NCBI RefSeq assembly: GCF_002072955.1
Contig: NZ_LPUF01000001.1
Span: 1,510,896-1,574,895, forward strand
Origin: Methyloprofundus sedimenti
GTDB lineage: Bacteria > Pseudomonadota > Gammaproteobacteria > Methylococcales > Methylomonadaceae
Direction: 5' to 3'
Length of the DNA: 64,000 nucleotides
Every line of letters begins with the position of its first letter. Within the stretch, counting starts at the first letter, position 1. Shown one piece after another: positions 1 to 64,000 of the stretch. Both the position numbers and the translations under genes were made by a program. The notes under the pieces were generated by a model. The model had not been told where the DNA came from. It made no database searches and saw only the letters and a program-made list of their open reading frames with translations.

Positions 1-776
1 AAACGTGGCTCATCATTCATATCAGTCAGGACCACCCAGTTATGCCCTGAGGCGTGTACCTGCTGTAAAAACGGGTCATTTGCAGTACGCTCTATGACGG
101 GGATAATCGGCAGGTCTAACGATACCGGTAATTTAATGATTGATTTCGGGTTAATCTTTTCGCCTTCATTGGTTACGCTGATATCGTCGATAGCAAGAAA
201 GTTAAGCGCGCCAACGCCTTCGATATGATCCACATCCGCTTCTTCAGCTTCGATGTGCTTGGTGATGAAAGAGCGTAGATCTTTCTCCCGCAAATAATCA
301 ATACCTTCTTTGCCTAGCCATAAGTCCAGCATAATGGAAGAGGTTTTCGCGACCGGGTAAAACAGAATTTGATAAAATCTTAACACCGGCGCAAGCATCG
401 CTGCCATACACAAGGCATTACGTGAAAAATACGCCTGTGGAATAATTTCCCCAAGAAAGGTAATGACCACTGTTGAAAAAACAAAGGCACTGATACCTGT
501 TAACAAGGAATTAGATAATAAGGTCAGCAATACGTTAATACCGACATTACCCCATAAAATGGTGGTCAGTAAAAAGTTGGAATCCTGTCGCATTTTGAGG
601 ATTTTTACAGCCGCTTTATTCCCCTGACTGACCTCAACTTCTAACTGTAAACGACTTAAAGAAAAGAAAGCCAGATTAAGTCCTGAAAACATTGCTGATT
701 GCGAAACACAAAACACAATGCCAAACCATTGTAAAGTCGCAATATCCAAATATTGCGGTATATAATTTTCAAACAT
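1..776 (-). CDS. CNNM/CorC-type (DUF21) membrane protein, 3' end outside window
   Basis: The frame is open from an ATG at 776 through position 1, about 258 codons. The N-terminal half has several hydrophobic segments with the DUF21 pattern (residues roughly 8-30, 65-95, 100-140), including FLGEIIPQAYFS, which matches the conserved GEIxP motif of CNNM/CorC transporters. The remainder (SFITKHIEAEE) leads into what should be the CBS pair beyond the window. Family members are inner-membrane proteins linked to magnesium or cobalt efflux. MgtE, a magnesium channel, lies just beyond the IS30 insertion on the opposite strand, so the two may once have shared a divergent promoter region. Substrate not shown by sequence. 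Confidence 0.75.
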   Translation of the reverse strand, partial: MFENYIPQYLDIATLQWFGIVFCVSQSAMFSGLNLAFFSLSRLQLEVEVSQGNKAAVKILKMRQDSNFLLTTILWGNVGINVLLTLLSNSLLTGISAFVFSTVVITFLGEIIPQAYFSRNALCMAAMLAPVLRFYQILFYPVAKTSSIMLDLWLGKEGIDYLREKDLRSFITKHIEAEEADVDHIEGVGALNFLAIDDISVTNEGEKINPKSIIKLPVSLDLPIIPVIERTANDPFLQQVHASGHNWVVLTDMNDEPR

Positions 777-1137
777 AATTTCTCTGGTGATAAAAAATAC
801 TGTAAAAAAGTGCAGCTGATAGCTTGAATTATAAGGCGTTTATGTGCTTAGGCTAAATTGTCTGGATAGCATGCAAGAGTATCTTGTCGCAGTTCGCTGT
901 TAAATCGTTGAATAAAATGCTGGGTTAATTATTTCGCGAAAGCTGCCCTAAGTCTCTGGACCGCAGGTATAATCTTGTTGTTCAAAAGAATCTGAGAATG
1001 CAGTGATCTAAAGCACATATTATTGGTTGGTCAAATAAAATGTGTATAGATATTTCCAAAGTAATTAGTTTAGCAATGTTTATTGCACAAAAGACACTCC
1101 TCATGTGACTTTTTTTATTTCTTGCTAGTCTTTATCA
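777..1137. other. Intergenic region between the CNNM-type gene and IS30
   Basis: About 360 bases, AT-rich, without a convincing reading frame. It should hold the promoter of the leftward gene starting at 776 and, before the IS30 insertion, probably that of mgtE. I see no tRNA, riboswitch or strong hairpin. The last three bases (TCA, 1135-1137) are the left copy of the IS30 target duplication. Confidence 0.5.
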
Positions 1138-2232
1138 CCCGAATTCATATAATAACTGCAACACCTCTTTAAAGGGTTAGATGGTATAGTTTCCGTTGAC
1201 TAAAACCTGAAACTAAAAAGAGGTGCTCAATGAACACGTTTAACCATCTAACCCAAGAGGAAAGATTTTACATTTATACGCAACTAAAACAAGGCGTTTC
1301 TAAGAATCAAATAGCCATCACATTGGGGCGTCATAAATCGACTATTGGACGTGAAATTACGCGTAATACAGGTCAGTGTGGTTATCGTTACAAGCAAGCT
1401 GAGAGAATAGCTAAACAACGCCATATTGATAAGCCCAAAAACATCAAGATGACGGCTGAGTTACAACAGATAATAACGCCTTTAATCAAAGAGAAATGGA
1501 GTCCTGACTGTATTTCAGGACGCTTAAAACAACAAGGTAAGGACTCCGTCAGTCATGAGACTATTTACCGTTATATTTTAGCTAACAAAGCAGCCGGTGG
1601 CGATTTGTATACTTATTTGAGGCATCAAGCCAAACCTTATCGTAAGCGATATGGAAAAAATGATTATCGCGGAACGATACCCAGCCGTGTTGATATTGAT
1701 GAGCGACCACAAGTGGTTGATGATAAAACGCGTTTAGGTGATTGGGAAGCAGATACTGTTATCGGTAAAGGACATAAAGGCGTATTGGTGACGCTGACTG
1801 AACGGGTCTCAAAGCTCAACTTCGCCATCTCAATTGAGCGTAAAGAATCTGAATTAACGAAAGAGGCGATTATCAATGCTCTTGAGCCTTTTAAACGTTG
1901 GGTTCACACGATTACCTTTGATAATGGACGTGAGTTTTGTGGGCATGAAGCCATTGCAAAAACACTCGACTGCGGCACTTATTTTGCCAAACCGTATCAT
2001 TCGTGGCAACGAGGTTTAAATGAAAACCACAATGGCTTATTAAGGCAATACTTCCCTAAAAAAGAACCTTTGGATAAGGTAACTCAAGATGAGGTTGATA
2101 GTGCAATTACAGCACTTAATCATCGTCCAAGAAAAGGGTTAAATTACAGAACTCCATGGGAAGTATTTTGCCAAATAACGGGGGTTGATATAAATAAATC
2201 ACAGGGTGTTGCATTAATTGCTTGAATTCGCG
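1138..2232 (+). mobile_element. IS30-family insertion sequence, copy 1 (complete)
   Basis: The element is 1095 bp. Imperfect terminal inverted repeats begin CCCGAATTCA on the left and the complement of TTGAATTCGCG on the right, both continuing to a shared GCAACACC block. A 3-bp duplication TCA flanks it (1135-1137 and 2233-2235). The boundaries were fixed by comparison with the second copy at 46846-49071, which has the same ends, the same TCA duplication and the same length once its nested insert is removed. Copy 1 separates the CNNM-type gene from mgtE. Confidence 0.9.
1230..2225 (+). CDS. IS30 family transposase
   Basis: 331 residues, a usual length for IS30 transposases. An N-terminal helix-turn-helix (residues ~5-50, HLTQEERFYIYTQLKQG then RHKSTIGREI) is followed by a DDE catalytic core: GDWEADTVIGKGHKG supplies the first Asp, TFDNGREFCGHE the second, and the HSWQRGLNENHNGLLRQ region the Glu. 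The start sits just after AAAAAGAGGTGCTCA, a good ribosome binding site. The gene is intact and nearly identical to copy 2; a Pro-to-Ser change (WSPDC versus WSSDC) and the C-terminus differ. Confidence 0.95.
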   Translation: MNTFNHLTQEERFYIYTQLKQGVSKNQIAITLGRHKSTIGREITRNTGQCGYRYKQAERIAKQRHIDKPKNIKMTAELQQIITPLIKEKWSPDCISGRLKQQGKDSVSHETIYRYILANKAAGGDLYTYLRHQAKPYRKRYGKNDYRGTIPSRVDIDERPQVVDDKTRLGDWEADTVIGKGHKGVLVTLTERVSKLNFAISIERKESELTKEAIINALEPFKRWVHTITFDNGREFCGHEAIAKTLDCGTYFAKPYHSWQRGLNENHNGLLRQYFPKKEPLDKVTQDEVDSAITALNHRPRKGLNYRTPWEVFCQITGVDINKSQGVALIA

Positions 2233-2272
2233 TCACTCTTTTTCTACACAAATAACAGGAATATCGTAATAA

Positions 2273-3637
2273 ATGACAGAGCTGGAAAATACACAGATAG
2301 AAATAAATGAACTTTCTCTGGATCAGGTTTTTATTCTGCTCGAACAGCAGAATATCGATCAATTACAGTTATTATTAAGTAGCGCTCTCCCCGGGCAAAT
2401 CGCGGATATTCTCGAAGCGATGCCACCCACTGAGCGTAAACAGTTGTGGGCACTGATTCCTGAGTCTTTGGGATCCGAAACATTAACATTTCTGCATGAT
2501 GAAGTGCGTAATGCGCTGATTATAGACATGCCGGCTGAAGAGCTGATTGCTGCTGCAGAGCTGATGGAAGTCAACGATCTGGCTGATATGATCGAAGAGC
2601 TTCCGGAGCCGGTACGACAATCGATTGAAGATAATCTTTCTGCTGAAATACTTGAACATCTGGAAACAAGCCTGTCTTTTGATGATGGCACGGCAGGGCG
2701 ATTAATGAGTCCTGATGTGATTACCGTCAGAAGTGATGTTACTCTGGAGACAGTGCTTCGTTACCTGCATATACATGAAGACTTACCTGATTATACTGAT
2801 GGTTTAATGGTAATCAATCGGGAAGGCATTTATCAAGGAAAATTATTATTAAATAAACTGTTGACTCATCATGAGGATACTCTTGTACAAGAGCTTATGA
2901 GTATCCAGCATCAGGCTATACCATCGCTCACCAGTGAGCATGAAATTGCCTTGTTTTTTGAACGATCCAATTTCGTTTCAGCGGCGGTTGTTGATGAAAA
3001 TAACCATTTACTAGGTCGGATCACTATGGATGATGTGATACATATTTTGCGCTCCGAAGCAGATCATGCACTGATGAGTAGTGCTGGTTTAGATGAAGAA
3101 GCTGATTTGTTCGCACCTGTTATTAAAAGTGCTAAACAACGTACCATTTGGCTGTTTATCAACTTAATCACTGCTTTTTTAGCTGCCTGGGTGATTGGCA
3201 TGTATGCAGAGACAGTGGAAAAAATAGTGGCGTTGGCGGTATTAATGCCGGTGGTTGCCAGCATGGGAGGTATTGCGGGAAGTCAAACCCTGACGCTGAC
3301 TATCAGAGGTCTGGCCCTAAATCAGATAAGTTCCGGGAATACCAGTTGGTTGGCACGTAAGGAAGTGCTGATCGGTATCATAAATGGATTGATTTGGTCT
3401 GCTGTGGTCGCTGGAATTGCGTGGTTATGGTTTCAGGATATAGGGATCAGTTTAGTTATTGCGGCGGCAATTGTGATTAATTTAATTGCCGCAGCGGCGG
3501 CAGGTATTGCCATTCCGTTAACGCTTCATCGTCTGGGCATCGATCCAGCGTTGTCAGGCGCGGTTATTTTAACGACTGTGACCGATGTGGTTGGCTTCAT
3601 GAGTTTTCTGGGCTTGGCGACTCATTATCTTCTATAA
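2273..3637 (+). CDS. mgtE: Magnesium transporter MgtE
   Basis: 454 residues, normal for MgtE. The N-domain of acidic helical repeats spans residues ~1-130, a CBS pair ~135-260, a plug helix follows, and the C-terminal half carries five transmembrane helices (~290-454). The latter include the conserved VVASMGGIAGSQT pore signature and the closing VTDVVGF motif. It is a homodimeric inner-membrane Mg2+ channel whose cytosolic N and CBS domains close the pore when Mg2+ is high. The IS30 right end lies 40 bp upstream of the start, so the native promoter may have been displaced. Coding sequence looks intact. Confidence 0.95.
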   Translation: MTELENTQIEINELSLDQVFILLEQQNIDQLQLLLSSALPGQIADILEAMPPTERKQLWALIPESLGSETLTFLHDEVRNALIIDMPAEELIAAAELMEVNDLADMIEELPEPVRQSIEDNLSAEILEHLETSLSFDDGTAGRLMSPDVITVRSDVTLETVLRYLHIHEDLPDYTDGLMVINREGIYQGKLLLNKLLTHHEDTLVQELMSIQHQAIPSLTSEHEIALFFERSNFVSAAVVDENNHLLGRITMDDVIHILRSEADHALMSSAGLDEEADLFAPVIKSAKQRTIWLFINLITAFLAAWVIGMYAETVEKIVALAVLMPVVASMGGIAGSQTLTLTIRGLALNQISSGNTSWLARKEVLIGIINGLIWSAVVAGIAWLWFQDIGISLVIAAAIVINLIAAAAAGIAIPLTLHRLGIDPALSGAVILTTVTDVVGFMSFLGLATHYLL

Positions 3638-3760
3638 ACAAAATTAAACTCACGAAATCTTATTTGCGCGACGAGATAGGCATTATATTTACAATTTGTA
3701 GCATGGTATTTTTCTGTTACTATTGAAAACTATAAAAATAATAAAAACAGGGTGCTCTAT

Positions 3761-4006
3761 ATGCCAGATTGTTCATTTTGTGGTGCCGCAGAAGAGAAAC
3801 AATACCCTCTCTGCCATTCATGCGGCGCAATTCGGTATCCAGTGGAAAATAAACGCATCAAAGATGTGCTTAGTAGTCGACAGCAGAAATTAAAACTTTC
3901 TGCTTCAGTTGCTGCGGCTATTATTACACCCGGTGCCTTCTTTGTTCTGGCCTTGGTGGGGGCCAGGCATATCAATGCAAAAATAAAAAATCAGAAATAT
4001 AAATAG
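3761..4006 (+). CDS. Small zinc-ribbon membrane protein, hypothetical
   Basis: 81 residues from the ATG at 3761; a GTG at 3752 is possible, but CAGGG at 3748-3752 is spaced correctly for the ATG. The N-terminus has two Cys pairs (CSFCGA and CHSCGA), a zinc-ribbon arrangement. A single hydrophobic helix (residues ~50-68) and a basic tail follow. I do not recognise a family with a known role. It lies alone between mgtE and the convergent rnt gene. Confidence 0.65.
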   Translation: MPDCSFCGAAEEKQYPLCHSCGAIRYPVENKRIKDVLSSRQQKLKLSASVAAAIITPGAFFVLALVGARHINAKIKNQKYK

Positions 4007-4028
4007 CTAATAGCTAAGTTTTTTGATT

Positions 4029-4673
4029 TCAACAGGGGGCAGACTTATCCCCAGTGTCTAAGGTTTCCAGTTGCTTCCAGCGATTAACAATCTTGCAAAA
4101 AATTTCAGCTGTTTGCCTGGCATCATACAGCGCTGAATGGGCCTGCACATTATCCCACTCCATGCCTGCTTCCTTGCCAATTTTAGCCAGCACTGTCTGT
4201 TTATACATTAAACCACCCAGGGTGGCAGTATCAAAGGTGCTAAACGGATGAAAAGGACTGCGTTTTATTTTTGTGCGGTTAATGGCCGCGTTTAAAAAGT
4301 TGATATCAAAATTAGGATTATGTCCGACTAAAATGGCGCGGGTGCATAAATTGCGTTTGACGGCATGTTTAATCGGCACAAATAATTTATGTAATGCATC
4401 TTTTTCGCTGACTGCCATGCGAAAAGGATGGTAAGGATCAATACCCGTAAATTTTAAAGCGGATGGGTCTAAAGTTGAATTTTCAAACGGAATAATATGT
4501 GCAGAATAGCTTTCTGTAATGTGTAATTGCTCATTTTCATCATATTCAACAATCACCGCAGCGATTTCTAGTAAGGGATTTTTTTTTGCATCAAACCCTG
4601 CTGTTTCTATGTCTACAACAACAGGTAGATATCCTCTGAAACGTTCATTTAATGGATGTTCAACTGATTCCAT
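4029..4673 (-). CDS. rnt: Ribonuclease T
   Basis: 214 residues. A DEDDh 3'-5' exonuclease: VVVDIETAGF (residues ~18-27) gives Exo I with Asp and Glu, GHNPNFDINFLN gives Exo II, and HSALYDARQTAEIF gives Exo III with the catalytic His and Asp. RNase T acts as a homodimer, trimming tRNA and other stable-RNA 3' ends and turning over tRNA CCA ends. The length and the conserved N-terminal RFRGYLPVVVDIET context fit the gammaproteobacterial enzyme. It converges with the small gene at 3761 and is divergent from mlaA. Confidence 0.92.
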   Translation of the reverse strand: MESVEHPLNERFRGYLPVVVDIETAGFDAKKNPLLEIAAVIVEYDENEQLHITESYSAHIIPFENSTLDPSALKFTGIDPYHPFRMAVSEKDALHKLFVPIKHAVKRNLCTRAILVGHNPNFDINFLNAAINRTKIKRSPFHPFSTFDTATLGGLMYKQTVLAKIGKEAGMEWDNVQAHSALYDARQTAEIFCKIVNRWKQLETLDTGDKSAPC

Positions 4674-4765
4674 GGTGCTAAATATTAAATTGCTGGGTAA
4701 AATGTATGCTATGTTACGCGAAGTTTCTGTGCGTATAAACTTTTTAGCTAGTATTTAAATAAGTA

Positions 4766-5560
4766 ATGATAAATAAAATGAATAAATATCGCTTGATTCT
4801 TGGGGGAATTCTTCTGTTAATGTTGCAAGCCTGCTCGACTACCGTGGCTCATCCGGATCCTGCTGATCCCTGGGAAGGGATGAATCGGGATATTTTTGCT
4901 TTCAATGATCAGGTAGATAAATATGCTTTAAAACCAGCTGCCAAGGGTTATCAATGGATAATGCCCACGTTTGCAGATACGGGCGTCACTAACTTCTTTT
5001 CTAATTTAAAAGATATCGGTGTCAGTATTAACGATTTTTTACAGGCTAAACCTAAGCAAGGTGGTATGGATGCTGCTCGATTCTTAGTCAATAGTACCGT
5101 TGGTATTGCTGGATTTATCGATGTTGCAACGATGATTGATCTACCCAAACATGAAGAAGACTTCGCGCAAACACTGGCTGTATGGGGTGTGCCTAGAGGG
5201 CCTTATTTAGTTATCCCTGTTCTGGGGCCTAGTTCAGTTAGAGGTGTCGGTGGCTACGTAGGGGATGCCGCTGTACACCCTCTTAGCTATACGGGTTTTT
5301 TTGGTAGTTCAGCTTTGTCCTGGGGACTATCTGCCGGATTGCGTAGTGTAGAAGTTATTGATGTCAGAGCTGACTTTTTGGGAGCGGAAGCCGTGGCCTC
5401 GGAAGCGGCCGTAGATCGGTATATCTTTTTCCGTTCGGCCTATATGCAGCGCAGAGATTATTTAATCAATGACGGTGCGGCAAAATCATATAACTTTGAA
5501 GACTTTGAAGGACTGGGCGGAGAAGATTTGGGCGCGGACTTATATAAAGATTTGGATTAA
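4766..5560 (+). CDS. mlaA: MlaA (VacJ) family phospholipid-removal lipoprotein
   Basis: 264 residues. The N-terminal signal peptide ends in a lipobox (MLQACS), so the mature protein starts at a lipidated Cys near residue 22. The MlaA core follows: DPWEGMNRDIFAFND, NFFSNLKDIGVSINDFLQ, the FLVNSTVGIAGFIDVA segment, and AVWGVPRGPYLVIPVLGPSS. MlaA extracts misplaced phospholipids from the outer leaflet of the outer membrane and passes them to the MlaC/MlaFEDB system; no other mla gene is nearby. An in-frame ATG four codons downstream is an alternative start. Confidence 0.92.
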   Translation: MINKMNKYRLILGGILLLMLQACSTTVAHPDPADPWEGMNRDIFAFNDQVDKYALKPAAKGYQWIMPTFADTGVTNFFSNLKDIGVSINDFLQAKPKQGGMDAARFLVNSTVGIAGFIDVATMIDLPKHEEDFAQTLAVWGVPRGPYLVIPVLGPSSVRGVGGYVGDAAVHPLSYTGFFGSSALSWGLSAGLRSVEVIDVRADFLGAEAVASEAAVDRYIFFRSAYMQRRDYLINDGAAKSYNFEDFEGLGGEDLGADLYKDLD

Positions 5561-5584
5561 TGATCCTGGATATGTCCTGCCAGG

Positions 5585-5618
5585 CTTAGCTTCTTATGCT
5601 TTGTCATAAGAAGCTAAG
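5585..5618. terminator. Bidirectional hairpin between convergent mlaA and pyrC
   Basis: A perfect 14-bp stem: CTTAGCTTCTTATG at 5585-5598 pairs with its complement at 5605-5618 around a 6-base loop. It lies 24 bp after the mlaA stop and 43 bp beyond the pyrC stop. There is no long T run, so it is either a weak shared terminator or a transcript-protecting hairpin. Confidence 0.6.
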
Positions 5619-5661
5619 TCGTAAACATCAGTATGTATTTTTAGAATCAAGCTGAATAAAA

Positions 5662-6699
5662 TCAGGCTTGTAATTTCCAGTGTAAAGTTTCTCCCGCTTT
5701 AAGAGGTACCAATCGCGTTTTATCAGCTACGGGGTAATATTCAGGTACTTGCCAGGCTGTTTTTTCTAAAGTGATGCGCCGTGTATTTCGGGGTAGTTGA
5801 TAAAAATCAGCTCCATAAAAACTGGCAAAACCTTCTAATTTATCCAGAGCTCCGGCTTTATCAAAAGCTTCAGTATAAAGTTCAATCGCTGCATATGCAG
5901 AATAACAACCGGCGCAACCACAGCTATTTTCTTTTAAATGGCTTAAGTGTGGTGCGCTGTCAGTACCTAAAAAGAATTTAGGATTACCACTGGTTGCCGC
6001 GCTGACTAATGCTTCTCGATGGGTTTCCCGTTTCAGTATCGGCAGACAATAATAATGCGGTTTAATCCCGCCAACTAATAGCGCATTACGATTATAGAGA
6101 AGATGCTGAGGTGTTATAGTCGCCGCAATATTGCCGGGTGTTTGCTGGACAAATTGCACCGCTTCACGGGTTGTTACGTGTTCCAGTACTATACGCAAAT
6201 TGGGAAAGTGTTGGTGAATGGTACTCAGTTTTTGCTCAATAAAAATACGCTCGCGATCAAAAATATCTATTTCCGGGTCTGTAACCTCACCGTGTACCAG
6301 CAGTGGCACATCAAGTTTTTCCATTGCTGCAAAGACCGGGAAAACAGCATTTAAATCGGTCACGCCCTGGGCAGAATTGGTTGTCGCACCAGCAGGGTAG
6401 AGTTTAAAGGCATGCACAGCAGTTGAATCTGCTGCTTGCTGGACATCGTTAACCGTCGTTGTATTCGTCAGGTAGAGCACCATTAACGGAGTGAAGTTAT
6501 ACTGACCGGATGTTGCTTGCTGGATTTCCTGTTGATAACTTAGCGCCTGGCTAACATTGGTCACCGGGGGTTGTAAATTGGGCATAATAATAGCACGCCC
6601 AAATTGCCTGGCTGTATGATTAATCACCGTTTTTAGCATTTCACCTGTACGTACATGCAAGTGCCAGTCATCGGGTTGGGTAAGCGTTATTTGTTGCAT
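5662..6699 (-). CDS. pyrC: Dihydroorotase, homodimeric type
   Basis: 345 residues from the ATG at 6699; a longer frame reaches 6735, but MQQITLTQPDDWHLH is where the family begins. DWHLHVR supplies the metal-binding HxH, AFKLYPAGATTNS the carboxylated Lys, LLVHGEV and LEHVTT further His ligands, and GTDSAPH the catalytic Asp. The enzyme cyclises N-carbamoyl-aspartate to dihydroorotate in pyrimidine synthesis, using a binuclear zinc site. Single gene, convergent with mlaA. Confidence 0.93.
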   Translation of the reverse strand: MQQITLTQPDDWHLHVRTGEMLKTVINHTARQFGRAIIMPNLQPPVTNVSQALSYQQEIQQATSGQYNFTPLMVLYLTNTTTVNDVQQAADSTAVHAFKLYPAGATTNSAQGVTDLNAVFPVFAAMEKLDVPLLVHGEVTDPEIDIFDRERIFIEQKLSTIHQHFPNLRIVLEHVTTREAVQFVQQTPGNIAATITPQHLLYNRNALLVGGIKPHYYCLPILKRETHREALVSAATSGNPKFFLGTDSAPHLSHLKENSCGCAGCYSAYAAIELYTEAFDKAGALDKLEGFASFYGADFYQLPRNTRRITLEKTAWQVPEYYPVADKTRLVPLKAGETLHWKLQA

Positions 6700-6858
6700 T
6701 TTATGTGCCTGGATGTGAATTTTTTTGAAGTACAAGCCGCAGTTTCTTGCTTGTATAAGAGCTTATTACTAAAATGAACGGTTAATTTTGATTTGCTTAT
6801 TGAAAAAAAGCAAATCAGTCTCCATATTTCTAGTTATTTTTCTTTTTCGGAGTAGCAA

Positions 6859-7104
6859 ATGCCAATTTATGAATACCAGTGCCAGGCTTGTGGTAACGAG
6901 CATGAGGCCTTGCAGAAAATGAGTGCAGAGCCGCTGGTAACCTGTCCTAGCTGTAATGAGCCAGAATTGAAGAAAAAAATTTCTGCGGCTGGTTTCAGGT
7001 TAAAGGGCGGCGGCTGGTACGAAACTGATTTTAAAAACGGGAATAAAAAAAATGTTGCCGGTGAAAAATCAGCACCTGCCGCTAAGACCAGTACAGCTGA
7101 ATAA
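6859..7104 (+). CDS. FmdB family zinc-ribbon protein
   Basis: 81 residues. MPIYEYQCQACGNEHE with a second pair CPSCNEPELKKKISAAGF is the FmdB/putative regulatory protein signature (two CxxC knuckles, residues ~8-36). The tail is low-complexity, Lys/Ala/Ser rich. Members are widespread and often sit just ahead of aspS in gammaproteobacteria, as here (94 bp upstream of the aspS ATG), suggesting co-transcription. Function unknown. A well-formed SD (TCGGAGTAGCAA) precedes the ATG. Confidence 0.85.
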   Translation: MPIYEYQCQACGNEHEALQKMSAEPLVTCPSCNEPELKKKISAAGFRLKGGGWYETDFKNGNKKNVAGEKSAPAAKTSTAE

Positions 7105-7198
7105 TGTTGTAACCGTCAATTTAAACAAGAAGAGTTACCGGTAAGAATGATTCATGCCGATAGCGTCAATAAACATTCAATTAATAGAGAAAAGATAT

Positions 7199-8983
7199 AT
7201 GCGTACCCATAAGTGCGGAGAATTAAACAAAGATAACTTAGGTGAATCAATTGCATTGTGCGGCTGGGTACATAGAAGACGTGACCATGGTGGCGTTATT
7301 TTTATCGATTTAAGAGATCGTGCCGGATTGGTTCAGGTGGTTTTTAATCCTGAATCTACAGAGACCTTTGCTATTGCGGAAAGCGTGCGTAGTGAATATG
7401 TTTTACGTGTTGAAGGCGTTGTCAGAGAACGCCTGGAAGGCACTGTTAATGCGAATATGGCAACTGGCGAAATTGAAATTCTTGTCAGCCATGTTGAAGT
7501 ACTGAATGAATCAGAGACGCCACCGTTCCCGATTGAAAGCGACATAGAAGTTAATGAAGAAATGCGCTTGCGATATCGTTATATTGATCTGCGTAAAACG
7601 TCAATGCTGGAAAAAATGAAAATACGTCGTGATGTCACACGTAATTTACGTAACTTCCTGGATGCGCAAGAGTTCTTTGAAATGGAAACGCCTATCTTAA
7701 CCAAGGCAACGCCTGAAGGTGCGCGTGATTACATTGTTCCCAGCCGTACCCATAAGCATTCATTCTTTGCCTTGCCGCAGTCTCCACAATTATATAAACA
7801 ATTGTTGATGATGGCAGGGATGGATCGTTATTATCAAGTGGTTCGCTGTTTCCGTGATGAAGATTTACGTGCTGATAGACAGCCTGAATTTACTCAGTTG
7901 GATATTGAAACCTCGTTTATGAATGAAGATAAAATTATGGCTATCATGGAAGACATGATGTGTAATTTATTTAAAGACGTGCTTAATGTTGATTTGGACA
8001 AGCCATTTCCACGCATGACGCATGCAGAAGCGATGTCACGGTTTGGCTCTGATAAGCCTGACTTACGTATTCCATTAGAGTTAGTGGATATTGCTGATGA
8101 AATGAAAGACGTTGAGTTTAAAGTATTTTCAGGTCCGGCCAATGATCCCAAAGGACGGGTTGTTGCATTATGCATTCCTGACGGAGCAAAATTAAGCCGT
8201 AAAGATATTGACGCCTATACGAAATTTGTCAGTATTTATGGGGCGAGAGGCCTGGCATATATTAAAGTCAATGATCGTAATGGCGGCCTAGAAGGATTGC
8301 AATCACCGATTGTCAAATTTGCACCGGCTGAAGTATGGGAAGCTGTGTTAGAAAAAACCGGTGCACAAACAGGTGATCTGATTTTCTTTGGTGCAGATAA
8401 AACCAATATTGTTAATGAAGCAATAGGCGCATTACGCGTAAAAATCGGTTTAGATTTAGGCCTGTTAGAAGGTGTCTGGAAACCCCTTTGGGTGGTTGAT
8501 TTCCCAATGTTTGAATGGGATGAAAAAAGCCAGCGCTGGAATGCCATTCATCATCCTTTTACCGCACCCAGCTGTTCTGAAGAAGAATTAAAAGCTGATC
8601 CGGGTGCGGCTTTATCGCGTGCTTATGATTTAGTGCTTAATGGAACGGAAGTGGGCGGTGGATCAATTCGTATTAATAAAACAGCAATGCAGTCTACCGT
8701 TTTAGACATTTTAGGCATAGGTAAAAAGGAAGCGAATGATAAATTCGGTTTCTTATTAGAAGCGCTAAAATATGGTTGCCCTCCGCATGGTGGTATGGCT
8801 TATGGATTAGACCGCTTGGTCATGTTGATGACCGGTTCGAGTTCAATTAGAGAAGTTATTGCTTTTCCTAAAACCCAGTCAGCCGCTTGTCCGTTAGTTG
8901 ATGCACCGGCAGTGATCAATGAAGAGCAATTAAAAGAATTGCATATTAGACTGCATAAACCCATTGTTAGCGAAGAAGCTTAA
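7199..8983 (+). CDS. aspS: Aspartate--tRNA ligase
   Basis: 594 residues from the ATG at 7199 ([11 protein letters not shown]); an upstream in-frame ATG at 7154 would add 15 residues not seen in the family. An OB-fold anticodon-binding domain covers residues ~1-110 ([20 protein letters not shown]). The class II catalytic domain has motif 2 at [18 protein letters not shown], an inserted bacterial GAD domain (~290-420), and motif 3 at [15 protein letters not shown]. It charges tRNA-Asp (and tRNA-Asn if non-discriminating, which the sequence alone does not settle). Confidence 0.96.
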
Positions 8984-8991
8984 TATATAAG

Positions 8992-9057
8992 TGTAGGGCG
9001 TGGCTTTAGCCCGCGTTTAAGTACATAGATATTTGCGGGCTGAAGCCACACCCTACA
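8992..9057. repeat. REP-like palindrome, GTAGGG/GGCTT family
   Basis: Arms at 8992-9014 and 9035-9057 are 23 bases each with two mismatches. They begin TGTAGGGCGTGGCTTTAGC and close with its complement. A divergent relative lies at 51677-51744, between the SulP and SQR genes. Position between aspS and nadA also suits a transcription-end hairpin. Confidence 0.7.
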
Positions 9058-9080
9058 AAAAGAGTTATTGAGAAATTATT

Positions 9081-10175
9081 ATGACTGCATTAGCTATTCA
9101 AGACTACGCATTACTTTCAGATGAAGAATGTGCAATAAAAATCGGGCAGGCGAAAGCCTCATTAGGTAATCGATGTATCGTTTTAGGACATCACTATCAG
9201 CGTGATGAAGTATTTCAGCATGCGGATATTTCAGGTGATTCATTAAAGCTCTCCCGCGAAGCCGCTGAATCCGATGCCGAATATATCGTCTTTTGTGGCG
9301 TGCATTTTATGGCGGAAGTCGCTGATATTCTGTCTCGCCCTGAACAGATTTCCATATTGCCAGATTTAGCCGCAGGCTGCTCAATGGCGGATATGGCGAA
9401 TAAAGTCAATGTGCAGCGTTGCTGGGATGAGCTGGCTAAAGTGATTGATGTTGAAAACACCGTCACTCCCGTCACATATATTAACTCGGCGGCAGATTTA
9501 AAAGCCTTTTGCGGGCAACATGAGGGTATCGTCTGTACCTCATCGAATGCGCAAAAAATTCTTGAATGGGGTTTTGCAAAGCGGGAAAAAATACTGTTTT
9601 TCCCCGATCAGCATTTAGGCCGCAATACAGCATTTAAAATGGGGATTCCTTTAGATGAGATGGTGGTCTGGGACTTCACCAAGCCACTCGGTGGCCTGAC
9701 TGAAGAGCAAATCCGTAAAGCAAAAATGATCCTCTGGGGCGGCTATTGTTCCGTACATCAGGTCTTTCAACCTGAACAAATTGATGCTTTTTTGCAGCGT
9801 TACCCTGAAACTAAAGTGATTGCACACCCTGAAGCCTGCTTTGAAGTGTGTCAAAAAGCTGATTTTATCGGATCTACCGAGGTCATTTTAAAAATCGTCC
9901 GTGAGGCTGAGCCGAATACCCGCTGGCTCGTTGCAACCGAGCTGAATTTAGTCAATCGCTTACATGATGAATGTAAAGCGGATGGTAAAAATGTGCATTT
10001 TATGTCACCGACATTAAGCATGTGTTCGACTATGTTCCGCACCGATCCGCAACATCTGGCCTGGATTCTGGAAAACCTGGTTGCTGGACAGGTGGTTAAT
10101 CGAATAACAGTTGCTGCCGAAGAGGCAAAATACGCCAAAATTGCGCTGGAGAATATGCTTTCTATCAAAATATAG
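9081..10175 (+). CDS. nadA: Quinolinate synthase A
   Basis: 364 residues, normal for NadA. Three pseudo-repeats each supply a cysteine to one [4Fe-4S] cluster, seen near FCGVHFMAEVAD, IVCTSSNAQKI and HPEACFEVCQ, with further conserved blocks GHHYQRDEVFQ and SPTLSMCSTM. It condenses iminoaspartate with dihydroxyacetone phosphate to quinolinate in de novo NAD synthesis. It is followed 31 bp later by the CinA-like gene. No nadB or nadC is in the window. Confidence 0.95.
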   Translation: MTALAIQDYALLSDEECAIKIGQAKASLGNRCIVLGHHYQRDEVFQHADISGDSLKLSREAAESDAEYIVFCGVHFMAEVADILSRPEQISILPDLAAGCSMADMANKVNVQRCWDELAKVIDVENTVTPVTYINSAADLKAFCGQHEGIVCTSSNAQKILEWGFAKREKILFFPDQHLGRNTAFKMGIPLDEMVVWDFTKPLGGLTEEQIRKAKMILWGGYCSVHQVFQPEQIDAFLQRYPETKVIAHPEACFEVCQKADFIGSTEVILKIVREAEPNTRWLVATELNLVNRLHDECKADGKNVHFMSPTLSMCSTMFRTDPQHLAWILENLVAGQVVNRITVAAEEAKYAKIALENMLSIKI

Positions 10176-10206
10176 ACGGGATGGACTACAAAAGTCAGCG
10201 ATATGT

Positions 10207-11421
10207 ATGCAAGTAATAGCTGAAATATTTTCTCAAGGCGAAGAAATCGTTAGCGGCCAGACGGTTGATACGAATGCGGCGTGGCTATCACAAAAACTTG
10301 TGCAAATGGGCTTTGTTGTTAAACGGCATAGCGCCGTTGGCGATAATTTAACGGATTTAAAAAAACTGCTCCAGGATGTTTCCTTACGCGCAGATTTCTG
10401 TATTTGTACCGGCGGTCTGGGGCCAACCATCGATGACCTGACGGCACAGGCGGTAGCGGAAGCATTCACACTGCCCTTGCAATTAGACACTGTCGCACTG
10501 GAGCAAATCAGCCGCTATTTTAGTTGTCGAAAACGCGATATGGTTGACATCAATCGTAAACAGGCTTTTTTTCCACAGGGATCACAACGTATTGATAATG
10601 AATGGGGCACGGCACCGGGTTTTTCATTGCAGTACAATCAATGCTGGTTTGTCTTTGTTCCTGGCGTGCCTTATGAAATGAAAAATATGTTTACCGCAAC
10701 AATTGCCCGCCAGTTGTCGCAGCGTTTTGTGTTACAGCCAGAGCAGTTGATTACCTTGCGATCTGTGGGTATTGGTGAATCCGATTTACAGCAAAAACTC
10801 AATACTCTGATATTGCCTGAGGGTGTGCAACTGAGTTTTCGCGCTGCAATTGACGATGTGCAAACCAAACTTATTTTTCCCCGCGATGCTGAACAACCGC
10901 TGGTAAGAGCGACGGTTAATCAGGTTGCAGAGAGTATTGGCGATTATATCTTTGCCATTGAGGGTCTAGATGATTCTCAGGGTGGACTTGTGGAAGTGAT
11001 CAGTCAATTAATGCGCCAGCAGCAGCTTACCCTGTCGGTTCAGGAAACAGCCTCGCAGGGACTCATTGCTGCAAAATGTATCGCACAGCCCTGGCTGATC
11101 AGCTCGGTTTTTAATCTATCCCTGCAACAGCAGACTGAAAAACTGGCTATAGCGGATTACCTGAATGCTGCAGTAAGCATTGCCGAAAATAGACAACAAC
11201 AGGATGGAACCCAGCTTGTCCTGGTTCAGTTGTACGAAGGTAATACTGAACAATTTCAGCAAAAAGACCAAAGCATTAAACTCTTTACCGTACTACTGAC
11301 TCCCTCCGGAGTGATACATAAACAGCGTTCAATCGCAGGCTCAAATACGCGGAAGCAAAATCAGGCTGCTATTTATGCGCTGGATTTATTAAGACGTTAT
11401 TTGCAAAATAAAACCCGGTAA
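10207..11421 (+). CDS. CinA-like protein (MoCF domain plus degenerate NMN-deamidase domain)
   Basis: 404 residues from the ATG at 10207. Residues ~1-170 form the MoCF/molybdopterin-binding-like COG1058 domain (FSQGEEIVSGQTVDTNAAWLS, CTGGLGPTIDDLTAQ, FVPGVPYEM). A middle domain follows, then a C-terminal domain where the CinA/PncC amidase belongs. The usual ESCTGG motif reads ETASQG here, so the catalytic Ser is not in place and the Tyr/Lys context is not recognisable. The N-terminal domain may still act as an ADP-ribose or NMN-related pyrophosphatase, which would suit the position behind nadA. The last 19 bases of the gene recur at 16943. Confidence 0.8.
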   Translation: MQVIAEIFSQGEEIVSGQTVDTNAAWLSQKLVQMGFVVKRHSAVGDNLTDLKKLLQDVSLRADFCICTGGLGPTIDDLTAQAVAEAFTLPLQLDTVALEQISRYFSCRKRDMVDINRKQAFFPQGSQRIDNEWGTAPGFSLQYNQCWFVFVPGVPYEMKNMFTATIARQLSQRFVLQPEQLITLRSVGIGESDLQQKLNTLILPEGVQLSFRAAIDDVQTKLIFPRDAEQPLVRATVNQVAESIGDYIFAIEGLDDSQGGLVEVISQLMRQQQLTLSVQETASQGLIAAKCIAQPWLISSVFNLSLQQQTEKLAIADYLNAAVSIAENRQQQDGTQLVLVQLYEGNTEQFQQKDQSIKLFTVLLTPSGVIHKQRSIAGSNTRKQNQAAIYALDLLRRYLQNKTR

Positions 11422-11624
11422 TAGGCTGTTTTTTTGTTAGCATGGTGTTTTGTTGCATTTAAGCTGTCGTAAACATATACAAGCATGTTTGCCTGATTGA
11501 CCGGCTAATATCAACTTTTTGAGGTAAATTGCCCTGAAAATAAAAAAGACAGGCAAGGTTGCTTGAAAATCAGGGTGATATCAGCTTGTCAGGGCGAATG
11601 TGCCTGATAATAATATAGTTAGCC
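11403..11624 (+). repeat. cinA 3'-end/downstream duplication, copy 1
   Basis: About 222 bases running from the last codons of the CinA-like gene (GCAAAATAAAACCCGGTAA) to GTTAGCC at 11618-11624. It recurs at 16943-17167 with scattered substitutions (by eye roughly 10-15%). It contains an interrupted palindrome GCCCTGA ... TCAGGGC. Both copies end at a GTTAGSC core, the point where the AbiTii cassette starts in this copy. Could be an integration-site duplication or a relic of recombination with a related locus. Confidence 0.8.
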
Positions 11625-12704
11625 ATAATAAGGGGGATAAGGAGTTGTTAATTGACTAAAAGAATAGATGAAGCACGTAAAGTTGGCGAGGCACTACTAG
11701 ATGATCTTGAAACCTCATCTTCGCCGATTGATGCAATCTTAATGAGGGCAAAACGGCTAGCCCGTCTAATGCGTGACTCAGATGCGCAGTTATGGCTAGA
11801 TCTAGAAACAAGAGGATATCCAACAGATTTTTCATTTTCAGACCTTGGCACTTGTAGACAATACGCAGTTTCTGGTGGGCGGTTAACTGTCGAGGATTCT
11901 AAATATTACAGTCAAAGCTTACCCGAAATAGAAGCAAATGCAGAGTCTGATGAGGCTTTACTTGATTCTTTACGTACTACTCGTACGCCAAATACTAAAG
12001 TAAAAAACTTTATAGAAAAGGACGCTACAGAAGCGTTGATGTCTACTCAACTAAAGATACAATTTAATCAGAAAAAAAACTACGCAAGCACTAAATCTTT
12101 ATATTCTTCAATGAAGTTGGCAGTACATAGTTATGCCACTGACACATACTTAGCTATTGAACTTGGCGATGTGGCTGAGGATATTTTTGAAAGCACTCGT
12201 AATATAGTTGATGCATTTGTTCGCTCGCATTGCCCAAATGCGGCCGAGAAACTTATAGCTATAAATGAGAGGATGAGCGACGGCTCTACTGAGTCACGTT
12301 CCGCTGCGCTAACTTCATGTAGAAGGCTATTAATGGAAGTGGCAGACTCTGTCTTTCCCGCACGAGATGAAGAATGGAAAGACCGAGGTGGTAAAGCAAG
12401 AAAAGTTGGTGTTGAACAATATAAAAATAGATTGCTTGCCTATTTAGCAGAGTTAGGTGAAAGCAGCGGTTCATTTACACTATTAGAGTCAGAATTAGAA
12501 CATCTTGCGTCTCGTTTAGATGATATATATAACAAAACGTGCAAGGGTGTTCATATTGATGTATCAGAAGGTGAAGCGCAATTAGCTGTGATTCATACAT
12601 ATCTATTTATTGGTGAGATAGCTACGTATACGTCACAGGTTGAATAATTTGGCTAACAAGTCAATTAACAGCGACCGCAAAAGCGCGTCGCGTTATTTCG
12701 AACG
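11619..12704 (+). mobile_element. Integron-type gene cassette carrying the AbiTii gene
   Basis: The unit runs from the T after G in GTTAGCC (11618-11624) to the G before TTAGCT (12704). Its 3' end is an attC whose R'' box GGCTAAC is the exact complement of the GTTAGCC at the cassette start, as expected for a circularisable cassette. One promoterless gene with its own SD fills the unit. No integron integrase is visible in the window. Confidence 0.6.
11652..12647 (+). CDS. AbiTii domain protein, putative abortive-infection/phage defence
   Basis: 331 residues, starting at a TTG with a strong SD (AAGGAG, 7 bases upstream). Residues ~15-85 resemble the AbiTii domain: a helical pair followed by RLMRDSDAQLWLDLETRGYP. 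The remainder is helical with a C-terminal helix bundle ending near CKGVHIDVSEGEAQLAVIHTYLFIGEIA, a layout seen in several Abi-type proteins. No transmembrane helix or known catalytic motif. Its location in an attC-bearing cassette next to an FRG gene supports a defence role. The exact mechanism is unknown. Confidence 0.7.
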   Translation: MTKRIDEARKVGEALLDDLETSSSPIDAILMRAKRLARLMRDSDAQLWLDLETRGYPTDFSFSDLGTCRQYAVSGGRLTVEDSKYYSQSLPEIEANAESDEALLDSLRTTRTPNTKVKNFIEKDATEALMSTQLKIQFNQKKNYASTKSLYSSMKLAVHSYATDTYLAIELGDVAEDIFESTRNIVDAFVRSHCPNAAEKLIAINERMSDGSTESRSAALTSCRRLLMEVADSVFPARDEEWKDRGGKARKVGVEQYKNRLLAYLAELGESSGSFTLLESELEHLASRLDDIYNKTCKGVHIDVSEGEAQLAVIHTYLFIGEIATYTSQVE

Positions 12705-12710
12705 TTAGCT
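12651..12710 (+). other. attC recombination site (59-base element)
   Basis: R'' box GGCTAAC at 12651-12657 and R' box GTTAGCT at 12704-12710 frame a folded centre. GCGAC at 12671-12675 pairs with GTCGC at 12687-12691, enclosing CGC-AAAA-GCG. Outer arms also pair (AATTAAC with GTTATTT). The overall layout TAACAAgTCAATTAAC ... GTTAGC is typical of chromosomal-integron attC sites. It separates the AbiTii and FRG genes. Confidence 0.8.
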
Positions 12711-12760
12711 TTCAAAAGGAAATCATGTACAATGATTGAACTTAAATTCCATCGTCGGCA

Positions 12761-13840
12761 ATGTCCTGTTTCGCAATAGCGGACATTGGTAATTTGAAAA
12801 GGAATTTTTTATTGAAGCGTTTCAAGACCCTCGACGAACTCCGGCCATATTTGCAACTTCCGACAATAAACACTGGTCGGACTGTTACACCTTTAGGACC
12901 AAGTGGGCCAGTCATGACCGACATGGAACAGTTAACAGCCATGACAGACGAAAATGGCTTCATCATTTTTCAATCCGGCCTAGAATTAGCACCCTTCGCG
13001 TACAGGGGGCAAACGGAAGATTGGCCGTGCGTTCCTACTTTAGCTAGAAAAGAAAAAATCGAAGATCGGCTTTTGGCTGCCTGTCAAAATATTGCATTCC
13101 AAGACATTCTTTCAGAACATCCATACGTTGTAATAACGAAAAACTCGACTTTCACAGAGAGGCTGCTGTATGTCGACGTTTCTGGTTTGGCGCAGCATTA
13201 CGGCCTCGCTACTGACATGCTGGACTTGACCCTTAATTTTGATGTGGCGAGTTTTTTTGCAACTTGTCGTTGGAACGATGAAAGTAGATCGTTTATCCCA
13301 ATAAATAAGGCAAAAAAATTGGGAGTCGTTTATCGAGTGATGTTCCCATTACTGGTTGATCAGATTCCTAAACGAGCTACTACTGTGGGCTGGCAACCAT
13401 TACCACGGCCTGAGCAGCAGCGAGCAGTAGGTATCCTCATGCGCGCTCAGGATGACTTTGCAAAATGGCCACAAGTTCAAATGATTAGGTTCCGCCAAAG
13501 TAAAGAGGTTTCTTTGCGTATTTTTAATCTTTTCGATAAGGGAGAAATATTGTTTCCTCCTGATGTTGCTGCTGATATGGCAGACGAAGCGAAGAAACTA
13601 AAATATTTTACCCCTACCCAAATAGAGCGTGCTTGGAAAGCGCTAGAAATCTTTGATCCATTAACTCCCAGCGGTATGGAGCAGCGCCAGTCGATAGAAA
13701 AAAGCGCGGAAATATATACTTGCCATGAGCTGAAATTATCTTGGGATAGTTACAATATAGAAAAAGACCATGATAAGCTAATGGCTCAACTGCAAAGCGA
13801 ATTATCAGAAGTTAAGTATCGTCGTGCGTGTTATCTATAA
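12761..13840 (+). CDS. FRG domain-containing protein
   Basis: 359 residues. The FRG signature is clear: AYRGQ at ~80-84 followed by PTLARK, then AQHYGLATDMLDLTLN (~145-160) and ASFFATCRW. FRG proteins are often found in phage-defence loci, but their activity is undefined. Start uncertain: the ATG at 12761 has no clear SD, whereas a TTG at 12812 follows AAAAGGAA at suitable spacing and matches where family members tend to begin (KRFKTLDEL). It starts 50 bp after the attC, so it is probably the next cassette. Its own attC is missing, and IS110 begins 20 bp after the stop. Confidence 0.75.
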   Translation: MSCFAIADIGNLKRNFLLKRFKTLDELRPYLQLPTINTGRTVTPLGPSGPVMTDMEQLTAMTDENGFIIFQSGLELAPFAYRGQTEDWPCVPTLARKEKIEDRLLAACQNIAFQDILSEHPYVVITKNSTFTERLLYVDVSGLAQHYGLATDMLDLTLNFDVASFFATCRWNDESRSFIPINKAKKLGVVYRVMFPLLVDQIPKRATTVGWQPLPRPEQQRAVGILMRAQDDFAKWPQVQMIRFRQSKEVSLRIFNLFDKGEILFPPDVAADMADEAKKLKYFTPTQIERAWKALEIFDPLTPSGMEQRQSIEKSAEIYTCHELKLSWDSYNIEKDHDKLMAQLQSELSEVKYRRACYL

Positions 13841-13948
13841 ATTTCGTATGGAAAAGATAAGGGTCTACTATAGAATTATGGAGAGAAATGACAAGTGAGT
13901 AATAGATATGATGTTTATAGGAAAAGTTATCTATATATTTATATATTT

Positions 13949-15074
13949 TAGAAGTTACGCATTGACAGTCAATGTTAAACTATAATACAGAAAAATGCCG
14001 AATCCACTATAAATCTAGACCTTGATAAGAGAAATAACCCGCCCATCAACTGCTCGTTGTACTTTACCGATGTACATAGGATTTTTGTTAAGTGAGCCTA
14101 AACAGGCTAGCTGTTGCCGGCTAGGAGAAGTTATGTCAATTTCACATGATAGCGTCAACCGATTTCTGAATCGTGAATCGTATACCGGGCGCGATTTATA
14201 TAACGAAGCCAGTCCTACTTTGAATTTAAAGGGCGGAACCTTAAGTGTTGACGATAGCGTACTGGATAAGCCTCATAGTCAGTACATGGCTTTTGTCAGT
14301 CATTTTTGGTCAGGCAAGCATCACCGAGCGGTCAAAGGGATTAACCTTGTTACTTTGTACTACACGGATACTCAAGGAAAACACCAACCTGTCAATTTTC
14401 GAGTGGTAGATAAAGCCGAAGGGAAAACAAAAAATGACTACTTTCTGGATATGCTTGCAGAGGTATTATCTTGGGGGCTTGAGCCAGGCTTTGTAACAGG
14501 AGATAGTTGGTACAGTTGCGTAAAAAATCTTAAACGGATTAGAAATCATCAGATAGGATTGCTCTTTGCGCTGGAAAGTAACCGCTTGGTTTCTGTTGAA
14601 GAAGGAACATGGGTTCAAGTTAAGCAACTAGAAGTTCCAGAGGAAGGCTTGGTCGTTTGGCTCAAAAATTTTGGGTACGTGAAATTATTTCGGACAAAGT
14701 TGAAAGACCAACTTCGCCATTATATAAGTGCACTACCTAATGACGAGCAAACCAAGTCCTTTGGCAGTAGGGATTTTACCGAACAACATGATCGGCATTG
14801 GCAAATTGAGCAATATCATCGTGCAATTAAGCAAGTATGTAACATTGAGCGATTTCAGGTTCGCAGCAAAGGAGCCATTAAAAATCACCTTTTTGCTGCA
14901 ATTTGTGGGTTTGTTCAATTACAAAAATTGAGCTTCGCAGAGGTCATTAGTAATTGCTATAGCGTGCAAAGAAATTTATTCAAAGATATCATGGCTTCAT
15001 TTATTGAGACGTTTATGCCAAATATAAGCCATTTAAACCCAGAATTTCAACCTGTCGTCAATGCGTAACTTCTA
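13949..15074 (+). mobile_element. IS701-like (IS4 superfamily) insertion sequence, copy 1
   Basis: 1126 bp with near-perfect inverted ends: TAGAAGTTACGCATTGAC on the left and its complement on the right. A 5-bp duplication TATTT flanks it (13944-13948, 15075-15079). The element sits in the non-coding left end of IS110 copy A. A copy with the same length and an identical transposase lies at 47906-49031, indicating recent transposition. The family name rests on transposase appearance only. Confidence 0.9.
14022..15068 (+). CDS. DDE transposase, IS701-like
   Basis: 348 residues, starting at TTG (14022); an in-frame ATG at 14070 is an alternative. An RNase H-like DDE core is visible: LSVDDSVLDK gives the first Asp pair, FVTGDSWYSCVKNL the second, and WQIEQYHRAIKQ the Glu in a YREK-like setting. 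This resembles IS701/IS4 superfamily transposases. It fills its insertion sequence almost end to end, with the stop inside the right inverted repeat. The protein is identical to that at 47979. Confidence 0.9.
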   Translation: MIREITRPSTARCTLPMYIGFLLSEPKQASCCRLGEVMSISHDSVNRFLNRESYTGRDLYNEASPTLNLKGGTLSVDDSVLDKPHSQYMAFVSHFWSGKHHRAVKGINLVTLYYTDTQGKHQPVNFRVVDKAEGKTKNDYFLDMLAEVLSWGLEPGFVTGDSWYSCVKNLKRIRNHQIGLLFALESNRLVSVEEGTWVQVKQLEVPEEGLVVWLKNFGYVKLFRTKLKDQLRHYISALPNDEQTKSFGSRDFTEQHDRHWQIEQYHRAIKQVCNIERFQVRSKGAIKNHLFAAICGFVQLQKLSFAEVISNCYSVQRNLFKDIMASFIETFMPNISHLNPEFQPVVNA

Positions 15075-15140
15075 TATTTATATCTGCAAGTGCAAGCCGA
15101 ATTTTTTTCGATTATTCAACAATCTGAAATTCTCTCCAAA

Positions 15141-15258
15141 GCAAGTGGCGGGCATCTTGCCAGGGGTGTAAAATTGAACCTGGTGGGGGTGTGGCTCATG
15201 GGGTCCGTCGTACTTTAGGGTAACGGCTCGAACTTGAAATGCCGCCCCCGCCACTTGC
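15141..15258 (+). ncRNA. Candidate IS110 bridge RNA core (copy A)
   Basis: In the non-coding left end of IS110 copy A, GCAAGTGGCGGG (15141-15152) pairs perfectly with CCCGCCACTTGC (15247-15258), closing a ~94-base interior with further GC-rich segments. IS110-group elements are known to make a bridge RNA from this region, upstream of the recombinase gene. The RNA's true ends are not determined. The IS701-like insertion upstream may remove its promoter or 5' part. Confidence 0.5.
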
Positions 15259-15396
15259 GCCGTCCGAGACGTCTTTATTGGGATGGTGCCGAGTGATTTC
15301 ATGTGGCTTTTTTTGGGGTCATTTGTGGCTCTACTAAGTAGACGAGACGCAGGATGGTGTTGTATCCACTGTTAACGTTGACCTATGGAGACCGTC

Positions 15397-16617
15397 ATGA
15401 ACATTCATAATTTAGCCCATTTACAAGTTGCAGTTGATATCGGTAGTCACGAGCATTATGTGGCTATTGGCCTTTCTGAGGGAGGGATTCTGGATGAATT
15501 TTCGATTACGCATACACCAGCAGGGTTTCAGTATTTTTTTAGCCGTATTAAGCTGCAAGAGCATTTATACAACCGACCTGTAGACGTTGCTATGGAAGGT
15601 TACAATGGCTGGGCTCGACCATTGGATAGCCAGATTCAGAGCCACGGTTATCAGCTTTACAACGTCAACAACCTCAAGCTCGCCCGGTTTAAAGAGATCT
15701 TTCCCGCACCCGCAAAATCTGATTTGGTTGATACTCACAAAATGCTTGAGTTGTTTCAACTTCAGGATCACTTGCCGCTCGCTAAAGGTGTTCTGCAGGC
15801 AGTGCTACCGGTACCCGATGCCAATCGGCGGTTAAAGCGTCTGACACGGCGGCGACGTCAGTTGACCAATGAAAAGGTTGCCCTGCAAAACCGTATACAG
15901 CCTGACCTGCAAGCCACCTGCCCGACTCTTCTGGAGATAACAGGAAGTATTGATAATCTATGGTTTCTGCACTTTCTAACTTGTCGCGATGATTTGACAA
16001 AATTAATGCGACTACAAACCAAAAGCCTGCTTGCCATTCAAGGGGTTGGCCGGAAATATCTCAACCTCATTCTTGACTGGCAGAAACAGGCAGAATTTTC
16101 TAATGAAATCGAAGAAGTCGGCCCGATGATCCAAGAGGATGCACGCCGCTTGTTAGCCTTGATGGCATCAATTAAAACCATGGATGCAAAAATCGACTCA
16201 CAGATTCAAAAGTCTGCATATGCTCAGCATATTGATTCGATTCCTGGCTTTGGTTTGGTCTGTAGTGCCGAATTGGCGGGTGAAATCGGTACTTTAGACC
16301 GCTTTCCGAAACAGAGTAGCTTTTCAATCTATATCGGCATGGCACCTCTGGACAACCAATCTGGAGGCTACCAAGGAACTAAATCACCTAAACACGTCAA
16401 TACCCGAGCTCGTAAAGCGATGATGACCGCAGTTTGTCGTCACATGGCTTATGTGCCTGAATCTCGCGCTTACTATGATAAAAAACGTTCCGAAGGAAAG
16501 ACGCACAACAACGCCGTTCGGGCATTGGGGCGACATATATCACGAGTCATCTGGTCTATGTTGCGTCATGACCGAGATTACATTGAACTTGCGAGTATAA
16601 ATGAAAAGACGGCTTAA
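15397..16617 (+). CDS. IS110 family transposase/recombinase (copy A)
   Basis: 406 residues from the ATG at 15397, which has GGAG six bases upstream; a longer form starts at 15385. The N-terminal RuvC-like DEDD domain shows VAVDIGSHEHYVAIG, DVAMEGYNGWARPL and KSDLVDTHKM. The C-terminal transposase_20 domain has DSIPGFGLVCSAELAGEIG and GMAPLDNQSGG, where the Ser is the expected nucleophile. The enzyme works with a guide (bridge) RNA to insert the element without target duplication. It differs from copy B at a handful of residues (for example KLQ versus ERQ near residue 55). Confidence 0.93.
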   Translation: MNIHNLAHLQVAVDIGSHEHYVAIGLSEGGILDEFSITHTPAGFQYFFSRIKLQEHLYNRPVDVAMEGYNGWARPLDSQIQSHGYQLYNVNNLKLARFKEIFPAPAKSDLVDTHKMLELFQLQDHLPLAKGVLQAVLPVPDANRRLKRLTRRRRQLTNEKVALQNRIQPDLQATCPTLLEITGSIDNLWFLHFLTCRDDLTKLMRLQTKSLLAIQGVGRKYLNLILDWQKQAEFSNEIEEVGPMIQEDARRLLALMASIKTMDAKIDSQIQKSAYAQHIDSIPGFGLVCSAELAGEIGTLDRFPKQSSFSIYIGMAPLDNQSGGYQGTKSPKHVNTRARKAMMTAVCRHMAYVPESRAYYDKKRSEGKTHNNAVRALGRHISRVIWSMLRHDRDYIELASINEKTA

Positions 16618-16662
16618 CAGCTAATGAGAAGTGTTCACTTATGCTGACGTGTATGATAATGA

Positions 16663-16942
16663 TGGATTGAATTCAGGTATATCTTTTTCTCTGATTTGTA
16701 GAGAGGCGGATAATTGCGTCAAATTTATGAGTTGATTTAGAAAAATAACTTGCAAATTCCAGAGGGATGTTCAGGTCTTTGATTTATGATAATTGCCATA
16801 TTAAGCTTGTTGAATAATCACTACAAGATGAAGGATAGTGCGACTAGATCTATCAGGAATGAATTAGCTAACGCCATAACCAGAAAGTGATTTTTAATAA
16901 TCATCAACTAAAGACATTACTCTATAAACCGCTATAAATTGT
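16663..16942. other. Intergenic debris between IS110 copy A and the cinA-end duplication
   Basis: No gene. It contains an 84-bp segment (16695-16778) whose inverted copy is at 18150-18233, and a ~143-bp unit (16773-16915) whose direct copy is at 18009-18155. Confidence 0.7.
16773..16915 (+). repeat. MITE-like unit with RAYT-type end motif, copy 1
   Basis: It begins AGGTCTTTGATTTATGA and ends in an imperfect complement of that motif (AACTAAAGAC). A direct copy lies at 18009-18155. The same 17-base motif stands immediately upstream of the RAYT gene at 63533-63549, suggesting mobilisation by that class of transposase. Confidence 0.65.
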
Positions 16943-17167
16943 GCAAAATAAAACCCGGTAATGGGCTGTTTATTTGTGTTAGCATGGCGTTTTGTTGCAT
17001 TTAAGCTGTCGTAAATATATACAAGCACGTTTATTTGGTTGACAGGCTTATATCAATTTTTTGAGGTAAATTGCTCTGATAATAAAAAGGCAGGCAAGGT
17101 GCCTGAAAACCGGGGGTAATATCAGCTTTTCGGAGCGAATGTGCCTGATAATACTATATAGTTAGGC
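16943..17167 (+). repeat. cinA 3'-end/downstream duplication, copy 2
   Basis: It starts with the last codons and stop of the CinA-like gene (GCAAAATAAAACCCGGTAA) although no cinA body precedes it, and ends at GTTAGGC (17161-17167). It is homologous over its whole length to 11403-11624. The TSUP exporter begins directly after it. Confidence 0.8.
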
Positions 17168-17204
17168 TATAAAAAATGATGAAATACCCAGGTGATTGTT
17201 AGCT

Positions 17205-17978
17205 GTGTTGTTTGAATTGCTATTTCTTTTCGGCGCAGGTTTTTTCGGTGGTGTTCTCAACTCATTAGCCGGAGGAGGCAGTTTCATCACATTCCCAGCT
17301 TTGCTCTTTGTAGGCGTATCACCAATTAGTGCTAATGCAACCAATACCTTTGCTTCGTGCGCAGGGTATCTTAGTGGTGCTTATGCGTTTCGAGATGATC
17401 TATATGTACACAAAAAAGAATTACCGCAATTAATTCTAATAAGCCTAATTGGTGGGTTTTTAGGTGCCTGGCTGTTGCTCCGAACACCCGAGTCACTGTT
17501 TCGTGAATCTATCCCCTGGTTACTCTTAATTGCAACATTCTTGTTTATCTTTGGCGGAAAGATTAATAGTATTTTGAAGCGACTCGCGTCACATCACCGA
17601 CATGCGCCATTTTTTGGGCATTTACTGTTGTTCTTGATATTGTTAGGCGTGTGTATCTATGGTGGTTTTTTCAATGCCGGGCTTGGGATAATCGCCCTCA
17701 GTTATCTTGCATTGGCTGGGCATTCCAATATCAATGCTATGAACGGTATGAAACTTGTTATTTCTTCTGTCGTGTCATTAACAGCTATAGCTTTGTTTAT
17801 CTATGATGGTGTGATTTCTTGGCATGAAGGGGGAAGTGTTCTTATCGGAACTCTGGTGGGAGGGTATGTAGCAGCTCATATTTCTAAGCGGCTATCTCAA
17901 CAGTATGTGAGGGCTTTTGTTATTATAGCCAGCTGTGGAGTTACTGCTTACTTCTTCATAGATACTTATGCGAATTAA
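17205..17978 (+). CDS. TSUP (TauE/SafE) family membrane protein, probable sulfite/organosulfonate exporter
   Basis: 257 residues from GTG at 17205, which has AGGTGA nine bases upstream; a TTG at 17196 is possible. Seven to eight hydrophobic helices in two repeats, each with the family motif (GGVLNSLAGGGSFITFPALLFVG near the start and GGFFNAGLGIIALSYLALAG in the middle). TSUP proteins export sulfite, sulfoacetate or related anions. The sulfide-oxidation genes at 50-54 kb would generate sulfite, but they are far away and a link is only inference. It lies between inverted IS110 copies, so it could be moved by recombination between them. Confidence 0.82.
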   Translation: MLFELLFLFGAGFFGGVLNSLAGGGSFITFPALLFVGVSPISANATNTFASCAGYLSGAYAFRDDLYVHKKELPQLILISLIGGFLGAWLLLRTPESLFRESIPWLLLIATFLFIFGGKINSILKRLASHHRHAPFFGHLLLFLILLGVCIYGGFFNAGLGIIALSYLALAGHSNINAMNGMKLVISSVVSLTAIALFIYDGVISWHEGGSVLIGTLVGGYVAAHISKRLSQQYVRAFVIIASCGVTAYFFIDTYAN

Positions 17979-18303
17979 CCAAAATAGCCTAAAAGAAAAA
18001 ACTGAGACAGGTCTTTGATCTATGATAATTGCTACATTAAGCGTGTTGAATAATAACTACAATACGCAGGGTAGTGCGACAAGATCTATCAGAAATGAAT
18101 TAGCTCGCACGCCATAACCAGAAAGTGGTTTTTTATAATCATAAACTAAAGACCTGAACATCCCTCTGGAATTTGCAAGTTAATTTTCTAAATCAACTCA
18201 TAAATTTGACGCAATTATCCGCCTCTCAACAAAAATTTGAGTAAAAGATAGAACAGGATACTGGTGTATCTCTAATTATTATTTAGGCAATTATGCCTTA
18301 CCC
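17979..18303. other. Intergenic repeats between the TSUP gene and IS110 copy B
   Basis: No gene. It holds the second MITE-like unit (18009-18155) fused to an inverted copy (18150-18233) of the segment at 16695-16778. Confidence 0.7.
18009..18155 (+). repeat. MITE-like unit with RAYT-type end motif, copy 2
   Basis: Direct copy of 16773-16915. The left end is AGGTCTTTGATCTATGATA and the right end TAAACTAAAGACCT is its imperfect complement, so the unit has short terminal inverted repeats. The internal sequence (GTGCGAC.AGATCTATCAG) is shared with copy 1. Confidence 0.65.
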
Positions 18304-18348
18304 TCATTATCATACACGTCAGCATAAGTGCGCACCTCACATTAACTG

Positions 18349-19569
18349 TTAAGCCGCTTTTTCATTGATGCTCGCAAGTTCAATGTAATCTCTGTCATGA
18401 CGCAACATAGACCAGATGACTCGTGATATATGTCGCCCCAAAGCCCGAACGGCTTTGTTGTGCGTCTTTCCTTCGGAACGTTTTTTATCATAGTAAGCGC
18501 GAGATTCAGGCACATAAGCCATGTGACGACAAACTGCGGTCATCATCGCTTTACGAGCTCGGGTATTGACGTGTTTAGGTGATTTAGTTCCTTGGTAGCC
18601 TCCAGATTGGTTGTCCAGAGGTGCCATGCCGATATAGATTGAAAAGCTACTCTGTTTCGGAAAGCGGTCTAAAGTGCCGATTTCACCCGCCAATTCGGCA
18701 CTACAGACCAAACCAAAGCCAGGAATCGAATCAATATGCTGAGCATATGCAGACTTTTGAATCTGTGAGTCGATTTTTGCATCCATGGTTTTAATTGATG
18801 CCATCAAGGCTAACAAGCGGCGTGCATCCTCTTGGATCATCGGGCCGACTTCTTCGATTTCATTAGAAAATTCTGCCTGTTTCTGCCAGTCAAGAATGAG
18901 GTTGAGATATTTCCGGCCAACCCCTTGAATGGCAAGCAGGCTTTTGGTTTGTAGTCGCATTAATTTTGTCAAATCATCGCGACAAGTTAGAAAGTGCAGA
19001 AACCATAGATTATCAATACTTCCTGTCATATCCAAAAGCGTCGGGCAGGTGGCTTGCAGGTCAGGCTGTATACGGTTTTGCAGAGCAACCTTTTCATTGA
19101 TCAACTGACGTCGCCGCCGTGTCAGACGCTTTAACCGACGATTGGCATCGGGTACCGGTAGCACTGCCTGCAGAACACCTTTAGCGAGCGGCAAATGATC
19201 CTGAAGTTGAAACAACTCAAGCATTTTGTGAGTATCAACCAAATCAGATTTTGCGGGTGCGGGAAAGATCTCTTTAAACCGGGCGAGCTTGAGGTTGTTG
19301 ACGTTGTAAAGCTGATAGCCGTGGCTCTGAATCTGGCTATCCAATGGTCGAGCCCAGCCATTGTAACCTTCCATAGCAACGTCTACAGGTCGGTTGTATA
19401 AATGCTCTTGCCGCTCAATACGGCTAAAAAAATACTGAAACCCTGCTGGTGTATGCGTAATCGAAAATTCGTCCAGAATCCCTCCCTCAGAAAGGCCAAT
19501 AGCCACATAATGTTCGTGACTACCGATATCAACTGCAACTTGTAAATGGGCTAAATTATGAATGTTCAT
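18349..19569 (-). CDS. IS110 family transposase/recombinase (copy B)
   Basis: 406 residues from the ATG at 19569. It has the same domain plan as copy A: DEDD residues in VAVDIGSHEHY, DVAMEGYNGW and KSDLVDTHKM, and the Ser-containing GMAPLDNQSGG block. All catalytic motifs are present and the upstream non-coding region is uninterrupted, so this is the copy more likely to be active. Differences from copy A include LLDMTGS for LLEITGS and THNKAV for THNNAV. Confidence 0.93.
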   Translation of the reverse strand: MNIHNLAHLQVAVDIGSHEHYVAIGLSEGGILDEFSITHTPAGFQYFFSRIERQEHLYNRPVDVAMEGYNGWARPLDSQIQSHGYQLYNVNNLKLARFKEIFPAPAKSDLVDTHKMLELFQLQDHLPLAKGVLQAVLPVPDANRRLKRLTRRRRQLINEKVALQNRIQPDLQATCPTLLDMTGSIDNLWFLHFLTCRDDLTKLMRLQTKSLLAIQGVGRKYLNLILDWQKQAEFSNEIEEVGPMIQEDARRLLALMASIKTMDAKIDSQIQKSAYAQHIDSIPGFGLVCSAELAGEIGTLDRFPKQSSFSIYIGMAPLDNQSGGYQGTKSPKHVNTRARKAMMTAVCRHMAYVPESRAYYDKKRSEGKTHNKAVRALGRHISRVIWSMLRHDRDYIELASINEKAA

Positions 19570-19707
19570 GACGGCCTCCATAGGTCAACGTTAACAGTGC
19601 ATACAACACCATCCTGCGTCTCGTCTACTTAGTAGAGCCACAAATGACCCCAAAAAAAGCCATATGAAATCACTCGGCACCATCCCAATAAAGACGTCTC
19701 GGACGGC

Positions 19708-19825
19708 GCAAGTGGCGGGGGCGGCATTTCAAGTTCGAGCCGTTACCCTAAAGTACGACGGACCCCATGAGCCACACCCCCACCAGGTTCAATTTTACAC
19801 CCCTGGCAAGATGCCCGCCACTTGC
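19708..19825 (-). ncRNA. Candidate IS110 bridge RNA core (copy B, intact)
   Basis: This is the same fold as in copy A. The 12-bp GC-rich stem has arms at 19814-19825 and 19708-19719, enclosing ~94 bases. Here the whole left end of the element is intact, so a promoter and full RNA should be present. The interior loops should hold the target- and donor-binding guides, but I cannot assign them without folding and comparing junctions. Confidence 0.55.
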
Positions 19826-20031
19826 TTTGGAGAGAATTTCAGATTGTTGAATAATCGAAAAAAATTCGGCTTGCACTTGCAGATATAAATATATAGATAA
19901 CTTTTCCTATAAACATCATATCTATTACTCACTTGTCATTTCTCTCCATAATTCTATAGTAGACCCTTTTTGCTTTTTGTTCTTTTTGTTTGTGCGGTCA
20001 AGTGGACTCACTGGTTCGCCTTCCCAAAACA

Positions 20032-20076
20032 TAACATGTCCAATTAATTGTACATGTTAAGTCTCATTGGTATAAT
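20032..20076 (+). promoter_or_regulatory. yefM-yoeB promoter and operator
   Basis: A -35 TTGTAC (20048-20053) and -10 TATAAT (20071-20076) are separated by 17 bp. AACATGT (20033-20039) and ACATGTT (20052-20058) form an inverted repeat overlapping the -35. The TGTACA core inside it is the motif known for YefM binding in E. coli, so the antitoxin/complex probably represses here. ATG follows at 20105 with GAGG as SD. Confidence 0.65.
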
Positions 20077-20104
20077 CTTTATAAATTAGTTATGTGAGGT
20101 AGCA

Positions 20105-20359
20105 ATGCAAATTATTTCATTTACAGAAGCAAGAAATAGTCTTAAATCTGTTTTAGATCGAGTCATTAATGATGCTGATTGTACAATTATAACAAGACGA
20201 GATAGTGAGGATGCTGTTGTTATGTCATTAGATTATTACGATAGCTTAATGGAGACAGTTTATTTATTAAAATCCCCTGCAAATGCTGAGCATCTTCGCA
20301 AATCTATTGATCAATTTAATCAAGGAAAAGTGCAAGTTAAAGATCTGATAAATGAATAG
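20105..20359 (+). CDS. yefM: Type II antitoxin, Phd/YefM family
   Basis: 84 residues. The N-terminal Phd/YefM DNA-binding fold is MQIISFTEARNSLKSVLDRV, followed by DCTIITRRDSEDAVVMSLDYYDSLMETVYLL, both near-canonical for YefM. The C-terminal ~30 residues are the toxin-wrapping tail. It overlaps the toxin gene by 8 bp, as usual for this pair. It should neutralise the toxin and autorepress the operon through the palindrome at 20032-20060. Confidence 0.93.
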   Translation: MQIISFTEARNSLKSVLDRVINDADCTIITRRDSEDAVVMSLDYYDSLMETVYLLKSPANAEHLRKSIDQFNQGKVQVKDLINE

Positions 20360-20624
20360 ATGCCTGGCCTGGACAGATGAAGCTTGGTCTGATTACTTAT
20401 ATTGGCAAACTCAAGATAAAAAAACACTCAGGCGTATTAATAAATTAATTGAAGCTGTGAAACGACAGCCCTTTGAAGGAATTGGTAAACCTGAGCCTTT
20501 AAAAGAAAATTTATCTGGTTTTTGGTCTCGTAGAATAAATGATACGCATAGACTCATTTATGCTATTACAGAAACACATCTTACGATTATTTCGTGTAGG
20601 TATCATTATTCACATAAAGGCTAG
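20352..20624 (+). CDS. yoeB: Type II toxin, YoeB family mRNA interferase
   Basis: 90 residues, RelE superfamily. WTDEAWSDYLYWQTQDKKTLRRINKLIEAV, then PFEGIGKPEPLKENLSGFWSRRINDTHRLIYAI and SCRYHY with the terminal His-Tyr, are all YoeB landmarks. The expected catalytic residues (Glu in KPEPLK, Arg in SRRI, His near the C-terminus) are present, so it should be active. YoeB cuts mRNA at the ribosomal A site. The pair lies directly beside IS110 copy B, a common place for addiction modules. Confidence 0.93.
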   Translation: MNRCLAWTDEAWSDYLYWQTQDKKTLRRINKLIEAVKRQPFEGIGKPEPLKENLSGFWSRRINDTHRLIYAITETHLTIISCRYHYSHKG

Positions 20625-20660
20625 TCGGGTAAGAGCTGAAAGAAAAAGAAAGGAAAAAGG

Positions 20661-20779
20661 TCAGTCCTAACATTGCAATATTTATGTTGCTATCAAACGC
20701 ATGGCTAGACCGTTAATGCTCAGAGTAAAGTCTGAGATGCCAACAAAAATGTATGAATGTTAGAACTGCCCCTAAAGTT
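20661..20779 (+). repeat. ~120-bp direct repeat flanking the dioxygenase gene, copy 1
   Basis: Shares with 21658-21786 the blocks GTCAGT.CTAA, GCTATCAAACGCATGGCTAG, CAACAAAAATGT and CTAAAGTT, with indels between. It lies just upstream of the DODA-type gene. Nature unknown. Confidence 0.7.
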
Positions 20780-20819
20780 CAAGCATCTCCACTAACGAAC
20801 TAATTACTTATCGAGAAAT

Positions 20820-21629
20820 ATGGAAGAAAAAACAAACAATTTGCTCAGTAAGGTGTTGTTTATTCCTCATGGTGGAGGTCCGCTTCCTTTGTTAGGTGAT
20901 AAGGGACATCAAGAGTTGGTCGACTTCTTAAAACACATTACCCCATCATTAGGCAGGCCTTCAGCAATACTTGTTATCAGCGCTCACTGGGAGGAAGACA
21001 GAGCAACAATTACTGGCGGGGAAACGCCCGCCTTAATTTATGATTATGCGGGCTTTCCTGATGAAGCATATAAAATTAAATATCCAGCATCAGGCAACCC
21101 GCAGCTTGCGAAGAAAATTTTTAATTTATTACAGAGTAGCGGAGTTGAAGCTAAACTAGATAATCATCGTGGTTTTGATCATGGATTATTTATTCCGTTG
21201 AAAATCATGTTCCCTGATGCCAGTATTCCTTGTGTTCAGTTATCCCTGCTGAAAAGTCTCGATCCTAAAGAACACATCCGCATGGGCAAAGCATTATCAG
21301 AATTGAGAAATGAAAATTTATTAATCATTGGCTCAGGGTTTTCATTTCATAATATGAGCGCGTTTTTCCAATCAAAAGAGAGTCCCGATGAAAAAAATGA
21401 AGATTTTGAACGCTGGCTTATCAATACCTGTACGGATAATGACATTTCAGAAAATGAAAGAGAGCGAAAATTAGCTCAATGGTCTGATGCCCCTTTTGCC
21501 AGATATTGCCATCCTAGAGAGGAACACTTATTACCGCTACATGTGTGTTATGGGACCTGTAGTTCTACAGCCAAATTAGTATTTGATGGTAAAGTTATTG
21601 GGAAAAAAGCGAGTGCTTTTCTGTGGTGA
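20820..21629 (+). CDS. DODA-type extradiol ring-opening dioxygenase (YgiD-like)
   Basis: 269 residues, LigB superfamily. The metal-site residues are visible in LFIPHGGGPLPLLGD (His near residue 17), VISAHWEE (His), HRGFDHGLFIPLKIMFP (His) and IIGSGFSFHNM (His). Bacterial relatives are zinc-dependent 4,5-DOPA or catechol dioxygenases acting in the cytosol. The physiological substrate here is unknown. The gene is a monocistron flanked by two direct repeats, which suggests possible mobility. Confidence 0.85.
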   Translation: MEEKTNNLLSKVLFIPHGGGPLPLLGDKGHQELVDFLKHITPSLGRPSAILVISAHWEEDRATITGGETPALIYDYAGFPDEAYKIKYPASGNPQLAKKIFNLLQSSGVEAKLDNHRGFDHGLFIPLKIMFPDASIPCVQLSLLKSLDPKEHIRMGKALSELRNENLLIIGSGFSFHNMSAFFQSKESPDEKNEDFERWLINTCTDNDISENERERKLAQWSDAPFARYCHPREEHLLPLHVCYGTCSSTAKLVFDGKVIGKKASAFLW

Positions 21630-21657
21630 TTTTAATTTATAGCAAAAGAAAGTTGGT

Positions 21658-21786
21658 GTCAGTTCTAATATTACAACATTAATGCTGCTATCAAACGCAT
21701 GGCTAGACCTTGAATACACAGGGTAAAGTTCGAGGATCCAACAAAAATGTGCAACGAGAGGACATCCTCAAACTGGACCTAAAGTT
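21658..21786 (+). repeat. ~130-bp direct repeat flanking the dioxygenase gene, copy 2
   Basis: See the copy at 20661-20779; this one starts 28 bp after the dioxygenase stop. The two are in direct orientation and diverged, so the duplication is not recent. Confidence 0.7.
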
Positions 21787-21854
21787 TTTCCAACTTTAAG
21801 GCCGTAGCTTTGATATTTCCACTTTGTTGAAAAATAGTCTGGAAATAACTGCTC

Positions 21855-22004
21855 ATGAAAAAATCCTCCCAAGATATGATTGATATTACTTTGGGACTTG
21901 CGCATTACTCTGCATGTCTGGATCTGGGACAGGGCCGTAGGATCAGGGGCTATTCTGCCTTAATGGAGACATTCTTTGGTTATATAAGCATCAAGGGTTG
22001 TTAA
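21855..22004 (+). CDS. Short hypothetical reading frame (49 aa)
   Basis: An open frame of 49 codons (start MKKSSQDMIDITLGLAHYSA) with no family I recognise, convergent with the cysteine synthase gene. No clear SD is present. The remaining bases of this 426-bp stretch (21630-22055) carry the repeat at 21658. It could be a remnant of a longer gene or chance. Confidence 0.25.
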   Translation: MKKSSQDMIDITLGLAHYSACLDLGQGRRIRGYSALMETFFGYISIKGC

Positions 22005-22055
22005 TTACAAATGACGCGCTGTTATATAAAGGGCGTCAATATCTAACGTATATTG

Positions 22056-22973
22056 CTAATTCTTTTCCCCCATACTCAAGTAACGTTCACCGGTATCATG
22101 CATTATAGTTACAACAATTTTACCTTCGCCTAGTTCCCTGGCAACACGTAACGCTGCACAGACACTGGCACCCGTAGAGATGCCTGCCAGAATACCTTCT
22201 TCTTCAACCAGCCGTTTACGCATGGCAAATGATTCATCGGTACTGACTAATTCAATACTGTCGAGTAAATCGACATTAAGGTTTTTAGGGATAAAACCTG
22301 CTCCTATGCCTTGAATTTTATGTGGGCTATGCTGACCGCCTGAGATAACAGGGGACTCAGCAGGTTCTACAGCCACAGACTTCAGTCTGGGATTTCTTTT
22401 TTTAAGTGTATCGGTAACGCCCGTAATAGTACCCCCGGTCCCAACACCACAAACAAAAGCGTCAATTTTGCCATTGGTAGCAGACCAGATTTCCTGAGCT
22501 GTCGTTTGTCTATGTACTTCAGGGTTAGCGGGGTTTTCAAATTGTTGAGGCATATATGCATTGCTGGTTTGAGCAAGAATTTCTTTAGCTTTGGCAATTG
22601 CACCTTTCATTCCTTCGGGGCCGGGAGTTAATACAATTTCTGCACCATAAAGCGCTAACAACTGTCTACGCTCAACTGACATCGTTTCCGGCATGGTTAA
22701 AATACAATGGTAGCCACGAGCAGCAGCTACCATTGCAAGGGCAATGCCCGTATTCCCGGAAGTGGGTTCAATAATAGTTCCCCCTGACTGGAGGTCGCCT
22801 GATTCTTCAGCTGCCATAATCATTGCCAGGCCTATGCGGTCTTTTACAGAACCGCCGGGGTTGCTGGCTTCAATTTTAAACCAGACTTCAGCTGAACCGG
22901 GTTCAACAATATGATTTAATTTAACCAGCGGAGTATTGCCAATTAATTGAGTAATATCTTGAGCTGTTGTCAT
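22056..22973 (-). CDS. cysK: Cysteine synthase (O-acetylserine sulfhydrylase)
   Basis: 305 residues from the ATG at 22973, with AGGTGA six bases upstream; a start at 22988 is less likely. A PLP fold type II enzyme: IGNTPLVKL, the Schiff-base Lys in [14 protein letters not shown], the substrate loop [13 protein letters not shown], the phosphate-binding GTGGTITGV, and the closing Ser in [13 protein letters not shown]. It joins O-acetylserine and sulfide to make cysteine. CysK and CysM isoforms are hard to separate by eye; the symbol is the likelier choice. Confidence 0.9.
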
Positions 22974-22988
22974 AAATTCACCTACCAA

Positions 22989-23636
22989 ATTAATAGATTT
23001 ACCTTCATGTCACTATACTGGTTTATCGGTTAAAATTCACGGCGTTTTTCAAGACAGTTGTCACCTAAATAGTTATATTAACTTCCCTAAAGCGGTCCTC
23101 GTTGTTGAGGTATACAAACCTGCCGTATTACTCATTGTTGAATAGCCGCCATAATGCTCAGATGACGAGAAATCTGATTAGCAAAGGCGGGCAGCCCTGG
23201 CAAGGTTGTCTCGTATAAGAGTACCTGATTACGTACAGCTCACAGCCATATTAAAATAAATTTTAAAATATCAGTATGTTAAGAGTCTCGTCATTCACGA
23301 AGTCAACCAAGTCAAGCGTGGGCACAAGCTTTATCGGGATGCTTTGCTTACCCCACGAGATTTCTGCTATAAGCATAGGATGACGAATATAGCTGAGAGC
23401 CATGGGTAATCAGGTAAGGAACGTGCATGAAATAACTTAAACAAGTTACAAATCTGTAGGATGGGCAAAGGTCTTTTTCGTGCCCATCTTTATAAAGCCA
23501 AGAATTAATTTTAATCCTCATTATCAAAAGTTAATATGATTATATTTTGAACGGTGTAGTATGCTAATCAATCTGTTAATGAAAATTCTAGATTTAATGG
23601 ATTAAACAATTAACGTTACTGAATGAGGTAAATAAA
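22989..23636. other. 648-bp intergenic region with hairpins, no gene
   Basis: It holds a REP-like pair CGTGGG ... CCCCACG around 23318-23363 and a hairpin GATGGGCA (23460-23467) with TGCCCATC (23481-23488). No convincing coding frame or tRNA was seen. The cysK promoter should be at the left edge and the promoter of the 23637 gene at the right. Confidence 0.5.
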
Positions 23637-23924
23637 ATGACTGATAAAAATGCTTATGTACAAAAAATGCACGCAAAAATCGATCAAGTAGATGCTCAGA
23701 TAGATCTATTGCAGGCTAAATTATTGGACTCTGCCGCAGATGCGCAGATTGAGTATCAGGATCAACTGGAAACCTTAAAAAAACATCGAACAGCAGCCAG
23801 GTCAAAACTATCTGAACTTGAGGCTGCGAGTCAGGATGCCTGGAAAGATATACAAGCAGGTATGGAATCAGCCTGGGATACGATGAATTCTGCTGTTAGT
23901 GAAGCTAAAAAACACTTTAAGTGA
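23637..23924 (+). CDS. Small coiled-coil protein, hypothetical
   Basis: 95 residues with heptad-rich helices through most of the length (KIDQVDAQIDLLQAKLLDSAADAQIEYQDQLETLKKHR) and a Trp-containing C-terminal stretch (DAWKDIQAGMESAWDTMNSAVSEAKKHF). This pattern is common in small stress-associated soluble proteins of proteobacteria and cyanobacteria. No signal peptide. SD GAGGTAAATAAA precedes the ATG. It heads a run of envelope genes, but a functional tie is only inference. Confidence 0.7.
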   Translation: MTDKNAYVQKMHAKIDQVDAQIDLLQAKLLDSAADAQIEYQDQLETLKKHRTAARSKLSELEAASQDAWKDIQAGMESAWDTMNSAVSEAKKHFK

Positions 23925-24238
23925 GTGTAAAAAACTATTTATACTCGTTTCAATGGCGCGAAAAAAAAGCAATAAATCAATATGTAGTATCTAAATTAAT
24001 GGTTTGATCTAGTTGATTTTAGATAATCTGATGTATAAAAATAGACAGTAAAACTGTTTTAGCAAGTGGGTGCTTGAATAGATGAATTAAAACGATAACG
24101 TAGTAAGATCCTGATGTAGAATTTGCAGTACATATGTAAAAATAGATTTCATAGCTAAAAAGAGGTTTAACTGTCAAGGTGCTCACTAGTGAATTGAAAA
24201 TCAATTCAGTACTAGTAAAAATCAGGATAAAACAAAAT
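23925..24238. other. 314-bp intergenic region
   Basis: AT-rich and without a supported gene. It should contain the promoter for the DUF2254 gene. No hairpin or repeat stands out. Confidence 0.4.
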
Positions 24239-25552
24239 ATGAAAACTTGGTTAAATCATTTTTGGGAAAAAATGCGTAACAGCTACTGGCTTATACCGGC
24301 ATCCATGTTACTCGCTGTTATTGCATTATCCTACGGCTTGCTGGCGGTTGATAATCTAGTCGATATATCCCAATATAGAGCCTTGAAATGGCTGGTTTTT
24401 TCTTCATCTGAAGGCAGTGGGGCTGTTTTATCAACCATTGCCGCATCGACTTTTTCAGCTGCAACGCTCACCTTTTCAGTCACAATGGTGACACTGAGTC
24501 TGACAAGCTCTCAGTTCGGACCTAGGTTACTGAGAAATTTTTTACGTGATCCAATTAATCAATTTACCTTCGGCGCTTTTATCTCAACCTTTATTTATTG
24601 CTTGCTGATAATGCGAGTGTTGGTCATAAACACTAATCATATTCCTAATATTTCAATATCTTTGGCGGTTGTCATGGTGCTTTTTGACGCCGCTTTATTC
24701 ATTGCTTTCATACACCATTTAACGTCATCTATACAGGTTGAGCGAATTACTGCAGAAATCGGTAAAGAACTCATGGATGGAATTAACGATTTTTTACCCG
24801 ATGAGTATACCGAAAATAAAAGTCAGGGTGATTTTGATGATGCCATAACCGATCAGCCATCCAGTATTATCCGGGCTGATAGTTTTGGCTATGTTCAGGC
24901 CATTAATCACCAGGCGTTAAGCGCACTGGCCGAGAGTGAAAATATTACTATCAAATTACTTTTTAAACCGGGGCAGTTTGTTCTTACAGGAGCCCCTCTG
25001 GTAGAAGTCTGGCCTGTAATACATTTAAAATCGCATATCGATAAACCCATACGCGTCTGCTTTTTAATCGGTAAAAAAACAAGCGCAGAGCAAGACCTGG
25101 AATTTACTGTACGTCAGTTAGTGCAAATTGCAGCCAGGGCCTTGTCTCCTGGTATCAACGACCCGTTTACCGCCATGACATGCATTGATTACCTGGGAGC
25201 AGGTTTGGCCTTTATTGCCACACGGAATTTGCCTGATTGCAAAATTCGCAACGAGCAGGGCAGATTGCTATTGATTAAGCATGCGATAACGTGTCAAAGC
25301 TTATATGATGCCTGCTTTATAGTTATTCGCCAAATGTGTGCAAACAATCCACCGGTAGCTATTTATTTGCTGGAAACTTTAGCACAGCTTGCTGCCATTG
25401 TTGAGCGTCAGGAAGATCAGCATGCATTGATAGAAACTGCCAAGCTTACCTTAAACTCTGCGATACCTAAATGCGAGATGGCGCATGATCAGCAAGCCAT
25501 GTTGCAACGTTTTGAGAATATAAAAAAAGTGATCTCAAACAAAGCAAGTTAA
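24239..25552 (+). CDS. DUF2254 family membrane protein
   Basis: 437 residues from the ATG at 24239; an in-frame GTG at 24179 is upstream. Four transmembrane helices lie in the first ~170 residues, with the characteristic LSTIAASTFSAATLTFSVTMVTLSLTSSQFGPRLLRNF segment between the second and third. A long soluble C-terminal part contains IAARALSPGINDPFTAMTCIDYLG, also typical. Function unknown. Neighbouring MscS and DUF389 genes suggest a membrane-stress setting. Confidence 0.85.
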   Translation: MKTWLNHFWEKMRNSYWLIPASMLLAVIALSYGLLAVDNLVDISQYRALKWLVFSSSEGSGAVLSTIAASTFSAATLTFSVTMVTLSLTSSQFGPRLLRNFLRDPINQFTFGAFISTFIYCLLIMRVLVINTNHIPNISISLAVVMVLFDAALFIAFIHHLTSSIQVERITAEIGKELMDGINDFLPDEYTENKSQGDFDDAITDQPSSIIRADSFGYVQAINHQALSALAESENITIKLLFKPGQFVLTGAPLVEVWPVIHLKSHIDKPIRVCFLIGKKTSAEQDLEFTVRQLVQIAARALSPGINDPFTAMTCIDYLGAGLAFIATRNLPDCKIRNEQGRLLLIKHAITCQSLYDACFIVIRQMCANNPPVAIYLLETLAQLAAIVERQEDQHALIETAKLTLNSAIPKCEMAHDQQAMLQRFENIKKVISNKAS

Positions 25553-25680
25553 TCTTCCCGGCGTTGTGGCAAACCCTCAATCGTTTTACGGGAAGCGATG
25601 AATGCTATTTATTAGGTCTGAAATTATCGGTGTGCCAGCCCTTCATTCAATAAACAACCTGAAATATAAAATTAAGCGAA

Positions 25681-26151
25681 ATGAAGAAATTATATAATTA
25701 TTATGCTTCAATGATTTACTTGTTAGCTGCCGTCAGCTTATTATTCTTGTCCTTGTCAATCATGATTTGGTCGATTTACGAAGCAGTTATTTCTATGCAG
25801 GAATTTCCGGTATCCATTGCAAATCTTTTACAGTCGGTAGGTGCTATCATTATTTCGGTTGCAGTTTTGGATGTCGCAAAGTATCTGGTTGAAGAGGAGG
25901 TTCTTAGGGATAAAGAACTGCGATCGCCTTCAGAAGCCAGGAAGACCATTACTAAAATATTTGTCATCATTTCCATCGCATCGGGAATGGAAGGACTGGT
26001 TTATATATTTAAAGCAGGAACAATCGATATGGCACTATTAATTTATCCGGCATTATTAATTCTGTTTTCTTCACTTTCCATTGTATGCCTGGGAATTTAT
26101 CAGAAATTAAGTATTGGCGTGGAAGAGATCATCAATGAAGATATAAAATAA
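25681..26151 (+). CDS. Four-helix integral membrane protein, hypothetical
   Basis: 156 residues. Hydrophobic segments lie at ~10-35, ~45-66, ~90-110 and ~118-140, with a charged loop EEEVLRDKELRSPSEARKT between the second and third. The first half is topologically similar to small proteins found beside mechanosensitive channels. No domain of known function recognised. The following MscS gene starts 102 bp later on the same strand, so the two may be co-transcribed. Confidence 0.7.
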   Translation: MKKLYNYYASMIYLLAAVSLLFLSLSIMIWSIYEAVISMQEFPVSIANLLQSVGAIIISVAVLDVAKYLVEEEVLRDKELRSPSEARKTITKIFVIISIASGMEGLVYIFKAGTIDMALLIYPALLILFSSLSIVCLGIYQKLSIGVEEIINEDIK

Positions 26152-26253
26152 ATGGCTATGGAGATATTACAGACTGTTCCCTATTGGCGTACCTGGATAC
26201 CCCGTAATTGCATCTCTGCCGTCCACTAACATAAACCCCAAAAGGAAATATTC

Positions 26254-27621
26254 GTGAAATTAATAACGAACATAGTTTGTCTTCTGTTTATATTGACTTT
26301 ATCACCGTACAGTCATGCAGATGCAATCAATGATCTTTTAACTGAGAATACAGCAGCGGATAAAAGCTCAGATAACAAGATTATTTCTCTAAATCATACA
26401 GAAAAATCCGACAGGCTGATTGAAAAACGATTGCACAAAATTTATTCTGAAATGGATGATTTAAAAGGTTTACGTGTTTATGTCAGCAATGGGATTGCAA
26501 CATTGGAAGGTGAGCTTGACTCAAGCGCCTCAGAGAAAAAAGCCTTGCAGTTTGCAAACCAGATGGAAGAAGTCATAGAAGTTAAAAATAATCTGCAGGT
26601 CAGCCATAATGCAACAAAGCGCTTACAAAAAACGTTTACCAAACTCACGGCTTTGGCTGAACAGGCGATCTCCAGCTTGCCTATTATATTTCTGGCTTTT
26701 TTTGTATTTTGGATCTTCTGGGTTACAGGCAGATGGGTTTCAAATAAAAACAGCCTGTACCGGCGCATTACCATTAATCCCTTTATTGCTGACTTACTGG
26801 GAAAAATAATCCATCTGACATTTATAATCATTGGCATTGTGCTGGCTCTTAGCCTGCTGGATGCAACAGCGCTATTAGGTACAATTTTAGGTGCAGCCGG
26901 TATTTTTGGCCTGGCTATTGGTTTCGCAGTACGTGACACTGTTGAAAACTTTATTGCCAGTCTGTTGTTAAGCATACGCAATCCATTTGAAGTCAATGAC
27001 GTTGTTAGCATTGATAGTCACCAGGGGCAAGTTGTTCGGCTGACGCCACGGGCCACAATCCTGTTATCATTTGATGGAAATCATATTCGTATTCCGAATG
27101 CGACTGTTTATAAAGCAATTATCACTAATTTCAGTCGTAAACCGGAGCGACGGTTTGAATTTGATATTAGCGTTGGCGTTGATCAGGATTTGTCATATGC
27201 TCAAGGTCTGGTGCTGAAAACACTCGATGAAATGCCCGGTATTCTGCAAGAACCCAAATGCCAGGTCATAGTTCATGAGCTTGGAAATTCCAGTGTCATT
27301 GTCCGTATCTATTGCTGGATCAATCAACAGGAAGTCAGTCTTGGCAAAGTTCGCAGTGAGGCCATAAAAGCAGTCAAACAAGCTTTCGATGAGGCACATA
27401 TCGCCTTACCCAATCCGGTTTATGACATTCATATTTCTCGTGACAAAGCAGGTTATTCAGCCAGTCACCATCAAAAAATCAATATAAATAATAAAACAGC
27501 TATCGACCATGAGATTCAGGATGTTGCTGCAGATCACACACTTACACAGCAAATAGATCAAGAAAATGTAGCCTTTAGTGATGAAAACCTGCTTGACAGT
27601 CATTCAGAAAAAGAACTTTAG
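26254..27621 (+). CDS. MscS-family mechanosensitive channel with N-terminal BON domain
   Basis: 455 residues. A signal peptide (~1-22, ending SHADA) precedes a periplasmic BON domain (~55-115, LRVYVSNGIATLEGELDS). Three transmembrane helices follow; the pore helix is GTILGAAGIFGLAIGFAVRDTVENFIASLLL, and the MscS beta domain NPFEVNDVV is next. The C-terminal alpha/beta part includes VRSEAIKAVKQAFDEAHIALPNP. It should open under membrane tension and release osmolytes. The BON domain, a lipid or periplasm-binding module, is an added sensor in some proteobacterial family members. Confidence 0.9.
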   Translation: MKLITNIVCLLFILTLSPYSHADAINDLLTENTAADKSSDNKIISLNHTEKSDRLIEKRLHKIYSEMDDLKGLRVYVSNGIATLEGELDSSASEKKALQFANQMEEVIEVKNNLQVSHNATKRLQKTFTKLTALAEQAISSLPIIFLAFFVFWIFWVTGRWVSNKNSLYRRITINPFIADLLGKIIHLTFIIIGIVLALSLLDATALLGTILGAAGIFGLAIGFAVRDTVENFIASLLLSIRNPFEVNDVVSIDSHQGQVVRLTPRATILLSFDGNHIRIPNATVYKAIITNFSRKPERRFEFDISVGVDQDLSYAQGLVLKTLDEMPGILQEPKCQVIVHELGNSSVIVRIYCWINQQEVSLGKVRSEAIKAVKQAFDEAHIALPNPVYDIHISRDKAGYSASHHQKININNKTAIDHEIQDVAADHTLTQQIDQENVAFSDENLLDSHSEKEL

Positions 27622-27871
27622 AATACGCTTCCTGACCGTCTTTGATGTGATGATGTTTACCAGGAATGAGTCCTGTCTCAGAACATATGCTTCATGTCAG
27701 TTACCAGGGAAGGTGACCAAGAAAGTGAGCTTGAGAAACACCGGTTTGTAATGGGGCTAATATGATTAAATTTTGAGGTGATTTATTCAGGTATAAATTG
27801 AGGAGCAGCCAGAGTTATTTGATACGCAATATCTAATCCTGTAAAAAACAACACAATTGGAGACAAGATTT

Positions 27872-29170
27872 ATGAAAAGAAATACATTTAAACTAAAGGT
27901 TCTTTTTGCCATTTTATTGTTAACAGGATGGCTTGTTTCTGAAAACCTGGCATTCGCTAAAGAAAACGCTCATAAGCAGGTAACTCAGGATCTGATAAGT
28001 CTGGTGAAAAATAATCCTGACATCAAGCATATGCTGGAAAAATCGATTTCCGAAGCAAAAAAAGTTAATCCAGATCTGAAAACAAATCCGGTTCAAAACC
28101 TGTCTGATTATTATGATTTTTTAGACAGTGCTTCTGAGCTTATTCCACAGAATGTACTTGAAAACCCATCTAATCTCACCCGTGATCAAATACTGCAGAG
28201 TATCTGTTACTTTTATTTTCTTATTGACCAGCCTTTACCAGAATTGAAGGATAAGGGATTATTCAATAATTCGCTTCAGTATTACGCGCCTTTTTCTAGC
28301 TGGAATCGTGCTTTTGTGAACGCATGGGGGAAATTTCTTGATACTGAAAAATCATGGAACCAACAAACATATCAAGGGTTTTATAACGACCCGCGTTTTG
28401 GCTTACAGAAAGGATGGTATGAACCCTCATCCAACTGGAAAACATTTAACGAGTTTTTTAGCAGATATCTGAAGTCTGTTGATGAACGGCCTATTGCCTC
28501 CCCGGAAGAACCGATGGTCGTGGTTGCCCCTGCCGACTCAGTACCGCAGGGCGCATGGACAATTGATAAAGACTCAAATATCAAAGTTGCCGGTGGGTTA
28601 AAAGTCAAACTGACAACTTTTTACAATGTAGATGATTTGCTGAGTGATGACAGCCAGTATAAGGGCGCCTTTGCCAATGGCGTTCTGACACACACCTTCT
28701 TGAATGTTAACGATTACCACCGTTATCATTTCGCTGTTGGAGGCATCATAAAGGAAAAGCAAAACATTGCGCAGAATGTTGCTGTAGAAGTTATCTGGAG
28801 CAAAAAGCAAAATAAATATGCTCCCATTGTTTCAACAGGCTGGCAGTTTACCCAGACGCGTGGATATGTCATAGTCGATACAGAAAAATACGGATTGGTA
28901 GCACTTATTCCAATGGGGATGGCTCAGGTTTCTTCAGTGAATTTTGAGGGCAGTGTCAAACCTGGGATTGCGCATAAAAAAGGCAGTATGCTCGGTAATT
29001 TTCTCTTCGGCGGATCTGACTTTGTGATGCTTTTTCAGGATAAAGCCGGATTTGAACTGACTGCCCGCAAGGCCAAAACAACCGTTAAAAATGCTAATCA
29101 GAAATCAGAAGACATCTATGAACATATCCTCATGGGCGAAGAGTATGGCGTCATGAAAGGGATGCAGTAA
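27872..29170 (+). CDS. Exported phosphatidylserine decarboxylase-like protein
   Basis: 432 residues from the ATG at 27872 (TTGGAGACAAG is the SD). An N-terminal signal/anchor helix (~8-28) is unusual for the family. Residues ~195-430 follow the PSD fold: FNEFFSRYLKSVDERPI, VVAPADSVPQG, HTFLNVNDYHRYHFAVGG with the catalytic His, and LGNFLFGGSDFVMLFQ. The Ser of the last motif is where self-cleavage yields the pyruvoyl group in PSD. The first ~190 residues are a helical domain I do not recognise. Probable periplasmic location; substrate unknown. Confidence 0.75.
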   Translation: MKRNTFKLKVLFAILLLTGWLVSENLAFAKENAHKQVTQDLISLVKNNPDIKHMLEKSISEAKKVNPDLKTNPVQNLSDYYDFLDSASELIPQNVLENPSNLTRDQILQSICYFYFLIDQPLPELKDKGLFNNSLQYYAPFSSWNRAFVNAWGKFLDTEKSWNQQTYQGFYNDPRFGLQKGWYEPSSNWKTFNEFFSRYLKSVDERPIASPEEPMVVVAPADSVPQGAWTIDKDSNIKVAGGLKVKLTTFYNVDDLLSDDSQYKGAFANGVLTHTFLNVNDYHRYHFAVGGIIKEKQNIAQNVAVEVIWSKKQNKYAPIVSTGWQFTQTRGYVIVDTEKYGLVALIPMGMAQVSSVNFEGSVKPGIAHKKGSMLGNFLFGGSDFVMLFQDKAGFELTARKAKTTVKNANQKSEDIYEHILMGEEYGVMKGMQ

Positions 29171-29442
29171 TTGCCTGCTTTTCAGTTTTGCGAAGGTTTT
29201 GAACTTAATACCTGCTCCAAAGGCATAAATAATCAGGAGCATAGTAAAATTAAATGTCTGATATGGCACTCAACCGGAGCGCGATTATAATACGGTTTAG
29301 TTGCTTAGCGTTCCGTGTTGCGTCCGGTTAGTTTTGCATAATCACTTCACTGACTGGTTCGGTTATTCATTGTAAGATTTAGGTAGTAACTTAGTACCCT
29401 GATTCTGTGGCTTAATTATCGCTAGCGCATGAGAAAATAGTA

Positions 29443-31335
29443 ATGCAAACTTATGTAAATTCCGCTCTCTTTGTTTATACAGAAAAAACCGCAGCTTTAC
29501 TGGAGCCGTTGCAAAGCAATGCTTTTGGTACACAGCTTAATACCATTTCTTTTGATAGTTTATTACTCAATCCGCACGCTTCTTTAGAAGGTGTCGGGCA
29601 TGTCATTATTGCGGTAGGGTTAATAGAGATTAAGGAAATTTTTAGACTGGCTTTAAAATATAATTTTAGTGTAGGTCTAATTCCCGAGAAAGGCGAAAAA
29701 AAGTTAATCAAATCATTCAATCTGCCGATTGAATCCGATAAGTGCATCGAACTTGCATGCCGTGAAAATACTCAGGCGATTGACTTGGTATTATGCAATG
29801 ATAATATTTTGCTTTTTAAAGCAACTCTAGGTTGGCTACCTTTACTGGATACCAGTGCCGATATCAGCAAAGCCAGATTCCTGATTGAATCATTTAAAAA
29901 AAGTTTTAAACTCAAACTTTTAAAATTCTGTTTTACCACAGCGAAAGGGCAAAAAATAACCACCGCAGCAAGTGGCTGTATTCTTATCCAGCAACATCAG
30001 GGAAGCCTGGTATCAAAGCTTATTGAAAATGATGGTACTGTTAACGATGGTGCTATTTCGATGGTGATTTTTTCACCTATTTCGATCGTCGTGTATAGCA
30101 AAATTTTACTGCATATACTGACTTTTTCCAGGAATAAAAATCGTTTACCTCCAGGCATTGGCTATATTAAAAGCAGTCAAATTGATATTGAAACAGTCCC
30201 GGAGCTGAACGTTACAATCGATGATGTGAGTGTGACACAGACCCCTCTACATTGTGAAGTGCTGCCTAAAGCGATTCGATTGAATATGGGTGATACACTC
30301 ACTAAAACCTGCCAAAAGGTAAAGGTTTATAAAGAAAGCGTAAAAATTGCTAATCTTCCTGGCGACAAAGAACTGGATCAGATAAGCCTGAAGCATATAC
30401 CCATATTTGCTTATGCTTCTGAAGCGCGTTTTCGTGAGTTATTTATCTCCTTGCGAGATGATGCAAAGATGGGTTCAATTTATATCACTTTGATGATATT
30501 AAGTACTCTGTTAGCAACTATAGGACTTTTTCAGGGAAGTACAGCCGTCGTGATAGGGGCTATGTTATTAGCGCCTTTAATGGCGCCGATCGTGTCGCTT
30601 TCAATGGGTTTATTGCGCGGCAATATTGAATTACTTAAAAATTCAGCGAGTAAAATCGCGGTAGGGATTGTGCTTGCATTATTAGCATCAGCCATCATTA
30701 CTCAGCTATTCCCTTATAAAATGGTGACTGATGAGATGTCTTCGCGGCTAAGTCCCTCTTTGCTGGATTTGGCGGTGGCTATTGTATCGGGCGTAGCTGG
30801 CGCGTATTCGAAATCATATAAGGAAATCATGCAAAGTCTGGCCGGGGTTGCGGTCGCTGTCGCCTTAGTACCCCCGCTTGCAGTTGCCGGTATTGGTATT
30901 GGCCGGATGGATATGAATTTCTTTTTACAGGCCTTTCTATTATTTTCCACCAACTTGATTGGCATTACTCTCGCGGCAACATTTACCTTTAGAGTGTTAG
31001 GTTACTCCCCGATAGTTTATGCCAGGCGGGGGCTGGGGATAGTGTTTGTTTTGTTTATGGTCATTGCAGTGCCTTTATATGCATCTTATGATCAAATTGT
31101 GGAAAAGATTACTTTCGAGTCAACCTTTAAGAAAAAACGTTTTTTTATTAATGGTAAATATATTATCGTTCAGAAAGTACAGCTCAACAGGGTAAATAAA
31201 CCTAAAATAGTCACGGCGGAAGTTCTGATGCGCAGCACGATCACCCGAAAGGATATGCAGGAACTTAAAAAGAAAATACAACTCCATTTTCCTGGCAAAC
31301 CTATTATTAGAATCTGGGTTATGTATAATTTATAA
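29443..31335 (+). CDS. DUF389 (TIGR00341-type) membrane protein
   Basis: 630 residues. The N-terminal ~220 residues form a soluble domain resembling a diacylglycerol kinase/NAD kinase-like catalytic domain that has degenerated (ILIQQHQGSLVSKLIENDGTVNDG, with a C-terminal IAVVVYSK-like strand). The DUF389 membrane domain (~340-570) has six or more helices and the hallmarks GSTAVVIGAMLLAPLMAPIVSLSMGLLRGN and SLAGVAVAVALVPPLAVAG. A basic soluble tail ends the protein. Function unknown. Confidence 0.82.
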   Translation: MQTYVNSALFVYTEKTAALLEPLQSNAFGTQLNTISFDSLLLNPHASLEGVGHVIIAVGLIEIKEIFRLALKYNFSVGLIPEKGEKKLIKSFNLPIESDKCIELACRENTQAIDLVLCNDNILLFKATLGWLPLLDTSADISKARFLIESFKKSFKLKLLKFCFTTAKGQKITTAASGCILIQQHQGSLVSKLIENDGTVNDGAISMVIFSPISIVVYSKILLHILTFSRNKNRLPPGIGYIKSSQIDIETVPELNVTIDDVSVTQTPLHCEVLPKAIRLNMGDTLTKTCQKVKVYKESVKIANLPGDKELDQISLKHIPIFAYASEARFRELFISLRDDAKMGSIYITLMILSTLLATIGLFQGSTAVVIGAMLLAPLMAPIVSLSMGLLRGNIELLKNSASKIAVGIVLALLASAIITQLFPYKMVTDEMSSRLSPSLLDLAVAIVSGVAGAYSKSYKEIMQSLAGVAVAVALVPPLAVAGIGIGRMDMNFFLQAFLLFSTNLIGITLAATFTFRVLGYSPIVYARRGLGIVFVLFMVIAVPLYASYDQIVEKITFESTFKKKRFFINGKYIIVQKVQLNRVNKPKIVTAEVLMRSTITRKDMQELKKKIQLHFPGKPIIRIWVMYNL

Positions 31336-31394
31336 ATAGAGTGTCATAAAGATTTAACCGCGATTTATCAAGCCATAGAGATTTAATATTAGCT

Positions 31395-32561
31395 ATGAAA
31401 TTATCTCATTTATTCTTTTTGTTGGCTTTGTTGGCGGTATTCTCATGGTTTATGAAACATGAAAGTACGCCACAAATTACGCCCAGTGGCCATAAGATCA
31501 AAGTAGGCGTTATTGGTCCTTTTAGCGGTGTCAATAAAGGTCAAGGTGATAGTGGGTTGCAAGGCATAAAAATCAGTCAGGCACTCTTACCTTATCTGAA
31601 TAATGGTGATGCGCTGGAATTCATAATGATTGATGATAAAAATGTCTCTGAGCAATCAGTCGAGGCGCTACGTGAACTGTCGGAAAAACACCAAGTGACT
31701 GCGATTATGATCTTTTCGGATAGTAATTCTGTGTTAGCCATCGCTAAAGTTGCAGATCGATATCAAATTCCGATTTTTGCACTGATTGCTTCTCATCCAG
31801 ATATTACCAAATACAGTTCTTTTGTTACGCAGTTAAATTTTGATGATACATTCCAGGCTTCGGTCGCAGCACTGTATGTGCGAGATGAATTATTACTCGA
31901 TAAAGTGGCTATTGTGGCGCAGTCGAATAACGCACATTACTTATATTTAGCTAATGAATTTTCCCGGCAGTTTAGAGCTGTAGAAGGGGAAGTTACAGAT
32001 ACTGTCTATTTAACTACTAGCAGACAAGACTATACGGAAATTCTTCAACAAATAAAAAACACAGCTCCTGAGTTACTCTATTTACCGGTTGATATCGACG
32101 CTTTATTCGCAATCAAAACGGCCCTGGTTAAGTTAAAGTGGGATCCTGTTATCATGGTTAGTGATGGGATTATGGCTGATGTCAAGGCACAAACAAAATA
32201 CCCGATGAATTTTCTTGCCGGGATGTTAGCCGTTGATACCTATTCTTATGATATGCATTTGACTGATTTAGGTAAGCAACTGAAGGCACAGATACAATCA
32301 ATGGGAATAAATATGCGAAGTATCGATACGCATAGCGCACTCGGGATGGAAGGCTATGCGTTATTAGTTGATATAATGAATCAATGCCTGGAGTCTAAAA
32401 ATATGCGTGCATGCATTAATGACTCAATACTCGGCATAGATCGCTTTGAAGGAATTGAGGGGCTTATTTCTTTCGATAAAACGGGTAAGGCTCACCGGTC
32501 TCTGGTAATAAACACTATTAATGATGATGCAACCATGGATTTTATAGTTCAGGTTTATTAA
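31395..32561 (+). CDS. Periplasmic binding protein, Leu/Ile/Val-type (type 1 fold)
   Basis: 388 residues with an N-terminal hydrophobic signal or anchor (1-22). The mature part has the type 1 PBP pattern: KVGVIGPFSGVNKGQGDSGLQG, then IMIDDKNVSEQSVEAL, VTAIMIFSDSNSVLAIA, and IPIFALIASHPDI. This is the extracellular ligand-binding domain of branched-chain amino-acid/amide ABC systems. No permease or ATPase gene is near, so it may pair with components elsewhere or serve as a sensor. Confidence 0.8.
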   Translation: MKLSHLFFLLALLAVFSWFMKHESTPQITPSGHKIKVGVIGPFSGVNKGQGDSGLQGIKISQALLPYLNNGDALEFIMIDDKNVSEQSVEALRELSEKHQVTAIMIFSDSNSVLAIAKVADRYQIPIFALIASHPDITKYSSFVTQLNFDDTFQASVAALYVRDELLLDKVAIVAQSNNAHYLYLANEFSRQFRAVEGEVTDTVYLTTSRQDYTEILQQIKNTAPELLYLPVDIDALFAIKTALVKLKWDPVIMVSDGIMADVKAQTKYPMNFLAGMLAVDTYSYDMHLTDLGKQLKAQIQSMGINMRSIDTHSALGMEGYALLVDIMNQCLESKNMRACINDSILGIDRFEGIEGLISFDKTGKAHRSLVINTINDDATMDFIVQVY

Positions 32562-32698
32562 TGCAGTGCAGGTTTCAAGCCGTTATCATAGCGAAATTAA
32601 TACGCCTGCTATGTATATACAACCGTATCCATGACCGCGAAGTATAGATTTGGAATAATGAAAATCGCGATTATCACTTAACTCAAAAAACTACCATT

Positions 32699-33553
32699 AT
32701 GCAAAAAAAATTATTGATAAGCCTTATCTTACTGCAAGGCTGCAGTATGAATTCACCAACCCAAAATACAGCGGCAGAGCAGTTAATAGAGCCGCCTGAT
32801 ATTCGATACGCAAGTGTAGCACCAGACAAAGATATTCAGGAAGGACAAAGGATGCAAAATCCATTAAAGGAAAATCAGTGGCAATTGCAGAGTTATTTGA
32901 GCGAGCAGGGTATGCAGTCGGCTTTAGCAGATACACAAGCGAGTATCGAATTTTCGGAACGTAAAGTATCCGGTAGTACAGGCTGTAACAGATATTTTGC
33001 AGACTATCAGCTGATAGGTGATGACACTCTGAAAATTTCCCAGACAGGTCTAACCATGATGATTTGTGTAGAAGCTATCGCGGCGCAAGAGCAGCAGTTT
33101 TTAAAGAATCTGGCAGAGATCAATTTTTATCTGTTTCAGGATCAACAATTACGACTGCTAGATGCTGACAGGGAGGTGCGTCTGGTATTTAAAATGTTAC
33201 CCGCTTTAACATTAGAGCAAACTGCCTGGCAAATGACAGGTATTAACAATGGTACGGGGAACGTGGTCAGTAGTACGCAAACGGGGAAAGCCAACTTGCA
33301 ATTTATCGATGGTAAGTTGCAAGGCAGCAGTGGCTGTAATGCATTAACAGCCAGTTATCAAATCAACGGCAGTGAATTATCTATTGGTCCGGTAATCAGT
33401 ACGCGTAAATTTTGTGCAGAAAATGGATTAATGATTCAGGAGCAGCGGTTATTACAAGCATTAACACAAGTGTCACGCTATGAGATTCGTGCGCAGCAGC
33501 TACGTCTAGTCGATGTGAATGGTTCATTGATGCTGAGTTTAAAGCAAAAGTGA
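32699..33553 (+). CDS. Lipoprotein with two META domains (HslJ-like)
   Basis: 284 residues. The signal peptide ends in a lipobox (ILLQGC). Two META/HslJ domains follow, ~58-170 and ~175-282, each with the diagnostic SGSTGCNRYFADYQL / GSSGCNALTASYQI motif, then a Cys (MMICVE and KFCAEN). META domains occur in outer-membrane lipoproteins linked to stress tolerance and motility; the tandem arrangement is less common. Monocistronic. Confidence 0.85.
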   Translation: MQKKLLISLILLQGCSMNSPTQNTAAEQLIEPPDIRYASVAPDKDIQEGQRMQNPLKENQWQLQSYLSEQGMQSALADTQASIEFSERKVSGSTGCNRYFADYQLIGDDTLKISQTGLTMMICVEAIAAQEQQFLKNLAEINFYLFQDQQLRLLDADREVRLVFKMLPALTLEQTAWQMTGINNGTGNVVSSTQTGKANLQFIDGKLQGSSGCNALTASYQINGSELSIGPVISTRKFCAENGLMIQEQRLLQALTQVSRYEIRAQQLRLVDVNGSLMLSLKQK

Positions 33554-33661
33554 TCACTTTTCGCGGATTTAATAAATCTAAAACGGTAGCCATGTACAAA
33601 AAATCAGCGTCTCTATGTTGCTAATGAGGTTGACCTCTTTAGTCTGTTTGAAGCTTGACTA

Positions 33662-34315
33662 TTAATTCAGGCAATTCTGATCATTATGCTGGGGGTTATT
33701 GACCCAGCTACTTACCGGTTTTAGTATTATGTCCTGGTATGCATCGCTTGCTAATAGCTGCTCTGTTGTTTCCAGCGATGCCTGCTTATCCAGCCAGTCC
33801 TTGTGATGCTCGTTGGCTATGATAACGGGCATACGCTGATGTATGGGCTTGATCAGGGCATTAGCCGGTCGGGTAATAATGCTACAGCTATAAACAGTTT
33901 CTGTGTCATGTTCCCAGTATTCCCAAAGCCCGGCCAAGGCAATTAATTGACCGTCTTTACGGCTGATGCAATAAGCCTGCTTACCTTCTTGCAACTGTTG
34001 CCACTCATAAAATCCTGTTGCTGGAATAAGACAGCGACGCTGTTTATAGGCCACTTTGAAAGCAGGCTTCTCGGTCAGCGTTTCTGCGCGGGCATTGATC
34101 ATGTGATTGCTGATCTTACGCTCTTTGGCCCAATGTGGAATCAGTCCCCAGTGTAGATTAACGGCTTTGTATGAGCCATCATCCAGTTTAACAACGGAGA
34201 GTATCTTTTGCCCTGGCGGAATATTGTAACTGGTTTCATAATGCGGCAATCCGTGCAACTGAAAGGTTTCTGCCAGCTGCTCTGGACTCGCAGTTAAGTA
34301 AAATCGACCACACAT
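33662..34315 (-). CDS. yedK: SRAP-domain protein (YedK/HMCES family)
   Basis: 217 residues from the ATG at 34315, which places the catalytic Cys at position 2 (MCGRFYLT) as the mechanism requires; a start six codons upstream would bury it. HWGLIPHWAKE, MINARAETLTEKPAFK, RCLIPATGFYEWQ and HQRMPVI are all family signatures, including the Asn, Glu and His of the active site. SRAP proteins form thiazolidine crosslinks with abasic sites in single-stranded DNA. It is divergent from umuDC, a fitting SOS-type neighbourhood. Confidence 0.93.
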   Translation of the reverse strand: MCGRFYLTASPEQLAETFQLHGLPHYETSYNIPPGQKILSVVKLDDGSYKAVNLHWGLIPHWAKERKISNHMINARAETLTEKPAFKVAYKQRRCLIPATGFYEWQQLQEGKQAYCISRKDGQLIALAGLWEYWEHDTETVYSCSIITRPANALIKPIHQRMPVIIANEHHKDWLDKQASLETTEQLLASDAYQDIILKPVSSWVNNPQHNDQNCLN

Positions 34316-34376
34316 AAGTCCTCCTGATAACAAATACTGAGGAATAAGACGTTAATAACTTGAGCAGGAATAAAAA

Positions 34377-34416
34377 AGCTTTAGCTTTTTTCGTCATACA
34401 CAGCAACAGCTAAAGC
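34377..34416. repeat. Hairpin repeat upstream of the SRAP gene
   Basis: AGCTTTAGCT at ~34377-34386 and AGCTAAAGCT at ~34407-34416 are complementary. The first arm also lies inside a self-complementary A6-GCT-TT-AGC-T6 stretch (34372-34391). It lies between two divergent genes. Confidence 0.45.
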
Positions 34417-34585
34417 TATTGCACTCCTTTTCAAATGTCGAAGTTAATAAATACTTATTCCTAAGCGTTCATTGTAATATACTTCGCGCGGTTACATATG
34501 TGGTTTTCTAGCGGCTGATTTTAGCCGATAGCCGCGCGGAGTATAGATACCAAAAATAAGAGCTTGCTTGTTTTATTAAGAATAC

Positions 34586-34620
34586 TGTACACTTTTCTAA
34601 CTTAATTTTTAGGGTGTACA
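34586..34620 (+). promoter_or_regulatory. Inverted repeat before umuD, possible operator
   Basis: TGTACAC (34586-34592) and GTGTACA (34614-34620) are perfect complements ending one base before the umuD ATG at 34622. The left half reads TACTGTACAC, like one half of a LexA box, but the second half does not fit CTGT-N8-ACAG. A repressor operator is plausible; which protein binds is unknown. Confidence 0.35.
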
Positions 34621-34621
34621 T

Positions 34622-35218
34622 ATGTCCGATACAGTGAACAGTAAACGCGGTGGTGCCCGCTCTGGTGCAGGGCGTAAAAAAGGCTCTTCTGTGTATGGCG
34701 AGAGTACGCGTGCTATTCGCGTGCCTGAGAGTATGCTGCCGGAGCTTAAGGTCGTGCTCGGATTACGCAAGCAAAAAGCGCGCAATACAAGCGATCATTC
34801 GGCTGTTATATTACCTGCGGAGCAACTCACTAAATTAAACATTCCGTTGTTTAATGGCAAAGTATCAGCCGGATTTCCTTCGCCAGCAGATGATTATATA
34901 GAAAAGACACTGGACTTGAATGACCTGCTGATTCAAAAACCAGCAGCCACTTTTTTTGTCCGCGCAGAAGGGGAATCGATGCTTGGTGCAGGTATTCATC
35001 CCAATGATATTTTAGTGGTAGATCGTTCGCTTGAGCCAGTTATCGGTAAAATTGTTATCTGTGCATTAAATGGAGAGCTCACGGTAAAACGCTTAAAAAG
35101 TATCGGTAAGGAAATTGTGCTGGGAGCGGAAAATCCAGCCTATGCTGATATTATCGTGCAGGAATATATCGAGCTGGTGATTTGGGGTGTGGTGACTAAT
35201 GTGATTCATCCGCTGTGA
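34622..35218 (+). CDS. umuD: UmuD-like SOS mutagenesis protein (S24 peptidase family)
   Basis: 198 residues, longer than E. coli UmuD (139). The extra N-terminus (KRGGARSGAGRKKGS, then TRAIRVPESMLPELK) resembles an AT-hook/DNA-binding segment followed by a ribbon-helix-helix-like stretch. The S24 domain has a cleavage site at SAGF (~residue 80), the nucleophile in AEGESMLGAGI and the general-base Lys in ELTVKRLK. RecA-stimulated self-cleavage should produce UmuD'. The stop overlaps the umuC GTG by 4 bp. Confidence 0.88.
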   Translation: MSDTVNSKRGGARSGAGRKKGSSVYGESTRAIRVPESMLPELKVVLGLRKQKARNTSDHSAVILPAEQLTKLNIPLFNGKVSAGFPSPADDYIEKTLDLNDLLIQKPAATFFVRAEGESMLGAGIHPNDILVVDRSLEPVIGKIVICALNGELTVKRLKSIGKEIVLGAENPAYADIIVQEYIELVIWGVVTNVIHPL

Positions 35219-36510
35219 ACTCCTTATCTGCACCGGGTCTTATTGCTTTGGTGGATTGTAATAATTTCTATGTGAGTTGTGAGCGGGTATTTCGTCCTGA
35301 TTTATGCAATAAACCGGTCGCCGTATTGAGTAATAATGATGGCTGTATTGTTGCTCGTAGCCAGGAAGTTAAAGATCTGGGCATTAAAATGGCAGTTCCT
35401 GTTTATCAGGTGCAGCACTTGATCAAGCGCCATAAGATCCAGCTATTTTCCTCCAACTATGCGCTTTATGCCGATATGTCCGAGCGGGTTATGCAATGTT
35501 TAGAGCCGTATAGCCCTCAAATTGAAGTGTATTCCATTGACGAGTCTTTTCTGGATTTAACCGCTATTTGTGAACATAGCTCTACTGCTTATGCCCAGCA
35601 GATAAAAAAATCGATATATCGGGCGACTGGTATTCCCGTCTGTGTAGGGATGGGACCAACCAAGACCCTGGCCAAGCTGGCTAATTATGCGGCAAAAAAA
35701 TGGCAAAAAACCGGCGGTGTTCTGGATCTGTCTGATCCTGTGCGTAAAGAAAAGCTTATGCGTTTAGTGCCTGTCAATGAAATATGGGGAGTGGGACGAC
35801 AAACAACTCAGCGACTACAGCTAATGGGCATTAACACGGCTTATGATCTGGCAATACAGCCGGTGGAAAGCATACAGGCACAATTTAATGTGGTTATTGC
35901 CAGAACAGTGATGGAATTAAAGGGTATAGCCTGTTTATCACTGGAAGATATTGCTCCGGATAAACAGCAAATTGTTTGCTCGCGTAGCTTTAGTAGACGT
36001 TTAACCCAATATCATGAACTGGCAGAAGCATTAGCCAGCTTTAGCAGCAGGGCAGCAGAAAAGTTGCGTAAACAGCACTCTGTTACTGGTTCTATCAGCA
36101 TTTTTATCCGAACGAATGCGCATAATGAGAATGAGCCACAATACCAGCGCTCAATCCGTATGGTGCTCAATCAGGCAAGCAGCGATAGCAGAAAAATTAT
36201 CAGCATAGCAAAAAAACTGCTCCAGGAAATTTTTAAAACAGGTTATCGCTACCAGAAATGCGGCATTACCCTGGGGCACATCCGGCCAGCAGCAATATCT
36301 CATCAGGCAGATCTGTTTGAATTGTCAGGTCATCAGCAGAATAAAGCCAGTCAGTTGATGCTCACGATGGACAACATTAACCAGCGTTTCCCCAAAGGTA
36401 TTGCTATTAGTGCAACGCATATGACAAATAGCTGGCAAAGCCCGGTAGAGTATCGATCCAGGCACTATACAACGAACTGGGATGAACTCCCGCTGGTAAA
36501 ATGCCATTAA
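35215..36510 (+). CDS. umuC: DNA polymerase V catalytic subunit UmuC
   Basis: 431 residues, starting at the GTG overlapping umuD. A Y-family polymerase: LVDCNNFYVSCERVF supplies the first metal-binding Asp, YSIDESFLDLT the catalytic Asp-Glu, and the little-finger domain follows from ~240. The C-terminal DUF4113 segment ends GDELPL-like (NWDELPLVKC). Together with UmuD' it carries out translesion synthesis after DNA damage. No defects seen. Confidence 0.95.
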   Translation: MNSLSAPGLIALVDCNNFYVSCERVFRPDLCNKPVAVLSNNDGCIVARSQEVKDLGIKMAVPVYQVQHLIKRHKIQLFSSNYALYADMSERVMQCLEPYSPQIEVYSIDESFLDLTAICEHSSTAYAQQIKKSIYRATGIPVCVGMGPTKTLAKLANYAAKKWQKTGGVLDLSDPVRKEKLMRLVPVNEIWGVGRQTTQRLQLMGINTAYDLAIQPVESIQAQFNVVIARTVMELKGIACLSLEDIAPDKQQIVCSRSFSRRLTQYHELAEALASFSSRAAEKLRKQHSVTGSISIFIRTNAHNENEPQYQRSIRMVLNQASSDSRKIISIAKKLLQEIFKTGYRYQKCGITLGHIRPAAISHQADLFELSGHQQNKASQLMLTMDNINQRFPKGIAISATHMTNSWQSPVEYRSRHYTTNWDELPLVKCH

Positions 36511-36731
36511 AAAACAGGAGTAAGAAAATAGATTGTTATTTGCAAACCCCTCTGAAAGCGTGTTGATTTTTTAGTTTAAAATAGCCGTCAGTTGCCGGCC
36601 AGGAACAGCCGGTAATATCAATATCTCAGAGCAAGAATCAAGAAGCTTACAGCGCATGGTGGAGACAGGAAAAGTGAAAACTATAAAAATCAAGCTGTCT
36701 GAGCCTCTTGATAACTTAGTAAGGTTTATGG

Positions 36732-37055
36732 TTAAACGGGTTGATTGGTGGGTGCTGTTGACTTTTTTGCCGCATCTTCAGCAACGGTGTTAAGGAGTAA
36801 CATTCTATTAAAGTTAGCCATTGTCAAACCTAAGCATTTATTGCGTAAATCGACCCGTGATGACTTTATCCGTTTACCGCCACCTGACTCACTAGGCGCG
36901 TCTAGCTTTTCCTGGCTCAGCCATTCTTCGAGCTGCTGCTTGTTATTGAAAACGATACACTCGCCCGCAATGGACACGTTGCCAGATTGCTTATGTGGCT
37001 TACCTGTCGTTGTGTTATCGCTACCGAAATATCTAAAACCGTAATATTGCTTCAT
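36732..37055 (-). CDS. Hypothetical protein, 107 aa
   Basis: The start MKQYYGFRYFGSDN is preceded by GAGG a few bases upstream, a good ribosome binding site. The protein is mostly polar and acidic/basic mixed (QQLEEWLSQEKLDAPSES then KRIKSSRVDLRNKCLG), without membrane segments or familiar motifs. The end of the convergent umuC lies 220 bp away. The opposite strand has an open frame through the same bases, but it lacks a ribosome binding site and looks unlike protein. Function not recognised. Confidence 0.6.
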   Translation of the reverse strand: MKQYYGFRYFGSDNTTTGKPHKQSGNVSIAGECIVFNNKQQLEEWLSQEKLDAPSESGGGKRIKSSRVDLRNKCLGLTMANFNRMLLLNTVAEDAAKKSTAPTNQPV

Positions 37056-37399
37056 TGTCTTACCTCATTATTATTTTGATTAATTATAACAGCTCGGCAG
37101 GATGCGGTGAGGGACGAACCGCATCAATCGAAAAACATAACGGCTACATTTAAACTATAACGGTCTACTGCAGATTTTAATAGCCTGGAGCTACCTGGTT
37201 TTTTTACGATAAATATGGCCGAACACCATGGTTATGTAAAGCGTGGGAAGTCGCCTGAAACCGGGTAATGGCATTAATTTATCGGATGTGGCGGCAGGTG
37301 AAAACACGACTGATGCGGTTCGTCCCTCTCACCGCATCCTACGTGCTGTAGTTATTGTATATAAAGCAATAATTTTTCGTCAAGTTGCGTAAAAACAGA
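37056..37399. other. 344-bp intergenic region between divergent units, with a BIME
   Basis: Contains the inverted repeat pair described at 37100-37339 and no gene. Confidence 0.6.
37100..37339. repeat. BIME-like inverted pair (GGATGCGGTGAGGG family)
   Basis: The arm at 37100-37126 (GGATGCGGTGAGGGACGAAC...) is repeated as its complement at 37311-37339 with a 2-base indel. Each arm is itself a small palindrome (GATGCGGT ... ACCGCATC). This looks like two REP units in head-to-head order around ~180 bp. Confidence 0.7.
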
Positions 37400-39307
37400 C
37401 TATTTCTTACCAAAAATCCACAGTACATGGGCAAACATATCCTTGATGGAGTTTTCTTTTATAGTTTGCATTAACTCGCCTACTTTAAACGCATGATGTC
37501 TTTGATAGACAACACCGACTTGTTGTGCCTCGGCTAATCCCGTTTCACGGGCATGATCAACAAAGCCGTCATTTTTCCAGAAGAATGCACCCGGCATCGT
37601 GGTTGGAATAACCAGTACAAAGAATAACGAGCGACCAAAGGCGGCCATGACAATCATGGCAAGCGCCAATAGACCTGCTAAGACCAAACCTGATACACCC
37701 GATAAGCCTGTATAAATAATACTGCCAGCAACAATCAAACTGAAAGCTAATAAACCGTTGCGTAACAGATAGGATTTACCATATTGCGTGATTTGACGGT
37801 AATAAGAGGCAGCGCCTTCGTTTTCAATCGCCTGCATATCACGGGCATGAATAATATGACCCATGCTCTCGATGATTAAGCCGGCGGTGATGATTATTGC
37901 CAGTGTTTGAATCAGTCCACCCAGCGTTGATAATGGCAAAAAGATGAAGCTGACGGCAGCAATAATAAGCGCACCAAAACTAAGCGTGGAGCCTAAAAAG
38001 GCGGTTCCTGTTTGCAGGTGGTTCCAGAAAGGTCGTGCTGGAATACGGTATAGCTTATACATAAAATATAAACCTATAGGACCACTGACAATTGCCAAAT
38101 AAGCAAACATATCGGCAACCAGGTTGAGCATAGATATATCGAACAGTGCAAAAAAAGCATAGCCGAGTAAACCGGTGTAAAACATCGATACACCTGCAAT
38201 TTCACGACTGACAGGCGAGAGCCTTAAGTTATTAAAACCACGGTAAAAACGGTGCGGTTTACCCAAATGCATGTTTAATTTAAAGAGTCCAATGGTGCTT
38301 AGTACAAAAATCGTAGCGACCAGGCTTATATGGATAGCATAATCTTGTAATAGAGAAAAACCTGGCAGTCCGATAGCTGGGCCTATTATCAGCATTAAAA
38401 AAGCACCCACAGTCGCCTGGGTAAACAGCGTAAAAATCACATGCGCACTTTCATGGCTGGTGAGTAGTTTGCGCAGGTTCCAGTGTTTTTCATGGCCCAT
38501 TTTCTCATCCACAACAGCTTTGTATTTGCCTGCGCTGTCGTCTTTATGATATTTCAGCGGCATTGAATCAGTGCGTGTCATTTCACGATGGTTCTGCTTT
38601 TTTTGCTGAAAGCGAATATTGGGGTTGGTGATATCGGTAGTAGGAAAGCCAGGGATTTCAGCGATGGCCTGATCACGTTTTTCAGGGATATTTTCAATCA
38701 CGCCAAAATCCAGGGCATTGCCCAGACAGGCACTGACACAAGAAGGTTTTAAACCAACTTCCAGACGGTCAACACACATATTACATTTACTGACTTCTCC
38801 TTTTACCGGATCAAGCTGGGGAGCATTATAAGGACAAACCCAGGTACAGTAACCACAACCAAAACAAATATCGGGGTCTTGTAGTACTGCGCCATATTCG
38901 GTAAATTTGGTATAAGCACGTGTCGGACAACCGGTTAAACATACCGGATCATCGCAGTGATTACAGGCCATGGATATATTAAGCCGCTGGTAATCAGGAT
39001 AGGTACCGCCTTCAACATAGCCGACAGAACGAAAAGCGATATGCGCCGGATTATCATTTTTTTCACTGCATGCCGCTTCGCAGGCGTGACAACCGATACA
39101 GTTATCTGCATTGAGGAAAAACCCATGTTGCTTATTCCGGTTAGGGTTCTCCCCTATGCCATCATCACCATTGATATTGAGGCTTTTGTTTCTACGTTCG
39201 TCGCCTTCTTCGGTGAGTTCAATATTTTTTCCATAGCGATTCTTTTCTTTGGTTTCTTTATCCCAAAGGTAGGCATATTCAGGTTCGTCACTTCTTACTT
39301 TAATCAT
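37400..39307 (-). CDS. DmsB-DmsC-like fusion: 4Fe-4S electron-transfer plus membrane anchor subunit
   Basis: 635 residues from the ATG at 39307; the frame stays open upstream only through a REP palindrome. Residues ~50-240 carry four 4Fe-4S cysteine groups (CIGCHACEAAC, CNHCDDPVCLTGC, CFGCGYCTWVC, CNMCVDRLEVGLKPSCVSAC), the DmsB pattern. Residues ~330-600 have about eight transmembrane helices with the DmsC/YnfH pattern (LHMGKPHRFYRGFNN-like HLGKPHRFYRGFNNLRLSP). It should pass electrons from the quinol pool to the molybdoenzyme encoded just upstream. Fusion of B and C subunits is a notable arrangement. Confidence 0.85.
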   Translation of the reverse strand: MIKVRSDEPEYAYLWDKETKEKNRYGKNIELTEEGDERRNKSLNINGDDGIGENPNRNKQHGFFLNADNCIGCHACEAACSEKNDNPAHIAFRSVGYVEGGTYPDYQRLNISMACNHCDDPVCLTGCPTRAYTKFTEYGAVLQDPDICFGCGYCTWVCPYNAPQLDPVKGEVSKCNMCVDRLEVGLKPSCVSACLGNALDFGVIENIPEKRDQAIAEIPGFPTTDITNPNIRFQQKKQNHREMTRTDSMPLKYHKDDSAGKYKAVVDEKMGHEKHWNLRKLLTSHESAHVIFTLFTQATVGAFLMLIIGPAIGLPGFSLLQDYAIHISLVATIFVLSTIGLFKLNMHLGKPHRFYRGFNNLRLSPVSREIAGVSMFYTGLLGYAFFALFDISMLNLVADMFAYLAIVSGPIGLYFMYKLYRIPARPFWNHLQTGTAFLGSTLSFGALIIAAVSFIFLPLSTLGGLIQTLAIIITAGLIIESMGHIIHARDMQAIENEGAASYYRQITQYGKSYLLRNGLLAFSLIVAGSIIYTGLSGVSGLVLAGLLALAMIVMAAFGRSLFFVLVIPTTMPGAFFWKNDGFVDHARETGLAEAQQVGVVYQRHHAFKVGELMQTIKENSIKDMFAHVLWIFGKK

Positions 39308-39311
39308 TTGT

Positions 39312-39413
39312 TGTTCTCGTTCCCATGTTCTGCGTGGAAATGCGTGTTTAGACGCTCTGCGTCCCGGAGCGTAGTAGCACTCCTGTATGGATTCCCACAC
39401 GGAGCATGGGAAC
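39312..39413. repeat. REP palindrome, GTTCCCAYG/GCGTGG family
   Basis: GTTCTCGTTCCCATG... (39312-39342) and its diverged complement (39391-39413) lie between the molybdoenzyme stop and the start of the DmsB-DmsC-like gene. A related palindrome lies at 42031-42130. Confidence 0.7.
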
Positions 39414-39445
39414 TTGCAAATAGCGGGTAAAAAATGCAGCTAATA

Positions 39446-41647
39446 TTAAAAACTACGCGATTCTTTATTAATCCTGGCAGCTTCTTCCTGATTGATATGC
39501 TCAATACGTACTGCTGATTGTTTGAATGCAGGCTGTCTTGAATGAGGGTCTAATAAACCCAGTGTTAAGCGATTAACACAATCAAAAAAGTGAAAAGGGA
39601 TAAACACCATATTCCTGGGCACTCGCTGGGTCAGCATCACCATGACCACAGCATCACTGCGTCTGGAAACAACGCGCACATAAGTCTGATGTAATATCCC
39701 TAAATCAGCCGCTGCATCAGGATTCATCTCCATAAAAGGTGTCGGACTGTATTTATTGTTGTTACCGATTTTTCCGGTACGCGTTCGGGTGTGAAAATGT
39801 TCAACCAAACGTCCAGAATTTAACCAGAAGGGATATTGTTCATCAGGTATTTCGTTATTATCAATAAAGGGCAGGGGAATCAGTTTAGCCAATCCATCTG
39901 CATAGCGGAAAGTAGCTGGCTCAGTATATAAACGTTTGCCACCTTGAGGAGGCTGTTCACCGTTATTAGCCTGTTCTTCGGTATAAGGCCACTGAATGCC
40001 ACGATTTTTTTCAATCAAATCATGCGTCATCCCCGATATATCTACTAACCGGCCTTTAGATAAATGACGCATTTCCTCAAATACGTCAGCAGGTTTATAA
40101 GGGAAAGTCATTTTTTCCGATCGCTCAAACTGCTTGGCAATCTCATTAAAAATATGCAAATCTGTTTTGGTGTTTGCATAAGGCTCTTTTATCTTGCGCA
40201 CAATATTGACGCGTCTTTCAGTATTGGTAAAACACCCCTCTTTTTCAGCCCAGATGGCAGCAGGCAAAAAGATATGCGCATATTCTATGGTTTCAACATC
40301 CTGATAGCTGTCTTGAACCACTAAACATTCCAGTTTCTCCAGTGTTTTACGTATCCGCGCGGTATTAGGCATGGAGGTCATTGGATTGGTGCCAATTAGC
40401 CATAGTCCTTTTATGGCACCGGTTTCAATGGCAGGGAAAATATCCGTTTGAGCCATACCGCGTTTTTTAGGGAAGAATTCAGGGTCAACATTCCAGAATG
40501 CGCCGATTTCTTCACGATCCTGTTTATTTTCCAAGGCACGGTAACCTGGTAAACCTGAGCATGATGACCATTCACGGGTGCCCATGGCATTACACTGTCC
40601 GGTAATCGATAAACTGGTGCCGCCGGGTTTGCCGATATTACCAGTCAATAAACTCAGGTTATTCAAGCCAACCACACCATCAGAACCATGAGTACTCTGA
40701 TTAATGCCCATCGTCCAGATATTCATCGCAGCACCTGCTTTGGCATAAAGCCGTGCGACATGGCGAATAGTATCCTCATCAATCCCGCAAATTTTTGCGG
40801 CACTGATTGGATCATAATTTTGCACTTCTTTTTGCAGTTGTTCGAAGCCGTTAGTATTGGCTTTTATATAGTCTGTGTCCTCAAGACCTTCAGCCAGAAT
40901 CACATGCATTAAAGCATTTTGCAGCACCACATCAGTGCCTGGCGTAATTGCCAGGTGCATATCTGCATTTTGTGCCAGCATGGTCACGCGAGGATCAATG
41001 ACAATTAATGGAAAGCCGCGTTTTTCCTGAGCTTCTTTCATGCGCCAGTAGATAATAGGATGTTGCTCTGGAAGGTTAGAACCCCAGGCAATTAGACAGT
41101 CCGTATGCTCAAAATCTTCATAACATCCGGGCGGTCCGTCAGAGCCAAATGAACGTTTATAACCGGATACGGCTGAGGCCATACACAAGGTGGTATTGCC
41201 ATCATAGTTATTGGTACCAATAACACCACGAGCCAGTTTTCCTAAGGTATAAAAACCTTCAGTCAGAATTTGTCCGGTGGATACGATGGCAAATGCATCA
41301 CGCCCATAAGTTGACTGGATGCGCTTGATTTCGGCAGCCATTTTAGCGGTTGCATCATCCCAGTCTGAATTTTGCCAAGGGTCATGAAAATCATTGCGGA
41401 TTAACGGCGTTGTGCCTCGGCCCGGCGATTCAAATAATTCATGTTCAAAAATCCCTTTTAAACAAAGCTTGCCTTGATTGACATCAGCACCACCCACACC
41501 ACGGGAAGAAACAGGTATACCGTCCTGATTAGTGCCGATTTCAATAGAACAGCCAGTAGAGCAATAGCCGCAGGTTGAATAAGTCCACTTTTCAACTTTT
41601 TTATCTGCAATAGTAATGGGATTTTTTTTATTACGACCGAATAGCAT
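39446..41647 (-). CDS. NasA/NarB-type molybdopterin oxidoreductase, probable nitrate reductase
   Basis: 733 residues. An N-terminal [4Fe-4S] motif CGYCSTGCSIEI with a fourth Cys in GKLCLKG, then the Mo-ligand Cys in NTTLCMASAV, MGINQSTHG, and a C-terminal cofactor-binding domain (WLNSGRLVEHFHTRTRTGKI). No Tat signal, so the enzyme is cytoplasmic. The best reading is assimilatory nitrate reductase, given the neighbouring FNT transporter and nitrogen-type promoter. A formate-dehydrogenase-like role cannot be excluded. It is followed 138 bp later by the DmsB-DmsC-like gene, replacing the usual ferredoxin or flavoprotein partner. Confidence 0.85.
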   Translation of the reverse strand: MLFGRNKKNPITIADKKVEKWTYSTCGYCSTGCSIEIGTNQDGIPVSSRGVGGADVNQGKLCLKGIFEHELFESPGRGTTPLIRNDFHDPWQNSDWDDATAKMAAEIKRIQSTYGRDAFAIVSTGQILTEGFYTLGKLARGVIGTNNYDGNTTLCMASAVSGYKRSFGSDGPPGCYEDFEHTDCLIAWGSNLPEQHPIIYWRMKEAQEKRGFPLIVIDPRVTMLAQNADMHLAITPGTDVVLQNALMHVILAEGLEDTDYIKANTNGFEQLQKEVQNYDPISAAKICGIDEDTIRHVARLYAKAGAAMNIWTMGINQSTHGSDGVVGLNNLSLLTGNIGKPGGTSLSITGQCNAMGTREWSSCSGLPGYRALENKQDREEIGAFWNVDPEFFPKKRGMAQTDIFPAIETGAIKGLWLIGTNPMTSMPNTARIRKTLEKLECLVVQDSYQDVETIEYAHIFLPAAIWAEKEGCFTNTERRVNIVRKIKEPYANTKTDLHIFNEIAKQFERSEKMTFPYKPADVFEEMRHLSKGRLVDISGMTHDLIEKNRGIQWPYTEEQANNGEQPPQGGKRLYTEPATFRYADGLAKLIPLPFIDNNEIPDEQYPFWLNSGRLVEHFHTRTRTGKIGNNNKYSPTPFMEMNPDAAADLGILHQTYVRVVSRRSDAVVMVMLTQRVPRNMVFIPFHFFDCVNRLTLGLLDPHSRQPAFKQSAVRIEHINQEEAARINKESRSF

Positions 41648-41719
41648 AATATTTCTATGTTTATAATGAAATCATTGCAGATAGCAGTGACACATGGTGA
41701 GGTTACTCAGTTGCCTTTT

Positions 41720-41755
41720 AAAAAAAAGTGCCTGCCCTTTTGCAGGGCAAGCACT
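41720..41755 (-). terminator. Intrinsic terminator in the leader of the molybdoenzyme gene (attenuator candidate)
   Basis: On the minus strand a 12-bp stem (AGTGCTTGCCCT paired with AGGGCAGGCACT, one G-T) and 5-base loop end in eight T residues (41727-41720). It lies ~73 bp upstream of the ATG at 41647 and ~38 bp after the predicted sigma-54 start site. A leader terminator in this place is the hallmark of nas operons controlled by antitermination. It could instead end a cynS transcript, 685 bp away. Confidence 0.65.
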
Positions 41756-41802
41756 CAAGCTCAAGGAAAAACTAAAGGAATAACGAGGTACATTAATTCA
41801 AA

Positions 41803-41818
41803 TGCAATAGCTATGCCA
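41803..41818 (-). promoter_or_regulatory. Sigma-54 promoter of the nitrate reductase gene
   Basis: Minus-strand TGGCATAGCTATTGCA matches TGGCAC-N5-TTGCW with GG and GC separated by exactly 10 bases. The predicted start is near 41793, giving a ~145-nt leader that contains the terminator hairpin. Confidence 0.6.
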
Positions 41819-41910
41819 ATATAATTGCGTGTGTATCTAGTTGTTTTATATGGAATAAAAATAGAAGGCTTGTTAGCAGGTAATAATCGTGTGATTTTTT
41901 ATGTCTTAAT

Positions 41911-41937
41911 TTGGTGCAATAATCACATTCTTGGTGC
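41911..41937. promoter_or_regulatory. Possible NtrC half-sites
   Basis: TTGGTGC occurs at 41911-41917 and 41931-41937, two turns apart, 120-145 bp upstream of the predicted sigma-54 start. Each equals one half of the NtrC consensus (TGCACCA-N3-TGGTGCA) but the partner halves are poor. Suggestive only. Confidence 0.3.
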
Positions 41938-42030
41938 GATGGATTGTTGTCAATATTCAATATCAGACAACCTGAACTCACGATAGTTTCTTGATATTAC
42001 ATTAATCATGGGCGAGGCAAACCTTTGGCC

Positions 42031-42130
42031 TAGTTCCCATGGTCTCCGTGGGAATTCATACGGGAACGCTCTGCGTTCTGTGACGCAGAACGTCACAAAC
42101 TGCATTCCCACGCAGAGCGTGAGGAACGAG
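42031..42130. repeat. REP palindromes, GTTCCCAYG/GCGTGG family
   Basis: Composed of TAGTTCCCATGGTCTCCGTG, ACGCTCTGCGTTC and CATTCCCACGCAGAGCGT with complementary arms. Same family as 39312-39413, so the molybdoenzyme gene is bracketed by this REP type. Confidence 0.65.
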
Positions 42131-42286
42131 AAAATTTAAATTGATACTGATCTATGAATTAGAGTCTCATCTTATTTTCTTAGGATAATCGTCAAGCTTG
42201 AGCATCGAGCGATAGCAATCAAATCCTGTATTGAAAGACTGTTTTGTTGGTTATTGCAGCCAATAAAATACATCGGCTTGATTTAC

Positions 42287-42416
42287 CCTGGAAACCGCAG
42301 TTGACCGCTATAAAACATTATCAGTGACTGAATATAAAATATAATGTTCGTAAATGCTTGTCACCTGTTGGGCGACAATACTCCGTTGCATCCGTCCTCA
42401 ACTGCGGTTACCCGGT
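42287..42416 (+). repeat. TIR mini-element (AACCGCAGTTGA), copy 1
   Basis: 130 bp with terminal inverted repeats CCTGGAAACCGCAGTTGA and its imperfect complement at 42399-42416. The interior (ATATAATGTTCGTAAATGCT, TGTCACCTGTTGGG) is shared with an inverted copy at 45805-45963. MITE-like. It lies 24 bp from the cynS stop. Confidence 0.75.
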
Positions 42417-42440
42417 TTACTTTGCTATAAGAAATTAAGC

Positions 42441-42893
42441 CTACCATTTTTTATAAGGCAAAAATTTCCCGTTCATGGTGACTTTGACTCGGTCACCTTT
42501 CGGGTCTTCTACTTTATCAATATCCAAAGTGAAATCTATGGCACTCATGATGCCATCGCCGAATTTCTCCTGTATGACTTCCTTCATAGGCATTCCATAG
42601 ATTTGCATGATTTCATAAAATCGATATATCAGAGGATCGGTAGGAACCAAAGGCCCAAGCCCTTTGACAGGATATTCAGTTAACTTATTAAAGATGTCTT
42701 GTTCAAGCTCAAGTGCAACGCTTATTATTGATGCTTCTTCTTCGGAAGCACTCGCTTGACGGTAAAAAAGCGCTGCGACCCAGACTTCATCTCTGTTGAT
42801 AAGTTTGCCTAAATCCGCAAAACTTTTCTCTTTTTTGTTTTTTGCGGCTAACAGTTTTTGAGTTATTTCACTGGTTTCCATATTTGACTCCAC
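42441..42893 (-). CDS. cynS: Cyanate hydratase (cyanase)
   Basis: 150 residues, near the usual 156. The N-terminal helical bundle is followed by the catalytic domain with Arg and Glu in [11 protein letters not shown] and Ser in [11 protein letters not shown], the known catalytic triad. [22 protein letters not shown] is the conserved N-domain. The decamer converts cyanate and bicarbonate to ammonia and CO2, letting the cell use cyanate as nitrogen. It lies 165 bp downstream of the kinase gene on the same strand, so it is likely part of the transporter-kinase-cynS transcription unit. Confidence 0.96.
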
Positions 42894-43057
42894 TAAGGTA
42901 ATAAAATGAAACGGGTTTATTAAGGGTGCAAAGCACGGACAAATAACGCCGGATTTACGTAATTTATAATGTTTGATTACAATTTTCTTGTTTTACGAAA
43001 AATCGCCTACTGTTAATACCCATATGCGCTGTTACATCATTAAGAAAATGTGCTGCC

Positions 43058-44779
43058 TCAGTTACTCAATAATACGCCTATAATAATTGTCAGGATTAAA
43101 CAGACACCTTTCCAGAAAACCACTGGATTACGTTCCATCAGTGGCGGGCGGGTTTTATTTAAAAATTCTCTATTAGGGTGACGCAGATCAAATACAAACT
43201 CGGATAATTCCTGATAACGCTGGTATGGGTTTGGATGTAATACCTTTCTGAGTGCGTCATCAATCCACTCAGGAATATCGCGGTCATCATTAAGTAGGGT
43301 GCTATAGCTTAATTTATTTTGTGCCGCTTTAGTCCTGGATTTTGCTACTTGAGTTCCATAGGGTAGTCTGCCGGTTAACATTTGGTAACAAATAACGCCC
43401 AAAGAAAACATATCCGAGCGCACTGAGCCTGATTCTCCCAGAAAATATTCTGGTGCAGTATATTGAGCAGTACCGAGCAGATTGTTTTGTTCAATGGGCC
43501 TTGTCATTTCCATAATGCCGGCTACTCTAGTTGAACCAAAATCAATAATTTTGACCGTTCCCGTGCGGTCAATCATAATATTGTTGGGTCTTAAATCCTG
43601 ATGCAGCATTTCCAGACGGTGAAAAGCGCGTAATCCTTTGGCAATTTGTTCCACTATGCCACGCACTGATTCTATCTCCGGTTTTGGATGATCGATCATC
43701 CACTGAGCTAAGGTCTGGCCATCAATGAATTCCATGACGATATAGAGATAATGACGTTGCCGGGTCTGTAAGCACGGCTTGAGTACATGTGCATTATTTA
43801 TGCGTCTGGCGATCCACTCTTCCATCAAAAATCGTTCCAGATAAGCCGGGTCATCCCGAAGGTCAATGGAAGGCGCCTTTATGATGACTTGCGTATTGGT
43901 TGCATTATCCAACACCAGGTAAACGTGACTACGACTGCTGGCATGTATTTCTCTGATAATGGTGTAGCCATCAAAAGTCATCCTTGCTTCAAGTACGGGA
44001 GGAAACGGTAATCTGGTTAATTGCTGATAAATCTGATCGGAGCCCGGATCGGGTAGTTCATCAACTCTGATAATTTGCGTGGTGAGATTATCTGTACTGC
44101 CTCTTTTGTAGGCTTCTTCTACAATAATTTTAGCTGCCTTATCCAGATTATTTTGATGCTTATTTATCGCTTTGCTGATGAAATGATCAGCAGCATATTC
44201 ATAAACACCATCTGTCGCTAACAGGAAAATATCTCCCTTTTCCACGGGCAGGGTTTGATAATCAATTTCAATATGAGAATCGATACCTAAAGCACGGCTA
44301 AGGTAGCTTTTATCCGGCGAAACCCACAAGCGATGATCATGGGTCAATTGCTCTAAAGCATTACCGTTCAACCGATAGATACGGGTATCTCCCACATGAA
44401 AAATATGCGCCATTGTCGATTTGATAATGATGGCGCTGAATGTGCATACATAGCCCCGGTCTTTATTAAAACGGTATTGGCTTTGCCGAGTCTGTGCATG
44501 TAACCAGGAGTTGGTTGCAATCAGAACGCGTTGTGCAGATTTCTTTACTGACCAGGCTTCCGAGGTGCAAAAATAGTCTTCTAAAAAGCCTGTAATCGCC
44601 GCTTTACTGGCAATCTGGCTGACATCACTACTACTGATACCATCGGCAAGGGCAATGGCAATTCCTTTGGTCGTTAGCAGAGGTTCCTGCGGGATGCCGA
44701 TGCCATGGAAGTCCTGATTGACTTCCTTACGACCTTTGTCAGAGTATTGACCGGTGGCTATTTTTAATTGATTTGGCAT
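43058..44779 (-). CDS. PP2C phosphatase fused to Ser/Thr protein kinase, C-terminal membrane anchor
   Basis: 573 residues. Residues ~1-245 are a PP2C domain: NQDFHGIG, ALADGISSSDVSQIASKAA, HVGDTRIYRLNG, FLLATDGVYEY and GSTDNLTTQII supply the metal-binding Asp residues. Residues ~265-530 are a Hanks-type kinase: invariant Lys in VIIKAPS, HQDLRPNNIMIDRTG (HRD is HQD, with the catalytic Asp kept) and IIDFGSTRVAG (DFG kept). A single transmembrane helix ends the protein (~550-571). It probably writes and erases phosphorylation on the same targets. It is 60 bp downstream of the FNT transporter gene, the likeliest partner. Confidence 0.9.
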   Translation of the reverse strand: MPNQLKIATGQYSDKGRKEVNQDFHGIGIPQEPLLTTKGIAIALADGISSSDVSQIASKAAITGFLEDYFCTSEAWSVKKSAQRVLIATNSWLHAQTRQSQYRFNKDRGYVCTFSAIIIKSTMAHIFHVGDTRIYRLNGNALEQLTHDHRLWVSPDKSYLSRALGIDSHIEIDYQTLPVEKGDIFLLATDGVYEYAADHFISKAINKHQNNLDKAAKIIVEEAYKRGSTDNLTTQIIRVDELPDPGSDQIYQQLTRLPFPPVLEARMTFDGYTIIREIHASSRSHVYLVLDNATNTQVIIKAPSIDLRDDPAYLERFLMEEWIARRINNAHVLKPCLQTRQRHYLYIVMEFIDGQTLAQWMIDHPKPEIESVRGIVEQIAKGLRAFHRLEMLHQDLRPNNIMIDRTGTVKIIDFGSTRVAGIMEMTRPIEQNNLLGTAQYTAPEYFLGESGSVRSDMFSLGVICYQMLTGRLPYGTQVAKSRTKAAQNKLSYSTLLNDDRDIPEWIDDALRKVLHPNPYQRYQELSEFVFDLRHPNREFLNKTRPPLMERNPVVFWKGVCLILTIIIGVLLSN

Positions 44780-44839
44780 AATAAAAGTTTCAGCTCTTTG
44801 TGAGCTGATAATTCATTTACTTTGATAGCAAGCTTACCG

Positions 44840-45649
44840 TTATAAAGCACGTTGCGGGCTAGTTCTTACATGAGTGTAATACAAGGGTAATCCAACAAAT
44901 ACAAAGCCGCCGACTAAATTACCCAATACAGTAGGCAGTTCATTCCAGATTAAATAGTCTGCTACAGTAAACCCACCTCCCATAATCATTGAGAATGGGA
45001 ATAAGAACATATTTACAATTGAATGCTCAAAGCCCATATAAAAGAACAGCATAATGGGCATCCACATTGCCATCATTTTCCCCGTTGCGGAAGTAGAAAT
45101 CATCGCACCGACAACCCCCATAGAAACCATCCAGTTACACAGCATGCCGCGTATAAAAATCGTCATCCACCCAGAAATTCCGTATTGTTTATAACCCAAG
45201 GTTCTGGCTTCACCTATTTTTCCCACTTTTGCTGCGATGGCACCACCATCAGTGCTATAGCCATAAGTCAAAATAAAAGACATCATAAAAGCAACAGCCA
45301 GGGCACCTGCGAAATTACCAATAAACACTAATCCCCAGTTGCGCAATACCTGATTTACGGTGACCCCGGGCCTTTTATCAAGAAGAGCAAGCGGCACGAG
45401 CATAAAGACGCCAGTTAACAAGTCAAATTTCATTAGATATAACATAATGAATCCAACCGGGAAAAGCACTGCACCTAATAAAGGTGAGCCTGTTTTTACT
45501 GCGACAGTAATCGCAAATATAGCCGCAAGCGCTAACGTTGCTCCGGCCATGAACGCGCGAATCAAAGTGTCTTTAGTTGACATATAAACTTTAGATTCAC
45601 CAGCATCAACCATTTTGGTAACAAATTCGGTTGGTTCTAAATAAGACAT
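44840..45649 (-). CDS. Formate/nitrite transporter family protein (NirC/FocA-like)
   Basis: 269 residues with six transmembrane helices and the FNT pore signatures FAGALAVAFMMSF and MGFEHSIVNMFLFP (the conserved His-containing loop). FNT proteins are pentameric channels for formate, nitrite or hydrosulfide. The nitrate reductase and cyanase neighbours favour nitrite. First gene of a probable unit with the kinase/phosphatase and cynS. A sigma-54-like promoter lies ~82 bp upstream. Confidence 0.88.
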   Translation of the reverse strand: MSYLEPTEFVTKMVDAGESKVYMSTKDTLIRAFMAGATLALAAIFAITVAVKTGSPLLGAVLFPVGFIMLYLMKFDLLTGVFMLVPLALLDKRPGVTVNQVLRNWGLVFIGNFAGALAVAFMMSFILTYGYSTDGGAIAAKVGKIGEARTLGYKQYGISGWMTIFIRGMLCNWMVSMGVVGAMISTSATGKMMAMWMPIMLFFYMGFEHSIVNMFLFPFSMIMGGGFTVADYLIWNELPTVLGNLVGGFVFVGLPLYYTHVRTSPQRAL

Positions 45650-45730
45650 AATTATTTCTCTCTAAGATAGGGTTCAAAGTTTTTTTAAGGGGGAGTTATG
45701 TAAATCGCTTTTTACATATCACATGATCAA

Positions 45731-45746
45731 AGCAACAACTGTTCCA
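45731..45746 (-). promoter_or_regulatory. Sigma-54 promoter of the FNT transporter gene
   Basis: Minus-strand TGGAACAGTTGTTGCT fits the -24/-12 pattern: GG and GC are 10 bases apart, and TTGCT is the -12 consensus. It predicts a start near 45720 and a ~70-nt leader, which includes an 8-bp hairpin (TATGTAAA / TTTACATA). Confidence 0.5.
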
Positions 45747-45804
45747 AAAATAGCTAATATCTCGCTATAGTCATTGTTTTATTTTGCGCGGTACATTTTT
45801 TAAT

Positions 45805-45963
45805 CCTAGAAACCGCAGTTGAGTACGGATTTCGTGCTCAGATTTATCCACAAAATTGTGAAGCGGTGTATAGTCACCCAACAGGTGACAAGCGTTTACG
45901 ATCATTATATTTGTATATTCCGCCACTTATAGTGTTTTATAGCGTTCAACTGCGGTTTCCAGG
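45805..45963 (-). repeat. TIR mini-element (AACCGCAGTTGA), copy 2, inverted
   Basis: 159 bp, same terminal repeats and interior as 42287-42416 but in the opposite orientation and ~30 bp longer, with the extra bases near the CACAAAATTGTG palindrome. The two copies flank the cynS-kinase-FNT block. Confidence 0.75.
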
Positions 45964-46211
45964 TTAATAGAAGTACGGATGCTTTAGTATTTTTTACAAG
46001 ACTATTCTTGCCTGGAGTGCGATCTTTAAGTGCAGTATAAAAAATTTATGCACTTTTGTGGGGCAGTGCTAGTGGGCAGAGAGGAACTTAGCTGATTGAC
46101 TGGTTTTTTTGATTTTCTGCAACAACGGAGAGCAGGGATGTTAAATCACGTGAAAATTATTATTAATGAATATGAGAATTTGCTTTCCTGAATTTGGATT
46201 TCAGAGCAATA

Positions 46212-46845
46212 TCAAAAGTGATATTCAACACCAATCCAGCCATTGTTATTATGGACATTACGTGTTTCATAACTAAATTTTCGGTTGCCATGCTGCCAAC
46301 CGGCTTTTAGCGCAATTGCTTCAGTCATTTCATACAAAAATTCGATCTCTCCCTGATAAACATTTTCGTAGCTATCATGATGAATATCATTTTCATATGG
46401 GCTGGTATAATCATTATGTTCGTAATCAAAGATTATGTTCATGAACAGTTCAGGTAGTAGACGGAGCTTAAGTTCGGCTGATGCAAAATGATTGATATAG
46501 CCGATATCATCCTGATATTGGGCGGTTTGATCTTTATCGGTATAACCGCGTTCAAAATGATAGCCGACTAATAGCTCAATGTCAGGGGTAATAATCCACT
46601 CCAGGTGTGGACCAATGGTAAAAAACTGGGTATCACGATAGCTAAAAGGCTGGTTGTATAATCTGGCTCCATAGCGAACCAAAGCACGTAAAATAAGATG
46701 CTCAGTGAGCTCTTGTTCAAGATGTATTGCCAAAATATGATTGTTTAATTGTTCATCTACTTCGGTTTCATTATGTTCTTCTGAGCCGCTAAGGTGTTCT
46801 TCAGGTAGTGAATTCTTTCCTAAAAATAGCCCGGGAATAAAATCA
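46212..46845 (-). pseudogene. Outer-membrane beta-barrel protein gene, 3' part
   Basis: About 210 codons ending at a C-terminal Phe (VEYHF), with alternating strands rich in aromatic residues (LEWIITPDIELLVGYHFERGY, NIIFDYEHNDY), typical of an outer-membrane beta-barrel and its BAM signal. An ATG inside the IS30 end makes it look like an independent gene, but the frame continues exactly into the part at 49072-49466 once the IS30 (with one TCA) is removed. Confidence 0.85.
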
Positions 46846-46937
46846 CCCGAATTCATATAATAACTGCAACACCTCTTTAAAGGGTTAGATGGTATAGTTT
46901 CCGTCGACTAAAACCTGAAACTAAAAAGAGGTGCTCA

Positions 46938-47942
46938 ATGAACACGTTTAACCATCTAACCCAAGAGGAAAGATTTTACATTTATACGCAACTAAAACAA
47001 GGCGTTTCTAAGAATCAAATAGCCATCACATTGGGGCGTCATAAATCGACTATTGGACGTGAAATTACGCGTAATACAGGTCAGTGTGGTTATCGTTACA
47101 AGCAAGCTGAGAGAATAGCTAAACAACGCCATATTGATAAGCCCAAAAACATCAAGATGACGGCTGAGTTACAACAGATAATAACGCCTTTAATCAAAGA
47201 GAAATGGAGTTCTGACTGTATTTCAGGACGCTTAAAACAACAAGGTAAGGACTCCGTCAGTCATGAGACTATTTACCGTTATATTTTAGCTAACAAAGCA
47301 GCCGGTGGCGATTTGTATACTTATTTGAGGCATCAAGCCAAACCTTATCGTAAGCGATATGGAAAAAATGATTATCGCGGAACGATACCCAGCCGTGTTG
47401 ATATTGATGAGCGACCACAAGTGGTTGATGATAAAACGCGTTTAGGTGATTGGGAAGCAGATACTGTTATCGGTAAAGGACATAAAGGCGTATTGGTGAC
47501 GCTGACTGAACGGGTCTCAAAGCTCAACTTCGCCATCTCAATTGAGCGTAAAGAATCTGAACTAACGAAAGAGGCGATTATCAATGCTCTTGAGCCTTTT
47601 AAACGTTGGGTTCACACGATTACCTTTGATAATGGACGTGAGTTTTGTGGGCATGAAGCCATTGCAAAAACACTCGACTGCGGCACTTATTTTGCCAAAC
47701 CGTATCATTCGTGGCAACGAGGTTTAAATGAAAACCACAATGGCTTATTAAGGCAATACTTCCCTAAAAAAGAACCTTTGGATAAGGTAACTCAAGATGA
47801 GGTTGATAGTGCAATTACAGCACTTAATCATCGTCCAAGAAAAGGGTTAAATTACAGAACTCCATGGGAAGTATTTTGCCAAATAACGGGGGTTGATATA
47901 AATAATAGAAGTTACGCATTGACAGTCAATGTTAAACTATAA
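46938..47942 (+). CDS. IS30 family transposase, C-terminus replaced by nested insertion
   Basis: Identical to the 1230 copy for almost all of its length (catalytic GDWEADTVIG, TFDNGREF, NENHNGLL present). The last nine residues are replaced by eleven from the nested element's left end (NRSYALTVNVKL instead of KSQGVALIA). The DDE core is complete, so activity may remain, but the element's right end is now separated from the gene. Confidence 0.88.
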   Translation: MNTFNHLTQEERFYIYTQLKQGVSKNQIAITLGRHKSTIGREITRNTGQCGYRYKQAERIAKQRHIDKPKNIKMTAELQQIITPLIKEKWSSDCISGRLKQQGKDSVSHETIYRYILANKAAGGDLYTYLRHQAKPYRKRYGKNDYRGTIPSRVDIDERPQVVDDKTRLGDWEADTVIGKGHKGVLVTLTERVSKLNFAISIERKESELTKEAIINALEPFKRWVHTITFDNGREFCGHEAIAKTLDCGTYFAKPYHSWQRGLNENHNGLLRQYFPKKEPLDKVTQDEVDSAITALNHRPRKGLNYRTPWEVFCQITGVDINNRSYALTVNVKL

Positions 47943-49031
47943 TACAGAAAAATGCCGAATCCACTATAAATCTAGACCTTGATAAGAGAAATAACCCGCC
48001 CATCAACTGCTCGTTGTACTTTACCGATGTACATAGGATTTTTGTTAAGTGAGCCTAAACAGGCTAGCTGTTGCCGGCTAGGAGAAGTTATGTCAATTTC
48101 ACATGATAGCGTCAACCGATTTCTGAATCGTGAATCGTATACCGGGCGCGATTTATATAACGAAGCCAGTCCTACTTTGAATTTAAAGGGCGGAACCTTA
48201 AGTGTTGACGATAGCGTACTGGATAAGCCTCATAGTCAGTACATGGCTTTTGTCAGTCATTTTTGGTCAGGCAAGCATCACCGAGCGGTCAAAGGGATTA
48301 ACCTTGTTACTTTGTACTACACGGATACTCAAGGAAAACACCAACCTGTCAATTTTCGAGTGGTAGATAAAGCCGAAGGGAAAACAAAAAATGACTACTT
48401 TCTGGATATGCTTGCAGAGGTATTATCTTGGGGGCTTGAGCCAGGCTTTGTAACAGGAGATAGTTGGTACAGTTGCGTAAAAAATCTTAAACGGATTAGA
48501 AATCATCAGATAGGATTGCTCTTTGCGCTGGAAAGTAACCGCTTGGTTTCTGTTGAAGAAGGAACATGGGTTCAAGTTAAGCAACTAGAAGTTCCAGAGG
48601 AAGGCTTGGTCGTTTGGCTCAAAAATTTTGGGTACGTGAAATTATTTCGGACAAAGTTGAAAGACCAACTTCGCCATTATATAAGTGCACTACCTAATGA
48701 CGAGCAAACCAAGTCCTTTGGCAGTAGGGATTTTACCGAACAACATGATCGGCATTGGCAAATTGAGCAATATCATCGTGCAATTAAGCAAGTATGTAAC
48801 ATTGAGCGATTTCAGGTTCGCAGCAAAGGAGCCATTAAAAATCACCTTTTTGCTGCAATTTGTGGGTTTGTTCAATTACAAAAATTGAGCTTCGCAGAGG
48901 TCATTAGTAATTGCTATAGCGTGCAAAGAAATTTATTCAAAGATATCATGGCTTCATTTATTGAGACGTTTATGCCAAATATAAGCCATTTAAACCCAGA
49001 ATTTCAACCTGTCGTCAATGCGTAACTTCTA
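47906..49031 (+). mobile_element. IS701-like (IS4 superfamily) insertion sequence, copy 2
   Basis: 1126 bp with the TAGAAGTTACGCATTGAC inverted ends and a 5-bp AATAA duplication (47901-47905, 49032-49036). Same length as the copy at 13949 and encoding an identical protein. Target is the C-terminal codons of the IS30 transposase. Confidence 0.93.
47979..49025 (+). CDS. DDE transposase, IS701-like (second copy)
   Basis: 348 residues, identical to the protein at 14022, with the same TTG start and DDE motifs (SVDDSVLDK, TGDSWYSC, IEQYHRAIKQ). The identity points to very recent transposition, later than the IS30 insertion it sits in. Confidence 0.92.
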   Translation: MIREITRPSTARCTLPMYIGFLLSEPKQASCCRLGEVMSISHDSVNRFLNRESYTGRDLYNEASPTLNLKGGTLSVDDSVLDKPHSQYMAFVSHFWSGKHHRAVKGINLVTLYYTDTQGKHQPVNFRVVDKAEGKTKNDYFLDMLAEVLSWGLEPGFVTGDSWYSCVKNLKRIRNHQIGLLFALESNRLVSVEEGTWVQVKQLEVPEEGLVVWLKNFGYVKLFRTKLKDQLRHYISALPNDEQTKSFGSRDFTEQHDRHWQIEQYHRAIKQVCNIERFQVRSKGAIKNHLFAAICGFVQLQKLSFAEVISNCYSVQRNLFKDIMASFIETFMPNISHLNPEFQPVVNA

Positions 49032-49071
49032 AATAAATCACAGGGTGTTGCATTAATTGCTTGAATTCGCG

Positions 49072-49466
49072 TCATAATACAGTTTTAAATTTGTATTTTC
49101 AGCGAGTTCCTGTTCAATGGCAAACTGGAAAAAACCATGAGTGTAGTCTGAATGATCTTGAAAAATATATCCGCCAGCATCAAGAGACATTACAAATTCT
49201 CCCAGATTATTTTCAGTACCCCAGCTGATGTTGGCATTAGGTTCATAGACAAAATCAGAACCCTGGTCTGGCTCATCTACTATAGGTTGGGTAGGGTCCT
49301 CCTCTAATGAAAGACGGCGTGTGACTGAAAACAGGCCGACATCATCTGTATAGTAGGTACTTAAATCAAAACCTCCAGACCATTCGGCTTGTGCTGTATT
49401 GGACATTGCCAGGCAGCCAGCCAGTATTGATATTCGGCGGATAAGGGGGAAAATGTATGCCTGCAT
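49072..49466 (-). pseudogene. Outer-membrane beta-barrel protein gene, 5' part
   Basis: Begins with a signal peptide (residues ~1-27, cut near AQAEW) and barrel-like strands (WSGGFDLSTYYTDD, FVMSLDAGGYIF). It runs to ...LKLYYD where IS30 begins. Joined to 46212-46845 it would give a protein of ~340 residues. Of its original function only an outer-membrane location can be inferred. Confidence 0.85.
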
Positions 49467-49851
49467 AGTATTAGCGCTTCGTTATTAGCATAATCTTGAC
49501 GCTGAATTTGCAAATACAGTTCCGGAGAAATGTCTATTGTTTATGACGATAAATATCATACTTAATATCAATCGTAAAATCACCATATCCTAATATCAGG
49601 ATTATGCATATACCCCTTTGGCTATACTCAAGGCCTCGTTATTTCTGCAGACTTTTAGCAGGATTCCAGGTAGATAAGAAAATAGATTCCCGATAAAATA
49701 TTTCGGGAATGACCGGCTACTTTTTTAATATACTGAATTTAATGCTTTTATTCTATAGTAGCTGCAACTAATACGTAATCAGGAAAGCGAAAGGAACGAT
49801 GAGATTCGGTCAGGGTATTTATAACTGATATTGATATATACCTAGATGTTA
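49467..49851. other. 385-bp intergenic region with a hairpin
   Basis: ATTCCCGA (49686-49693) and TCGGGAAT (49703-49710) form a short hairpin that, read on the minus strand, is followed by T-rich sequence and so may terminate the SulP transcript. No gene seen. Confidence 0.45.
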
Positions 49852-51582
49852 TCAGGCACTAAGCTGTTCTACTGCATCAATCGTCTGAAAAAACACCAAA
49901 CCTGGGCTTAATTGATCAAGCAGATCAGTTTGATTCAGTTTATCAAGCACTGGGCCTTTGACTTCTGCTAAATGCAGTAGGATATGTTGTTTTTTTAACG
50001 TGTTAATGAGATTTTCCAGAGCTTCAAAAGCAGTACTATCAATATAGCTGACAGAAGAAAAAATTAATATGACATGTTTTAACTCTTTATTATTGAGAGT
50101 TTCCTCTTCTATAAAATCGATAATATAGCTGACATTCGCGAAGCTGATATTTTCATCGATTCTAATCAATAGTAGTTTTTTCCATGTTTCTACCTGATGA
50201 CGCTTTATATTCCTGAAATGTTGCGTCGCTTTTATGCGCCCTACAACTGCAATATGCGGATGGCTGGTGCGGCGTAAATAACATAATATGGTAATGATAA
50301 CGCCCAGGGCAATGCCTTTTTCAATGCCTAGTGCGAGTACTCCAAGCAAGGTAATTAATTCGGCAATACCATCGCCTGGATCATATTTCCAGGTGGTAAT
50401 GATTTTACGTAATTTTATTAGAGGAAAAATAGCGATGAGGATAACTGCGGCTAAAGCGGCTTTAGGCAGGTAGGTGAATTGTTCGGCAAAAAAGATAACC
50501 GTGATGCTGAGTAGTACCACGGCAATTAACATAGCCATTTGCGTGCGTGCACCGGCAGTGAAATTAACCATGGTACGACTAAACCCGCCCGCAACTGACA
50601 TGCCGCCCGAAAATGCTGTTGCCAGATTAGCAGCACCTAAGGCAATCAGTTCCTGATTAGGGTTGATCTTCTGGTTTCTTAAATTGGCGGTGACTTTGGC
50701 AATAGCGACGCTTTCAACATAGGCAATAATGGCGATAAAAGTAGCGCCGGGTAATAAGGCTTGCCATTGAGTGATGTTGCTGAAAAATGCAAAACTGATA
50801 TTTGGCAGGCCGGGTTGAATTTCACCGACAATAGAGACATTATGCAAGTCTGACAACTGATAAAATTTAACCAGTAAAGTGGTCATGATAACGGCTAATA
50901 AAGGTGCGCTTTTACTGAACCCGATGATCATGTTTGGTCTAACTTTAAATTGTTTAAGCAGCATTGCCAAAGGCGAGCCAAAGGACAGTAATAGCAAGAT
51001 ACTAAAAAGACTTAGTCCCACAGTATAGTGATTGAAGTGTTGAAAATAGTCGCCATAGCAGGCCAGGTCAAGGCCACATTGAGGTTTTGATAAACCGAGT
51101 AAGTGCGGAATCTGACTTAATACGATCAGTATTGCTGCGCCACTGGTAAATCCTGTTAGTACCGGGTGACTGATAAAATTTACTAGCCCCCCCATGCGTA
51201 GCATGGCCATGAATAATAAAATAAAACCACCTTCCGCAGCCAGGATAATGGCATTTTCAACAGTGCTGCCTAATTCTGTGATTTCTGGTGCAGTTAAAAC
51301 ACTGGCGATCATAATGGCGGCGATAGAAACAGGACCTACTGATAAAGTTTTGCTGGTGCCTAAAAGAGCGTAAATAAGTGGAGGCAGGATACTGGCATAT
51401 AAACCGACTTGTGGTGGAAGCCCAGCCAGCATTGCATAGGCAATGCCTTGGGGAAGCAACAAAATAGCTGTAATAATACCAGCAAAAATATCACCGCTCA
51501 GATCTTCCCGGGTGTAATTTTTTAACCAGACTGAGATAGTGAAGTATGTGTTAATCCATTTGCTGGTTTTTGGTAAAGCCAT
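49852..51582 (-). CDS. SulP family anion permease with STAS domain
   Basis: 576 residues. Ten to twelve transmembrane helices, including the SulP signature LPQGIAYAMLAGLPPQVGLYAS and GAANLATAFSGGMSVAGGFSRT, and a C-terminal STAS domain (~450-560, with VSYIDSTAFEALENL). Family members carry sulfate, bicarbonate or other anions. The upstream SQR and persulfide dioxygenase genes on the same strand make sulfate or related sulfur oxyanions the likeliest cargo. Confidence 0.88.
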   Translation of the reverse strand: MALPKTSKWINTYFTISVWLKNYTREDLSGDIFAGIITAILLLPQGIAYAMLAGLPPQVGLYASILPPLIYALLGTSKTLSVGPVSIAAIMIASVLTAPEITELGSTVENAIILAAEGGFILLFMAMLRMGGLVNFISHPVLTGFTSGAAILIVLSQIPHLLGLSKPQCGLDLACYGDYFQHFNHYTVGLSLFSILLLLSFGSPLAMLLKQFKVRPNMIIGFSKSAPLLAVIMTTLLVKFYQLSDLHNVSIVGEIQPGLPNISFAFFSNITQWQALLPGATFIAIIAYVESVAIAKVTANLRNQKINPNQELIALGAANLATAFSGGMSVAGGFSRTMVNFTAGARTQMAMLIAVVLLSITVIFFAEQFTYLPKAALAAVILIAIFPLIKLRKIITTWKYDPGDGIAELITLLGVLALGIEKGIALGVIITILCYLRRTSHPHIAVVGRIKATQHFRNIKRHQVETWKKLLLIRIDENISFANVSYIIDFIEEETLNNKELKHVILIFSSVSYIDSTAFEALENLINTLKKQHILLHLAEVKGPVLDKLNQTDLLDQLSPGLVFFQTIDAVEQLSA

Positions 51583-51676
51583 GAAAGTTATTATGATTGT
51601 TTGGGAAATGAGTAGTGCAGGTTTATTGATTACTGTGACACGTTAACTTTCGTTTGCAACAAAACAGCATCAAATC

Positions 51677-51744
51677 TGTAGGGCGGCTGTAGCTCGCTAA
51701 TGCCAGAGAGGGCATTTAAAGGCGGGCTTAAGCCGCGCCCTACA
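51677..51744. repeat. REP-like palindrome, GTAGGG/GGCTT family
   Basis: TGTAGGGCGGCTGTAGC with its complement GCTTAAGCCGCGCCCTACA. Diverged relative of 8992-9057, between the SulP and SQR genes. Confidence 0.6.
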
Positions 51745-51836
51745 CATAGTTATGTCCCATCTTAAAGTAGATCATCACCAAAGCTGGCTGATGACAAAAG
51801 ACAAGTTAGACTCGGGTATTATTGAATTCTCGCTGC

Positions 51837-53090
51837 TTAGTCTTCTTTGGTCAGATTCTCCACGTAAGAGGCTTTATGTGGAATATCAAAACGTATACCT
51901 TTAATCATGATATGCCAATATAACCACGGAAAGCCGAATGTTTTCCCAAACCACCACAGACGGCTATTTGTTCTGGGATCAAGAAAAGGGAATGAAGGCG
52001 TTACTTTACCGCCATAGGCAAATTCAGCTAACATCACCATGTTTAATGATGTGGTTAGCGGACAAGAGCCATAACCATCATAGCCGTCAATAACTGATTG
52101 ATTCTCCAACAACTTGAGAATGTTATCGACAACTACAGGCACTTGTTTTCTGACTGCAGCTGCTGTTTTAGCGTTTGGTGTTGACGTCACATCACCTAAT
52201 CCAAAAATATTGCTGTATTTGTTATGCTGTAAGGTGCCTTGATGAACATCAACCCAGCCAGCTTCATTTGCTAAAGGACTTGTTTTGATAAAGTCAGGGG
52301 CACTTTGCGGAGGGGTGACGTGTATCATGTCAAATGCTTTAGTCACTGTCGATTTAAGACCATCAGCATCAGTTGCTTCGAAGGTTGCTGTTTTAGCTGC
52401 GCCATCAATGGCTACTAAATTATGATTAAAGTGAGTGGTAATCCCGTAATCTTTAACCACTTTGCTCAGTGCTTTGGCAAAGAAAGGCACACCAAACATC
52501 CCCGGGCCAGCATTAAGGAATTCCACATTAACTTTATCTGCTATACCTTTTTTGCGAAAACGGTCAGCCGCCAGATACATGATTTTTTGCGGCGCACCGG
52601 CACATTTGATAGGCATAGGTGGCTGGGTGAATAAGGCATTTCCTGACTCTATTTTTTGCAAGACTTCCCAGGTATATTCCACAGTATCTGCAGAATAATT
52701 ACTGCAAACACCGTTTTTTCCTAATGTTTCAACTAACCCCTCAATTTTATTAAAATCCAGTTGCAGACCAGGGCAGACGACTAAAAAGTCGTAACTGATA
52801 ACGTCACCGGATTTTAAGGTGACTTTATTTTCTTCAGGCTGAAAACTCTCGGCAAAATCCTTAATCCAGGTCACACTTGAATGTATCAGATCCGCTTCGT
52901 TTTTGCTTGCTCGTTTCAGCGTATAAGCGCCGCCGCCAATAATAGTAAAGCCGGGTTGATAGTAATGTTTCTCAGACGGTTCGATCAGGGCAATATCAAT
53001 CGTTGCATTTTTACGCCGCATATTATTTGCTGTAGAAACACCTGCAGCGCCTCCGCCAACAATAAGAATAGAATGATGTAGTTCAGACAT
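51837..53090 (-). CDS. Sulfide:quinone oxidoreductase-like flavoprotein
   Basis: 417 residues. An N-terminal FAD dinucleotide-binding motif (ILIVGGGAAGVSTANNM), a second FAD motif (IFGLGDVTSTPNAKTAAAVRKQ), and two Cys in the positions of the active-site disulfide (PIKCAGAPQKI ~163 and YGSCPLTTS ~343). The YYQPGFTIIGGG block is SQR-type II-like. It oxidises sulfide to a polysulfide or glutathione persulfide and feeds electrons to quinone at the inner membrane surface. The next gene upstream handles that persulfide. Confidence 0.88.
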   Translation of the reverse strand: MSELHHSILIVGGGAAGVSTANNMRRKNATIDIALIEPSEKHYYQPGFTIIGGGAYTLKRASKNEADLIHSSVTWIKDFAESFQPEENKVTLKSGDVISYDFLVVCPGLQLDFNKIEGLVETLGKNGVCSNYSADTVEYTWEVLQKIESGNALFTQPPMPIKCAGAPQKIMYLAADRFRKKGIADKVNVEFLNAGPGMFGVPFFAKALSKVVKDYGITTHFNHNLVAIDGAAKTATFEATDADGLKSTVTKAFDMIHVTPPQSAPDFIKTSPLANEAGWVDVHQGTLQHNKYSNIFGLGDVTSTPNAKTAAAVRKQVPVVVDNILKLLENQSVIDGYDGYGSCPLTTSLNMVMLAEFAYGGKVTPSFPFLDPRTNSRLWWFGKTFGFPWLYWHIMIKGIRFDIPHKASYVENLTKED

Positions 53091-53174
53091 ATTTCCTCGC
53101 TTTAATTATTATTTTTAGTTTTAAGGTGATGATTAACAACACCTATTAAAGTGCTGCTGATCCGATAATACTCG

Positions 53175-54266
53175 CTATAGTTGTTGTTTCCAAGCCTCAT
53201 AGCCACCGGCAATCGACAGCACATTGGTGTAGCCCATACCTTGCATAGTATTGGCAGCTAAAGCAGAGCGTTTTCCAGTGGCGCAATAAACAATGATTGC
53301 AGCCGATTTGTCGGTAAGTTCAGCTATCGAATTGATTTTAAACTCTAATACACCTCTAGGTAACGGGATTGCATGGTCAATATGCCCCGCATTAAACTCG
53401 CTTTCTTCTCTTACATCGACAATATTGACAGCGCTATTGGCTATAATCTCTTGTGCTTTGAGTGGCTCAATTTCGGTTATGTTTTGTTTGATTTGCTTGA
53501 GCAGGTCTTCCATATTGGACATTTTGCGTTTAGGATCCGAGCCTGCAACGCGATTCTCGGCCGCTTGATTGGCAAGTTCTTCATCTATACCGCAATAACG
53601 GTTAGCTGGAACTGCCATGTCAATTAGCTTAGGTTTGGGCAGGTTCAGCTTGGCCATAATATCCATAAATTCTGCTTTGGTTTTTCCAGCTATCCGCGAA
53701 TTGCTACTGCGTTCCTGGGCAATATTACTAATCCAGTGTCCTTTATAGTCATGTCCCGGGTAAACGATAGTTTCATCAGGCAGGGTAAATAATCGTTGCG
53801 TGATACTGTCATATTGAGCTTCAGCACTACCGCCTTGAAAATCAGTGCGACCACAGCCATCAATAAATAGCGTATCGCCAGTAAAAACTCGGTCTCGCCA
53901 TAAAAATGAAATACTACCGGGAGTATGCCCTGGAGTAGCAATAACTTTGATATTTTCACCTTTGCCGAACTCAAATACATCACCATCCTGGATTTGAATA
54001 TCTGCACCGCTTGCACCACAAAGCGAACTTACGGCGGTTTTAGCGCCTACTTTTTGTCTTAATTGTCCACTTGCGGTGATATGATCAGCATGTACATGAG
54101 TTTCCAGTGAGTACTTTAAAGTAAGATCATTTTCTTGCAATAAGTTGAGGTACTCGTCTAAGTGTGTATCTACAGGATCAATTAAAACGGCTTCTTTAGT
54201 ATCCTGGTCAGCAATCAAATAAGTGTAAGTACAGCTTTCTTTATCAAATAGTTGTTTAAACAGCAT
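53175..54266 (-). CDS. Persulfide dioxygenase (ETHE1-like MBL fold) fused to rhodanese
   Basis: 363 residues. The MBL domain (~1-235) has HVHADHITASG, TPGHTPGSISF, GDTLFIDGCGRTDFQGGSAE and YPGHDYKGH, the ETHE1/persulfide dioxygenase pattern with a mononuclear iron site. The rhodanese domain (~265-363) carries the active Cys in YCATGKRSALAA. Such fusions oxidise glutathione persulfide to sulfite and then transfer sulfane sulfur to sulfite to give thiosulfate. It is the first gene of a three-gene minus-strand sulfur unit. Confidence 0.92.
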   Translation of the reverse strand: MLFKQLFDKESCTYTYLIADQDTKEAVLIDPVDTHLDEYLNLLQENDLTLKYSLETHVHADHITASGQLRQKVGAKTAVSSLCGASGADIQIQDGDVFEFGKGENIKVIATPGHTPGSISFLWRDRVFTGDTLFIDGCGRTDFQGGSAEAQYDSITQRLFTLPDETIVYPGHDYKGHWISNIAQERSSNSRIAGKTKAEFMDIMAKLNLPKPKLIDMAVPANRYCGIDEELANQAAENRVAGSDPKRKMSNMEDLLKQIKQNITEIEPLKAQEIIANSAVNIVDVREESEFNAGHIDHAIPLPRGVLEFKINSIAELTDKSAAIIVYCATGKRSALAANTMQGMGYTNVLSIAGGYEAWKQQL

Positions 54267-54792
54267 GGTTATAGCTCCTGATGTTATGAATAGGGTTTGG
54301 CGCGATGTAGAGATACTGGTGATCTATAATATAATAAAACTCTAATATATGGAATTGTTTTTGATGCTTCACCTGAAAACGTTGGCAACCAGGCGTAAGC
54401 GAAGTGAAGATTTTTAGTCCCTGCTTAACTTTTGCCGTGTTGTAGACAACGATGCCTAAAATAAGCTTGCGTAAAAATATGGATTCCCCCCGAATCTGTT
54501 AGAATTCGCTAACGATATTTTGGAATTTATACAATATGATACTCATTATGTTAAATAATATCTGATAACTTGCCGATCTACTTAATGGTTTACCAAAAAA
54601 AACAGTGCCCTGTAGTGTGTGCAATAAAGTTAAATTAAGCAAAAAAATAATACGAATTTAAAACATTTAAACTGTTTCTACTTTCGATATATCCAGAAGA
54701 GTAGACAGCAAAAAGATCTATAACACTCTATTTACCTTAAAGTTAACCCGGGTAGATAATGATTTATTAAATAGACAGGAAACGGGAAACGT
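54267..54792. other. 526-bp intergenic region between divergent units
   Basis: AT-rich, should hold the promoters for the sulfur unit (left) and the DUF3754 gene (right). No gene, repeat or strong hairpin that I can support. Confidence 0.4.
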
Positions 54793-56061
54793 ATGCAGAA
54801 TAGCACCCACTATCAAGCCGATGTACTGGAACGTTTTATACCTATTAGTTTAGATAGACTGATCAGTGATTTATTAACTGCAGAGTTATTGCCCGCAGAG
54901 CAGCACAATGCATTTAAACAATTCTGTTCAACCTATACCTCTTTATTCCACGCTCAATCCCACACACACCTACAGGATCTGAAGCGACTGTATTTACCGT
55001 TTAATCCCGATCGGGATACCTTAATGACTGCGCAGGAAAATACCAGTACACAGCTAACGCATTTAAAAGAAAAACTTTATTTGATTTTGGAAGATGCTAA
55101 CTACGAGCAGATTTCAGAAGCGGATTTGAATGAGGCACTCAATAAAATTTCTCCTTACGGCGTGCAAGTTTCCGTTGATTTTGGAGATTTCGCTGAAGTC
55201 GCTTTGTTTTATCGTGGTTCAGCTATACAGCAAAAACTATATCGAAACTGGAAAAAACTCAGCTTTAAAAAGCAACCTATTGATATTCTAATTTATCGAC
55301 GCTTATTTGTTTTGCTACAGCCAAAAAACCGCCAGCAATGGATAGAACATTTTATTAATAACAAAAAAATGTCGGTACAAAAAGCTGAAAAAAAAGCCGA
55401 TGCAGCATTAAAGGTCTTTGGTATAAGCAATGACAATGATGTTGTGTATTTAAAATTATTTAAAGATATTCCACGCGAAGATCTGGAAATGCAATTTCCC
55501 AATACACGCATACAAATGCGTCTTTTTGATAAAATTAAATTAGCAGTAACCGGAGGCGGGGGAACCGCTGGCGGCGTAATGGCAACGATTGGTAAACTCA
55601 GTGCTACTATTGATCCAATCTCCGCACTCATTGCTATCGGTGGTTTATTGGGGCTGTTATGGCGACAAATCGCCAAGATTTTTTCGCAGCGAGCTAAATA
55701 CAGTGCAATGTTAACCAAGAATCTGTATTTTTACAGTTTGGATAATAATATGGGCGCGCTGACCTATTTAGCGGATACCGCTGAAGCTGAAGAATCTAAA
55801 GAAGCAATACTTGCATACTTTTTTTTATTGCTTGCTGGCGAAACTAGCCGGGCCAATTTAGATCAAAGTATTGAAAACTATATACATGAAAAATATGCCA
55901 TTCCCATGGATTTTGAGATTGATGATGGCTTGGACAAACTACAACAATCAAATTTACTGTCACGTTGTGATCAACTGATTAATGCAATTCCATTAGTTGA
56001 GGCAAATAGCCGATTAAGACAGCAATGGGATCAGGTGATTGATAATAAAGTTTTTGTTTAA
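54793..56061 (+). CDS. DUF3754 (TMEM143-like) protein
   Basis: 422 residues. The conserved DUF3754 core is YRRLFVLLQPK, then VYLKLFKDIPREDLEMQFPNTRIQM, followed by one or two hydrophobic segments (GGGGTAGGVMATIGKL and PISALIAIGGLLGLLWRQI) and a Tyr/Lys-rich LTKNLYFYSLDNNMGALTYLADTAEAEESKEAILAYF block. The family is shared with eukaryotic TMEM143, with no known role. Monocistronic as far as can be seen. Confidence 0.85.
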   Translation: MQNSTHYQADVLERFIPISLDRLISDLLTAELLPAEQHNAFKQFCSTYTSLFHAQSHTHLQDLKRLYLPFNPDRDTLMTAQENTSTQLTHLKEKLYLILEDANYEQISEADLNEALNKISPYGVQVSVDFGDFAEVALFYRGSAIQQKLYRNWKKLSFKKQPIDILIYRRLFVLLQPKNRQQWIEHFINNKKMSVQKAEKKADAALKVFGISNDNDVVYLKLFKDIPREDLEMQFPNTRIQMRLFDKIKLAVTGGGGTAGGVMATIGKLSATIDPISALIAIGGLLGLLWRQIAKIFSQRAKYSAMLTKNLYFYSLDNNMGALTYLADTAEAEESKEAILAYFFLLLAGETSRANLDQSIENYIHEKYAIPMDFEIDDGLDKLQQSNLLSRCDQLINAIPLVEANSRLRQQWDQVIDNKVFV

Positions 56062-56344
56062 ACGAGGATAAAAATTTTAGAAGAAACTGCATATGAGATC
56101 AAGGGGTGTGCCAAAGGGATAGTCAGTAAATATATAAAACAATGAGATATATTTATCAAGATCAAAGGAGATCAATAGAGTCTCTGACCCTTTGGTTTCC
56201 TTTGGTTCTATTGGTTACTATGGATTAGAAAAAGTACGTGCTATCAGTGCTCCATTTTTACAGGAGTGAAGTAAAGCAGTCGGTATTCAAAAAATGATTT
56301 AAAGCCTGACAACACAATAACTGTTTATACACAAAGGAATATTT
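56062..56344. other. 283-bp intergenic region
   Basis: Contains CCAAAGGG and CCCTTTGG as complementary arms about 70 bases apart (near 56107 and 56187). No gene seen. Confidence 0.4.
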
Positions 56345-56995
56345 ATGAAATTAAAATATTTATCACTACTCGTTATCCTGAGCACTGCGGCATTATCCGG
56401 TTGCTCAACAATGTATTACAACACGCTCGATTCCATGGGTATCCCCAAACGGGACATCATGGTACACCGTGTTGAAAAAGCACGCGATACTCAAGAAGAG
56501 ACCATGGAGCAATTTCAAACAGCCCTGGAACAATTCACCGCGGTGACCAATTTTGATGGCGGGGACCTAGAAAAAGCCTACGATAAACTTAACAAAGAAT
56601 ACCTTGCCAGTGTCGATAAAGCGCAGGAAGTTAATAAACGTATTAAAGATATTGAAGACGTTTCTGGCGCACTATTTAAAGAATGGGAACAGGAACTCGA
56701 TCAATACAGCAGTGCGTCTTTAAAAAGAAGTAGTCAACAACAACTCAATCAGACACAAGAGCAATACCACCAGCTTATTGCCGCTATGAAACGGGCAGAA
56801 AAGAAAATAGATCCTGTTTTAGTAATTTTCAAAGATCAGGTTTTATATTTAAAACATAATCTCAATGCCCAGGCTATTTCTTCTCTGAAAGGCGAATTAC
56901 GGACTATTGAATCAGATGTGTCAGTACTGATTGATGCCATGCAACAATCTATTAATGAAGCTAATTCATTTATCAATACAATGGAAAAGAAATAA
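56345..56995 (+). CDS. DUF2959 lipoprotein
   Basis: 216 residues. Signal peptide with lipobox (LSGC, residue ~20), followed by MYYNTLDSMGIPKRDIMVHRVEKARDTQEETMEQFQTALEQF, the DUF2959 signature, then long coiled-coil helices to the end. Probably an envelope lipoprotein. The family has no assigned function. AAAGGAA SD before the ATG. Confidence 0.87.
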   Translation: MKLKYLSLLVILSTAALSGCSTMYYNTLDSMGIPKRDIMVHRVEKARDTQEETMEQFQTALEQFTAVTNFDGGDLEKAYDKLNKEYLASVDKAQEVNKRIKDIEDVSGALFKEWEQELDQYSSASLKRSSQQQLNQTQEQYHQLIAAMKRAEKKIDPVLVIFKDQVLYLKHNLNAQAISSLKGELRTIESDVSVLIDAMQQSINEANSFINTMEKK

Positions 56996-57001
56996 GTTTT
57001 G

Positions 57002-57085
57002 GATTCACAGGCAATGACTTCTGCGGGTGCAGGCTGTATGGCAACACTGGATGCCGAGAAATACCCGGATGATTTAGCAGGTTAA
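57002..57085 (+). pseudogene. Thioredoxin reductase (trxB) 3'-end remnant
   Basis: A 27-codon stretch (SQAMTSAGAGCMATLDAEKY then a stop) matches the closing residues of TrxB (RQAITSAGxGCMAALDAERY). Nothing of the enzyme body precedes it; the DUF2959 stop lies immediately upstream. It is a fragment brought by or left after a rearrangement. Confidence 0.5.
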
Positions 57086-57119
57086 ACAATAAAAATGGGC
57101 GGAACGAAGTGTGAATTAA

Positions 57120-57443
57120 AAACCACAGAGCAAAGCTGTTAAAGCCTATAAACAATTTGTTAGCCAGGGGCGCGGACAGTCATCGCCTTGGGAGGCTTTG
57201 AGAAATAAAGTGTTTTTAGGTAATGAGCATTTTGTTGAATCTATGCAGTGTTTGTTAAATGCAGAACAGGACTTAAGCGAAATCCCAAGGGCTCAACGAA
57301 GGAGGATTGTCAAACCACTGTCTGAATATGCTGAAAAATATATTCTAAATGACGCTTCCACGATTAGTGGAATTATTAATAATCATAGTTCAAATACCTG
57401 CCCCCTTTCTCTTCCGAAATGGCTATCTTCACCAATTATCTGA
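57120..57443 (+). pseudogene. REP-associated tyrosine transposase, C-terminal remnant
   Basis: The frame opens after a stop at 57117 and reads KPQSKAVKAYKQFVSQGRG then WEALRNKVFLGNEHFVESMQ, the region that follows the HUH core in RAYT proteins. The catalytic N-terminal half is missing. The tail drifts into unrelated residues after ~57380. An intact RAYT of the same broad family is at 63598. Confidence 0.6.
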
Positions 57444-57612
57444 AGCTGATAGGACAGAAATAATTGATAAGCACTCAATATTAACAGTTGAAATGAAAAG
57501 TTTACTGAAAATGAGAATTTAAACATATTTGCGTCTGTATGCCTCACACCACTCATGGTTTTTTAATGATATAGTTTGATTAAAATATTCTAAAGTATAA
57601 ATATAAAACTTA

Positions 57613-60600
57613 ATGGCAACATTCTCTAACTTTTTAAGTTCATTTGACCCTGAAAAAAAGGGCATCCAATTTGAACATTTCGTTAAGTGGTTTCTAAAAA
57701 ATGACCCTGAATGGTCTACACAAATTGATCAAGTTTGGTTATGGGACGAATACCCAGACCGATGGGGACGTGATTGTGGTATTGATCTTGTTTTTAAACA
57801 TAAAAATAACGATATTTGGGCAGTTCAGGCAAAATGCTATTCTCCTGAGTATTCTATCAGCAAATCTGATGTCGATAAATTTCTAAGTGAATCAAATCGA
57901 ACAGGAATTGATAAAAGGCTATTAATTGCAACGACAGATCAAATGGGCCAAAATGCCAAGCAAGTCTGTCATGCTCAAGAAAAGACGGTTACACATTTTT
58001 TCCTTTCTGATTTTGATCAAGCTGCAATTGAATACCCTGAACACATATCTGCACTCAATACCGCAAAACGAAAATCACGACCGATCCCTCGACCACACCA
58101 GATAGAGGCCATTGATGCTGTAGAAAAAGGCTTTAAAAATAATGGACGTGGTCAATTGATCATGGCTTGTGGCACGGGGAAGACATATACAACACTCTGG
58201 ATTAAAGAACGCCAGGCGGCTGTATCAACACTGGTATTGCTCCCGTCACTCGGATTATTATCACAGTCGTTAAGAGAATGGACATATGCTGCGAATACAC
58301 CTTTTGATGTTTTATGTATATGTTCAGACCAAACCGTGGGCAAGCAATCAAGTGAAGATGACATAATTCACTCTGTAAAAGACCTCTCATTCCCTGTTAC
58401 ATCGGATATGCATATCATCAGCCAGTTTTTAAAAGGTTCTGGTAATAAAGTTATTTTCTCAACCTATCAATCATCTCCTATTATTGCTGATGCTCAACGT
58501 GATAATAACATTCCAGAGTTTGATTTAGTGATTGCCGATGAAGCGCATCGCTGTACAGGTAAAGCTGGAAGCGATTTTACGACGATATTAGATCAATCCC
58601 GAATCAGAGCAAACAAAAGATTATTCACAACAGCAACGCCAAAAACTTATTCTGCAAATCTAAAAAAGAAAGCTAGTGAAATGGGCGTGGATGTCACAGG
58701 AATGGATGATGAATCTGTTTTTGGCAAAGTCCTGTATGCCTTAACATTTGGTGAGGCCATCAAGCGTAAATTATTAACCGATTATCAGATGGTACTAGTT
58801 GGTGTTGATAATCCGATGATAGCGCAATGGATACAACAAAGTAAACTGGTAAAAACAGAAGCTGGTGACACACAGGATGCAAAATCATTAGCATCACAAA
58901 TAGGGCTTATTAAGGCCATTAAAGACTATGACCTGAAGAGGATGATCAGTTTTCATAGTCGGGTAAATAGAGCAGAAACATTTGCCTCAGAGATACAGAA
59001 TTCGATTGATTTAATCGAGGAAGAATACCGTCCTGATGGGAAAATCTGGGCTGACTTTGTATCCGGAAAAATGACTACCCATAAAAGACGCTTAAAGCTT
59101 GATCAACTCAAAAGCCTTACTATAAGTGAGCGTGGACTATTATCGAATGCAAGATGCTTATCTGAAGGGGTTGATGTTCCCTCACTGGATGGTGTGGCAT
59201 TTATAGATCCAAGAAGTAGTCATGTTGATATTATCCAGGCAGTTGGCAGAGCCATCCGCTTAAGCGATGACAAGACTATTGGCACCATTATTGTCCCTGT
59301 ATTTATTGAAGATGGGGATAATATAGAATCATCCATGCAATCCAGTCACTTTAAGCCTGTATGGGAAGTGCTGAATGCCTTGAAATCACATGATGAAGTG
59401 CTGGCATACGAACTGGATGAATTTCGTACTAATTTAGGTAGGGGCAGTAATTTAGCTAATTCTGAAAAAAGTTTTTCAAAAATTGCTTTTGATTTACCTA
59501 CTACGATAGATGAGTCATTTTCAGAATCATTAAAAACATATCTTGTTGAAAAAACCACATCGTCCTGGCATTTCTGGTTTGGGTTGTTGGAGGTGTTTGT
59601 TGAACAAGAAGGTCATGCAAGAGTTCCTAGCAAATATAAAACAGCAGATGGATTTAAATTAGGTAATTGGCTCAGTAATCAAAAGGCAAAGAAAAAGTCA
59701 TTAACTGATGAACAGCTTTCAAGGTTGGAATCATTAGAGGGCTGGGTTTGGGATGTATCAGCATTTCAATGGGAAGAAGGTTTTTCTCGTTTAGAACAAT
59801 ATGTTCAACAGAAAGGGTATGCACGAGTGCCTTCAAACTATAAAACATCGGATGGATATAAATTAGGTGGTTGGGTTAATAATCAAAAGACGGTGAGAAA
59901 GTCTTTGACTAATGAACAACTTTCAAGACTGGAATCGTTAGAGGGCTGGGCCTGGGATGTGTCAGCATTTCAATGGGAAGAAGGTTTTTCTCGTTTAGAA
60001 CAATATGTTCAACAGAAAGGTCATGCACGAGTTTCTAAGGAATATAAAACAGTAGATGGATATAAATTGGGGCAATGGGTCAGCACTCAAAAGCAAAATA
60101 AAACACAGTTAACAGCAGAACGGATAACCAAATTGAAATCGTTAGAGGGCTGGGTTTGGGACTTGTTGGAGTTTCAATGGGAGCAAGGCTTTTCATATAT
60201 AAAAAAATACGCCCAAGAGCATGGCCATACAAGAGTTTCTGGTGATTACAAAACAGCAGATGGGTTTAATTTAGGTAATTGGGTCACTAATCAAAGAGCT
60301 AAAATGGGACAATTAACACCTGAAAGACTTTCAAGACTGGAATCGTTGGATGGCTGGGTTTGGGGTGTATCAGCATTTCAATGGGAACAAGGTTTTAATT
60401 ATTTAAAGTTGTATACTCTACAAAAAGGTCACGCAAGAGTACTCTGGAATTATAAAACATCAGATGGATATAACCTGGGGCAATGGGTTAATATGCAAAG
60501 ACGTAATAGGCACCAATTATCTTCGAAACAAATTTCACTATTAGAGGCGTTAGATGACTGGGTTTGGGGGTTATTTGATTTGAAATGGGAACAGGGTTTT

Positions 60601-60825
60601 TCTTATTTAGAAGAGTATATTTTACACGAAGGTCATGCAAGAGTTTCTGGTGATTACAAAACAGCAGATGGGTTTAATTTAGGTAATTGGGTCACTAATC
60701 AAAGAGTTAAAAGGAGGCAATTAACACCTGAAAGACTTTCAAGACTGGAATCGTTGGATGGCTGGGTTTGGAGCTTACTAGAGTTTAATTGGGAGCAAGG
60801 CTTTGCTTATCTAGAAGAATATACC
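57613..60825 (+). pseudogene. Restriction-endonuclease-like/DEAD helicase with helicase-associated repeats, 5' part (disrupted by IS3)
   Basis: 1071 codons up to the IS3 insertion; the reading frame runs a few codons into the element before stopping. Residues ~40-80 form an Mrr-like nuclease core (GRDCGIDLV ... VQAKCY, i.e. D-x(n)-QxK). Superfamily 2 helicase: Walker A MACGTGKTYT (~184-193), DEAHR (309-313), motif VI QAVGRAIR. From residue ~652 begin 68-residue helicase-associated (HA) repeats, each W-E-x-GF...GHARV..YKT.DGY.LG.WV..Q...LT...L..LESL.GWVWD. Six complete repeats plus 12 residues of the seventh precede the break. Probably an anti-phage or DNA-restriction enzyme. Confidence 0.85.
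59566..60825 (+). repeat. Tandem 204-bp coding repeats (HA domain), repeats 1-6 and start of 7
   Basis: Starts at 59566, 59770, 59974, 60178, 60382, 60586 and 60790: exactly 204 bp (68 codons) each. Repeats 4 and 6 share long near-identical stretches (for example AATTTAGGTAATTGGGTCAC), pointing to recent internal duplication. Confidence 0.92.
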
Positions 60826-60896
60826 TGTAGTGGTCTAATAATCCTGTACTAAACGATAGGAGTTTATAATAACCCCTTAATCAAAGATGCAGACCA

Positions 60897-61199
60897 ATGA
60901 GTAAACGAAAAAGTTATACAACAGAATTTAAACATGAAGCGGCCAGTCTGGTATTAGATCAGGCATATTCCATAAATGATGCTTGCGAAGCTATGGGCGT
61001 TGGAACTACAGCAATGCGCCGTTGGGTCACTCAATTAAAAGAAGAGCGTCATGGTGTTACGCCAAAAGGAAGCCGAGCGATTACTTCTGATCAGCAAAAG
61101 ATTCAAGATTTGGAAAGTCAGATAAAGAAACTAAAGAGGGAGAAAGAGATTTTAAAAAAGGCTTCAGCTCTCTTAATATCGGACGTGTATCAATTTTAA
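60897..61199 (+). CDS. IS3 transposase OrfA
   Basis: 100 residues. An N-terminal helix-turn-helix (SYTTEFKHEAASLVLDQAYSINDACEAMGVGTTAMRRW) and a leucine zipper (QKIQDLESQIKKLKREKEIL). An A-AAA-AAG slippery heptamer at 61154-61160 lies in the correct frame for programmed -1 frameshifting into orfB, and the -1 frame is open all the way. Stop TAA overlaps the orfB ATG. Confidence 0.93.
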   Translation: MSKRKSYTTEFKHEAASLVLDQAYSINDACEAMGVGTTAMRRWVTQLKEERHGVTPKGSRAITSDQQKIQDLESQIKKLKREKEILKKASALLISDVYQF

Positions 61200-62038
61200 T
61201 GCTAATTGATGAGTTAAGAGAGCAATACAAACAATGCGAATTATTGCAAACATTTGAGATGAGTCGTAGTAGTTACAACTACCACCGTAAGCATGCAAAC
61301 AAGGCAGATCCTGAGCGAGACAGGTTAAAATCCAAGGTTATTGCGTTACATGAAGCGAGCCGCAGTTCAGCGGGGAGTCGTACCCTTTCTGCTCAATTAA
61401 AACAGCAAGGTGAATCTGTTGGACGCTTCAAAACACGGAGTTTAATGCAAGAAGCGGAGCTGACAAGTAAACAGCCAGGCGCACATCGTTACAAGGTGGC
61501 TGAAAAGCCATCAAACATAGCGGATAACCACTTAAACCGTGAATTTTCTACCGAACTGGCTAATCAAGTTTGGTGTGGTGATGTCACCTATATTTGGTCG
61601 GGTACAGGCTGGATATATTTAGCATTGGTGATTGATTTAAATGCGCGCCGTATCGTGGGGTGGGCTTGCTCAACTAGTCCTGACTCAGTATTGACTACAC
61701 GAGCGTTAAAATTAGCTTATGCGGCTAGAGGAGAGCCCAAGAACTTGATGTTTCATTCTGATCAGGGGTGCCATTACACCAGTAAGGTATTCCAGCAGCA
61801 ATTGTCGGAATATGAGATCAAGCAAAGCATGAGTCGGCGTGGTAACTGTTGGGATAATGCACCGATGGAGCGTTGTTTTAGAAGCTTTAAATCTGAATGG
61901 ATGCCTAAGACTTTTTATTCATCTTATGAACAGGCAGAGAAAGATATTATGCAATACATCAAGTATTACAATAGTTTCCGTGTACATAGTTATAACAATT
62001 ATTTAACCCCAATCCAAGCGGAGAAAGAAGCCGCTTAA
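61199..62038 (+). CDS. IS3 transposase OrfB (DDE integrase core)
   Basis: 279 residues. HTH_21-like start, then the rve core: QVWCGDVTYIWSGTGWIYLALVIDL (first Asp), FHSDQGCHYTS (second Asp), NCWDNAPMERCFRSFKSEW (Glu). Likely made as an OrfAB fusion by -1 frameshift at 61154-61160. All catalytic residues are present, so the element should be active. Confidence 0.95.
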   Translation: MLIDELREQYKQCELLQTFEMSRSSYNYHRKHANKADPERDRLKSKVIALHEASRSSAGSRTLSAQLKQQGESVGRFKTRSLMQEAELTSKQPGAHRYKVAEKPSNIADNHLNREFSTELANQVWCGDVTYIWSGTGWIYLALVIDLNARRIVGWACSTSPDSVLTTRALKLAYAARGEPKNLMFHSDQGCHYTSKVFQQQLSEYEIKQSMSRRGNCWDNAPMERCFRSFKSEWMPKTFYSSYEQAEKDIMQYIKYYNSFRVHSYNNYLTPIQAEKEAA

Positions 62039-62080
62039 AAAACCGATCGTTATGTACGAATTTACTTGACCACTACAACC

Positions 62081-62644
62081 CAACAAGAAGGTCATGCAAG
62101 AGTGCCTTCAAACTATAAAACATCGGATGGATATAAATTAGGTATTTGGGTCAGTACTCAAAGGCGTGGTAGGGAACAATTAGCAGCGAAATATATATCA
62201 CAATTAGAATTATTACCAGGATGGGGTTGGGATCCATTAGAGTTTCAATGGGATCAAGGATATTCCTATCTAGAGAAGTATGTTCAACAGCAAGGTCATG
62301 CAAGAGTTCCTTCAACGTATAAAACCGAAGATGAATATTATTTGGGGAGATGGGTTAGGACCCAAAGAAAACAAATAGAACAATTAACACCTGAACGACT
62401 TTCAAAATTAGAATCACTGGAGAGTTGGGTTTGGGATCCATTAGAATTTAATTGGGAAGAGGGCTTTGCTTATTTAAAGCAATATGTTCAACAACACGGT
62501 CATTCAAGAATTCCATATAAATATAAAGTAGCGGATGGGTTTAACTTGGGACGTTGGGCTGCTAGGCAAAGGAGAAATAAGGTTCAATTAACAGCAGAAC
62601 GGATATTGAAACTAGATTCGATAAGTTTTGATTGGGTGGTATGA
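62081..62644 (+). pseudogene. Helicase-associated repeat protein, 3' part (repeats 7-9) after IS3
   Basis: 187 codons and a stop. Continues repeat 7 (QQEGHARVPSNYKTSDGYKL...), then repeat 8 from 62249 and repeat 9 from 62453, which ends early (KLDSISFDWVV). With the 5' part it gives a protein of ~1258 residues with nine HA repeats. A start codon in the IS3 end could make the fragment translatable by itself. Confidence 0.88.
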
Positions 62645-62649
62645 GAGTG

Positions 62650-62899
62650 ATCAAGGGGGCAGCCAGTAATACCGCTACCAGTGAAACATTAAGTCGTTGA
62701 ATTATAATGGTTAAGTATGAATATTTTTCATCTTTTCTAAATATATGATCGCTTTAGAAACAATGACTTTAACCGTTGTATATTATTTTTCTGGTACAAT
62801 TTTTAATAAACGATTTTCGTAAGCTATTGTTTGTCACTGTAGTGTATATTATTAATGATTTATTTGACTGGTAGCGGTATTACTGGCTGCCCCCTTGAT
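62650..62899 (+). repeat. MITE-like element with 33-bp perfect terminal inverted repeats
   Basis: Arms at 62650-62682 and 62867-62899 are exact complements, beginning ATCAAGGGGGCAGCCAGTAA. The 184-bp interior is AT-rich and non-coding. It begins five bases after the helicase stop. No clear target duplication. Confidence 0.85.
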
Positions 62900-62983
62900 T
62901 TACATGGAAAATTTGCTCTGCTTACGCACCGTAAATTCCCAGTGATGCTGAGCGTTATAATTTTTAGCAAATATGAGAAGTAG

Positions 62984-63508
62984 TTGAATAAAAAAAATCC
63001 TATTCGTTTATCTACAAAAGCAATGACAGCATTGAGAAATGTTTACGATCCATCATTCAAGATAAGAACTAAAAAACTAGAAGATATCCAAGAATATAGC
63101 TTTTCTATCTTACTATATTGGAATCAAATCGAATCTTTAATTAAGCTTTTAAAGTACTACAAAAAAATCGATGAAGAATATCCTGATAAACTTAACTTTA
63201 TCAATAGAAGCTGGGGTATTTTAAAAAATCTACACCAAGCAAACAGCAACAATTATATTATTATTTTTGCTGATGGGAAGAAAACCAGTGAAAGCTTGTG
63301 GGGTACAAGAGATAGGATTGCACACGCCAGCCATATTGTAACTAAAGAAGAATACAATCAATTTAAAGAATCGGCTATATGGGTTTTTAGTCAGTTATTT
63401 ACTAATATGGCGGAAACATTTGATTTGGCGCATAATCAGTATTTAACACACAAGAAAAGTAAAGTACTTGCAAGTAAAAAAATAAACAAACCAATGGGGT
63501 CGGTATAG
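62984..63508 (+). CDS. Hypothetical protein, possible HEPN-type helical domain
   Basis: 174 residues from a TTG with GAGAAG upstream. Predicted mostly helical. The motif RDRIAH (~residues 109-114), preceded by long helices and followed by EEYNQFKESAIWVFSQLF, fits the R-x4-6-H signature of HEPN ribonuclease-like domains, though the match is short and could be chance. Basic tail (THKKSKVLASKKINKP). Its place behind the nuclease-helicase and beside a RAYT gene is typical of accessory defence genes. Confidence 0.5.
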   Translation: MNKKNPIRLSTKAMTALRNVYDPSFKIRTKKLEDIQEYSFSILLYWNQIESLIKLLKYYKKIDEEYPDKLNFINRSWGILKNLHQANSNNYIIIFADGKKTSESLWGTRDRIAHASHIVTKEEYNQFKESAIWVFSQLFTNMAETFDLAHNQYLTHKKSKVLASKKINKPMGSV

Positions 63509-63518
63509 ATTGAAATAG

Positions 63519-63549
63519 GACCCCTAGGGGTCAGGTCTTTGATTTATGA
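63519..63549 (+). promoter_or_regulatory. Palindrome and end motif upstream of RAYT
   Basis: GACCCCTAGGGGTC (63519-63532) is a perfect 14-bp palindrome, followed directly by AGGTCTTTGATTTATGA (63533-63549). The latter also starts the MITE-like unit at 16773. This is the sort of REP/guide arrangement RAYT enzymes recognise. Confidence 0.55.
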
Positions 63550-63597
63550 AATAGGTTGTGATATGTTATCAGCTAAAGAAAAATAAAGGATAGCAAG

Positions 63598-64000
63598 ATG
63601 GCTAGACCACTAAGGCTTGAATTTTCTGGCGCGTTGTATCATGTCACTTCCCGAGGAAATCGACAGGAAGCGATTTATGAAACCGATACCGACAGAGAAA
63701 ACTTTTTAACGATCTTATCTGAAGTGTGTAAGCGATATCATTGGCTCTGTCACGCCTATTGTCTGATGGGTAATCATTACCATTTACTGATTGAAACCCC
63801 CGAGGGGAATTTATCCCAGGGCATGCGGCAGTTAAACGGGAAATATACACAATCATTTAATCGTACTCATCAACATGTTGGGCATGTATTTCAAGGGCGT
63901 TATAAGGCCATCCTGGTGGATAAAGACAGCTATTTACTGGAATTATGCCGATATATCGTGCTGAATCCCGTGCGCGCTGGCATGGTGCGGTCGGCAAAAG
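63598..64000 (+). CDS. REP-associated tyrosine transposase (RAYT), 3' end outside window
   Basis: 134 codons visible from the ATG at 63598 (AAGGATAGCAAG is the SD). MARPLRLEFSGALYHVTSRGN is the canonical start. LMGNHYHLLIETPEGNLSQGM holds the HUH metal-binding pair HYH, and QGRYKAILVDKDSYLLELCRYIVLNPVRAGMV includes the catalytic Tyr region. A Y1 single-strand transposase that moves or maintains REP-type repeats. Confidence 0.95.
   Translation, partial: MARPLRLEFSGALYHVTSRGNRQEAIYETDTDRENFLTILSEVCKRYHWLCHAYCLMGNHYHLLIETPEGNLSQGMRQLNGKYTQSFNRTHQHVGHVFQGRYKAILVDKDSYLLELCRYIVLNPVRAGMVRSAK

What the first reader, a model, noticed from the sequence alone, without database searches (positions are those of the whole stretch)
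57613..62644. Nuclease-helicase with nine tandem 68-residue HA repeats
After an Mrr-like nuclease core and SF2 helicase, nine exact 204-bp units follow. Repeats 4 and 6 are nearly identical at the DNA level, so the array expands and contracts. Variable repeat number in a probable DNA-targeting enzyme suggests a selectable recognition surface, perhaps against phage. The tail alone is about half the protein. I know helicase-associated domains as a family, but not a defined system of this type.
Basis: partly seen in the sequence, partly recalled or inferred. Interest (0 to 1): 0.75.

Follow-up and report, generated by a model that had tools for sequence, protein, structure and literature searches.

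The report
Restriction motor with swappable recognition repeats
This gene (interrupted here by a mobile element) encodes a DNA-cutting motor like known bacterial restriction enzymes, but its methylating and DNA-reading part is replaced by a row of repeats whose most variable positions differ widely even between close relatives, so it may read foreign DNA without protective methylation; no experiment has tested this.

Summary
Units are exact in period, not in sequence. The core is that of Type ISP restriction-modification enzymes (LlaBIII, E 5e-91), but coupler, methyltransferase and specificity domain are absent and the HA array stands in their place. Among 32 homologous genes with core and HA in one closed frame, HA number runs from 1 to 13. 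Seven positions per repeat (two adjacent residues and one face of a putative helix) are hypervariable and acid-poor; 174 repeats show 173 distinct combinations. Homologs with cores up to 97% identical differ at most of these positions, whereas a fixed-order HA-repeat protein of other lineages conserves them. A sub-branch carries a different 73-residue repeat on the same core. Best reading: a solitary restriction-like nuclease-translocase with a modular, diversifying recognition array. DNA as ligand, phage as target and methylation-free self-avoidance are inferred, not shown.

The parts
57613..60852 (+). ORF: nuclease-motor core plus HA repeats 1-6 and the start of repeat 7 (1079 aa; last residues read from the IS)
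57697..58041 (+). Mrr_cat_2 nuclease domain (residues 29-143); D58, Q72, K74
   Evidence: residues kept in 37 of 39 array-type and 72 of 72 ISP-type cores
58087..59262 (+). SF2 motor: ResIII/DEAD (residues 159-344) and Helicase_C (448-550)
   Evidence: residues 10-604 match LlaBIII (4xqk)
59563..59766 (+). HA repeat 1
59767..59970 (+). HA repeat 2
59971..60174 (+). HA repeat 3 (50-nt exact run shared with repeat 2)
60175..60378 (+). HA repeat 4 (84% DNA identity to repeat 6, 69-nt exact run)
60379..60582 (+). HA repeat 5
60583..60786 (+). HA repeat 6
60787..60825 (+). first part of HA repeat 7, cut by the IS
60826..62077 (+). IS3-type element (orfA 60897-61199, orfB 61199-62038), target duplication ACC
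   Evidence: ten more copies of 1,163-1,250 bp at 98-100% identity in the genome
62078..62245 (+). rest of HA repeat 7
62246..62449 (+). HA repeat 8
62450..62644 (+). HA repeat 9 and stop codon

Best explanation
The gene belongs to a widespread, unnamed family of solitary single-chain restriction-like enzymes. Its first 600 residues are the Mrr nuclease and SF2 translocase of Type ISP enzymes (shown by sequence). In place of the ISP coupler, adenine methyltransferase and specificity domain it carries a tandem array of about 70-residue repeats: HA repeats here, a 73-residue repeat without detectable similarity to HA in one sub-branch (shown). In each HA repeat, two adjacent residues (24-25) and five on one side of a putative helix (36, 39, 40, 43, 44) form a hypervariable, acid-poor face (shown by sequence; the helix is inferred from periodicity). 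Inferred steps: each repeat contacts a few base pairs of DNA through that face; the array sums these into a long composite site; binding loads the motor, which translocates and lets the nuclease nick or cut, as in LlaBIII. Because no methyltransferase is fused and none was a constant neighbour among those examined, self would be spared because a long composite site is absent from the host genome rather than methylated. Duplication, deletion and exchange of repeats plus fast change at the seven positions would re-aim the enzyme against new phages or plasmids. In this strain the IS ends the ORF within repeat 7, leaving nuclease, motor and six complete repeats; since homologs have other repeat numbers, the short product is not necessarily dead.
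For: LlaBIII match E 5e-91 and LlaGI 1e-68. Four of four ISP-type relatives scanned have ISP_coupler and an N6_Mtase hit; the window and four of four array-type relatives scanned have neither. ISP-type cores are set off by one long branch, SH-aLRT 100; the second-repeat branch lies among HA-bearing rows; HA versus second repeat: no profile match. HA number 1-13 in 32 closed genes. Hypervariable positions found in 181 repeats of 27 arrays, recovered in two disjoint subsets; six of the seven are the top six in 85 repeats of HA proteins outside that set. Periodicity over 33-47 best at 98 degrees, permutation p 0.009, one of six stretches tried, uncorrected. Acidic share 2.9% at the five helix positions (5.6% at all seven) against 23.8% at 13 other variable sites that I picked by eye. 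pN/pS there 0.85-1.13 for pairs 60-80% identical against 0.26-0.35 elsewhere. 99 non-independent pairs with core identity 60-97%: mean identity 0.18 at these positions, 0.60 elsewhere, order correlation 0.47. Control HA-repeat protein: order correlation 1.00 in 23 of 27 pairs. DNA identity falls at the start of the array in five of seven pairs. Catalytic residues kept in 37 of 39.
Against: I found no binding, cleavage, ATPase or phage data for any member (paper searches). pN/pS near 1 fits relaxed constraint as well as diversifying selection, and it is 0.54 in the nine closest pairs. Type ISP cleavage needs two head-to-head sites; a very long site would rarely occur twice in a phage, so the cleavage mode would have to differ; the shortest arrays may not give a long site at all. 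A motif screen of 44 loci flagged nine ORFs as possible DNA methyltransferases; the three tested are (L055, L056, L070), the other six were not tested. Defence neighbours are not shown to be enriched: at least 82 of 146 PADLOC models hit come from one Gabija locus. The closest pair (L075/L077, core 98%) has the same array. Acidic residues are less rare (7.5%) at the helix positions of the outside HA proteins. Two Rhodococcus members have lost nuclease and motor residues but keep five repeats. The window copy is IS-interrupted, and several other loci are broken or cut by contig ends.
Confidence: 0.6

Rival explanations
1. Type IV-like enzyme: the array senses modified bases or a modified-base context in phage DNA, so no methyltransferase is needed, and array variation tracks different modifications.
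For: No methyltransferase in the protein. SauUSI is an ATP-dependent endonuclease (PMC7913695, seen only as a search listing with the start of the abstract); that it is modification-directed is recalled.
Against: Seven free positions per repeat and 173 distinct combinations in 174 repeats exceed what a few base modifications would ask for; no known modification-reading domain was found in the window protein.
Confidence: 0.12
2. The HA array is a general nucleic-acid or protein grip in a repair or plasmid-transfer helicase (as reported for TtrA in conjugation); its variable face is merely unconstrained.
For: 797 plasmid records match the protein, 510 of them Streptomyces or Pseudomonas (not all need be HA helicases), and the plasmid examples I read carry HA repeats on a helicase without a nuclease match; TtrA is described as a putative DEAD-box helicase required for conjugation of SLP2 (PMC8743542, passages; that it carries HA repeats is recalled); pN/pS is about 1 rather than clearly above it.
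Against: An unconstrained surface would not be expected to be poor in acidic residues (2.9% against 23.8%), to fall on nearly the same positions in HA proteins outside the family, or to be conserved in the fixed-order HA protein. The nuclease residues are conserved, and five of seven close pairs sit in unrelated upstream flanks.
Confidence: 0.14
3. The array recognises a phage protein or RNA rather than DNA, and the core then cuts nucleic acid.
For: Rapid diversification fits any arms race.
Against: In the Type ISP relatives the part that follows the motor reads the DNA target (PMC7049714, passages); the acid-poor, polar and basic face fits nucleic acid.
Confidence: 0.08
4. A split restriction-modification system: a separate methyltransferase encoded in trans protects the same sites.
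For: Methyltransferase genes near L055, L056, L070; an HA helicase on a Mycolicibacterium plasmid sits beside a gene annotated type ISP restriction/modification enzyme (L213).
Against: The three methyltransferases are of different kinds (D12, N6/N4, C5) and two of them lie by truncated cores; in 89 neighbours of 21 loci no Pfam family occurs more than twice; a trans methyltransferase would have to change with every array. Methyltransferases elsewhere in the genomes were not searched for.
Confidence: 0.06

Closest known systems
Type ISP restriction-modification enzymes (LlaBIII 4xqk, LlaGI 5ffj)
   Same: Mrr nuclease plus SF2 translocase over residues 10-604, conserved catalytic residues
   Different: No coupler (PF22240), no N6 methyltransferase, no Type_ISP_C; the array replaces them
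HA-domain helicases without the Mrr nuclease (examples on Streptomyces, Rhodococcus, Pseudomonas plasmids; TtrA probably belongs here, recalled)
   Same: SF2 helicase followed by HA repeats with nearly the same hypervariable positions
   Different: The plasmid examples read match the query from residue 129 or later; matches 32-36% identical, 42.5% for one shorter match
Fixed-order HA-repeat protein of other Pseudomonadota families (L225-L242)
   Same: 9-12 HA repeats in one protein
   Different: No or only remote (20-26%, 7 of 18) similarity to this core; order and variable positions conserved between related species; a sugar-metabolism-like gene beside it in the three cases scanned
SauUSI and other ATP-dependent restriction enzymes without a methyltransferase (recalled)
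   Same: Nuclease plus ATPase, no methyltransferase (recalled; SauUSI listed)
   Different: Recognise modified DNA; no tandem repeat array (recalled)
TAL effector, PUF and PPR repeat proteins (recalled)
   Same: Tandem units with a constant scaffold and a few variable positions
   Different: Different scaffold and length (68 residues here); ligand and code unknown here

Membership tests
Type ISP restriction-modification enzyme | Mrr-family nuclease at the N-terminus with conserved catalytic residues | tested here: met
   Mrr_cat_2 E 5e-36; D58, Q72, K74
Type ISP restriction-modification enzyme | SF2 helicase-like translocase next to the nuclease | tested here: met
   LlaBIII alignment over residues 10-604, E 5e-91
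Type ISP restriction-modification enzyme | Coupler domain (PF22240) | tested here: not met
   Absent from both ORFs and from the held genome
Type ISP restriction-modification enzyme | N6-adenine methyltransferase and Type_ISP_C specificity domain in the same chain | tested here: not met
   Absent from both ORFs at E 0.001; N6_Mtase hit in four of four ISP-type relatives, Type_ISP_C in the one full-length relative
Type ISP restriction-modification enzyme | Translocation and cleavage on head-to-head collision | not testable with these tools
   Needs biochemistry; property of LlaBIII from PMC7049714 (passages)
HA domain family PF03457 | Match above the curated cut-off | tested here: met
   Nine matches over cut-off
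TtrA (telomere-linked helicase) | Helicase gene near the ends of linear actinobacterial replicons, no nuclease | tested here: not met
   Nuclease present; locus lies near 1.57 Mb of contig C1, which also has matches up to 2.84 Mb, in a genome of the same family as Crenothrix sp. D3
Type IV (modification-dependent) restriction | Acts on modified DNA only | not testable with these tools
   No modification-reading domain seen
Modular repeat recognition protein (TALE-like) | Constant scaffold with few hypervariable positions per unit | tested here: met
Modular repeat recognition protein (TALE-like) | One-to-one code between variable residues and bases | not testable with these tools
   No ligand known

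The most novel reading that the evidence does not exclude
A bacterial enzyme family that restricts foreign DNA without any modification: a Type ISP nuclease-translocase aimed by a modular repeat array (HA, or a second repeat without detectable kinship) that reads a long composite DNA site, with a residue-to-base code at seven positions per repeat, re-aimed in evolution by shuffling and point change of repeats. HA repeats would then be a new natural programmable DNA-binding scaffold, shared with plasmid helicases that use nearly the same face.
Probability: 0.35. Interest if true: 0.93.

Novelty: new variant of a known kind. Interest (0 to 1): 0.8.

Why it matters
Restriction systems are usually described as cut-plus-protect pairs. 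A restriction-type motor with no modification partner and a diversifying repeat array would be a different solution to telling self from foreign DNA: a site too long to occur in the host. HA-bearing helicases also occur on plasmids of Rhodococcus, Streptomyces, Pseudomonas and others, yet I found no paper on what the HA repeat binds (searches only, some listings capped). The seven positions named here make its ligand directly testable, and if they form a code, HA arrays would join zinc fingers and TAL repeats as modular DNA readers.

Tried and rejected
That protein has no or only remote similarity to the core (20-26% in 7 of 18; one, L236, from query residue 43).

Hypervariability as an artefact of choosing the most variable columns: tested by disjoint subsets (12 and 15 arrays; all seven positions in both top tens) and by an outside set (85 repeats; the top six are six of the seven; position 25 ranks eleventh). 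In the fixed-order HA proteins the within-array ranking is less sharp (24, 25, 36, 39, 40 high; 43 and 44 not in the top 14). Both outside sets were aligned with a profile built from the first hits, which included some viral-contig repeats of the outside set. L174 of the outside set matches the query from residue 36, so it may have a nuclease.

A constant partner gene or defence island: in 89 of 172 chosen neighbours, from 21 of 22 loci, no Pfam family occurs more than twice and no PADLOC model more than three times (only the first 25 families are printed, most frequent first). PADLOC models hit at E 1e-10: 146 for those 89, 8 for 89 of 110 neighbours of the fixed-order HA proteins, 190 for 89 of 142 neighbours of ISP-type genes. 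The counts are inflated by redundant models (at least 82 of the 146 are Gabija and similar models hit by two proteins of L092), and I do not claim enrichment.

Relation between HA and the second repeat: no profile match, with small alignments. The second repeat has no Pfam or PDB match, and a further viral scan with it found only the contig already known (same contig as L140).

Residue covariation: pairs 36-40 and 40-43 are among the top 16, weak support for one surface; too few repeats to read a code. The first genome-contig scan with the single protein found nothing. The insertion site was not resolved by synteny: little beyond the DUF2959 gene is shared with two same-genus genomes.

Rows dropped before counts: L077 and L049 (near-copies), in the composition part, in the subset part and in the 174 repeats (they are kept, in the array count); repeats with many gaps; eight near-copies and every second remaining ISP row in the tree (80 of 121 cores); pairs under 60% core identity (35% for the control).
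Full report
What is there. ORF 57613-60852 encodes an Mrr_cat_2 nuclease, an SF2 helicase and six HA domains; ORF 62066-62644 encodes the end of the same array. The genome has nine HA matches in all, every one here. Between the ORFs sits an IS3-type element (60826-62077, 3-bp duplication ACC) with ten more copies of 1,163-1,250 bp at 98-100% identity in the genome, inserted in repeat 7. Units have an exact 204-bp period but 61-84% DNA identity; exact runs of 69 nt (repeats 4 and 6) and 50 nt (2 and 3) show mosaic exchange. The genome belongs to the same family as Crenothrix sp. D3: a same-family genome (G140) has a contig of 15,451 bp with the same 555-aa ORF as that strain's contig.

The core is that of Type ISP enzymes. 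The best solved relative by sequence is LlaBIII (4xqk), residues 10-604, E 5e-91, then LlaGI; PADLOC places the core in REase_MTase_IIG at E 5e-155. Type ISP enzymes are single chains of Mrr nuclease, SF2 ATPase, coupler, methyltransferase and recognition domain (PMC4666363, abstract); target binding by methyltransferase and recognition domain stimulates the ATPase, and cleavage needs two converging translocating enzymes (PMC7049714, passages). The window protein has no coupler, methyltransferase or Type_ISP_C, and the genome has no ISP coupler. Of eight relatives scanned, the four ISP-type all have ISP_coupler and an N6_Mtase hit (below the curated cut-off in one), and the four array-type have neither.

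Distribution. In the window's order 26 of 301 genomes, its own included, match at E 1e-60, counting ISP-type relatives; of 61 nearest genomes 3, its own included, match the core at E 1e-20, and none of the 17 other same-genus genomes does. The array-type ones come from Sulfurimicrobium, Rhodocyclales, Geobacter, Gallionella, Desulfogranum, Rubrivivax, Prochlorococcus, Mycobacterium, Chlamydiae, Planctomycetes and others; most of the remainder are ISP-type. In a tree of 80 cores the ISP-type side is set off by one long branch with SH-aLRT 100, and the array-type side does not follow host taxonomy. HA number in 32 genes with core and array in one closed frame, of 56 loci examined (near-copies included): 7 in eight genes, 5 in seven, 8 in four, 9 in four, 3 in three, 6 in two, 1 in two, 4 in one and 13 in one; the lowest counts may be cut or frameshifted genes. 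The other 24 loci are cut by contig ends, broken, or carry the second repeat or no nuclease match.

A second array on the same core. L081, L082 and L140 (two planctomycetes and a viral contig), with a broken chlamydial relative L122, carry on the same core a 73-residue tandem repeat. It has no Pfam family, no PDB match and no profile similarity to HA. Its most variable positions (26, 27, 44, 48, 51, 52, and also 76, 77) again include adjacent residues and a helix-like spacing (21 repeats only). The three that could be placed lie among HA-bearing rows in the tree. That the core is joined to two tandem arrays without detectable kinship argues that what it needs is a modular reader.

Where repeats differ. 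In 181 full repeats of 27 arrays the positions that differ most between repeats of one array are 24, 25, 36, 39, 40, 43 and 44 (differences 0.81-0.88), next to W37 (180 of 181) and conserved Q41-R42. Spacing i, i+3, i+4, i+7, i+8 is one face of a helix; variability over 33-47 peaks at 98 degrees (permutation p 0.009, one of six stretches tried). The five helix positions are 2.9% acidic and 49% polar, all seven 5.6% and 45%, against 23.8% and 27% at 13 other variable sites picked by eye. Twelve distant and fifteen nearer arrays rank the same positions, and pN/pS (uncorrected) there is 0.85-1.13 against 0.26-0.35 elsewhere for pairs 60-80% identical, but 0.54 against 0.26 for the nine closest pairs. 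In 85 repeats from HA proteins outside the main set (plasmid helicases and viral-contig relatives) the top six positions are 40, 36, 24, 44, 43, 39, with 7.5% acidic residues at the helix positions; in two of these arrays the repeats differ at 60-64% of the seven positions and 11-15% of the rest. In the main set the seven positions differ more than the rest in 27 of 28 arrays, and 174 repeats show 173 distinct combinations.

Arrays change faster than cores. In 99 pairs (not independent) with core identity 60-97% the best assignment of repeats gives mean identity 0.18 at the seven positions and 0.60 elsewhere, with order correlation 0.47. For L046/L049 the cores are 96.6% identical and the repeats share 10-21% of those positions by two ways of matching; L049 has only three repeats, the last incomplete. 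At the DNA level seven close pairs were laid out: core identity is mostly 0.84-0.98 and falls at the array in five; L075/L077 shows no fall, and in L046/L055 the second gene ends before the array. Upstream flanks are unrelated in five (in L046/L049 and L046/L055 from a few bases before the start codon); L060/L063 share about 470 nt and L075/L077 about 1.1 kb. This suggests that the gene often travels alone. The exception L075/L077 (core 98%) has arrays that agree. As control, an HA-repeat protein of several other Pseudomonadota families keeps order (correlation 1.00 in 23 of 27 pairs) and conserves the seven positions about as well as the rest where the part before the array is 0.45-0.90 identical (0.56-0.97 against 0.59-0.96); in the four more distant pairs they are less conserved (0.31-0.43 against 0.47-0.53). 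It lies beside a gene with aldolase-II and short-chain dehydrogenase domains in the three cases scanned.

Mechanism. Shown: ISP-like core with conserved catalytic residues (37 of 39 array-type), array in place of methyltransferase and recognition domain, and a fast-changing face. Inferred: the face reads DNA; the array loads the motor; the nuclease cuts or nicks; self is spared by site length. If each repeat reads two to four base pairs (a guess from unit size and seven positions), four to nine repeats give sites of about 8-36 bp, and only the longer end would be absent from a 4-Mb genome by chance, so the shortest arrays are a difficulty for this reading. A very long site also fits poorly with cleavage on head-to-head collision of two bound enzymes. 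Both are open.

Context. Neighbours include Gabija (L092), a HEPN_AbiU2 protein (L046), a NACHT protein (L013) and a D12 methyltransferase beside a truncated core (L055), but also housekeeping genes such as an aminotransferase and ribonucleotide reductase. Counts against two controls are given in Tried and rejected; I do not claim enrichment.

Novelty. Searches of the held paper library listed no paper on HA repeats as recognition modules or on an ISP-like enzyme with a repeat array; some listings were capped, subscription journals are mostly missing, and only listings and abstract starts were seen in these searches. I call it a new variant of a known kind (Type ISP motor) with a possibly new mode of recognition.

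Noticed in passing
57198-57440 and from 63598: The small ORF upstream of the helicase looks like a remnant of the C-terminus of the Y1-transposase-like (RAYT-type, recalled) gene that starts at 63598: its residues 1-54 are 89% identical to a match about 7 kb downstream in a 287-aa frame. The helicase region thus lies between two related mobile-gene pieces.
   Followed up: partly
62645-62905: Just after the helicase stop, a non-coding element of about 250 bp bounded by a 37-bp inverted repeat; two related copies (85% and 70%) and several solo ends elsewhere in the genome: a MITE-like element.
   Followed up: partly
L014, L015 (Rhodococcus plasmids): Two members, 96% identical in the core, have lost nuclease (Q72/K74 to T) and motor residues (K190 to R, D309, H312, G545, R546) yet keep five HA repeats, beside the same PAS-ANTAR gene and small ORF: a possible binding-only derivative.
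   Followed up: partly
L213, L207: A Mycolicibacterium plasmid has an HA helicase directly after a gene annotated type ISP restriction/modification enzyme; a Tsukamurella plasmid has four HA-repeat genes within 6.7 kb, one small gene between them.
   Followed up: no
L225-L242: An HA-repeat protein in frames of 1245-1593 aa with 9-12 repeats in conserved order, no Pfam helicase domain in the one scanned, next to an aldolase-II/short-chain dehydrogenase gene in the three cases scanned; function unknown.
   Followed up: partly
L055: A core that ends near residue 497 is followed directly by a D12 adenine methyltransferase gene and another ORF, as if an unrelated restriction-modification system had replaced the array end.
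   Followed up: no
L065:3663-7688: Ribonucleotide reductase gene with an intein (LAGLIDADG and splicing domains) near an array-type gene.
   Followed up: no
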